Assembly: GCF_014490445.1 (NCBI RefSeq)
Contig: NZ_JACTUZ010000035.1
Coordinates: forward strand, 1 to 34,026
Source: Pseudoroseomonas ludipueritiae
Lineage (GTDB): Bacteria > Pseudomonadota > Alphaproteobacteria > Acetobacterales > Acetobacteraceae
Length of the DNA stretch: 34,026 nucleotides
Reading direction: 5' to 3'
The notes under the pieces are model-generated. The model was not told the DNA's origin. It did not search any database and saw only the letters and a program-made list of their open reading frames with translations. Position numbers and translations under genes: made by a program. This document shows, one piece after another, positions 1 through 34,026 of this stretch. Numbering within the stretch: the stretch's first letter is position 1; the number at the start of each line of letters is the position of its first letter.

Positions 1-431
1 GGCACGGCGCGGCGCCCCGCCGGCAGGGGGCCCCGGCCATCCAATGGCCGCCCCTGCCCGTCGATCACCCGGCCCAACCAGGCGTCGCAAGGCGCGAGGC
101 TGAGGGGCTCCTCCAGCCAGACACGGGCGCCGGGTGCGAGGCCCTCGGTGCCGCCCTCGGGCACGGCAACGGCGGCCTTTCCCTCGAAGGCCACGAACTC
201 GCCCTCGATGGCGGGCCGGCCGGGGCGGCGCACCATCATCCGGTCGCCGATCGAGAGGCCGCCGCCCAACCCTTCCACGGAGAGCGCGGCCCCGCGCACC
301 GCCGCCAGCCGCCCCCAGCGGTGATGGCGCGTCAATTGCCGCAGCAATGCCGGCGCGTCGGCCAGGCTGGCGGCGGGGCGGGTGTCCGGGCGCGGCGCGC
401 CGGTGCTGCTGAAATAATCCATGCGGTTCAT
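1..431 (-). CDS. fliI: FliI, flagellum-specific export ATPase (5' part only)
   Basis: FliI is the cytoplasmic ATPase that energises loading of flagellar substrates into the type III export gate. Only the first 143 codons are present; the gene runs off the left edge, so the Walker motifs and catalytic core are outside the window. I translated the minus strand from the ATG ending at 431 and found no stop. The visible part is the beta-barrel N-terminal domain: VRGAALSVEGLGGGLSIGD, then EFVAFEGKAAVAVPEG, LAPGARV and GRVIDGQGRPLDG, the usual FliI/F1-beta-like pattern. An in-frame ATG at 422 is an alternative start; neither has a strong ribosome binding site. It is divergent from flgB across a 148-bp spacer. 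F1 or type III secretion ATPases are the only real alternatives, and the flagellar neighbours settle it. Confidence 0.85.
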   Translation of the reverse strand, partial: MNRMDYFSSTGAPRPDTRPAASLADAPALLRQLTRHHRWGRLAAVRGAALSVEGLGGGLSIGDRMMVRRPGRPAIEGEFVAFEGKAAVAVPEGGTEGLAPGARVWLEEPLSLAPCDAWLGRVIDGQGRPLDGRGPLPAGRRAV

Positions 432-446
432 GCGCCCTGTGGCAAT

Positions 447-464
447 GGGCCTGCGGAAAGGCCC
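447..464. other. Small inverted repeat in the fliI-flgB spacer
   Basis: GGGCCT and AGGCCC form a 6-bp stem around a 6-base loop, next to the fliI start. It could form in the fliI leader RNA or be chance in GC-rich DNA. No function is claimed. Confidence 0.25.
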
Positions 465-504
465 GGAAGCTGCCGGCATCCTGGCGATAAAGCGCAGCCT
501 CGTC

Positions 505-518
505 TATGCGAAAAATTC
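505..518 (+). promoter_or_regulatory. TGCGAAAAA element upstream of flgB
   Basis: The sequence TATGCGAAAAATTC lies in the divergent fliI-flgB spacer, about 60 bp before the flgB ATG. The same A-rich core occurs upstream of cheY, the 11309 gene, minC and the 16453 gene. It is inferred to be a promoter element or activator site; its direction of action here (flgB, fliI or both) is unknown. Confidence 0.5.
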
Positions 519-579
519 TCGACGCGAAGGAGGGAGGAAGCTATAGCTGTGGCACAGGCTCCAGAAGCAGGTTCGGCCC

Positions 580-984
580 ATGCTCGATGGCATCGACGTT
601 TTCCGCATCACCGGCGCCCGCATGCACCAGCTGGCGGCACGCCAGAATGTGCTGGCGCAGAACATCGCCAATGCGGATACGCCGCATTACCGCGCGCGCG
701 ATGTCAAAGCGTTCCATTTCGACAGTGCTTTGCTGCGCAGCCAGGGCGGTGTCGCACCATTGCGGCTGGCCGGCACGCAGGTGGGCCATATCACTGGCAC
801 GCGCAACGGCACGACGATTATCTCCGATCGTGCGAAATCTTACGGAGAAGACCCGGATGGCAATACGGTGGACCTGGAGGAGCAGATGGTGAAGCAGGCC
901 GATGTGGCGAAGAATTATGACCTTGCCACCGTCGTCTACAAGCGCAGCGCCGCCCTGCTGCGCAATGCCGTGGGGAGCCGCTGA
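580..984 (+). CDS. flgB: FlgB, flagellar proximal rod protein
   Basis: FlgB is a periplasmic proximal rod subunit, exported by the flagellar type III apparatus and assembled on the MS ring and FliE. The 134-residue protein has the hallmark rod/hook N-terminal motif RQNVLAQNIANADTPHYRARD (about residues 21-41) and the C-terminal segment NTVDLEEQM followed by a helical tail that ends the rod proteins. Length matches the family (about 130). The ATG at 580 is chosen because the conserved N-terminal helix starts directly after it; the spacing from the GGAGGGAGG at about 528 is too long to be its ribosome binding site, so initiation may be weak. Its stop overlaps the flgC start (TGATG). Confidence 0.93.
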   Translation: MLDGIDVFRITGARMHQLAARQNVLAQNIANADTPHYRARDVKAFHFDSALLRSQGGVAPLRLAGTQVGHITGTRNGTTIISDRAKSYGEDPDGNTVDLEEQMVKQADVAKNYDLATVVYKRSAALLRNAVGSR

Positions 985-1424
985 TGCTGCGGATCGAGCC
1001 CATCGGCGGCAGCGGGCCGCTGACCCAGTCCATGGCCACCGCCGCCTCGGGAATGAACACCCAGGCGGTGCGGATGCGCATCGCGGCGGAGAATATCGCC
1101 AATGCCTCATCCACCGCCGCGGTGCCGGGTGGCGATCCTTACCGGCGCAAGCTGGTATCGTTCCGGCAGTCCATGGACCGCGCCACGGGGGCGGAACTGG
1201 TGCGGGCTGGCAATATCAGCGGCGACCAGCGGGATTTCCGCACGCAATACGACCCCGCACATCCGGCCGCGGATGAGCGCGGCTATGTCAAGCTGCCCAA
1301 TGTGGACCCGCTGCTGGAGCAGGCGGACCTCCGCAGCGCCCAGCGCAGCTATGAGGCCGGCATCGCGGTGATGCAGCAGGCCCGCTCGCTCTACGGCAAA
1401 ACCCTCGACATCCTGAGGTCTTAG
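984..1424 (+). CDS. flgC: FlgC, flagellar proximal rod protein
   Basis: FlgC is the second proximal rod component in the periplasm. The 146-residue product carries the family N-terminal signature SGMNTQAVRMRIAAENIANA (about residues 22-41), a central VKLPNVDPLLEQADL segment (FlgC typically has a VxxPNVD-type motif), and a C-terminal helix RSYEAGIAVMQQARSLYGKTLDIL. It starts in a TGATG overlap with flgB, indicating translational coupling. An internal ATG at 1032 would also retain the conserved core, but the overlap supports 984. Its TAG stop lies inside a 14-bp palindrome shared with fliE's start. Confidence 0.94.
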   Translation: MLRIEPIGGSGPLTQSMATAASGMNTQAVRMRIAAENIANASSTAAVPGGDPYRRKLVSFRQSMDRATGAELVRAGNISGDQRDFRTQYDPAHPAADERGYVKLPNVDPLLEQADLRSAQRSYEAGIAVMQQARSLYGKTLDILRS

Positions 1425-1434
1425 ACATGTCTAA
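1421..1434. promoter_or_regulatory. 14-bp palindrome TTAGACATGTCTAA at the flgC-fliE junction
   Basis: The perfect palindrome TTAGACATGTCTAA contains the flgC stop (TAG) and the fliE start (ATG). The identical 14 bases form the core of the 20-bp palindrome upstream of parA at 18326-18345. It could be a binding site for the same DNA-binding protein, or one coincidence arising from an ordinary stop/start junction. Confidence 0.4.
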
Positions 1435-1720
1435 CGCGATCCCGGCCATTGCGCCGGTCTCGGCGGCCCTGCGCGCCTATGGCGCCTCCGCGGCGCCCGC
1501 GGCCGGCGACTTCGGCTCCATGGTGGGGAAGGCCGCCCGCACCTCCCTCGCCACGCTGCGGCAGGCGGAAGTGACCAGCGCCCGCGGCGTTGCCGGCATG
1601 GCCGATGTGCAGGAGGTGGTGCAGGCGGCCACGGCCGCCGAACTGACCGTGCAGACCATGACCCAGCTCCGGGACAAGGTGGTCGGTGCCTATACCGACG
1701 TGCTGCGCATGGCGGTCTGA
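1427..1720 (+). CDS. fliE: FliE, MS-ring/rod junction protein
   Basis: FliE is the small adaptor between the FliF ring and the rod, and is needed to open the export gate. The 97-residue protein fits the family length (about 100) and shows the conserved C-terminal block: DVQEVVQAATAAELTVQTM, followed by RDKVVGAYTDVLRMAV (FliE normally ends in a VxAYxEIxRMxV-like motif). The N-terminal 30 residues are Ala-rich and variable, as usual. The start codon is only 2 bases past the flgC stop, with AGG about 9 bases upstream. Order flgB-flgC-fliE is the standard alphaproteobacterial arrangement. Confidence 0.93.
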   Translation: MSNAIPAIAPVSAALRAYGASAAPAAGDFGSMVGKAARTSLATLRQAEVTSARGVAGMADVQEVVQAATAAELTVQTMTQLRDKVVGAYTDVLRMAV

Positions 1721-1727
1721 GGGCAGG

Positions 1728-1991
1728 ATGAACGAGGGCGACGTCATCGAGGTGCTGCGCAACGGCTTCTTCGCCACCATGGCCGTGGCCGGGCCGCCGC
1801 TGCTGGCGGCGCTGGTCACCGGCGTCGCCGTCTCCTTCCTGCAGGCGCTGACGCAGATCCAGGAAGTCACGCTCTCCTATGTGCCCAAGATCGTGGTCAC
1901 CATGATCGTGGTGATGCTTTCCCTGCCGCTCGGCTTTGCGGCGCTGAAGTCCTACACGGAAGAAATCGCGCAGATGATCGTGGGGCTCTGA
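1728..1991 (+). CDS. fliQ: FliQ, flagellar export gate membrane protein
   Basis: FliQ is one of the FliPQR core export-gate subunits in the inner membrane. The ATG at 1728, preceded by GGGCAGG, gives 87 residues, matching the usual 86-90. Two transmembrane helices are visible (about 18-38 and 50-70) with the conserved intervening segment ALTQIQEVTLSYVPKI. Longer in-frame starts further left overlap fliE and lack this typical N-terminus (MNEGDVIEVLRNG), so they are rejected. flhA begins 3 bases after the stop. No fliP gene is seen in the window, so this gate subunit must be encoded elsewhere. Confidence 0.94.
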   Translation: MNEGDVIEVLRNGFFATMAVAGPPLLAALVTGVAVSFLQALTQIQEVTLSYVPKIVVTMIVVMLSLPLGFAALKSYTEEIAQMIVGL

Positions 1992-1994
1992 GCC

Positions 1995-4058
1995 ATGGCC
2001 TTCCTCGCGCGGCTGCGCCGCACCATCGGGCATCAGGACCTGCTCTTCGCCGCCGCCATGGTGCTGCTGCTGGCGGTGCTGGTGCTGCCCATGCCGAGCT
2101 GGCTGGTCGATCTCGGCCTCGCCACCTCCATCACCCTCTCCGTGCTGATCCTGATGGTGGCCATCTGGATCGAGCGCCCGCTGGATTTCTCGGTCTTTCC
2201 CACCGTGCTGCTGGTGGCGACGCTGCTGCGCCTGGCGCTGAACCTGGCCACCACGCGGCTGATCCTGGCCAATGGCCATAAGGGGCTGGATGCGGCCGGC
2301 AGCGTCATCCACGGCTTTGCCGGCTTCATCGTCGGCGGCGACTTCATTATCGGCGTGATCGTCTTCGCCATCCTGATCGTGGTGAACTTCATCGTCGTCA
2401 CCAAGGGTGCCAGCCGCATCGCGGAGGTCGCCGCCCGCTTCAGCCTGGATGCCATGCCGGGCAAGCAGATGGCGATCGATGCCGATCTGGCCGCTGGCAC
2501 CATCGACGATGCCGAATCGAAGCGCCGGCGGCGGGAGCTGGAGGACGAGAACTCCTTCTTCGGCGCCATGGACGGCGCCTCGAAATTCGTCCGTGGCGAT
2601 GCCATCGCCTCCATCATCGTCACCGTGGTCAATGTGCTGGGCGGCATTGTTGTCGGCACGCTGCGGCATGGGCTGGATTTGCAGACAGCCGCCGGCAACT
2701 ACGTCACACTGGCCATCGGCGACGGCATTGTCTCGCAGATCCCCGGGCTGATCGTCTCGGTGGGCGCCGGCATGCTGGTCTCCAAGGGCAGCGTGCGCGG
2801 CTCCACGGACAAGGCCTTCATCAGCCAGTTGGGCGCCCAGCCGAAGCCGCTTTACCTGGCAGCCGGCCTTTCCATGTTGTTCGCCGTGCTGCCGGGCCTG
2901 CCCTTCCTGCCTTTCATGGCATTGGCGGGCATCGCTGCCGGCGGCGGCTGGTTCGCCCATCGTGCCGTGGAGCGCCGCGCCGCCGCGGCCGCTGCTGGCG
3001 AACCCGAACCCGACGCCGCGCCGCGCGAGGAATCCATGGCTGAGCTGATCCGCGTGGATGACGTGCGGCTGGAACTCGGCATGGGCCTGGTCTCCCTCAC
3101 CTCCGGCCGCCAGGGCAGCCTGACGGACAAGATCAAGAAGCTGCGCCGCGCCTTTGGCCTGGAATTCGGCTTCATTCTTCCGGCCGTCCGCATCAAGGAC
3201 AACATGGACCTCGGCTCCGGCGAATATTCGGTGCAGGTCCAGGGCGTGGAAGTGGCGCGGGAGACGCTGATGCTGGGCCGCGTGCTGGTTTTCGCCCCCG
3301 GCGGCCAGGAGATCGCGGTGCCCGGCATCGACACCCATGAGCCTTCCTTCAAGATCCGCGCCCGCTGGATCGAGCCGCATCTGCGCGAGGCCGCCATGGC
3401 CCAGGGCCTGACGGTGGTGGATGCCGAGACGGTGCTGACCACGCATCTCTCGGAAGTCCTGAAGGGCTATATGGCGCAGCTGCAGGGCTATGCCGCGACC
3501 CAGAAGCTGCTGGATGGATTGGAGAAGGAGCAGCAGAAGCTGGTTGCTGACCTGATCCCCGCCATTCTGCCGCTGGCGACGGTGCAGAAGGTGCTGGCCA
3601 CGCTGCTGGCGGAGCGGGTGTCCATCCGCAACCTGCCGCTGGTGCTGGAAGCCTTGCATGAGGCGGCGGGCTTCACCCGCAATGTCTCGGTGCTGACGGA
3701 ACATGTGCGCCAGCGCCTTTCGCTGCAGATCTGCCGCGGCCTGGCGCAGGAGGATGGCTATATCACCGCCATTCTTCTGTCGCCGGAATGGGAGCAGGAG
3801 GTCAGCACCGCGATCCATGAGGAAGGCGACCACCGCTCCTTCGCCATGGCGCCCAGCAAGATTCAGGAACTGGTCACCGCCACCCGCACCCGCATCGCCG
3901 AGGCAGCCGCGCGGGGCGATTGGCCGGCGGTGCTGACCTCGGCCCAGGTGCGGCCTTTCGTGCGGCACCTGGTGGAACGCATCAACCCGACCATCGCCGT
4001 CATCTCCCATGCCGAGGTGCATCAGCGCGCCAAGCTGCGCACGGTGGGCCAGATCTGA
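1995..4058 (+). CDS. flhA: FlhA, flagellar export gate protein
   Basis: FlhA forms the nonameric ring of the flagellar type III export gate, coupling proton flow to export and docking chaperone-substrate complexes. The 687-residue product has the family length. The N-terminal third to half is membrane-embedded (hydrophobic segments from about residue 17 to 325), including the FHIPEP-family stretch FSVFPTVLLVATLLRLALN and the cytoplasmic FHIPEP loop with DAMPGKQMAIDADL. A charged Ala/Glu-rich linker (about 325-350) leads to the soluble C-terminal domain (GLEFGFILPAVRIKDN onward). It sits 3 bases from both fliQ and fliR in an unbroken operon. A long open frame on the opposite strand is its shadow. 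Confidence 0.97.
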   Translation: MAFLARLRRTIGHQDLLFAAAMVLLLAVLVLPMPSWLVDLGLATSITLSVLILMVAIWIERPLDFSVFPTVLLVATLLRLALNLATTRLILANGHKGLDAAGSVIHGFAGFIVGGDFIIGVIVFAILIVVNFIVVTKGASRIAEVAARFSLDAMPGKQMAIDADLAAGTIDDAESKRRRRELEDENSFFGAMDGASKFVRGDAIASIIVTVVNVLGGIVVGTLRHGLDLQTAAGNYVTLAIGDGIVSQIPGLIVSVGAGMLVSKGSVRGSTDKAFISQLGAQPKPLYLAAGLSMLFAVLPGLPFLPFMALAGIAAGGGWFAHRAVERRAAAAAAGEPEPDAAPREESMAELIRVDDVRLELGMGLVSLTSGRQGSLTDKIKKLRRAFGLEFGFILPAVRIKDNMDLGSGEYSVQVQGVEVARETLMLGRVLVFAPGGQEIAVPGIDTHEPSFKIRARWIEPHLREAAMAQGLTVVDAETVLTTHLSEVLKGYMAQLQGYAATQKLLDGLEKEQQKLVADLIPAILPLATVQKVLATLLAERVSIRNLPLVLEALHEAAGFTRNVSVLTEHVRQRLSLQICRGLAQEDGYITAILLSPEWEQEVSTAIHEEGDHRSFAMAPSKIQELVTATRTRIAEAAARGDWPAVLTSAQVRPFVRHLVERINPTIAVISHAEVHQRAKLRTVGQI

Positions 4059-4061
4059 GGC

Positions 4062-4823
4062 ATGGACACCGCCCTGCCCCTGGCCACCTGGCTGCCAGCC
4101 GAGATCTACCGGTTGGCGCTGGTCTTCTGCCGCGTCTCGGCCGCCTTCATGCTGCTGCCCGGGCTGAGCGAGCATGCGGTGCCGGTGCGCGTGCGGCTGC
4201 TGGCCGGGCTCGCCGCCGCCCTTTGCATCGCGCCACTGGCGGGGCCGGCGACACCTGTGCCGGGCGTCTGGAGCATTCTCGGCGCCATGGTGCTGGAGGT
4301 CACCACCGGCACCCTCCTGGGCACCCTGGCGCGCCTGCTGCTGTCTGCCGTGCAGACGGCGGGGCAGATCATTGGGCAGAATATCGGCCTCAGCAATGCC
4401 TTCGTCTTTGGCGTGGGCAATGACAATGCCGCGGTGGTGGGCGCGGCGCTTTACGCCGGCGGACTGGCGGCGCTCTTCACCCTGGAAGGCCATCACAGCG
4501 GGTTACGGGCCCTGGCGGAGAGTTATGCCATGGTGCCACTGGGGGCGCCGCCGCCGCTGGCGGCCTCGGCCCAGGTGGCGACGGAGATGGCGGCGCGCGC
4601 CTTCCGCCTTGCCATGCAATTCGCCATGCCCTTCCTGGTGCTGGCCATGCTCTTCAATCTGGCCATGGCGGGCATCAACCGCGCCATGCCCGCCATGCCG
4701 GTTTTCATGATCGGCGCTCCGGCACTGCTGATGGCCGGGCTGCAGTTGCTGGCGCTGGTGTCGCCCGGCATTCTCCATGAGATCCTCGGCGCCTATGCCG
4801 AGGTGTTTGTTGTTCTCCACTGA
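4062..4823 (+). CDS. fliR: FliR, flagellar export gate membrane protein
   Basis: FliR is the third core export-gate membrane component, forming the helical pore with FliP and FliQ. The 253-residue product is highly hydrophobic with about six membrane segments. It carries the family pattern around QTAGQIIGQNIGLSNAFVFG (about 101-120), the loop after the third or fourth segment, and an N-terminal FCRVSAAFMLLPGL. Length fits the usual 250-265. It begins 3 bases after flhA, and its stop overlaps the flhB start (TGATG), a pairing common to fliR-flhB operons. Type III secretion homologues are possible by fold but not by context. Confidence 0.94.
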   Translation: MDTALPLATWLPAEIYRLALVFCRVSAAFMLLPGLSEHAVPVRVRLLAGLAAALCIAPLAGPATPVPGVWSILGAMVLEVTTGTLLGTLARLLLSAVQTAGQIIGQNIGLSNAFVFGVGNDNAAVVGAALYAGGLAALFTLEGHHSGLRALAESYAMVPLGAPPPLAASAQVATEMAARAFRLAMQFAMPFLVLAMLFNLAMAGINRAMPAMPVFMIGAPALLMAGLQLLALVSPGILHEILGAYAEVFVVLH

Positions 4824-5902
4824 TGTCGGAGGAGAGCGGCCAGGAGAAAACCCTCGACGCCTCGCCGCGCAAACTGGAGCAGGCGCGGCAGAAGGGCGAT
4901 GTTCCCGCCTCCCGCGAGGGTTCCGCCTTCGGGCTTTACGCCGCCATGCTTCTGGCCATCGGCCTGGCCGGCAGCCTGGCCATGCAGCGCATCAGCGAAG
5001 TCCTGCTGCCGCTGATCGAGCAGCCCGGGGCTTTCCTGGAGCTGAACGAGCTGGGCTACCGCGCGGCCGGCTATGCTGTCATGCAGGCTGTCGCCGTGGC
5101 GCTGCTGCCGGTCTTTGGATTGCTGATTGTGGGCGCGCTGCTGCCGCATCTGCTGCAGAACACGGTGGTCTTCTCCGGCGAGCGGCTGCGGCCCAAACTC
5201 TCGCATGTCTCGCCCATGGCGGGCCTGAAGCGTATCTTCGGGCTGAAGGCCTTGTTTGAATTCGGCAAGAACCTGCTGAAGGCCGCTGTTGTGAGCCTGG
5301 CCTGCTGGGTGGTCGGCCGCCGGTTCTACGACGACAGCGCCGGCATGGCCACGCTCGATCCTGCCGCCCTGCCGCCGATCATCTTTCATATGCTCGTCGT
5401 CGCGCTGGGGGCCATGACACTGGTGGCTGCGGTGGTGGCCGTGGTCGATATCGGCTTCCAGCGCTTCGAATACGCGCGGCGCCAGCGCATGACCTTGCAG
5501 GAAATGCGGGAAGAAATGCGCTCCACCGAGGGCGACCCGCATATCAAGGCGGCGCGGCGCAAGAAGCAGCGCCAGGGTTCGCAGCGGCGCATGATGGCCG
5601 ATGTGCCCACCGCGACGGTGGTGCTGGCCAACCCGACCCATTTTGCCGTGGCCCTGCGCTATGAACGTGGCCAGGACAATGCGCCGGTCTGCGTCGCGAA
5701 GGGCGTGGATGCGCTGGCACTGCGCATCCGTGCCCTGGCGGAGGCTTCCGGTGTGGCGGTGGTGGAGGACAAGCCGCTGGCGCGGGCGCTCTATGCCTCT
5801 GTGGAGCTGGGCGGGACCATTCCGCCGGCGCATTTCGAAGCGGTGGCCAAGGTCATCGGCATTGTCTGGGCGCAGCAGCGGCTGGCGAAGGCGCCATCAT
5901 AA
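4823..5902 (+). CDS. flhB: FlhB, export gate and substrate-specificity switch
   Basis: FlhB regulates export and, by autocleavage, switches the apparatus from rod/hook to filament substrates once FliK signals that the hook is complete. The 359-residue protein shows the N-terminal signature EKTLDASPRKLEQARQKGD, four membrane helices (about 36-58, 85-110, 150-165, 185-212) and the C-terminal autocleavage motif NPTH at residues 270-273 followed by FAVALRY. All key residues are intact, so it should be processed normally. It is translationally coupled to fliR. FliK, its functional partner, is encoded in the convergent operon 1.2 kb away. Confidence 0.96.
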   Translation: MSEESGQEKTLDASPRKLEQARQKGDVPASREGSAFGLYAAMLLAIGLAGSLAMQRISEVLLPLIEQPGAFLELNELGYRAAGYAVMQAVAVALLPVFGLLIVGALLPHLLQNTVVFSGERLRPKLSHVSPMAGLKRIFGLKALFEFGKNLLKAAVVSLACWVVGRRFYDDSAGMATLDPAALPPIIFHMLVVALGAMTLVAAVVAVVDIGFQRFEYARRQRMTLQEMREEMRSTEGDPHIKAARRKKQRQGSQRRMMADVPTATVVLANPTHFAVALRYERGQDNAPVCVAKGVDALALRIRALAEASGVAVVEDKPLARALYASVELGGTIPPAHFEAVAKVIGIVWAQQRLAKAPS

Positions 5903-5994
5903 ATCAGCACGAGACACAAAAAATGAGACAATTCGATTGACCGATGCCGGCACCACTTGCGAAATTCCGGTTCTCTTCAAAGCCGGAGTGTTCC

Positions 5995-6396
5995 ATGCCG
6001 AGACCACAGTCCCGCCGCACCCTTCTGGGCGGCTTCGCCGGCGCCGTGTTGCTGGCCACTCCTGGTCTGGCGGCCGAAGCCCAGAAGAAGGAATACGACT
6101 TCCTGGCTCTCGGCGACTTCACGGTGAACCTGCCCAGCAGCGGCCGGCGCATGAGCTATGTGGTTGTCTCGGTGACGCTGGAGACCAGGAGCGCCGAGAT
6201 GCAGGGTTTCAAGGATGTCTCGCCGCTGCTGCGCCAGGCAGTGCTGCGCAAGCTGATGTCCATGTCGGAACGCAATGAGCTGCGAGCGGGCCAGACCGAC
6301 CCGGCGCTGCTGCGCGACAGCCTTTACGACAGCTTGGCACAGGTGCGCGAGGAAGGCCTGCGCGACGTGGTGATCACCCGCCTCCTGCACAGCTAG
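5995..6396 (+). CDS. FliL-like periplasmic protein with an exported-type N-terminus
   Basis: This 133-residue product resembles the C-terminal domain of FliL, the stator-associated basal-body protein: DFTVNLPSSGRRMSYVVVSVTLE (about 41-63), followed by LLRQAVLRKLMSM and a C-terminal RDVVITRLLHS. Typical FliL has an uncleaved N-terminal anchor. Here the N-terminus SRRTLLGGFAGAVLLATPGLAAEA looks like a cleavable signal with a twin-arginine pair and an Ala-x-Ala-like site near 25-28. ATG 5995 is chosen because GGAG lies 7 bases upstream and the signal starts immediately; ATG 5944 would add 17 residues before the signal. The gene follows flhB by about 90 bp and converges with flgD 15 bp away. Family assignment is moderate. 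Confidence 0.65.
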   Translation: MPRPQSRRTLLGGFAGAVLLATPGLAAEAQKKEYDFLALGDFTVNLPSSGRRMSYVVVSVTLETRSAEMQGFKDVSPLLRQAVLRKLMSMSERNELRAGQTDPALLRDSLYDSLAQVREEGLRDVVITRLLHS

Positions 6397-6411
6397 GCGG
6401 CGGGCGGAACC

Positions 6412-7098
6412 TCACTGAGTCAGGCGGGCGATGTCGTCCAGCGAGACGGTGTTGCCATTCTCCAGAGCCAGGACGAAGCTCCCGGCGGTATCGCGGCGCA
6501 CCTCGGTGATCTTGCCGGCGCTGCTGATCGTGCCCGCACTTTGGCGCGTGTTGTTGGCATCCTCGCCCACCACGCGCAGGGCATAGCTGCCAGCGGGCAT
6601 ACGGACGCCGGTGCCATCCCTGCCATCGAAGGTGAAGGTGGTCTCGCCCTTCGCCGCCGACACGGAGCGCGCCACATTGCCGCCGCTGTCCAGCACCTCG
6701 ATGCGGACGTTCTTCAGCGTGCTGGCGCTGGAGATATTCACCGTCACCGCCGCGGCATTGCCGCTGCTGGGCAGGGTGATGTTGCTGACATGGGTCTGCA
6801 CGCTCTTGCCGATCAACGCCGCGTTCTGGGAGAGGCTGCCGGCGCCGCTGACCTGCTCCAGGATCGATTGCAGCAGGGTGTTGCTCTTGGTCTGCTGTTC
6901 CACCTGGGAGAACTGGGCGAGCTGCGCCACGAATTGCGTCGGGTCCGTCGGCTGCATCGGGTCCTGGTACTTCATCTGCGCCGTCAGCAGTTTCAGGAAA
7001 CGGTCGAAGTCCTGGCTGCTGCTGCTGAGGCTGGTGGTGGGCACGGCCGTGCTGGCGGTGCCGGTGGCCGCGCCAATGGCGCTGGTGCTGGTGACCAT
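6412..7098 (-). CDS. flgD: FlgD, flagellar hook cap / assembly protein
   Basis: FlgD is the scaffold that caps the growing hook and directs FlgE polymerisation. The 228-residue product has the conserved N-terminal block FLKLLTAQMKYQDPMQPTDP (about 34-53) followed by QFVAQLAQFSQVEQ, the usual FlgD signature. The C-terminal half is a beta-rich FLG domain, with FTFDGRDGTGVRMPAGSYALRV matching the common WDGxxxxGxxxPxGxY pattern. ATG at 7098 has AAAGGA about 9 bases upstream. It is the last gene of a minus-strand unit, 24 bp after fliK. No gene for the hook protein itself is in the window. Confidence 0.95.
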   Translation of the reverse strand: MVTSTSAIGAATGTASTAVPTTSLSSSSQDFDRFLKLLTAQMKYQDPMQPTDPTQFVAQLAQFSQVEQQTKSNTLLQSILEQVSGAGSLSQNAALIGKSVQTHVSNITLPSSGNAAAVTVNISSASTLKNVRIEVLDSGGNVARSVSAAKGETTFTFDGRDGTGVRMPAGSYALRVVGEDANNTRQSAGTISSAGKITEVRRDTAGSFVLALENGNTVSLDDIARLTQ

Positions 7099-7122
7099 GG
7101 CTGGATGTCCTTTGGGGGCTCT

Positions 7123-8727
7123 TCAGGCGATGAGGTCGATCAGGCTGTCGGAAGGAGGCCGCCGGGGTGCCGGTGTTTCATCCTCCGCTACCTCCAGGCC
7201 TTCGGCCTGGGCGGGCGGGGTCGGACGTGGCGGCTCCGGCGCCTCGCGCGGCAGATGGCCATGCTGCAGGTCCAGGCCGCCGCTGCTCAACTGAAGCCCG
7301 GCCTGTTGCATCTGCTGCTCCAGATGGGTGCGGTCCTGGCGCAGAGCCTCGAAGGTATCGCCACGCTCGGCCGCCATGGAAACCTGCACGGTTCCGTCCT
7401 GGAAGGTGAGCCGCAGCTCGACCCGGCCCAGTTCCGGCGGCCGCAGATCCACTGAGACGCTTTCCACCCGGTTCGCCGCCGCCGTGACCACGCGCAGGGC
7501 CAGTTGCTGCCCGGCCTCCGGCGGCAGGTGCGGCCGTGGCGCCAGGCTCGGGGAGGAGGCTTGGCGCGGGGCGTCCACACGCGGTTCCGGCGAAGCGGGG
7601 GCCAGGATTGGCGCGGGCATGGCATCCCTGGCAACCGGTGCCGCTTCGAACTCCGGCTCCACCCGCGCCACGACTTCAGCGGCAGGCGTTGCACGGCCTG
7701 GCTGTGGCAGGATGGGTGGGGCTTCCGCTGCCTCGTCCGATGCCATGGCGTCCTGGGGACCAACAGGCTCAACGGGAAGAAGGGGTGGATGGCCGGTGCC
7801 GGGGACCCGAGCGGATACCGATGGGTAGGCAGCCATGTCCTGGCTGGCTGAACGGCGTGTTTCAACCGCGCAGCGTTGTGGCAGCGGAGCGGCGTTGGCC
7901 GCTTCTGTCACCCATGCCATGTCTTCAGGCATGGCGGCTTCCGCCTTCTGCGGTATTGGAACTGGCCCGGGTGCCGCCACAGGCGGGCTGGCAACAGGTT
8001 GCGGCATCGCCACGCCGGCTGGAGCAGAACGATCTGTCTGCTGGCCCATCATGCCCAGCACCATGGCGTCACGCCCTTTGGCAGGGTCTGGCGATGTGCT
8101 GACCGTGGGTTGCGGAACTGCCGCCCCTTCCTCGGGCAGGGGCCGGCGCGGCAGCTGGAAGCCAGGTTGAGCGGCAGGTTCCGCCAATGCGGGCGGATCG
8201 TCCGCCGCTCCTGGCGCCGCAGAGGCGGCGGGCTGGGCCAAGGGTCCCGCGGCTGGCCTGTAAGCGGGCTGCGCCGGCGGAAGAAGAGGCAGCGGAGGAA
8301 CCACCGCCTGCGCCACCATGACGGCAACCGGCGGCGGCATCGGCTCCACGGCCTCGGCCGCTCCTGCCGGCTCGGGCGGGGCGGCATCCTCGGCCGGCAT
8401 CGCGGTATCGACGGATGGGCGCTGGAACTGCCCGGCCAGTGCCGCCGCTTCCTCGGCCGCGGCAGCCAGGCTGGCCCAGGGCCATTCCGTCGCCATTCCG
8501 ACAGGGCCGGATGGCCGCTGTGCCGATGGCGCCGCAGACGATTGGCGCGAGGCCGGGGCCGGATCGGCTGGCGTGCCATCCTCCCCAAGGCTCGCCAGCA
8601 GCCCCGCAAAATCCTGCGTCAAAGCCATTGGCATGGTTGCGGGGGATGCAGCCGCGCGGCGGGAACCCGCATCCGGCGGGGCCGCCGTCAGCAGGGCCGC
8701 CAGGTCAGTGCCGACCGAAAGCGCCAT
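7123..8727 (-). CDS. fliK: FliK, flagellar hook-length control protein
   Basis: FliK is the secreted molecular ruler that measures the hook and triggers FlhB's specificity switch. The 534-residue product is Pro/Ala-rich and low-complexity for its first 400 residues, as FliK proteins are. It ends in a recognisable Flg_hook domain (about residues 415-500) with VDLRPPELGRVELRLTFQDG, then VSMAAERGDTFEALRQDRTHLEQQMQQAGL. ATG at 8727 (MALSVGTD) is preceded by AGGAAG at the right spacing; the longer frame to 8760 starts inside the upstream hairpin and is rejected. It lies between cheZ and flgD on the minus strand. Confidence 0.92.
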   Translation of the reverse strand: MALSVGTDLAALLTAAPPDAGSRRAAASPATMPMALTQDFAGLLASLGEDGTPADPAPASRQSSAAPSAQRPSGPVGMATEWPWASLAAAAEEAAALAGQFQRPSVDTAMPAEDAAPPEPAGAAEAVEPMPPPVAVMVAQAVVPPLPLLPPAQPAYRPAAGPLAQPAASAAPGAADDPPALAEPAAQPGFQLPRRPLPEEGAAVPQPTVSTSPDPAKGRDAMVLGMMGQQTDRSAPAGVAMPQPVASPPVAAPGPVPIPQKAEAAMPEDMAWVTEAANAAPLPQRCAVETRRSASQDMAAYPSVSARVPGTGHPPLLPVEPVGPQDAMASDEAAEAPPILPQPGRATPAAEVVARVEPEFEAAPVARDAMPAPILAPASPEPRVDAPRQASSPSLAPRPHLPPEAGQQLALRVVTAAANRVESVSVDLRPPELGRVELRLTFQDGTVQVSMAAERGDTFEALRQDRTHLEQQMQQAGLQLSSGGLDLQHGHLPREAPEPPRPTPPAQAEGLEVAEDETPAPRRPPSDSLIDLIA

Positions 8728-8751
8728 GAGATTCTTCCTGGCTGGAATCCG

Positions 8752-8787
8752 GCCGGCCACCTCCCCTCACGGGTGGAGGTGGCCGGC
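8752..8787 (-). terminator. Perfect 13-bp hairpin between cheZ and fliK
   Basis: GCCGGCCACCTCC (8752-8764) pairs perfectly with GGAGGTGGCCGGC (8775-8787) around a 10-base loop. It sits between the cheZ stop and the fliK start. There is no U-run on the minus-strand side, so it may be a pause, attenuator or processing/stability element rather than a full intrinsic terminator. Confidence 0.6.
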
Positions 8788-8790
8788 GCA

Positions 8791-9447
8791 TCAGTTGAAC
8801 AGGTCGTCCACCGCGTTCTGGCCCAGTCCGCCTTCGGCGCTGGAACTGGGGCCATTCAGCAGCGCGGCCTCGGTGCCGGGGGCGGCGCCATCCGGGCGCT
8901 GCGGCGCTTCCTCCTGGCGGATGCCCATCAGTGCCACCAGGGTGGCGATGCGGCTTTCCACATGGCGCATCGCCGACAGCACCTTGCGGATGCGCTGGCC
9001 GGTGATGTCCTGGAAGGCACAGGCCATCAGGATGCAGGTCGCGGCGTCATCCACCTCGGCCAGATCGGCCGCAGTCTCGGTGGATGTGCCATCATGCAGC
9101 CGCTTCGCCGCCGCCTGGGCGCGCTCCGCCTGCCGCATGATCTCCATGGCGGCCTGCTCGGTTTCCGCCACCACCGCGTCCAGCGTGTCGCCGAGGCCGG
9201 TAGGTGGCGGCGCCAAGCCGACGATCTCCGCCCGCGTTTCCGCCAACAGCTTCGACATGCTGCGCATCTCGGCGATCGCGCGGGCGAGGGTATCATTCTC
9301 GTCGGCAGCGCCGAAAGGCAGGCCGAGCAGCCGATCGACCTCGCCGGAAATCGCGGCGACATGGCCGGCAATGCGGGCCAACCCCTGCTGGGGGGTTGCC
9401 GGTCCCGAAGCCGATCCGGCGGAGGCCCCGGCGAAAGCCACGGTCAC
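8791..9447 (-). CDS. cheZ: CheZ-like CheY-P phosphatase
   Basis: CheZ dephosphorylates CheY-P and so sets the lifetime of the tumble/turn signal. The 218-residue, largely helical protein carries the active-site segment ACAFQDITGQRIRKVL (143-157), where Asp147 and Gln151 correspond to the catalytic Asp/Gln pair of the family (D-x3-Q spacing). The C-terminal tail ends NAVDDLFN, resembling the short acidic CheY-binding tail of CheZ. It starts 11 bp after cheY, an adjacency that supports the pairing. Alphaproteobacterial CheZ proteins are divergent, so overall identity to enterobacterial CheZ would be low outside these segments. Confidence 0.85.
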   Translation of the reverse strand: MTVAFAGASAGSASGPATPQQGLARIAGHVAAISGEVDRLLGLPFGAADENDTLARAIAEMRSMSKLLAETRAEIVGLAPPPTGLGDTLDAVVAETEQAAMEIMRQAERAQAAAKRLHDGTSTETAADLAEVDDAATCILMACAFQDITGQRIRKVLSAMRHVESRIATLVALMGIRQEEAPQRPDGAAPGTEAALLNGPSSSAEGGLGQNAVDDLFN

Positions 9448-9458
9448 CGCGGCCTCCC

Positions 9459-9821
9459 TCAGTTCACGACGGAGGCGATTTTCGCCTTCAGTGTTTCCGC
9501 CGTGAAAGGCTTGACGATGTATTGCGAGGCGCCCGCCTGCTTGGCGGCGATCACATTCTCCGTCTTGCTTTCAGCGGTCACCATGATGAAAGGCGTCTTG
9601 GCCAGGGCCGCGTCGGCACGGACATGCTTCAGCAGTTCCAGCCCGGTCATCGGCTCCATGTTCCAGTCCGAGATCACCATGTCGTAGCGGGAGACCTTGA
9701 TCTTCTCCAGCGCCTCGGCCCCGTTTCCGGCTTCCTCCACGTCCTTGAAGCCGATCTGATCCAAGAGATTTCGCACGATGCGGCGCATCGTCGGGTAATC
9801 GTCCACCACCAAGATCTTCAC
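9459..9821 (-). CDS. cheY: CheY-like single-domain response regulator
   Basis: A 121-residue stand-alone receiver domain that, phosphorylated by CheA, would bind the flagellar switch. Landmarks are the acidic pair D7-D8 (KILVVDD), phospho-acceptor D52 ([13 protein letters not shown]), T82 (FIMVTAES), Y101 and K104 (YIVKPF); all catalytic residues are present. I choose the GTG at 9821 because AAAGGGGA lies just upstream and the receiver starts there. The ATG at 9902 would add 27 residues and swallow the regulatory TGCGAAAAA element. It heads the unit cheY-cheZ-fliK-flgD. No cheA, cheW or receptor gene is in the window. Confidence 0.93.
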
Positions 9822-9871
9822 GCGCGTGTCCCCTTTTGATGCGAGCGGCCGTGGTAGCATTCCGCACCCAG

Positions 9872-9884
9872 GAATTTTTCGCAA
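9872..9884 (-). promoter_or_regulatory. TGCGAAAAA element upstream of cheY
   Basis: Read on the minus strand, TTGCGAAAAATTC lies about 50 bp before the cheY GTG, in the 96-bp gap after the 431-residue unknown gene. Its core is identical to the elements near flgB and minC. It is inferred to control the cheY-cheZ-fliK-flgD unit. Confidence 0.5.
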
Positions 9885-9917
9885 GACTTCTTTGTGCCTC
9901 ATGCCGCAGCGGCGGCT

Positions 9918-11213
9918 TCAGCCGTCCTCGAAGAGTTCGAGGGCGGCCCCCAGGCCATAACCCATGCCATTGCCGCAGCCCGACGAGCCCGCCGGGTCCA
10001 GCAGGTGGCACAGGCCCCAGTCCGGCACCGCCAGCAGCACCGGCACCCCAAGCCGCAGCGCCAGGAGATTCACCTGCCGCAGCCGGGCTGCCGGCCTTTC
10101 CTCCAGCGCCAGGGGCGCCAGCGCCGCGAAGGCGGGCGCGGTGCCGCGGACCAGCCGGTCGGCCGCCAAGCTCTCCAGAGGGGCTGGTTCCACGCGGGGC
10201 GCCTCGGCCAGCAGGCACGTGCCAGCGGGCAGCGTTTCCCGCAGGGCGGCCAGGAAGGACTGGCGCAGCGCGGCATCCCAGCGGCTGCCGGCCTCGGCGG
10301 CAGCAATGCCGATCAGCGCCTGCGCGGGCTGCAGCCTGGACATCATGCGGGGCCAGGCGGCCAGCATCGCGAGCCCCGCGGGCTCCGCCACATCGGCCGT
10401 GAAGGCGCTGGGCAGCAGGGCCAATCCATCGGCGAGGCGGCTGGCGAGGCTCTCCCCTCCGTCGGTCCATTGCGCCACCAGGGCAAAGCGCAGCGCGTCG
10501 CTGATCTCGCTGGCCAATACCTCGTCGAGATGCGCGGAAAGGCCGGAGGCGAGCAACTGATAGGTCTCGTCCGCGCCCGCCATGGCCCAGAGAAAACGCG
10601 GCAAGGCGGCGCCGGGGGCCAGAGGCTCGCCGGCGAGGCTGACGGCCAGGGCGAGCGGCGCTGGCGCCGGCACCATCTCCCAGACCACGGCGCCCTGGCC
10701 GTGCCAGTGGATCACCGCAGGCCCGCGCCATTCCGCCAGCGCCGGCAGCAAGGGTGCCAATACCGAGGCACGGGGCAGCACGGTGGCGGATTGCGGGCCG
10801 CGGCCTGCCGTTCCGGCGATGCACAGGCCTTCCGCTCCATGGCCAATCGTCAGCCCCTCCGCCGGCAACACCGCCTGCCGGAGAAGGGCAGATTGCGTGA
10901 CGCCGGTGGCGGAACCGGGATCGGGCAGGAGAATCGTCCCACCCTCACGCCAGGCCAGGGCACCGCCGGGCAGCACCAGCAGGCCCTCGGCCCGCTCCGC
11001 CAGCGGCAGCACCAATTGCAGCTCCGCCAGCGCCACCTCGCGCGAGGCCGGCGGCAGGCGGTGGAACTGCGCATCGAAGCGGCGCAACAAGGCCAGGCCG
11101 GCCGGGGTGGTCAGGTCATAGGTGCCGACCCGGGCAAGCGGGCCATCCTGCAAACTCGGGTGCGGCATGGGCGGACAATCGAAGGGAAGAAAGCCATTCT
11201 CCGCCCGAACCAT
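9918..11213 (-). CDS. Hypothetical protein, 431 residues, unrecognised
   Basis: I do not recognise this protein. It is Ala/Leu-rich, has no signal peptide or clear membrane helix, and looks like a soluble alpha/beta cytoplasmic protein. The C-terminus holds VNLLALRLGVPVLLAVPDWG and a Gly/Cys-rich GSSGCGNGMGYGLG segment before the end. The frame is long and uninterrupted in dense DNA and lies between cheY and the divergent gene at 11309, so it is very likely real. The start is uncertain: ATG 11213 has GGCGG next to it, ATG 11168 would drop 15 residues. Location suggests a motility or cell-envelope link, but this is only by position. Confidence 0.7.
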   Translation of the reverse strand: MVRAENGFLPFDCPPMPHPSLQDGPLARVGTYDLTTPAGLALLRRFDAQFHRLPPASREVALAELQLVLPLAERAEGLLVLPGGALAWREGGTILLPDPGSATGVTQSALLRQAVLPAEGLTIGHGAEGLCIAGTAGRGPQSATVLPRASVLAPLLPALAEWRGPAVIHWHGQGAVVWEMVPAPAPLALAVSLAGEPLAPGAALPRFLWAMAGADETYQLLASGLSAHLDEVLASEISDALRFALVAQWTDGGESLASRLADGLALLPSAFTADVAEPAGLAMLAAWPRMMSRLQPAQALIGIAAAEAGSRWDAALRQSFLAALRETLPAGTCLLAEAPRVEPAPLESLAADRLVRGTAPAFAALAPLALEERPAARLRQVNLLALRLGVPVLLAVPDWGLCHLLDPAGSSGCGNGMGYGLGAALELFEDG

Positions 11214-11230
11214 CCGCCGTCAACGGCCGG

Positions 11231-11243
11231 TTATGCGAAAAAC
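11231..11243 (+). promoter_or_regulatory. TGCGAAAAA element upstream of the 11309 gene
   Basis: TTATGCGAAAAAC lies about 65 bp before the ATG at 11309, in the divergent spacer with the 431-residue gene. It has the same core as the elements upstream of flgB, cheY, minC and the 16453 gene. Confidence 0.45.
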
Positions 11244-11308
11244 AGTTGATGAACATCCTGCGGCATGGCACCACCAGCGGCGGTTGTTGTCACTTCAGGA
11301 GAAGCCGG

Positions 11309-11671
11309 ATGGAGATCAACCGTCGCGGCCCCGGCGAGGCCAGCCTTGTCCGGGACGGTCGCGAGATCCTCGACCTGGTGCAGGCCGAGGGGAGCGAGGA
11401 AGAATTCGAACAGGCGCTGGCGCAGCTGGAAGAGCTGCTGCGCCCGGCCACCCTGCCGCGCGTGGTGGTGCAATACCGGGAGGGGCTCTTCGGCACCGTG
11501 CAGGCCGACCAGCCGGCGGAAGTCGTGCTGATCGAGGACGACCCGCATGACGAACCGCCGCTGGCACTGCATCGCCACAGCGTGGCGGCGGACCGGCTGG
11601 GAGTGGAGGCGGCGTTGGCGGCGGCGGAGCGCCGGCTGCGGCTGGCGGCGCGGGAGGCGGCAGGCTCATGA
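11309..11671 (+). CDS. Hypothetical protein, 120 residues
   Basis: Unrecognised small soluble protein. The N-terminal part has an acidic helical stretch (EGSEEEFEQALAQLEELL, about 28-45), the middle reads like a short beta-sheet (RVVVQYREGLFGTVQ), and the C-terminus is a basic/Ala-rich helix. I choose ATG 11309 because AGGAG lies about 7 bases upstream; ATG 11246 would add 21 residues of unlikely composition. The stop overlaps the next start (ATGA), so the pair is probably co-translated. A TGCGAAAAA element precedes it. Function unknown; the pair sits between chemotaxis and min genes. Confidence 0.65.
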   Translation: MEINRRGPGEASLVRDGREILDLVQAEGSEEEFEQALAQLEELLRPATLPRVVVQYREGLFGTVQADQPAEVVLIEDDPHDEPPLALHRHSVAADRLGVEAALAAAERRLRLAAREAAGS

Positions 11672-12363
11672 CCGCCCTTCGCGAAGCGCGGCTGGAGTTG
11701 GATGCGCCGCTGCGCCACCCGCTGCCGATGCCGGAAGCGAAGGCCCTGGTGGCTTTGCTGGGCGGCTGCCTGCCGCAGCAGCCGCCTGCGCATCCCGTGT
11801 TCCGGCACCCTGATGCCGCCAGCCTGTTGACGGGCGAGAGCCTGGACCATGCCACCCGGGGCTCCCGCATCATTCAGGAAGCGGCAGGCGAGGCGCGCCT
11901 GCTGGTCTCCGCCAGCCTGCCGCCCTGCCCGGCGCTGCTTTCGGCGGGATTGGACTGGCTTGGCGGCCTGCTGGCGCTGCAGCCAGGGGCGGTGCCGGGC
12001 TTTATCGTGCCACCGGGCATGGCGCGGCACGACCTGCGCCTGCTGGCCTGGGATGGAACACGGCTGCGCCCGCTCGGCCCCTTGCCGGAAGAGGATGGCC
12101 TGCCGCGCTGCAGCCCCGCTGCCTTCCGGGAGGCCGCCGGCCTGCCTGTGCCGGAGCAGGAGGAGGAAGCCATTCTGCGCGCCCAGTTGCGCCGTCTGGC
12201 CCTGGCGCAGTTGCGCGGCGAGTGCCTACCCGTAGCGCAGGCGCGATTGGATGGGCCTTTCCGTGACGGGCAGGCCCTGTTCCGGCTCTGGATGACGGAG
12301 GCACTGGCCTGGCTGGATGGCCTGACCACGGCAACCGCATCACGGCTGCTGCATAGCGCATGA
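11668..12363 (+). CDS. Hypothetical protein, 231 residues
   Basis: Unrecognised protein, translationally coupled to the 11309 gene by a 4-base ATGA overlap. It has no signal peptide or membrane segment. Visible features are a hydrophobic LLVSASLPPCPALLSAGLDWLGGLLAL stretch (in two pieces, about 78-104) and a C-terminal mostly helical region with EEEAILRAQLRRLALAQLRGE. The gene ends about 120 bp before minC, with a TGCGAAAAA element in that gap. Frame length and coupling make it likely real; the family is unknown. Confidence 0.65.
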   Translation: MTALREARLELDAPLRHPLPMPEAKALVALLGGCLPQQPPAHPVFRHPDAASLLTGESLDHATRGSRIIQEAAGEARLLVSASLPPCPALLSAGLDWLGGLLALQPGAVPGFIVPPGMARHDLRLLAWDGTRLRPLGPLPEEDGLPRCSPAAFREAAGLPVPEQEEEAILRAQLRRLALAQLRGECLPVAQARLDGPFRDGQALFRLWMTEALAWLDGLTTATASRLLHSA

Positions 12364-12368
12364 TTTAT

Positions 12369-12382
12369 CTTGCGAAAAATAT
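12369..12382 (+). promoter_or_regulatory. TGCGAAAAA element upstream of minC
   Basis: CTTGCGAAAAATAT lies just after the end of the 11668 gene and about 100 bp before the chosen minC ATG (about 60 bp before an in-frame ATG at 12440). It is the likely control point for minCDE, sharing its core with flagellar and chemotaxis upstream regions. Confidence 0.5.
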
Positions 12383-12481
12383 CCAATACCCGTAAGCCCG
12401 TTCAGGTCCGCAACAGGCGGATGGCTCCAGCCTGGCGTCATGCGAAACTCGCCAGGAAACCGACAGAAGGCGGTTCTGCCT

Positions 12482-13192
12482 ATGACAACACCCCTGGCCT
12501 CTTCAGCCACGACGCGCCAGGCCGGCGAATCGCCGCTAAGGCTGCGTGGGCGGGTGCATCCCTTCCTGACGGTTGAGATCGCGGATGTGGCGGTGCAGGA
12601 ACTGGACCGGGCGCTTTCGGCCCGCTTGGCGGCCATGGCAGGGCTGTTCCGCCACGCACCCGCCATCCTGGACCTGACAGCCCTGCCCGCCGCTTCCGCG
12701 CCGCGGGTGGCGGAGGCCGTGGCGCTGCTGCGCCAACGCGGGCTGGTACCCGCCGCCTTCTGCGCCGGCACCTTTGAGGTGGAACAGGCAGCGCTGGCCA
12801 GCGGCCTCGGCCGTGTGCTGGACGCCGAGCCGCGCCAGAACCTTTCCGCCGAGCGCATCCGCCGCCCGCCGGTGATCGTGCAGGAGCCGGTACGCTCCGG
12901 CCAGCGCATCTATGCCGCCGAGGCCGATCTGATCGTGCTGCATTCCGTCTCGCCTGGCGCGCAGCTGCTGGCGGACGGCTGCATCCATGTCTATGGCGCC
13001 CTGCGTGGCGCCGCCAGCGCCGGGCTCGGCGACGATCCTTCCGCCCGCATCTTTGCGAAAATATTCGATGCGGAGATGATCTCGATCGCCGGGCTTTACC
13101 TCGGTGCCGAGGACTTTCCCCCTGGCTGGGCCAAGCGCCCGGCCCAGGTCAGCCTGGACGAAGGCGCGCTGCGCTTCGCCCCCCTGCCCTGA
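12482..13192 (+). CDS. minC: MinC, septum site-determining inhibitor of FtsZ
   Basis: MinC, carried to the membrane by MinD, blocks FtsZ ring assembly away from midcell. The C-terminal domain is clear: RSGQRIYAAEADLIVLHSV, then LADGCIHVYGALRGAASAG, SARIFAKIF and AEMISIAGLYL, which is the beta-helical MinD-binding domain. The N-terminal domain (LRLRGRVHPFLTVEI onward) is divergent, as is normal for alphaproteobacteria. I use ATG 12482 (236 residues; family 230-250), with AGAAGG about 11 bases upstream; ATG 12440 is possible. It is followed by minD after 41 bp. Min genes are usually chromosomal, so their place beside a plasmid origin is notable. Confidence 0.93.
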   Translation: MTTPLASSATTRQAGESPLRLRGRVHPFLTVEIADVAVQELDRALSARLAAMAGLFRHAPAILDLTALPAASAPRVAEAVALLRQRGLVPAAFCAGTFEVEQAALASGLGRVLDAEPRQNLSAERIRRPPVIVQEPVRSGQRIYAAEADLIVLHSVSPGAQLLADGCIHVYGALRGAASAGLGDDPSARIFAKIFDAEMISIAGLYLGAEDFPPGWAKRPAQVSLDEGALRFAPLP

Positions 13193-13233
13193 CCCCGATC
13201 CTGCCCAAGCCACCGACCTCAGGGAGAAGCCCG

Positions 13234-14094
13234 ATGTCCGCAACCGTTATCACCATCACTTCCGGCAAGGGTGGCGTCGGCAAGACGACCACCACCGCCG
13301 CCTTCGGTGCCGCGCTGGCGCTGGAAGGCCACCGCGTCTGCGTGGTGGATTTCGACATGGGCCTCAGGAACCTCGACCTCGTGATGGGGGTGGAGAAGCG
13401 CGTGGTCTATGACTTCCTCCATGTCGCCCATGGCACCGCCAACCTGTCCCAGGCGTTGGTGCGGGACAAAAGGGTGCCCAATCTCCAGCTCCTCGCCACC
13501 TCCCAGACGGCGGACAAGGAGGCGATGACGCCCGAGGCCATCGACCATGTGATGAACCTGCTTTCGCCGGCCTTTGACTATATCCTTTGCGACAGTCCCG
13601 CCGGCATCGAGCATGGCGCCATGATGGCGCTGCACCATGCCGACCATGCCATCGTGGTCTGCAATCCCGAGGTGACCTCGGTACGGGATGCCGACCGCAT
13701 CATGGGCTATATCGCCGCCCGCTCCCGCCGTGCCCAATCTGGCCTGGCGCCGGTGCGGGAGCATCTGCTCGTCACCCGCCACAACGAGGAACGGGTGAAG
13801 CGTGGCGAGATGCTCTCCCTGCCCGCCATCCAGGACATCCTCGCCATGCCGCTGCTGGGGGTGGTGCCGGAAAGCCCGGCGGTGCTCCGCGCCTCCAATG
13901 CCGGGCGGCCGGTGAGCCTGGAGACCGGTACAGAGGCCGGCCGCGCTTATCGCGCCGCCGCCCACCGCTTCCTGGCCGAGACGCGCCACAGCCTCGCCGC
14001 GGGTAGCCGCCTGGCCCAGCCCATCGGCTTCCTGTCCACGCTGGCCGAGACGGCGCAGCGCGGCCTGCTGCGCCGCCTGTTCCGCCACGCCTGA
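13234..14094 (+). CDS. minD: MinD, septum site-determining ATPase
   Basis: MinD is the membrane-cycling ATPase that recruits MinC and is released by MinE. The 286-residue product has the deviant Walker A GKGGVGKTT (11-19), the switch region DFDMGLRNLDLVMG, Walker B-like CDSPAG and NPEVTSVRDADR, all typical. The C-terminal AETAQRGLLRRLFRHA is a basic amphipathic helix fitting the membrane-targeting sequence, though the region before it is somewhat longer than in the 270-residue family average. ATG 13234 has AGGGAGA upstream. It lies between minC and minE in one operon. ParA-type ATPases are related, but the DMGLRNLD motif and neighbours decide for MinD. Confidence 0.97.
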   Translation: MSATVITITSGKGGVGKTTTTAAFGAALALEGHRVCVVDFDMGLRNLDLVMGVEKRVVYDFLHVAHGTANLSQALVRDKRVPNLQLLATSQTADKEAMTPEAIDHVMNLLSPAFDYILCDSPAGIEHGAMMALHHADHAIVVCNPEVTSVRDADRIMGYIAARSRRAQSGLAPVREHLLVTRHNEERVKRGEMLSLPAIQDILAMPLLGVVPESPAVLRASNAGRPVSLETGTEAGRAYRAAAHRFLAETRHSLAAGSRLAQPIGFLSTLAETAQRGLLRRLFRHA

Positions 14095-14126
14095 TCCTTG
14101 CACTTCAGCTTCCGGGAAACCCTTCC

Positions 14127-14375
14127 ATGGCCGCCCTTATCAGCCTGATCCATCACCGCCGCGGCACGGCCGGCCTGGCTGCCGCCCGGCTGCGCGCGCA
14201 GGTCAGCCGCGACCGCGTTGCGAATTTCGGAGATGATATCGCGCAACGTATTCAGGATGCCTGCCTGCGCGAGATCCGCCGCCTGGCGCGTGGCGGCCAG
14301 GTGCGCGTACGCCTCGGCACCTCGCCGGCGCTGGAGGTGCGGGAGATCGAGATCGATCTCACGCCGGGACGCTGA
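14127..14375 (+). CDS. minE: MinE, cell division topological specificity factor
   Basis: MinE stimulates MinD ATPase and drives the pole-to-pole oscillation. The 82-residue protein fits the family length (about 80-90). The layout is an N-terminal hydrophobic/basic membrane-contact segment (MAALISLIHHRR), the MinD-binding stretch GLAAARLRAQVSRDRV (family: AKERLxxxVAHER), a helix with LREIRRLA and the beta strand VRVRLG ending LEVREIEIDLTP. It is divergent but unmistakable given its place 32 bp after minD. GGGAAA precedes the ATG. Confidence 0.9.
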   Translation: MAALISLIHHRRGTAGLAAARLRAQVSRDRVANFGDDIAQRIQDACLREIRRLARGGQVRVRLGTSPALEVREIEIDLTPGR

Positions 14376-14386
14376 AGACCGTGGCC

Positions 14387-14605
14387 ATGCTGATCACCGC
14401 CTCGCAGTGCCGCATGGCTCGCGCGGCGGTCGGGATGACGCTGCGGGACCTGGCGGCGGCGGCCGGCATCTCGGTCAATACGCTCAGCCGCATCGAGAGC
14501 GAGGGAAATGTCACCAGCCGCACCCTCGCCAAGGTGCAGGATATCCTGGTGCAACACGGCGCGGTGTTTCGCCGGGATGGGTCCGTCGGGGTGCAGCGGC
14601 CCTAG
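14387..14605 (+). CDS. XRE-family helix-turn-helix regulator, small
   Basis: A 72-residue DNA-binding protein consisting of little more than one Cro/CI-type HTH: RMARAAVGMTLRDLAAAAGISVNTLSRIE (in two parts, about 9-37), followed by helices through LAKVQDILVQHG. Proteins like this regulate phage, plasmid or metabolic genes; the target cannot be read from sequence. ATG 14387 has GAAGA at good spacing. A GTG at 14381 would add two residues. It follows minE by 11 bp and so is probably in the min operon, converging on the replication initiator gene. It is a candidate regulator of copy number or of min expression, by position only. Confidence 0.8.
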   Translation: MLITASQCRMARAAVGMTLRDLAAAAGISVNTLSRIESEGNVTSRTLAKVQDILVQHGAVFRRDGSVGVQRP

Positions 14606-14625
14606 CCGCCCACTTCGCCGCAAAG

Positions 14626-14644
14626 CTTGCCGGGAGGCGGCAAG
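14626..14644. terminator. Hairpin between the XRE gene and rep
   Basis: CTTGCCG and CGGCAAG form a 7-bp stem with a 5-base loop in the 55-bp gap between convergent genes. It has no clear T-run, so termination in either direction is possible but unproven. Confidence 0.45.
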
Positions 14645-14660
14645 TCCGCCCCCGGCGCCA

Positions 14661-15620
14661 CTAGGCCGCGGGCAGCAGAGGGGTATCGCCGGCTTCCACC
14701 GGGTCGGGCTCGTCTTCCTCCAGCATGGGCATGCTCTCCAGCGGCTGGACGTTGTTGACATTGGTGGTGGGATAGAAAGCCACCATCCAGGCCTTCAGCG
14801 GCGTCTGCCCGGCAGGCTTGGGAAAGCCCTTGTCCAGCGCCCGGCGCAGGCGCGGGTCGATCAGCGCGATGCCGTAGTCGGGCAGGCTCCGCTTATGCGT
14901 GGCGTAGGCCGCCAGCTCGGCCTTGAAACGCCGCAGATCCTGCGTGGTGCCGACCCGGTTCCGCAGCTTGCTCAGGTTCATGCGGAAGCCGCCGGGCGGG
15001 CCGCTGCGCGCAATCTCGTAGAGGCGCTTGGCCACCGGCGGCAGCTCGAAATACTTCGGGCTATAGGTCAGGAAATGCTTGTCCTGCACAATGGCCCGGA
15101 ACAGCCAGGCGCAAAGCGTCAGCTCCACCGCCCGCATGTGCTTCTGGCCATCCTTGCCGCGGCGGTAAAGGATCTTGTACTCGTCGAGCCAGCCGAAGCC
15201 GCGGTCCTCACCTTCCCCGCCCGTTTCGATATTGGTGCGGATGAAGGTGGATTTCAGCCGCGCCAGGGATTCCTCCAGCCGCTCATAAGCGGAGCCACCG
15301 GGCGTGCTGCCGGTGGTCAGAAAGAAATCATGCGCGGTGAAGGTGATGCGGGGCTGCGGCCTCTCGCCCCGGTTGATCTTGTCGGCCAGCAGCGAGGCTG
15401 AATAGACCAGCAGCTCCTTGTCCCAGATCGAGGCGACGCCATGCTTGGTGCCGACCACCTCGATCCAGGTCTTGCCGTCGTCGTAACGGGGCAGCTCCGT
15501 CTCCTTCTCCCGCCGCAGCGAGAAGAAGTTGAAGCGCATGGTGTTGCGGTCACCCTTGACCTTGCCCACCAGCGGGCTGTCGGTCGGTCCGAACTCGAAG
15601 GCCTGCTGTTGCTCGTCCAT
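14661..15620 (-). CDS. RPA-family plasmid replication initiator
   Basis: A 319-residue initiator of the replication initiator protein A (RPA) family known from alphaproteobacterial plasmids. It would bind the adjacent iterons and recruit DnaA and helicase. Recognised family segments are SPLVGKVKGDRNTMRFNFFS (about 12-31), GVASIWDKELLVYSASLLAD, ITFTAHDFF, AYERLEESLARLKSTFIRTNI, a winged-helix-like stretch, and TYSPKYFELPPVAKRLYEIAR. The ATG at 15620 is chosen because the frame upstream of it is only read-through of the iterons, which yields repeated nonsense, and because MDEQQQAFEF precedes the conserved core. The iterons lie directly upstream, so initiator autoregulation is expected. Its presence marks this DNA as an extrachromosomal replicon. 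Confidence 0.9.
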   Translation of the reverse strand: MDEQQQAFEFGPTDSPLVGKVKGDRNTMRFNFFSLRREKETELPRYDDGKTWIEVVGTKHGVASIWDKELLVYSASLLADKINRGERPQPRITFTAHDFFLTTGSTPGGSAYERLEESLARLKSTFIRTNIETGGEGEDRGFGWLDEYKILYRRGKDGQKHMRAVELTLCAWLFRAIVQDKHFLTYSPKYFELPPVAKRLYEIARSGPPGGFRMNLSKLRNRVGTTQDLRRFKAELAAYATHKRSLPDYGIALIDPRLRRALDKGFPKPAGQTPLKAWMVAFYPTTNVNNVQPLESMPMLEEDEPDPVEAGDTPLLPAA

Positions 15621-15716
15621 GCGTCCGCCATCCTGGCCGCCCCTGTGCCACCGCGAGCGGCGCCACGGCATCTTTGTGCAGGAGGGAGCGCGGAGGCGCC
15701 AGCCTTGGCTGCAGGG

Positions 15717-15980
15717 TGTCGGCGTCACGACGAGCTTTTCCGCAGGTCCTTTCGTCGTGACGCCGACGCTATCTCGTCGCCACGCCGACACATGGCTTGT
15801 TCGCAGCCTCCGCCTAGCCATTTCAGTTATCCACAGAAGCCGTCCTCGTCGTGACGCCGACACCGCCGAGGCTCCTCGTCGCCACGCCGACATAGACTCG
15901 GCCTTTGCCAGACGTGGACTCGTCCTGGAGCCGACCATGACTCGGCGTGAAGCCGACATGAACCCGTCGTGACGGCGACA
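15717..15980. repeat. Iteron array of the replication origin
   Basis: Eight 18-bp copies related to CTCGTCGTGACGCCGACA. Starts are 15717 (inverted, exact), 15751 (two end bases changed), 15773, 15845 (exact), 15875, 15919, 15941 and 15963. Copies at 15773 and 15875 share a GCCACGCC variant of the centre, and the last three are more degenerate. Spacings are 22 bp (15751-15773, 15919-15941-15963), 44 bp (15875-15919), and 30 and 72 bp elsewhere, so most copies lie on one face of the helix. The inverted copy is nearest rep and is a likely autoregulatory operator. This is the expected binding array for the RPA-family initiator. Confidence 0.92.
15827..15835 (+). promoter_or_regulatory. DnaA box
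   Basis: TTATCCACA, a perfect match to the strong DnaA box, lies in the 54-bp gap between iterons three and four. It indicates that host DnaA takes part in initiation. Confidence 0.85.
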
Positions 15981-16061
15981 GGAAATCCATCAAACTTCTG
16001 ATTTATAGGGGAAATTTCAGGACCATAACCTTGTTACCTCCTGACTCTTGAAACCCTTCAA
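15981..16061. other. A+T-richer stretch beside the iterons (candidate unwinding element)
   Basis: Directly after the last iteron the base composition drops sharply in G+C (TTTATA, AAATTT, CAAACTT runs). By position it is the likely DNA unwinding element of the origin. No initiation site has been mapped. Confidence 0.6.
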
Positions 16062-16098
16062 CACTCTTCCTGAAGACTCGGACGGCGATGGAAGAGTG
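16062..16098. repeat. 9-bp inverted repeat in the origin region
   Basis: CACTCTTCC (16062-16070) and GGAAGAGTG (16090-16098) are perfect arms around a 19-base loop, between the A+T-richer stretch and the distal iterons. It could be an RNA or single-strand hairpin used in replication control; this is speculative. Confidence 0.5.
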
Positions 16099-16154
16099 GC
16101 TGAAGAGGAGCAGTGGAGGGTGAACAGGCCTGGACGAGGAGGCCGTGAAAGAGG

Positions 16155-16288
16155 TGTCGGCAAAAGGACGAGTGACACCAATAGCTTCAGAGGAGAAACT
16201 CAACTTAAAGTTGATAAATGCTATTGAAAGAAGCGCCCATGACACGGCTCGGTTCTGGAAAGCCGCAAACCTCGTCCTTTCGCCGACA
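16155..16288. repeat. Two distal iteron variants in inverted orientation flanking a dyad
   Basis: An inverted copy at 16155-16172 (reverse complement CTCGTCCTTTTGCCGACA) and a direct copy at 16271-16288 (CTCGTCCTTTCGCCGACA) keep both ends of the iteron but share a different centre, CTTT. Between them lie CAATAGC (16179-16185) with GCTATTG (16220-16226), and the 13-bp palindrome CAACTTAAAGTTG (16201-16213). The region 16003-16452 holds no convincing gene. It may be an initiator-titrating or incompatibility (handcuffing) locus, or a secondary part of the origin. Confidence 0.65.
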
Positions 16289-16368
16289 GGCTGAACGCCA
16301 TTTGTTCGGCAGCTCTCGCACCCAGGTCTTCCATCCATTCCGTCGGCACAGCCTCTAGCTCCGCCTAA

Positions 16369-16384
16369 CTTATGCGAAAAATCT
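16369..16384 (+). promoter_or_regulatory. TGCGAAAAA element upstream of the 16453 gene
   Basis: CTTATGCGAAAAATCT lies about 70 bp before the ATG of a small membrane-protein gene. It is the fifth copy of the motif and the only one on the origin-distal side of rep. Confidence 0.45.
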
Positions 16385-16452
16385 TTGAGAACCGGGCGGG
16401 TTGTTCTAATCTGTGTCACCGGCGGGGAAGCCGGAGATGAGGAAGAACTCCC

Positions 16453-16683
16453 ATGCAGAACATCGCCCGCTTCTGGCCCTCGGCCATTCTCGTGAGCGGC
16501 CTCCTCCTGGCAGCAACCGATCTGCCCCTGCTGGAGGGAAGCGGCCTGGCGGTCACGCTGGGCGCGGCCGGCTTCCTGGGCCTGCTGGCCTTCTGGCGCG
16601 CAGCACCGGCCTGGACGGGCCCGTCGCAGCTCGTAACCCCCCCTGCCCGTCGGATTACCATCCGCATACGTTGCAGCCGCTGA
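16453..16683 (+). CDS. Small two-helix membrane protein, unknown
   Basis: Unrecognised 76-residue protein with two hydrophobic stretches (about 9-24 and 31-48, AVTLGAAGFLGLLAFW) and a basic C-terminal tail RRITIRIRCSR, so it is probably an inner-membrane hairpin with the tail in the cytoplasm. The ATG has GGAAGAA 7 bases upstream and a TGCGAAAAA element about 70 bp upstream, which is the main support for it being real. It is followed by the DUF4170-like gene after about 55 bp. Confidence 0.55.
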   Translation: MQNIARFWPSAILVSGLLLAATDLPLLEGSGLAVTLGAAGFLGLLAFWRAAPAWTGPSQLVTPPARRITIRIRCSR

Positions 16684-16737
16684 CATACGGAGCGATATGG
16701 CCTGCGTGAACATCACGAGTATGGTTAGGAGACTAGG

Positions 16738-16965
16738 ATGAACGATCCCTTGGCCAATCGCGAGATCTGGGTCGTCTGGGGCGGGGTCTTCCGTGATACC
16801 AGCTTCACCGAGCTGGAAACCGGCACGGAGGAACTGCACGGTCCCTTCCACAGCATGGCTGACGCGGAAAAGGTATGGTTGGAGCGCATGCGCCGCATGG
16901 TGGATATCGCATCACACCGCCTCTTCGTGCTGCGCGCGGTGCCTGCGAGCGGCAGCGCCACGTGA
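16738..16965 (+). CDS. DUF4170-like small protein
   Basis: A 75-residue protein resembling DUF4170, a small family of unknown function common in alphaproteobacteria. Matching features are the N-terminal beta strand IWVVWGGVFRDTSF, the ETGTEELHGPF segment, an aromatic/charged helix (ADAEKVWLERMRRMVDIA) and a final strand HRLFVLRAV. AGGAG lies about 8 bases before the ATG. Its TGA stop overlaps the GTG of the next gene (GTGA), suggesting coupling. The role is unknown; position near a plasmid origin does not define one. Confidence 0.75.
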   Translation: MNDPLANREIWVVWGGVFRDTSFTELETGTEELHGPFHSMADAEKVWLERMRRMVDIASHRLFVLRAVPASGSAT

Positions 16966-17213
16966 CACCGGCCTGGCTTGGCGGCTGGCTTTCAGCCGCC
17001 TGGCCGCGGCAAGAGGCTGAAGGTCATCGGCTGCGGGCAATGGAACTGGTCCTGGACCAGTTGGCGGCCAGGATCGCGATGGCGGAGGTCGAGGCCGGCC
17101 GCCAAGCAGAGGTTGCCCGCCAGTGGAAAGAACGTGCGCTGATGGCGGAGGACACACTGGTCCAGCTACGAGAGAGCTTGGGTCATGCCCGCCGCCTCGG
17201 GCAGGCAGGTTAA
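16962..17213 (+). CDS. Small coiled-coil-like protein, unknown
   Basis: Unrecognised 83-residue, strongly helical protein starting with GTG in a 4-base overlap with the DUF4170-like gene. From about residue 17 to 78 it is one long charged helix (MELVLDQLAARIAMAEVEAG and onward) with a heptad-like pattern, suggesting a coiled coil or oligomeriser. An ATG at 17040 would give a shorter 57-residue version. It ends in a TTAA shared with the stop of the convergent gene at 17210. Confidence 0.5.
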   Translation: MTPAWLGGWLSAAWPRQEAEGHRLRAMELVLDQLAARIAMAEVEAGRQAEVARQWKERALMAEDTLVQLRESLGHARRLGQAG

Positions 17214-17416
17214 GAACGGAAAACCTCCGCGAAGCGTCTGGCCTTCTCAGGATCCCGCCAGAGAGGTCTCGCCGCGCAGCTTGGCTCAGCCCGGCACTCG
17301 AGCTGAGCCGGAGTGGGACCATCACCAAGCGTGGCTGTGGCCATGAGCAGAAATGCCGCCGTGGCCAAGCCAAGGCACCCCAGCAGCAAAAGCAAGCTCT
17401 GACGGAAACTCTGCAT
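17210..17416 (-). CDS. Small exported or membrane-anchored Cys-containing protein
   Basis: A 68-residue protein with an N-terminal hydrophobic segment (QSLLLLLGCLGLATAAFLLM) and a short periplasmic-type tail holding two cysteines (LECRAEPSCAARPLW) and a basic end RFAEVFRS. The Cys/Trp/Arg-Phe pattern faintly recalls TrbK-type entry-exclusion proteins of plasmids, but the match is too weak to name it. It converges with the 16962 gene, the two stop codons overlapping. The ribosome binding site (AAGG, 9 bases upstream) is modest. Confidence 0.45.
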   Translation of the reverse strand: MQSFRQSLLLLLGCLGLATAAFLLMATATLGDGPTPAQLECRAEPSCAARPLWRDPEKARRFAEVFRS

Positions 17417-18283
17417 TGAAGAAGCCTTGGCAGTGACACCTCAGTCTCATTTATGAAAAAATTACTAACGTACGCAATCATTTTTTAGACTACGGGCCTG
17501 TGTTGCCACAGCCCGTCAGTGAGGCACCGGCGATACATTGCTCTGCGAAAATACCTGGTAGATGTTGAGGACCGTAACAGGAACCGGCAACATGGGCGTT
17601 TTCGGCGTTAGACAAGGCTTGTGTGGTAGGAGCAGCGAAGCATGAAGCTGATGCTGCGCTTTGTTGCCCCTCACCTCATCCGGCTCTGGGATGATGATCG
17701 AGCGGACGACCGCCGATATTGGGCAGCCGCCTTCACAAGCCAGGAAATGAGGCCAGTTCATGCCGGCCGGTATCTACATCGATGCCGCTTCGTGCAGCAT
17801 CGTCAGCCATGCAACGAGCATGCTTCCGTAACTTGGCGGCTGGAGAGCCAGCTGATCTCTCCAGTTCCCTCTAGTGTGTCTTGCTCAGTCGAAGGTAGAG
17901 CGCCGAGCCTGGTGGAAGCCCGCAACATGGTTCTGGATACCGCCCGTCAGCATCATCAAAGGCAGCACGGGACCCAAAGCCCTGTTCTCGCACCCGCTTT
18001 CATCATGCTTCCAGCCTTGCCGCATTGTCCACGGGTATGGGCCGGAGGTGCCGAGGTGGAGGCTTCGACATCATCAGGGCAACAGGTCTCCCGCCGTCTC
18101 TGCATCATTCGGGAGCGGCTGCACTCGCATGATCCCGTTTTCTCCTGTGCGATCGAAACACTCGAACACGAAGGGCAGCCGCCGACGCAGTGGCTATGCC
18201 GCACGCTTCAGAATGCATCCCGGAGCGGATGTGAGGCCCTTCTTGAGGGAATTTAACAAGTTCGGCTTACTAAATTCCTCGAA

Positions 18284-18303
18284 CCGGCAGAGTTCGCTGC
18301 CGG
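18284..18303. repeat. Hairpin upstream of parA
   Basis: CCGGCAG and CTGCCGG pair over 7 bp with a 6-base loop, about 22 bp before the 20-bp palindrome. It is possibly part of the par promoter or a terminator for a leftward or rightward transcript. Confidence 0.35.
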
Positions 18304-18325
18304 CCACCATGTGCCGACGAAGCCG

Positions 18326-18345
18326 GAATTAGACATGTCTAATTC
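18326..18345. promoter_or_regulatory. 20-bp perfect palindrome upstream of parA (candidate parS or operator)
   Basis: GAATTAGACATGTCTAATTC is its own reverse complement over 20 bases, 74 bp before the parA ATG. A further half-site (TAGACAT) lies at 18361-18367. The 14-base core recurs exactly at 1421-1434. Position and symmetry fit an operator for autoregulation of the par operon or a centromere site bound by the 19082 protein. Confidence 0.65.
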
Positions 18346-18419
18346 AGCACCTGCGCGGGATAGACATCTTCCGAGGACAGCCATTAAAGCTGAACCGAAA
18401 GCACAGGGAGACGGCGAGC

Positions 18420-19085
18420 ATGAGCAGAAGCCGCGGAGGGGGTCAGCGGACCATCCTGATTTCCTCACCTAAAGGGGGATCCGGAAAATCGGTTTTGGCG
18501 CGTCACCTGCTGGTAAGCGCCGCCCAGGCAGGACTGCAAAGTATTGGGCTGGACTTCGACCGCCAGCAGACTCTTACTAAGTGGAGCATGCGGCGTGCGC
18601 AGACGCGTGATGCTTTTCCTGACTTCGCTGATGTGCCGGTGGCGCCTGTGGTTCTGCAGGACTGGCGCGCCAGCCTGAGGCAGGCCAATGGCTATGACCT
18701 GGCCGTACTGGATACGCCACCTTCCGTAGAGGACCATCTTCCTGCCATCGATGGCTTGGCCCGCGCTGCCAATCTTGTTCTTGTGCCGGCTGTCTGCACA
18801 CAAGATGACGTGGAAGCTGTGGGTCCCTGGATACGCAGCCTGACAGACAAGGGCTTTCGGGCTGTGGTGGTCCTGAACCGCGCCAATCGCCGCACATCAT
18901 CCTTTGCGCGCATGCGGGGCACCTTGATCAAGGCAGGACCTGTTTGCCCGACCGAAATACCGCAGCTGGAGGATATCCACGTTCCTGCGGTGAAAGGGCT
19001 GACCCTGCTCGACTACTCCAAAAGCCGCGGTATCGCACCGTTTGAGGAGATCTGGGCCTTCGTTCGCCGGGAGATCGAGCTATGA
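18420..19085 (+). CDS. parA: ParA-family partition ATPase
   Basis: A 221-residue, short (type Ib-like) ParA ATPase without the N-terminal HTH of long ParA proteins. It would position plasmid copies by ATP-dependent nucleoid binding. The deviant Walker A KGGSGKS is at residues 18-24 with the signature lysine K18. It is followed by GLDFDRQQTLTKW (the D-x-D-x-Q-x-T-x-W type of switch I) and DTPPSVEDHLP (Walker B region). AGGGAG precedes the ATG. The stop overlaps the next gene by 4 bases (ATGA), the classic parAB arrangement. Short ParA proteins usually leave autoregulation to their partner, which fits the palindrome upstream. Confidence 0.92.
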   Translation: MSRSRGGGQRTILISSPKGGSGKSVLARHLLVSAAQAGLQSIGLDFDRQQTLTKWSMRRAQTRDAFPDFADVPVAPVVLQDWRASLRQANGYDLAVLDTPPSVEDHLPAIDGLARAANLVLVPAVCTQDDVEAVGPWIRSLTDKGFRAVVVLNRANRRTSSFARMRGTLIKAGPVCPTEIPQLEDIHVPAVKGLTLLDYSKSRGIAPFEEIWAFVRREIEL

Positions 19086-19804
19086 GCGGCAGGCGGTCAA
19101 AGAGCGCTCTACGTGATTTCCTGTTGGCAGAAGAGCCAGAGGGCCACGCTGTCATCCTGCCTGACCCGCGTGCCTCTGCCATGCGGCAGCTGGGGGAGGC
19201 GGAAGATGAGGCTTTGGACACCATTCGTGAGGTCTTCACCGGCACCAGCCTGATGCAGGATAAGGCTAAGGTGTCGCGCATCCTGCAGGTTCGGGCAGAG
19301 ATCCAGAAGGAATGGAGCGACGCGCGGGATAGCTTCCTGGCAATTGGCCGGGCCCTCCTGAGCCTTGAGGAGAGCCTGACTCGCACAGAATGGCAGCGGC
19401 TGCGTCAGAGCAGCGAGCGGCTCTTTCCGTTTTCGGAGGCAACAGCAACCCAGCTCCGGCAGATCGCGCGCGCTGTCGATTCTGGTCGGTTGCCGCGGGA
19501 GCAATGCCCTGGAAGTTACGGTACCGCCTATCAGATCACCTTGTTGTCGGATGCACAGCTTCAGGCGGCGCAGGAACGAGGGTTGATCCGCCCGGATGTG
19601 ACACGGCGCGAGATCATGGTGCTCAGGCGCGAAACTCGTCTTTTGGCCGACGCTCCGGTACCGAGAGGCAGGATTGACCGCGCCGCCTTGAAAGATGAGC
19701 GCCGCCGTCTCACCGAACGCCGGGATGCACTCAGAGCTAGCTTGGCGCAGATCGAAGAGCGTCTACGGCAGATTGAACGCCTCTTTGGTAATGAGGAAGG
19801 CTAG
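19082..19804 (+). CDS. Putative partition adaptor (not a canonical ParB)
   Basis: A 240-residue protein coupled to parA and in the place of ParB, yet without the ParB N-terminal nuclease-like domain (no GERRxRA-type box). The middle is helical and HTH-like: FLAIGRALLSLEESLTRTEW (about 84-103), then LFPFSEATATQLRQIARAVD, then YGTAYQITLLSDAQLQAAQE and GLIRPDVTRREIMVLRRE. The last 50 residues (about 185-235) are a long charged coiled coil. This reads as a DNA-binding domain plus dimerisation coil, as expected of a centromere-binding protein. The role is inferred from position; the palindrome at 18326 is its most likely site. Confidence 0.7.
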   Translation: MSGRRSKSALRDFLLAEEPEGHAVILPDPRASAMRQLGEAEDEALDTIREVFTGTSLMQDKAKVSRILQVRAEIQKEWSDARDSFLAIGRALLSLEESLTRTEWQRLRQSSERLFPFSEATATQLRQIARAVDSGRLPREQCPGSYGTAYQITLLSDAQLQAAQERGLIRPDVTRREIMVLRRETRLLADAPVPRGRIDRAALKDERRRLTERRDALRASLAQIEERLRQIERLFGNEEG

Positions 19805-19929
19805 GAACAGACAGGAGGTGGACCGCTTAGTGCTAACCAGGAGTGGCGACATCCCATCTTCGGACCTGCGCCACCTCAAAGTTAGCTGGCCGATCATTGC
19901 CAATGAGCATGAAGCTGGTGAAGACTGGC

Positions 19930-19976
19930 GGCAGCCGACAAGTGCTTCCTAAGTAAAGAGAGCCGGCTGCCTTAGG
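19930..19976. terminator. Inverted repeats between the par operon and the Nudix gene
   Basis: GGCAGCCG (19930-19937) pairs with CGGCTGCC (19964-19971), and inside that CCTAAG (19948-19953) can pair with CTTAGG (19971-19976). They straddle the end of the convergent Nudix gene. A weak bidirectional terminator is possible; the long loop makes this uncertain. Confidence 0.3.
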
Positions 19977-20512
19977 CGAAGGGTCTGCACCAGCAGGAGC
20001 AGCTTGATTTCCGTGAGTGTGCCGGCATCCGCCATGGCCGCCAGTTCCACCAGAGGCACTTCCAGCACCTCGATTTCCTCGTGCTCCTCCACGAGGCCGC
20101 CGCCCTTGGCGACCCGATCAGCCTCTGCATAGGGCGCCAGGTAGAGCCAGGCGCGCTCCGTAGAGAGCGCCGGCATGGTCCAGACACAGGCGACGGGTTC
20201 CAGCGAGGTCAGGCGCAGCCCGACTTCTTCCAGAGCTTCACGTCGGGCGCAGGATTCGGGGTCCGCCTCGTCAAGCCGGCCGGCGGCAGGCTCCAGCATC
20301 ATGCCATCGCCAGAAACATGGTAGGGGGGAGTGCGGAACTGGCGCACCAGCATCGCCACACGGCGGGCGGGGTCGTAAGGAAGCACCACCGCTGCCTCGC
20401 CGTGGTCTTCGATGTCGCGCTTGGTCAGCTGTCCGTCCGGTAGCCTTATGGTGGCCACCATCAGCTTGGACCAGCGGCTATGCGTTACCTCGGTGGATAC
20501 GATCGTAGCCAA
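19949..20512 (-). CDS. Nudix hydrolase, ADP-ribose / NDP-sugar pyrophosphatase type
   Basis: A 187-residue Nudix hydrolase of the NudF/NudK group, which cleaves nucleoside-diphosphate sugars. The Nudix box is at 78-99: GRLDEADPESCARREALEEVGL, in which REALEEVG is intact and the usual first Glu (seven residues from the Gly) is Asp. The upstream strands (AAVVLPYDPARRVAMLVRQFR) match the family. The TTG at 20512 is chosen as start because AGGAGA lies 8 bases upstream; no ATG fits. It follows the UDP-xylose-synthase-like gene by 58 bp on the same strand, so it may belong to the sugar operon, disposing of or trimming NDP-sugars. Confidence 0.85.
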   Translation of the reverse strand: MATIVSTEVTHSRWSKLMVATIRLPDGQLTKRDIEDHGEAAVVLPYDPARRVAMLVRQFRTPPYHVSGDGMMLEPAAGRLDEADPESCARREALEEVGLRLTSLEPVACVWTMPALSTERAWLYLAPYAEADRVAKGGGLVEEHEEIEVLEVPLVELAAMADAGTLTEIKLLLLVQTLRLRQPALFT

Positions 20513-20570
20513 GTTCAGCTCTCCTTATCCGGCCGCGCAGGGAAGCAGGCGGCCGGGGGAGGAGCAAGAC

Positions 20571-21580
<1,010 letters not shown>

Positions 21581-21584
<4 letters not shown>

Positions 21585-22732
21585 GGGAGCTCCCTTTGCA
21601 TTTCTGTGACGGCGGGGAAGGGCTTGGCCCAGGAAGATCCCGGGGCAGGGGCCTTGCGACGCATTGCTTCTTGCAGATGCGCCTCCAGCTCGGCAGCACG
21701 ATGCCCGGCGGTATGCTCAGCCAGGATTCGCCGCCGCGCCGCCTGGGCCATCCGCTCTCGGCACTCCGCACCGGGGGCGCGCAGCACCGAGAGAACGTCT
21801 TCGGCATCCTCGGCCAGCACGATCTCCTCGCCTGGGCGCAGCACGGTCTCGATGCCGTTCCAGATGTCGGAAATCACCGGCGCGCCGCAGGCCGCGGCCT
21901 CGAAAAGCCTGACGCTGGGGCTGTAGCCGGCCGCCACCATATCGGCGCGGGTGACGTTCAGCGTGTAGCGGCTGGCGCTGTAGAAAGCCGGGTGCTCGGA
22001 CGGGGGGACGTGGTCGAGCCGCTCTACATTGTCCGGCCACACGATCTCGGCCGGGTATTGCGGGCCCGCGACCACGAAGCGCAGGTCAGGCGCTTGGCGC
22101 GCGGGCTCCAGCAACAGGCGCTCCAGCACCGGCTGGCGGTCCGGGCTATAGGTGCCGAGGTAGGAAAGGTCCCAGCGCTTCGGGACCTCCTGCGGCTGGT
22201 AGGCCTCGGCATCCACCGAGCAATAGAGCGGCCGCGCCGCTGGGGACCCGTAGCGCTGCATCAGCAGCTCCAGCGTCGGCCCGCCGGTGAAGGAGAGATA
22301 AAGATCGTAGCCGGGGATCAGTTCCGGCGAGAGATATTCGGTGTCCCCCTGCCGCAGCTTCGCCAGCGTCACCGGCGTATCGATGTCGTAGAAGGCGGTG
22401 ATGCCACGTGCGGTGCGCTGCGCCCATTCCCCCACCGCCACGCCCTGCGGCACATAGGAGCCGACAATCACCGCATCGGCGTTCTCCACCGCCTCGCTCC
22501 ATTGATCCTGCAGCGCCTGCAGATCGGGGTAGAACTCCAGGCGGCAGAAGTCCGGCGCCGGCATGTCCCGATGCGCGGCATACCAGGGCACGTCGCGCTC
22601 CAGGAAGAGGATGCGGTGGCCGCGAGCCGCCAGCGAGCGCAGCAGCGCCCGGAAGGTGGTCGCATGTCCGTTGCCCCAGGAGGAGGAGAGGCTGAGGCCG
22701 AGGACGACGATATCGAGCGGCGTTTCCTTCAT
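21581..22732 (-). CDS. CgeB-like glycosyltransferase (paralogue 1)
   Basis: A 383-residue cytoplasmic glycosyltransferase-like protein of the CgeB / Glyco_trans_1_2 type (GT-B fold). The N-terminal part has the SSSWGNGHATTFRALLRSL motif that recurs in the next two genes. The C-terminal nucleotide-sugar site is YSASRYTLNVTRADMVAAG, then SPSVRLFEAAACGAPVISD and ETVLRPGEEIVLAED. ATG 22732 (MKETPLDIVVLGLS) is used because it overlaps the upstream gene stop by 4 bases and starts the conserved domain; the much longer frame to 23152 is a read-through of the neighbour. Substrates are unknown. Confidence 0.82.
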
Positions 22733-23823
22733 GCCGCGACGCCGTCGCGCATCGTGGCCTTCTGCCGCCGCAGCAGCATGTCCACCTCGGCGCCACGGAT
22801 GGCATAGGTATGGCCGGCGAGGATGCGCTGGCGCCCCGCCTCGCCGATGGCGCGGGCGCGCATGGGCGTCAGCGCGGCCAGTTGCTCGGCCACATCCTGG
22901 CCATCGCGCGCCACCAGAACTTCCTCGCCCTCCTTCAGGAACATCTCCAATCCGACCCAGGCATCGGTGATCAGGCAGGCGCCGGCGCCGCAGGCCTCGA
23001 AGACTCGTGTGGCGGGGGAGAAGCCGGTGCTGGCCATGCTGTCGCGGGCGATGTTCAGCACCGCCAGGGGCGAGCAATTGAAGGCGTTGTGATCCCGCGT
23101 ATAGACATGGCCGAGATGGCGCACATTCGGCGGCATCGACTTGCTCTCCCAACCATTCCCACCGATGAGAAAGTCGCGGCCGGGCAGGCGGGTTGCAGCA
23201 TCCAGGAAGAAGGTCTCAACGCGGGCTTCACGATCCGGAAGCCGGTTGCCGAGGAAGGAGAGATCGGAGGCGAAGCGCTTCTCGCGCGGCACCGGATGAT
23301 GCGTGGAAGGATCAAGCGCGTTGTAGACGGGCACGCAGCGGCGCGCGCCGAAGCCGGTATAGGCATCGATCACCGGCTGGCCGCCGCCATAGGTCAGCAC
23401 GAAGTCGAGTTGCGGCAGCACGCGGCGCAGCACATGGTCCGGTGAAGCGCCGATTTCCGCCAGTGTCGCCGGGGCGTCGACATCCCAGAAGATGCGGATG
23501 GCGCCGGGCCTGGCCGCGCGCATCACGCCTTCCAGCAGCTCTTCGTCATAGACGCCGACGCCGCTGGCCTTCACCACGACATCCGCGTCGGCGGCACGGG
23601 CAATCACATCGCGCAGCGCCGTGTCATTGGCATCATAGACCACCACGCGCGCCCATTCCGGCGGCTCGATGTCGCGGTGCTTCTGCCGGTCGAAGGCATC
23701 GGGCTCATAGAAGGTGATGTCATAGCCGCGGCCGGCGAGGTCGCGCAGCAATCCGCGGTAATAGGTCGCCGCGCCGTTCCAATAGGAGGACAGCAGGCTG
23801 GAGCCGTAAAAGGCGATCTTCAT
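22729..23823 (-). CDS. CgeB-like glycosyltransferase (paralogue 2)
   Basis: A 364-residue paralogue of its two neighbours: N-terminal FYGSSLLSSYWNGAATYYRG, a second Rossmann-like half, and C-terminal NCSPLAVLNIARDSMASTG with FSPATRVFEACGAGACLITD (the donor-binding region). RIFWDVDAPATLAEI parallels AFYDIDTPVTLAKL in paralogue 1, so the two are close relatives. Starts and ends overlap both flanking genes by 4 bases (ATGA). No membrane segment is seen, so it should act on the cytoplasmic face or in the cytosol. The acceptor is not predictable. Confidence 0.82.
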   Translation of the reverse strand: MKIAFYGSSLLSSYWNGAATYYRGLLRDLAGRGYDITFYEPDAFDRQKHRDIEPPEWARVVVYDANDTALRDVIARAADADVVVKASGVGVYDEELLEGVMRAARPGAIRIFWDVDAPATLAEIGASPDHVLRRVLPQLDFVLTYGGGQPVIDAYTGFGARRCVPVYNALDPSTHHPVPREKRFASDLSFLGNRLPDREARVETFFLDAATRLPGRDFLIGGNGWESKSMPPNVRHLGHVYTRDHNAFNCSPLAVLNIARDSMASTGFSPATRVFEACGAGACLITDAWVGLEMFLKEGEEVLVARDGQDVAEQLAALTPMRARAIGEAGRQRILAGHTYAIRGAEVDMLLRRQKATMRDGVAA

Positions 23824-24932
23824 GCGGCGGTCTCCACCAGCGTCTGGGGCCGGAGTTCGGCCAGAATGGACAAGAGTTCCTGCATCCGGTGCGCGCAGCT
23901 ATGGCGGGCGCGGATGCTCTCCAGCCCGCTCGCCACCAGGGCGGCGCGCAGGTCCGGGTCGTGTTGCAGGGCGCGCAGATGCGCCGTCATCTCCGCCGTG
24001 TCGTGGCCGACCAGGAAGTCCTGGCCTGGGCGGAAGAGATTCTCGCTGTCCTGCCAGGGCGCCGAGACCAGCGGGATGCCGCAGGCCAGGGCCTCGAAGA
24101 CCCGGATGGTCGGGATGCCGGGCAGGGTGGTGACATAGAAGCGGCGCGGCACATGCACCGTCGCCAGATGCCGCGCGAAGACCTCCGGTGCGCTGGCATT
24201 GGGCAACCAGCCGCGAAACTTCGCACCGTGGCGCTGTAAGGTTCGCAAAGCCTCGTCCGGGTAGCGCACGCCATGGATGGTCAGCGGCAGGCCCGCCTCG
24301 CGTGCTGGGCGCAGCAGCATGGATTCGATTTCTGCGCTGCGCTCGCCGTCGCCCCAATTGCCGATCCAGACCAGCCCCTCGCGCTGGCCTTCGACGGCGG
24401 GCGGGTGGAAGTGGCGGGTGTCGGCGGCCTCATGCCAGGTCCAGACACGGCCGCCCCAGCCCCAGCGGCGATAGACTTCGGACAAGGCCTCGCCGAAGGC
24501 CAGCACGCCATCATAGCCGTCGAGGTCGAAGGCGCGGATCGCCTCGGGGTCCGAGACGGCGCGGTGATGCGTATCGTGGAACAGCAGCGTGAAGCGGCCG
24601 CCATTCCGGCGCAGCCGACCCAGCGCCGCGACCAGCTTCGGCTCGTTCCATTCATGCATGATGACGAGGTCGGCATCGGCCACCACGGCCTCGCATTGCG
24701 CGAAATGGTCGAAGCGGCGCGAGGCCAGTTCCGGATAGGCGCCGCGATAGGCCTGCAGCCCTGCCGAGCCATGATCGGCCAGCAGGTTCTGCAGGCTCCA
24801 GGCGCCGGCGGGTTCCATGGCCAGCACCTCGTCGCCGCGCGCGACGAATTCCCGCAGCACGCCACGCAGGAAATGCGCGTTGCCATGGTTCCAGCAGGAT
24901 TCAAGGGAATGCGTAAAATAGACCAGCTTCAC
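23820..24932 (-). CDS. CgeB-like glycosyltransferase (paralogue 3)
   Basis: The third tandem member, 370 residues, more divergent: N-terminal FTHSLESCWNHGNAHFLRGV aligns with the WNG/WGNG motif of the other two. The C-terminal site reads YVTTLPGIPTIRVFEALACG followed by IPLVSAPWQDSENLFRPGQD, again the Glyco_trans_1_2 pattern. It has 4-base overlaps with the genes on both sides. Three adjacent paralogues suggest successive additions of sugars to one acceptor. Direction of transcription places it before paralogues 2 and 1. Confidence 0.82.
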   Translation of the reverse strand: MKLVYFTHSLESCWNHGNAHFLRGVLREFVARGDEVLAMEPAGAWSLQNLLADHGSAGLQAYRGAYPELASRRFDHFAQCEAVVADADLVIMHEWNEPKLVAALGRLRRNGGRFTLLFHDTHHRAVSDPEAIRAFDLDGYDGVLAFGEALSEVYRRWGWGGRVWTWHEAADTRHFHPPAVEGQREGLVWIGNWGDGERSAEIESMLLRPAREAGLPLTIHGVRYPDEALRTLQRHGAKFRGWLPNASAPEVFARHLATVHVPRRFYVTTLPGIPTIRVFEALACGIPLVSAPWQDSENLFRPGQDFLVGHDTAEMTAHLRALQHDPDLRAALVASGLESIRARHSCAHRMQELLSILAELRPQTLVETAA

Positions 24933-26050
24933 GCGGCGGCCTCCAGTCGGATGCGGTGCGGCAGCATGTCGCGGTAGATCGCGAGCATGCCCTCCGCCAT
25001 GGCGGCTTCGGAGTAACGGGCGGCACGTGCCTGGGCCTCGGCGCCACGCCGGGCCCGCAGGGCGGGATCGGCGGCAAGGCGGCGCAACCCGTGCAGGAAG
25101 CCGGCCTCGTCCTCCGGCACGGCGTAATCTGCGGCCTCGCCCCAGATCTCGCGGAAAGAGGGGATATCGGCCAGCAGCAGGGCACAGCCGGCCTGGGCCG
25201 CTTCCAGTACCGTCAGGCCGAAGGGCTCGTAGCGGGCGGGCGAGACGAAGATGCCAGCCCGCGCGAAGGCCTCGGCCATCTCATCGGCATTCAGCAGGCC
25301 GAGGTGATGCAGATGGGGCAGGGAGATGGCGCCGCCGCCCGGTGCGGCCAGAGGGCCTGCGACCTGGACCGGTTGGTCGAGATAGGGTGCGATGCGGTCC
25401 AGCAGGGCAATGTTCTTGGCTTCGTCCCACAGCCGCCCGGCGGCCAGGATGCCCTGGCGCTGCGCGGCGGGCGGCGCCGGCTCGGCTTGGCGGCCGTTAT
25501 GGACCACGCGCGGCGGCCGCGGCAGCCCGTAAAGCTGCGCCGTCATGGCGGCGAAGGCGGCGCTGGGAGCCACCAGCGCATGGGCGGCGCGATAGCCCTG
25601 GGCCACCATCTCCCGCTGCCAAGCCAGGTCCGGGGGCAGGGGCGTGCCGCGCATCATCGCCCACCAGCTGGCGACGCAGGAATGGCAGCCAACCAGCAGC
25701 GGCATCGTGAAGGCGCCGCCGGCGGCCAGCGTCGGGCTGTTCAGATGCACCAGTTCCGCCTGTTCCTCGGCTGCCAGTGCGGCCAGGGCTCGGCCGGCCT
25801 CCAGCAGCGTGGCGGCATCGGCGCCGGTCCAGTCCAGGGGCAGGTCGGTCAGGCGCAGGCTGGTGCCGGGAATGGACGTGGCCGCCGCGGCCTGGGCAGG
25901 GGTAGGGCGGGGCCCCAGCACGGCCAGGGTGATGGCCATTCCCCGCGCTGCCAGCCCGCGTGTCAGGTCCAGCGCATGGGTCCAGACGCCGCCTACCGCA
26001 TCCGTGGTCAGCAGGATGCGCGGCGGGGAGGCGGTCAGGGGCGGTGGCAT
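24929..26050 (-). CDS. Glycosyltransferase family 4
   Basis: A 373-residue GT-B enzyme of the GT4 type. N-terminal TTDAVGGVWTHALDLTRGLAARG (about 15-37) is the acceptor-side glycine-rich loop; the C-terminal donor site includes GRLWDEAKN and FVSPARYEPFGLTVLEAAQAG with the E-x7-E arrangement (EPFGLTVLE). It is distinct from the three CgeB-like proteins, which are shorter on this motif. It overlaps paralogue 3 by 4 bases and follows the CDP-paratose-epimerase-like gene by 31 bp, the only real gap in this part of the operon. Substrate unknown. Confidence 0.88.
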   Translation of the reverse strand: MPPPLTASPPRILLTTDAVGGVWTHALDLTRGLAARGMAITLAVLGPRPTPAQAAAATSIPGTSLRLTDLPLDWTGADAATLLEAGRALAALAAEEQAELVHLNSPTLAAGGAFTMPLLVGCHSCVASWWAMMRGTPLPPDLAWQREMVAQGYRAAHALVAPSAAFAAMTAQLYGLPRPPRVVHNGRQAEPAPPAAQRQGILAAGRLWDEAKNIALLDRIAPYLDQPVQVAGPLAAPGGGAISLPHLHHLGLLNADEMAEAFARAGIFVSPARYEPFGLTVLEAAQAGCALLLADIPSFREIWGEAADYAVPEDEAGFLHGLRRLAADPALRARRGAEAQARAARYSEAAMAEGMLAIYRDMLPHRIRLEAAA

Positions 26051-26081
26051 GCCAGCGCCCCTGACCGCCGCCGCAAGCCAG

Positions 26082-27179
26082 TCATGTCAACGTTTCCAGG
26101 CTGCTGTCGGCGGCCTGCAGGCCGCTTTCCTGCTCCAGCCAGCGGGCCAGGGCGGCAATGCCCTCGCGCCAGGGGCGCGGCTCGTTCAGGCCCAGCTCGC
26201 GCCGCACGGCCCTGGTGTCGGAGACGTAGTAGCGCTGGTCTCCGGCGCGCCAGTCGGCGAATTGCAGGTCCACCCGCCGGCCCAGCATCTCCTCGATCGC
26301 CGCCACAAGCTGGCGCAGGCTGATGGCATTGCCGGGGCCGCCGCCGAGGTTGAAGGCGCGGCCATGGGCGGTGCCCATGCGGCTCCAGGCATTCAGATAG
26401 GCCTCGACCGCATTGTCGACCTGCAGCACGTCGCGCACCTGCCGGCCATCGCCGAAGATGCTGATCGGCTCGCCCCGCAGGGCGCGGATCAGGAAATGCG
26501 CGACCCAGCCCTGGTCCTCCGTGCCCATCTGCCGCTGGCCATAGATGCAGCTCATGCGCAGCACGGTGGTGGGCACGCCGAAGGAACGGTCGTAGTCCAG
26601 CACATACTGGTCCGCCGCACCCTTGGAGCAGCCATAGGGCGTGTGGAAATCCAGCGGCCGGCCTTCGCCGATGCCGCTGGCGCGCAAGCCCGGGTCGACC
26701 GGCAGGTAGCAATCCTGCACCTGTTCCAGCGCCACGTCACCGAGGTCGCCATAGACCTTGTTGGTGCTGGCGAAGACCAGCGGAACCTTGCCGCCGCCGC
26801 GCTGCCGCAGCCCTTCCAGGATCAGGAAGGTGCCGCGCAGGTTGATGTCGAAATCCTCCTGCGGCGAGACGAGGCTGGTGGTCACCGCCACCTGCCCGGC
26901 GAGATGGAACACCGCCTGGGCGTCGCGCAGCGCCGTATCCACCGCGCTGGCATCGCGCACATCGGCCACCATGGTGGTGATGCGGGCCGGGTGCCGGGCC
27001 TGCAGCCAGGCCAGGTTGCGCTCGACGCCGGGCCGGGCCAGGGCATCGAAGACGATGACGTCATGACCCTGCTGCGCCAGCCGGTCAGCCAGGTTGCAGC
27101 CGATGAAGCCGGCACCGCCGGTGACCAGGACGGGCTTGCGGCCGCCGAGCGCCGGGTTGGCGATCTCGGTGCCGCTCAT
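26082..27179 (-). CDS. NAD-dependent epimerase, CDP-paratose 2-epimerase-like
   Basis: A 365-residue extended SDR. GGAGFIG is at 21-27, FASTNKVYGD at 137-145, catalytic Y182-x3-K186 in TPYGCSKGAADQY. It is followed by SCIYGQRQMGTEDQGWVAHF and ISIFGDGRQVRDVLQVDNAV, segments that closely recall CDP-paratose 2-epimerases (RfbE/Tyv). ATG 27179 gives MSGTEIAN and overlaps the upstream epimerase stop by 4 bases; the longer frame to 27257 lies inside that gene. Substrate is inferred from resemblance only; a related C2 epimerase on another NDP-sugar is possible. Confidence 0.82.
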   Translation of the reverse strand: MSGTEIANPALGGRKPVLVTGGAGFIGCNLADRLAQQGHDVIVFDALARPGVERNLAWLQARHPARITTMVADVRDASAVDTALRDAQAVFHLAGQVAVTTSLVSPQEDFDINLRGTFLILEGLRQRGGGKVPLVFASTNKVYGDLGDVALEQVQDCYLPVDPGLRASGIGEGRPLDFHTPYGCSKGAADQYVLDYDRSFGVPTTVLRMSCIYGQRQMGTEDQGWVAHFLIRALRGEPISIFGDGRQVRDVLQVDNAVEAYLNAWSRMGTAHGRAFNLGGGPGNAISLRQLVAAIEEMLGRRVDLQFADWRAGDQRYYVSDTRAVRRELGLNEPRPWREGIAALARWLEQESGLQAADSSLETLT

Positions 27180-28291
27180 GCCACCAGTCCCCGCATCTCC
27201 AGTTCCTTGCGCGCCTGCAGGACACGGTCCTCGGCCTGTTGCTGCGAGGCCACCCATTCGGCGAGTTCCGCTAGATCCTTCTGGAAATCCCGGTCCACGC
27301 GGAAGCCGAGCTCCTGCTGGATGCGGCTGATGTCGGGGATGTTGTGACGGATGTCGCCGCTGCGCGCCTTGCCCGTCATCTCCGGCCCGAGTTCCGGCCG
27401 GCCCATGGCGGCGGCGAGCGCCAGCGCAACTTCCTCCACCGTGCGGTCCTGGCCGCTGGCGACGTTATAGACCTGCCCGGCGGCCTTGGGATGTTCCAGC
27501 GCCAGGACAAAGGCCTTGGCCACATCGCCGACATGAACGAAGTCGCGGCGCTGCTGCCCGTCCTCGAAGACCATCGGGCGCTGCCGGTTCTGGATGCGGG
27601 CGGCGAAGATGGCCAGCACGCCGGTATAGGGGTTGGAGAGCGCCTGGCCCGGCCCATAGGCATTCCAGAGCCGCAGCGCCACGCCTTCCATGCCATAGGC
27701 CGGCGCCAGGGTGAGCGTCAGCCGCTCCTGCGTGTATTTGTTGATGGCATAGACCGAGGCGAGTTGCGGCCGCTTGCTTTCCGGCGTCGGCACCGGCACC
27801 AGGGGCCGCCCTTGCGTGTCCAGCGGGTCCCAGTTGGCGGCGCCGTCGCGGCGCGGGCTGCGCAGCACATCGTCATGCAGCCTGCCATCGGCGTCGCGAT
27901 ACAGGCCCTCGCCATAGATGCTCATGGAGGAGGCGACCACCACGCGGCGCACCGGCTTGTGGATGAGCTGCTGGAAGAGCACCGCGGTGCCCAGCTCATT
28001 GACCGAGACATAGCGGTCGATCGCATACATGCTCTGGCCGACGCCTACCTCGGCGGCGAGATGGATGACGCTGCCGACGCCTTCCAGCGCCCGGTTGACA
28101 GCGGCTTCGTCCCGCACGTCGCCCCGCATGAACTCCACCTCAGGGGCCAGCAATGTCGGCCCACGCCCGCCATGCACCTGGTCGATCAGGCTGTCGAGCA
28201 CCCGGACCCGGTAGCCCCGTTCCAGCAGAGCCCGTGCCACATGGCTGCCAATGAAGCCTGCGCCACCGGTGATCAGGATGGTCTCGTTCAT
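27176..28291 (-). CDS. NAD-dependent epimerase, dTDP-rhamnose 4-epimerase-like
   Basis: A 371-residue extended SDR. GGAGFIGSH is at 9-17, SSMSIYGEGLY near 121-131, catalytic Y181-x3-K185 (SVYAINKYTQER), then LRLWNAYGPGQALSNPYTGV and VFEDGQQRRDFVHVGDVA. The WNAYGPGQALSNPYTGV stretch and the insert with PVPTPESKRPQ recall proteins annotated as dTDP-L-rhamnose 4-epimerases, hence a 6-deoxysugar is a reasonable guess. ATG 28291 is used, with AAGGG upstream; the frame to 28432 is an N-terminal extension with no family match. It is the first gene of the leftward glycan operon, facing the inositol-phosphate synthase operon. Confidence 0.82.
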   Translation of the reverse strand: MNETILITGGAGFIGSHVARALLERGYRVRVLDSLIDQVHGGRGPTLLAPEVEFMRGDVRDEAAVNRALEGVGSVIHLAAEVGVGQSMYAIDRYVSVNELGTAVLFQQLIHKPVRRVVVASSMSIYGEGLYRDADGRLHDDVLRSPRRDGAANWDPLDTQGRPLVPVPTPESKRPQLASVYAINKYTQERLTLTLAPAYGMEGVALRLWNAYGPGQALSNPYTGVLAIFAARIQNRQRPMVFEDGQQRRDFVHVGDVAKAFVLALEHPKAAGQVYNVASGQDRTVEEVALALAAAMGRPELGPEMTGKARSGDIRHNIPDISRIQQELGFRVDRDFQKDLAELAEWVASQQQAEDRVLQARKELEMRGLVA

Positions 28292-28718
28292 GCCGTGGCC
28301 CTTGTCGCAGGCGCCCGCGATGCGGGCATGGAGGAAACGCCGCCCCCGCGTGGGCGCGTGGAGCAGGTAAGTAGAAGATGAACAAGAAGCTGAATGCGCG
28401 TCAGGCGTGGCAGTTGCGGCGGAGCTTGGCAAATTTCAGGACCTCTTCTCCTGCTGTGGCAAGAGAGCAACGCCGCTTTGGCGCTCACATGGCCGTGAAA
28501 GTCCTTGTGGAAAGCAGCGGGATCAAACCATCAAAAATTTATGTGTTGGCAGGATCAACTTAGAAGCTTCGCCCCGCATTGATAGCTACGCCTACGCCAG
28601 CTACTCCCGGAGGAGGCGGTGCTGCTTGGCGGCCTAGCCGCCAGCCGGCGTATCGGGCTGTCATGCAGCAAGGCCGGGAGCAAGGCTTTTCGGCGAATTC
28701 ATTGGGGATGGAGGTGTC
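28292..28718. other. Divergent promoter region between the two sugar operons
   Basis: This 427-bp spacer contains promoters for both operons but no convincing gene; a 61-codon frame at 28378-28563 (plus) has no supporting features beyond its ATG. It is locally A+T-richer (around 28525-28565). A TGGCGGC / GCCGCCA hairpin with a 3-base loop is at 28627-28643, in the leader of the inositol-phosphate synthase gene. No TGCGAAAAA element is found here. Confidence 0.5.
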
Positions 28719-29801
28719 GTGTCGGGTTCAGCATCGCTCCGCGTCGGCGTGGTCGGCGCCGGGAATTGTGCCTCCTCCTTTGTGCAGGGCCTGGCCTATT
28801 ACCGGGATGCCGGCGCGAATGAGCCGCCGCCGGGGCTGATGCATGTCGATCTCGGCGGCTACCATGTGCGCGATATCGAGATCGCCTCGGCCTTCGATGT
28901 CACCGCCGGCAAGGTCGGGCGCGATCTGTCGGAGGCGCTGACGGCCCATCCCAACAACACGCACCAATTCGCCGCCTTGCCGCCCAGTGGCGTGCAGGTG
29001 CATCGCGGCCCCACGCTGGATGGCCTCGGCACCTATCTGCGGCAGGATCTGGAGGAAGCCGAGGCGCCGGTGGCCGATGTGGCCGAGGTGCTGCGGGAGA
29101 GCCGTACGGATGTGCTGGTCTCCTACCTGCCGGTGGGTTCCCAGCAGGCTTCCGAATATTATGCCGAGCAGGCGCTGAAGGCCGGCTGCGCTTTCGTCAA
29201 TTGCATCCCTGTCTTCATCGCCTCCAATCCCGACTGGCGGAAGCGCTTCGAGGAGCGCAACCTTCCCATCATCGGCGACGACATCAAGAGCCAGGTCGGC
29301 GCCACCATCGTGCACCGCGTGCTGGCCAATCTCTTCCGTGAGCGCGGCGTGCGCATCGATCGCACCTACCAGTTGAATTTCGGCGGCAATGCCGATTTCA
29401 AGAACATGCTGGAGCGCGAGCGGCTGGAATCCAAGAAGATCTCCAAGACCCAGGCGGTGACCAGCCAGTTCGACGTGCCGCTGGATGCCGACAATGTTCA
29501 TGTCGGCCCCAGCGATTTCGTGCCCTGGCTGACCGACCGGAAATGGGCGCAGATCCGCATCGAGGGCACCAGCTTCGGCGGCATGCCGTTGAACCTGGAG
29601 TTGAAGCTGGAAGTCTGGGATTCACCCAATTCCGCCGGCATCGTGATCGACGCCGTGCGCTGCGCCAAGCTGGCGCTGGACCGCGGCATCGGCGGCGCGC
29701 TGACGGCGCCTTCCTCCTATTTCATGAAGTCGCCGCCGCAGCAGTTCACTGACAGCGAGGCGCGCGAGCGCACCATGCGCTTCATCCAGGGGCTGGACTG
29801 A
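28719..29801 (+). CDS. Myo-inositol-1-phosphate (inositol-3-phosphate) synthase
   Basis: A 360-residue NAD-dependent enzyme that converts glucose 6-phosphate to inositol phosphate, the first step of inositol formation. Recognised segments: [17 protein letters not shown] (9-25), [58 protein letters not shown] and [13 protein letters not shown], the conserved core of INO1 in the short, actinobacterial/archaeal-like form. A GTG start at 28719 follows GGAGGT at short spacing; no ATG is in frame upstream. It heads a rightward operon. Inositol may be a sugar acceptor or a product component, since its neighbours are glycan genes. Confidence 0.93.
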
Positions 29802-29811
29802 CGCCGGCTCC

Positions 29812-30438
29812 ATGGCCCTGACTCTGTTCCTGCTGCGGCATGCGGCGCATGACCGCGTGGGCGACCTGCTCTGTGGCCGGATGCCCGGGGTGGCGCTGGG
29901 TGAAGCTGGCCGCTGGCAGGCAGCGCGGCTGGCCCGGCGCTTCGCGCCCGGGGCGCTGGATGCGCTCTATACCAGCCCCGTGCAGCGCTGCCGCGAAACC
30001 ACAGCCCCACTGGGTGCCTCCTGCGGCCTGGAGCCCGGCATTCTGCCGGAGGCCGAGGAAGTGGATTTCGGCGCCTGGACTGGCAGCCGCTTCGCCGCGC
30101 TGGAGGAGGACCCGCATTGGCGGGCCTGGAACCACAGCCGCGACACCGCCGCCGCCCCAGGAGGCGAGGGGATGGCGGCGGTGCGGGCGCGCGTGCAGGC
30201 GCTGCTGGCGGTGCTGCGGGCGCGGCATCCTGAAGGGCGCGTCGCCCTGGTCAGCCATGCCGAGATCATCCGCACCGCTATCCTGGAGGTCCTGGGCCTG
30301 CCTTTGCAGGCCTATGAGCGGCTGGAGGTCAGCCCGGCCTCCATCAGCGCCCTGGCGCTCTGGCCCGGCGGCGGGCGGGTGCTGGGGCTGAACGATGTGG
30401 CGCATCTCGCCGATACGGAAGAAGGGGAAACGGCATGA
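29812..30438 (+). CDS. Histidine phosphatase family protein
   Basis: A 208-residue phosphoglycerate-mutase-like phosphatase. The LLRHA motif puts the phospho-accepting histidine at residue 10, with a second pocket histidine in LVSHAEIIR (H149), SPVQRCRET (arginine) and [10 protein letters not shown] (the acid/base Glu). The order and motifs resemble broad-specificity phosphatases such as CobC/GpmB types. It starts 10 bp after the inositol-phosphate synthase and overlaps the methyltransferase start by 4 bases. A reasonable but unproven guess is that it removes the phosphate from the synthase product or from a later glycoside phosphate. Confidence 0.88.
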
Positions 30439-31202
30439 GCCAGCGGCCGTCACAGGATGCGATCCGCGCCGGCGCGACCGCGCTGGGCGATTGGTTCCAC
30501 AATATCGACCTGCATGGCGTCTGGACCGCGCCGGACCACCCGCTGGGCAATCATCCCGGCCAGTTCTGGCAGCATTTTTCCCATGTGCTACCGGCCGACA
30601 TGACCGGCATGAGCGTGCTCGATATCGGCTGCAACGGCGGCTTCTATTCCATCGAGATGAAGCGGCGCGGCGCCGCGCGGGTGCTCGGCATCGACCATGA
30701 CGAGACCTATCTGGAACAGGCCCGCTTCGCCGCCCGCACCCTGGCCCAGGACATCGAGTTCCGCCGCATGGAGGTCTATGACGTCGGCGCGCTGGGTGAG
30801 CGCTTTGACCTCGTGATCTTCCTCGGCGTGCTCTACCACCTGCGCCACCCGCTGCTGGCGCTGGACCTGATCCACGAGCATGTCGCCAAGGACCTGCTGC
30901 TGTTCCAGTGCATGCAGCGCGGGACCACCGAGGTGGCGCCGGTGGCCGAGGATTACCCCTTCACCGATGCCGCGCCCTTCGAGGCAGCCGGCTTCCCGCG
31001 GCTGCAGTTCATCGAGCACCGCTATGCCGGCGACCTGACCAACTGGTGGGTGCCCAACCGTGCCTGCGCCGAGGCCATGCTGCGCAACACCGGCTTCGAG
31101 ATCCTGCAGAACCCGGACCCCGAGGTCTATCTCTGCCGCCGCACCGCCCCTGCCTATGGGGCCGCCGCCGTCTACCCTGCCCGCGGCCCTGGCGCCGTCT
31201 GA
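30435..31202 (+). CDS. SAM-dependent methyltransferase, CmoB-like
   Basis: A 255-residue class I methyltransferase. Motif I is VLDIGCNGGFYSIEM (61-75) with the acidic IDHDE at 86-90 ending strand 2. GVLYHLRHPLLALD (131-144) is the motif IV/V region that recalls CmoB-type enzymes, and GNHPGQFWQHFSHVLP near 38-53 resembles the CmoB N-terminal part. I believe it belongs to the TIGR04290 family (memory, not searched). It is too short for CmoB itself. The gene overlaps the phosphatase by 4 bases and is followed 22 bp later by the glycosidase, so it probably methylates a sugar, a cyclitol or a glycan. Confidence 0.85.
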   Translation: MSQRPSQDAIRAGATALGDWFHNIDLHGVWTAPDHPLGNHPGQFWQHFSHVLPADMTGMSVLDIGCNGGFYSIEMKRRGAARVLGIDHDETYLEQARFAARTLAQDIEFRRMEVYDVGALGERFDLVIFLGVLYHLRHPLLALDLIHEHVAKDLLLFQCMQRGTTEVAPVAEDYPFTDAAPFEAAGFPRLQFIEHRYAGDLTNWWVPNRACAEAMLRNTGFEILQNPDPEVYLCRRTAPAYGAAAVYPARGPGAV

Positions 31203-31224
31203 CTGACAAGGACATTCCGCCCCG

Positions 31225-32112
31225 ATGATGACTTCGGCGATGATCTGGAACGAGCCCAACAACAAGTCCCATTGGGACCCGGAGGTGGACCCGGACTGGG
31301 TAATCTTCGCGGAAACGGCGCGAATGGCCGGGGAGGCGGTGCGGGCGGAGAGCAGCCAGGTCACCCGCGTGCTGGGCGGCATGTCGCCGATCGACCCGGT
31401 CTTCATCATGAAGATGGCGCAGCGCGGCGTGCTGGAGCAAATGGACGCCGTGGCCGTGCACGGCTTCCCGCTGGACTGGAACCTCTGGCCCATCGACCAC
31501 TGGCCGGCCAAGCTGGACGAGATCAAGGCTGTGACGGACCTGCCCATCTGGGTCTCCGAAGTGGGCGTATCCTCCTTCGGCTCGGAGGAGGTGCAGGCCT
31601 GGGGCGTCAACAAGACCGCCGGGCTGCTGAAGGGCTTGGCGCCGCGCATCCTCTGGTACAGCCTCTTCGACCTGCCCAGCAGCTGGGAAGCCACGACGCG
31701 GCACCGGGAGGCCGAGGGTTCCTCCTACTACCGCCACTTCTACATGGGCCTCGTGCGGGAAGACGGCACGCCCAAGCCCTCGCTGGAGCAGTTTGCCCAG
31801 CACGCGCCGGACCTGGGCATCTGCCAGTGGTTCCATTTCGAGGACCACCGGCTGGACGATGCCGTGACCTGGCTGAAGCGCCTGGGCGTGAAGCATCTGC
31901 GCACCGGCATTTCCTGGGCCGACAGCTACCGCCCCAATGCCCTGGCCTGGTTCGACCGGCAGATGGAGGCGCTGGCGGATTTCGACGTCACCGTCACCTT
32001 CTGCTTCACGCCGGAACACCGTGGCATCGCCCCGCACCACACCAGCGCGCCGCAGGTGGTGGAGGAATTCGCCTCCTTCTGCGCCAGCATGACGCGGCGT
32101 TACGCGAGCTGA
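31225..32112 (+). CDS. Glycoside hydrolase-like protein with circularly permuted TIM barrel
   Basis: A 295-residue clan-A glycosidase-like protein, of the kind annotated beta-xylosidase next to CmoB-like methyltransferases. Acid/base Glu10 is in IWNEPNN (7-13), nearly at the N-terminus; nucleophile Glu112 in LPIWVSEVGVSSFG; barrel strand LWYSLFDL at 143-150. Yet the elements that normally come before the acid/base strand are at the C-terminus: GVKHLRTGISWADSYRP (221-237), then WFDRQMEAL and VTVTFCFTPEH, ending at MTRRYAS. The usual order would run RRYAS into the WNEPN strand. No upstream coding space remains, so the domain is permuted or is two partial barrels. No signal peptide is present, suggesting cytoplasmic action. 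Confidence 0.75.
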   Translation: MMTSAMIWNEPNNKSHWDPEVDPDWVIFAETARMAGEAVRAESSQVTRVLGGMSPIDPVFIMKMAQRGVLEQMDAVAVHGFPLDWNLWPIDHWPAKLDEIKAVTDLPIWVSEVGVSSFGSEEVQAWGVNKTAGLLKGLAPRILWYSLFDLPSSWEATTRHREAEGSSYYRHFYMGLVREDGTPKPSLEQFAQHAPDLGICQWFHFEDHRLDDAVTWLKRLGVKHLRTGISWADSYRPNALAWFDRQMEALADFDVTVTFCFTPEHRGIAPHHTSAPQVVEEFASFCASMTRRYAS

Positions 32113-32121
32113 GAGGCAAGG

Positions 32122-32142
32122 CTGGGGGAATTCATTCCCCAG
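32122..32142 (+). terminator. Bulged hairpin after the glycosidase gene
   Basis: CTGGGG...CCCCAG arms around an AATTCATT centre are followed by a T-rich run (CTTCTTTTGTTTT), the expected layout of an intrinsic terminator 10 bases past the stop codon. Confidence 0.65.
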
Positions 32143-32222
32143 GCCCCCTTCTTTTGTTTTCGAGTTCCCGGGTGCGCCTGTGGCGTCCCCGGAAGATTGT
32201 CATCGCCGCCCTGAAACAACAA

Positions 32223-32244
32223 AGGCGGCCGCTACCGGCCGCCT
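32223..32244. terminator. Strong GC hairpin between convergent genes
   Basis: AGGCGGCCG and CGGCCGCCT pair over 9 bp with a CTAC loop. It lies between the glycosidase and desaturase genes, which converge, and may terminate either transcript. Confidence 0.5.
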
Positions 32245-32277
32245 GACGAACCCAATTTGAAGAAAGAAGAAGGGGTT

Positions 32278-32299
32278 CCAGGGGAATTCATTCCCCTGG
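32278..32299 (-). terminator. Hairpin with the repeated GGGGAATTCATTCCCC core
   Basis: CCAGGGGAAT and ATTCCCCTGG are perfect 10-bp arms with a 2-base centre (TC), 14 bp from the stop of the desaturase gene. The core GGGGAATTCATTCCCC also occurs at 32125-32140, so the two flanks of the convergent gap carry copies of one element. Confidence 0.5.
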
Positions 32300-32312
32300 C
32301 CTTTCCCCCATC

Positions 32313-33251
32313 TCAGCGCGTCAGCGCCGCCCCCAGGCGCCGCAGCCCCACCATCTGCTGCCGCAGCCAGCCGCCATGCACGGGCGCATCGGCCGGGGAG
32401 CCATCGCCGGTCGGCGGGTAATAGTCGCGGCGGAAATCGGCGGTGCCGAAGATCCAGTCCCAGATCGGCAGCAGCACGGCGAAGTTCTTGTTGGCCAGTT
32501 CCTTCCCCTGGCCGTGGTGCAGCCGGTGGAAGCGGGGGGAGACGATCAGCCGTTCACCAACGGTGCCGAAGGAGAGGCGGATATTGGCGTGGCTGAGGCT
32601 CTCGGCCAGGCGCAGCACGATGACCACCAGCGGGAACTGCCCTGGCGGCACGCCGATCAGCAGCGCCAGGCCGCCGAACCACAGGGCGCCGATAACATCA
32701 TCCAGCACGTGGTTGCGGTCGTCGGTCCAGAAGGTCATCTGGGTCTGGGCATGGTGGATGGAGTGCAGGGCCCACCACCAGCCGAAAGTGTGCTGGAAGC
32801 GGTGACGCCAGTATTCGCCGAAATCCATCACCACGATGTAGGTCAGCAGCGCCAGCAGAGGGTATTCGCGCAGGGCGGGGATCAGCGTCTCCAGTGTCGG
32901 CGGCACCCAGCCGCTCTCGGCGACCAGCCCCGCCAGCCGGGATTCCATGGTGGAGAAGGCGATAAAGGCGATCAGCGGCAGGATGCCGAGCCGCGCCAGC
33001 ATCGTGTAGAGGATATCGACGCGCACGCGCCGGCGGTTGCCCCAGCGCTCCACCGGCTTCCAGGCTTCCAGTGGGCGGCAGATGGCATAGACAATGGCCA
33101 CCTGCAGCAGGCCGAACATGAAGAAGTCCATCCAGTCGAAGGCATCTTCCGCCCAGGCCATGAGGCCGAGGGCATAAAGGGCGGGCTGCACCGCTGTCTC
33201 GAAGAGCCAGCCGTTCAACCCGTTCCAGCTATCCTGGATCGCGTCCATCAT
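32313..33251 (-). CDS. Sterol desaturase / fatty acid hydroxylase family membrane enzyme
   Basis: A 312-residue integral membrane di-iron enzyme of the fatty-acid hydroxylase superfamily. The histidine clusters are complete: HRFQH (150-154), HSIHH (163-167), His221 in SHANIRLSFG and HRLHH (242-246), with four or five hydrophobic segments around them. Family members hydroxylate or desaturate lipids, sterols or carotenoids; the substrate is not defined here. MMDAIQDS at 33251 is the start (33248 also possible). It converges on the glycosidase operon and is followed by the polysaccharide deacetylase gene 3 bp upstream in transcription order, so the two probably form an operon. Confidence 0.88.
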   Translation of the reverse strand: MMDAIQDSWNGLNGWLFETAVQPALYALGLMAWAEDAFDWMDFFMFGLLQVAIVYAICRPLEAWKPVERWGNRRRVRVDILYTMLARLGILPLIAFIAFSTMESRLAGLVAESGWVPPTLETLIPALREYPLLALLTYIVVMDFGEYWRHRFQHTFGWWWALHSIHHAQTQMTFWTDDRNHVLDDVIGALWFGGLALLIGVPPGQFPLVVIVLRLAESLSHANIRLSFGTVGERLIVSPRFHRLHHGQGKELANKNFAVLLPIWDWIFGTADFRRDYYPPTGDGSPADAPVHGGWLRQQMVGLRRLGAALTR

Positions 33252-33254
33252 CGC

Positions 33255-34026
33255 TCATGCCACTCCGGAGGCCGGCAGGGTGGCGAAGCAGAAGCCGCGC
33301 GCCTGCAGCCCTTCAATCAAATCCTCGAAGATCAGCCCAAAGGGCTCGCGCCGGCTGCGCACTCCCCAGTGCATCAGCAGCACCTCGCCGTCGCGGGTGC
33401 GGGAGAGCGCCTGGGCCAGCAGCGCCTTGTTGGGATACTTGGCGCTGTCCAGCTCGTCGCCCAGGAAGCCGCGCGCGCTCCAGCCCTGGTGGCGCAACCC
33501 GCAGGCGGCGGCCAGCTTCAGCGCATTGGGCGTGGTGCGTCCGCCCGGCGCGCGCCAGAGCGGCAGGACCTTCGCCTCGGGCGCAATGGCGCGCAGGGCC
33601 TCGATTGGCTTCTGCAACTCGGCGCAGAAGCCTGGCCCGTCCAGCGTCTCGGCGCCCTCGCCACGGCGGCGGGAAACATAGCGCACCTGTCCCGGGCCTG
33701 GGTCGGCGGCGAGATACCAGTGGCGCCAGGTATGGCTGCCGAAAGCATGGCCCTCGGCGGCGCGGGCGCGCCAGAAATCGGCCCAGCCGGGGGCCAGGGT
33801 CTGGCCACCGCGGAAATCGGGCTCATTGGCCAGGAACAGCGTGGCGCGGATCTCGCGGCGCTGCATGGCGGCGGCGATGGCCTCGGCCTCCCGCCCCCAG
33901 CCGGTGTCGATGGTCAGGTAGAGGGTGCCGGCGCGGCATTGCGGCAGAGCCGGCGCCGCCAGGGCCCGTGGGGCGGCAAGGGCAGCGGCAGCCGCCGCCA
34001 ACAGGGCGCGGCGGGGCGGGGAGGCC
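33255..34026 (-). CDS. Polysaccharide deacetylase (NodB-like), N-terminus cut by window edge
   Basis: A NodB-homology carbohydrate esterase whose first residues lie beyond the right edge. The visible N-terminus PPRRALLAAAAAALAAPRALAAPA carries an arginine pair and an export signal, possibly Tat-type, so it is probably periplasmic. Motifs: LYLTIDTGWG (normal TFDDG; the first Asp is kept, the second is Thr), GSHTWRHW (the HxxxH metal motif), RAPGGRTT and EVLLMHWG. The changed metal-ligand position is unusual but the rest is well kept. The frame continues to the edge; the TTG at 34001 is only an internal start. Its job is likely to remove acetyl groups from an envelope glycan. Confidence 0.85.
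   Translation of the reverse strand, partial: ASPPRRALLAAAAAALAAPRALAAPALPQCRAGTLYLTIDTGWGREAEAIAAAMQRREIRATLFLANEPDFRGGQTLAPGWADFWRARAAEGHAFGSHTWRHWYLAADPGPGQVRYVSRRRGEGAETLDGPGFCAELQKPIEALRAIAPEAKVLPLWRAPGGRTTPNALKLAAACGLRHQGWSARGFLGDELDSAKYPNKALLAQALSRTRDGEVLLMHWGVRSRREPFGLIFEDLIEGLQARGFCFATLPASGVA

Follow-up and report, generated by a model that had tools for sequence, protein, structure and literature searches.

A clan GH-A-type glycosidase with a circularly permuted barrel, predicted in an alphaproteobacterial glycan biosynthesis cluster

Introduction

Among solved proteins, the closest relative of the enzyme considered here is PslG, the endoglycosidase of the Psl cluster, which is encoded among glycosyltransferases, carries a signal peptide and has a periplasmic form (PMC11912335). 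A second enzyme of a comparable setting, the methylmannose polysaccharide hydrolase MmpH, is encoded with methyltransferases and a glycosyltransferase, and serves to recycle a methylated glycan within the cell (PMC9883506). In clan GH-H, glycosidase barrels with a natural circular permutation are known from the GH70 glucansucrases (PMC11299179) and from GH13 MalS (PMC10223318), and the TIM barrels of transaldolase and class I aldolase are related by a circular permutation with a shift of two units (PMC2213659). For clan GH-A, we found no circular permutation in the open-licence papers that we searched.

Here we analyze a gene of Pseudoroseomonas ludipueritiae whose product, pGH, appears to be such a case. 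It lies in a stretch of 34,026 nucleotides, the whole of which we refer to as the window.

Results

The pGH gene and its reading frame

The gene and the parts of its product are located as follows.

31225..32112, plus strand: pGH, predicted circularly permuted glycosidase of 295 residues (open frame; sequence, profile and AF2 evidence)
31225..31806, plus strand: residues 1-194, predicted barrel strands 4-8, which come second in a standard-order barrel (match columns 104-290 of the standard-order profile)
31810..32109, plus strand: residues 196-295, predicted barrel strands 1-3, which come first in a standard-order barrel (in genome G315 their match precedes that of residues 3-184 in one frame)
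31252..31254, plus strand: codon of the predicted acid/base residue, E10 (conserved in all 63 sequences; aligns with the WNEPN Glu of PslG)
31558..31560, plus strand: codon of the predicted nucleophile, E112 (conserved in all 63 sequences; aligns with the WSTEWG Glu of PslG)

The open frame spans 301 codons, and the protein begins with MMTSAMIWNEPNNKSHW, which contains W8-N9-E10-P11-N12; we take this WNEPN to be the strand-4 motif of clan GH-A. E112 lies in PIWVSEVG (WVSEVG) and is followed by RILWYSLFDLP at residues 141-151, with ILWYS at about 142-146. The C-terminal motifs are GICQWFHF (197-204), GVKHLRTG (221-228) and VTVTFCFTP (255-263), and the chain ends in RRYAS (291-295). The frame is closed 21 bases ahead of the start by a TGA at 31204-31206, just past the stop of the methyltransferase gene, which bars a longer start, so that no N-terminus is missing.

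Our scan of genome contigs found at least 580 stretches encoding a pGH relative, of which we retained the best 80 (72-98% identity). Among these, 79 align from residue 1, starting with ATG in 70 and GTG in 9, and one (L040) aligns from residue 2 only; ten of the 80 have an in-frame stop no more than ten codons upstream. The initial annotation had read the protein from its sequence as carrying the acid/base motif at residue 10, a nucleophile motif at 112 and an end at RRYAS, with no space for a missing N-terminus, and each of these points holds for the 295-residue frame, the last of them through the TGA and the shared start. The check it had proposed, whether all relatives share the break, came out positive for those examined in the permuted clade.

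In public records the relatives are named beta-xylosidase, glycosyl hydrolase or hypothetical protein. A Pfam hit of pGH, to Glyco_hydro_cc over residues 5-120 (E 0.026), covers no more than the part with strands 4-7, and its 14.5 bits against a cut-off of 21 illustrate how family models that depend on strand order nearly miss the protein. No match to pGH was found in the phage collection searched, nor any exact match in the window to the EcfG-type promoter motif, for which 0.45 matches were expected.

Strand order and rotation tests

An AF2 model built from an alignment with 63 relatives (pLDDT 86.2, pTM 0.88) has eight strands in the order 4-5-6-7-8-1-2-3, with strands 1-3 at residues 198-260 and strand 1 assigned by DSSP to 198-200; a model from the single sequence reached a pLDDT of 53 and was discarded. 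Foldseek and VIA-align put the whole model on TIM barrels, with residues 1-295 superposed on complete ones; both are sequential methods to which a shift by three strands is invisible. Designed barrels, GH84, GH20 and KDO8P synthase headed the fold-search lists and were not accepted as relatives. Among 50 VIA-align rows we recognized what we take to be clan GH-A entries, the GH5-type endoglucanases 1h1n, 7r2d and 8zi5. Neither search names GH39, an absence that, with sequential methods, excludes nothing.

We also compared rotated with unrotated sequence. When pGH was rotated in 5-residue steps and scored against 11 standard-order domains, the optimum fell at a rotation of 190-195 in 10 of them, with local scores of 326-381 rotated versus 217-255 unrotated. 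The eleventh domain (L127), which is split over two frames, scored 291 versus 259. Fifty shuffled sequences, scored against L121 only, gave a mean of 38 and a maximum of 54, so that the rotated scores stand above chance. In pairwise form, the rotated sequence scored higher in 656 of 656 pairs (41 permuted by 16 standard-order sequences), with a median gain of 104 and a minimum of 72. Profile comparison by hhalign of the same eight permuted sequences with nine standard-order domains extended from 179 columns (score 218.7) unrotated to 279 columns (score 322.6) after rotation near residue 195, and larger sequence sets gave the same picture.

The gene of G315 offers a direct view of the standard order: within one frame of 703 codons, the match to residues 196-295 comes first and that to residues 3-184 follows six bases on, and G265 has the same order. 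Thus, the N-terminal part of pGH matches the C-terminal part of its standard-order homologues and the reverse. Similarly, the profile of the same eight sequences matched PslG in the PDB at 2.9e-6 over residues 3-185 unrotated and at 2.4e-11 over 5-283 rotated. No remnant of a tandem duplication (residues 191-295 or 1-195 outside pGH) was detected at E 0.01 in the 80 loci.

Overall, the sequence comparisons and the model support a genuine circular permutation of a (beta/alpha)8 barrel, with the fold kept in the permuted chain. The initial annotation had proposed exactly such a TIM barrel and suggested comparison of a rearranged sequence, which proved positive against both the standard-order homologues and PslG; the outcome it had named as contrary, a standard strand order with an independent C-terminal domain, was not seen in the AF2 model, where all eight strands form one barrel. 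Its placement of strands 1-3 at residues 221-265 was right for GVKHLRTG and VTVTFCFTP and too narrow in range, since strand 1 (197-204) has moved as well and the displaced part covers about 196-295.

Active site and family

The 63 pGH sequences share six residues without exception, namely N9, E10, H79, E112, W144 and R226. In the model, N9-E10 follow the strand formed by residues 4-7, at the end of barrel strand 4, and E112 ends the strand of residues 108-113, barrel strand 7, as in clan GH-A. Both catalytic glutamates are present in 131 of 132 loci, a set that includes several loci of the same gene, and the remaining locus is cut by its own end. The HMMER alignment to PslG places E10 on the Glu of WNEPN and E112 on the Glu of WSTEWG, 111 residues apart; we assume these to be the catalytic E165 and E276 of PslG. 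The invariant residues fit what would be a retaining clan GH-A active site, from which pGH is predicted to be active with retention of configuration.

As for the family, the rotated profile retrieved PslG, a GH39 member, as the sole significant full-length solved relative in the PDB, while a single pGH sequence gave no match there by phmmer. The GH39 Pfam model hit 5 of 63 unrotated members without significance (best 0.064), and the order 4-5-6-7-8-1-2-3 differs from the standard strand order of GH39. The Cellulase (GH5) model hit 2 of 9 rotated members (best 0.0016) and 4 of 63 unrotated ones (best 0.14). Of the two folds that had been put forward for comparison, GH39 and GH5, it is the former that contains the nearest solved relative, PslG; pGH itself is a candidate member of GH39.

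By inspection, pGH has no leader ahead of its first strand. Because of this, and because its standard-order homologue is fused to an NAD-dependent enzyme (see below), pGH is probably cytoplasmic; the cytoplasmic location first suggested from the lack of a signal peptide has gained support from the fusion.

The gene cluster and its standard-order versions

In the window, pGH sits in a glycan biosynthesis cluster, where glycosyltransferase, epimerase and methyltransferase genes are adjacent.

30435..31202, plus strand: TIGR04290 family methyltransferase, directly upstream of pGH (366.7 bits, cut-off 300)
29812..30438, plus strand: histidine phosphatase family protein (PF00300)
28719..29801, plus strand: inositol-3-phosphate synthase-like protein (PF01658; TIGR03450 at 534 bits, below the cut-off of 638)
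27176..28432, minus strand: EpiA, NAD-dependent epimerase family, true start probably later (PF01370; 55-62% identity to EpiA of five standard-order clusters)
26082..27257, minus strand: EpiB, NAD-dependent epimerase family, true start probably later (PF01370; homologue of the epimerase half of the fusions)
24929..26050, minus strand: glycosyltransferase GT4_a (PF13439)
23820..24932, minus strand: glycosyltransferase GT_b (PF13524)
22729..23823, minus strand: glycosyltransferase GT_c (PF13524)
21581..22747, minus strand: glycosyltransferase GT_d, start chosen, longer frame open (PF13524)
20571..21584, minus strand: NAD-dependent epimerase family, counterparts annotated as UDP-glucuronic acid decarboxylase (PF01370; 83% identity to the annotated Roseomonas marmotae gene)

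Elsewhere in the window lie flagellar export genes of the FHIPEP and FlhB families (1995-5902), a gene for replication initiator protein A (PF10134; 14661-15959, minus strand) and one for a ParA-like ATPase (18420-19085, plus strand). With the last two genes on it, this contig is possibly a plasmid or a chromid.

Near the best 80 permuted loci, counted with identity thresholds of our choosing in 6 kb flanks, several of them shortened by contig ends, we found the inositol-3-phosphate synthase at 76, the TIGR04290 methyltransferase at 75 and the histidine phosphatase at 67; the pGH loci of S. meliloti have no TIGR04290 gene nearby. At nine loci (L007, L010, L011, L015, L017, L020, L031, L044 and L045), EpiA, EpiB, GT4_a and GT_b lie on the same strand directly upstream of the methyltransferase-pGH pair, with the inositol synthase gene divergent. 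Literature searches for TIGR04290, the cluster, the S. meliloti locus tags (which we had guessed) and the fusion returned nothing relevant.

Standard-order versions of the domain occur as fusions, in which the reading frame continues from the glycosidase domain into an EpiB-like NAD-dependent epimerase; each of the 23 fused loci checked, whether intact or decayed, has this architecture. EpiB of the window is 53-61% identical to the epimerase half of 15 intact fusions, in the same frame. On plasmids, five loci that carry standard-order fusions (L105, L121, L123, L124 and L126) contain counterparts of EpiA (55-62%), EpiB (56-61%), the four glycosyltransferases, the decarboxylase-like gene and the TIGR04290 methyltransferase; inositol-3-phosphate synthase and histidine phosphatase are absent from the compared stretches of these loci. 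The layout is the same in G540, G412 and G482, the stretch of G540 stopping ahead of any methyltransferase. The clusters with the permuted or the standard-order form are thus orthologous. In two standard-order clusters an annotated B12-binding radical SAM protein of the TIGR04295 family lies between the fusion and the glycosyltransferases (L121, 13683-14981; L123, 13689-14984), and on the Xanthomonas sacchari plasmid NZ_CP010410.1 (L127) the fusion gene is split into two frames by a frameshift or a sequencing error.

TIGR03450 had no match in the seven standard-order genomes searched; it matched all of the eight permuted genomes except G528, as well as the Rhizobium sp. CB3090 plasmid, none of the matches, that of the window included, reaching the curated cut-off. 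The permuted form may accordingly be associated with an inositol-containing product.

Distribution and phylogeny

A search of 398 genomes from the phylum gave matches in 19, of which 12 have the permuted form (that of the window included), two the standard-order form and five weaker glycosidases. A rotated query against 385 genomes of the class matched 15, namely eight permuted (again including the window's own), six standard-order and one weak, where two pieces in swapped order were called permuted and a single piece standard-order. The best 80 relatives also include, by name, Peristeroidobacter and Steroidobacter, which we take to be Gammaproteobacteria. No standard-order copy was found in the window's own genome.

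In a tree of permuted and intact standard-order sequences, the two forms separate with support of 100/100, neither nested in the other. When outgroups and decayed domains were added, the permuted group again fell on one side of a branch (SH-aLRT 93), with very long outgroup branches. The permuted forms are therefore one clade among the sequences sampled. By parsimony the permuted order is derived, because PslG and the outgroups have the standard order.

Decay of the fused domain

The main cluster of G710 contains a fused domain without the WNEPN motif and without the strand-7 Glu, and a group of inositol synthase, phosphatase, methyltransferase and pGH genes lies about 447 kb away. Searching 82 genomes of the order of G710, we found 38 matching genomes: six with decayed fused domains, two with intact fusions (G788 and G817), 22 more whose loci are permuted and eight without a locus, left unclassified. 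Besides G710, the decayed domains belong to G820, G821, G822, G819 and G745. At these loci (L155, L163-L166 and L169) the fused domain lacks loops and at least one of the two catalytic glutamates, and the epimerase half is retained; G819 keeps the strand-7 Glu, and the weakest domain, L169, matched the decayed query at 1.5e-15 and the intact domain at 1.4e-4.

Each of the six genomes whose fused domain has decayed carries pGH (66-74% identity), and pGH is absent from G788 and G817 and, with seven other genomes, from nine of nine intact-fusion genomes. The fused domain has thus decayed in a lineage carrying pGH. Because the decayed domains form one clade in the tree, where the intact L167 joins them on long branches, the six genomes count as one event. 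Replacement is not strict, since a plasmid of Rhizobium sp. CB3090 (1363002-1379448; L128) carries an intact fusion and pGH about 15 kb apart, each with both catalytic residues.

Discussion

On balance, we think it probable that pGH is a family-wide permuted, PslG-like retaining beta-glycosidase of clan GH-A that works in the cytoplasm, trimming or recycling the glycan of its own cluster. It would be a complete single-domain (beta/alpha)8 barrel of the clan GH-A type, closest to PslG, with E10 on strand 4 as the acid/base and E112 on strand 7 as the nucleophile, cleaving a beta-glycoside with retention by double displacement. In the cytoplasm it would act in one pathway with the epimerases, the four glycosyltransferases and the TIGR04290 methyltransferase, on a glycan or glycoside that the cluster enzymes make. 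Its counterpart in other versions of the cluster is the standard-order domain fused ahead of EpiB. What the comparisons show is the permutation, a single permuted clade among the sequences sampled, conservation of the catalytic residues, the orthology of the clusters and the decay of the fused domain in a pGH-carrying lineage; activity, retention, location and the trimming role are deduced.

The main rival, to which we give a minor but real share of belief, is that pGH is a permuted transglycosidase, moving a glycosyl unit to an acceptor, perhaps inositol or a methylated form of it. The retaining active site expected from E10 and E112 would suit such an enzyme, as would a biosynthetic cluster with an inositol-3-phosphate synthase gene near most of the best loci and a TIGR03450 match in permuted rather than standard-order genomes. 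However, we found no feature specific to transfer, and PslG, the nearest solved relative, is a hydrolase (PMC11912335).

It is improbable that pGH lacks catalysis, as a permuted pseudoenzyme or a subunit that binds glycans. In six genomes the standard-order domain of the fusion has become non-catalytic by decay, so the fold can persist without activity, but pGH is the intact copy where that domain decays, and both its glutamates are invariant along with N9, H79, W144 and R226.

We regard as very improbable an ancestral permuted order, with the standard order of the fusions secondary: the two forms are sister groups and the root falls on very long branches, but PslG and the outgroups have the standard order, and a return to the standard order would need to recover that of the clan exactly. 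Scarcely credible, finally, is a standard-order or truncated protein whose first third is lost or misannotated and whose last 100 residues form a domain of their own, for although family models detect only the part with strands 4-7, the upstream stop and shared start leave no room for more, and residues 196-295 match strands 1-3 of the homologues and are placed by AF2 in the same barrel.

Returning to the permuted beta-glycosidase, we hold the following history to be an even call: the permutation arose once, yielding an active enzyme, free-standing and cytoplasmic, that spread among Alphaproteobacteria together with the inositol-3-phosphate synthase and methyltransferase and took over from the fused standard-order domain, which decayed or was lost. 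Permuted, standard-order and decayed versions of one domain in orthologous clusters constitute a natural experiment in which what an enzyme gains by permutation can be tested directly, and pGH marks a widespread biosynthetic cluster.

Compared with known systems, pGH resembles PslG (GH39; PDB 5bx9 and 4zn2) in its aligned catalytic Glu pair and in being encoded among glycosyltransferases, whereas PslG has the standard strand order, a signal peptide, a periplasmic form and another cluster. The fusions of Rhizobium, Tistrella and Geminicoccaceae, annotated as NAD-dependent epimerase, share with pGH a homologous barrel (about 31-33% identity) and an orthologous cluster; they differ in their standard strand order, in their fusion to EpiB and in having no inositol-3-phosphate synthase in the five loci compared. 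To MmpH, an alpha-endomannosidase, the likeness is one of role only, by analogy. The permuted GH70 and GH13 MalS barrels belong to another clan and fold lineage and are multi-domain alpha-glucan enzymes, and transaldolase and class I aldolase are non-glycosidases, the shift in pGH being one of three units. If our reading is true, pGH would be the first circular permutation described in clan GH-A, as far as the open-licence papers that we searched show, an enzyme of this clan that was re-threaded and yet kept by evolution.
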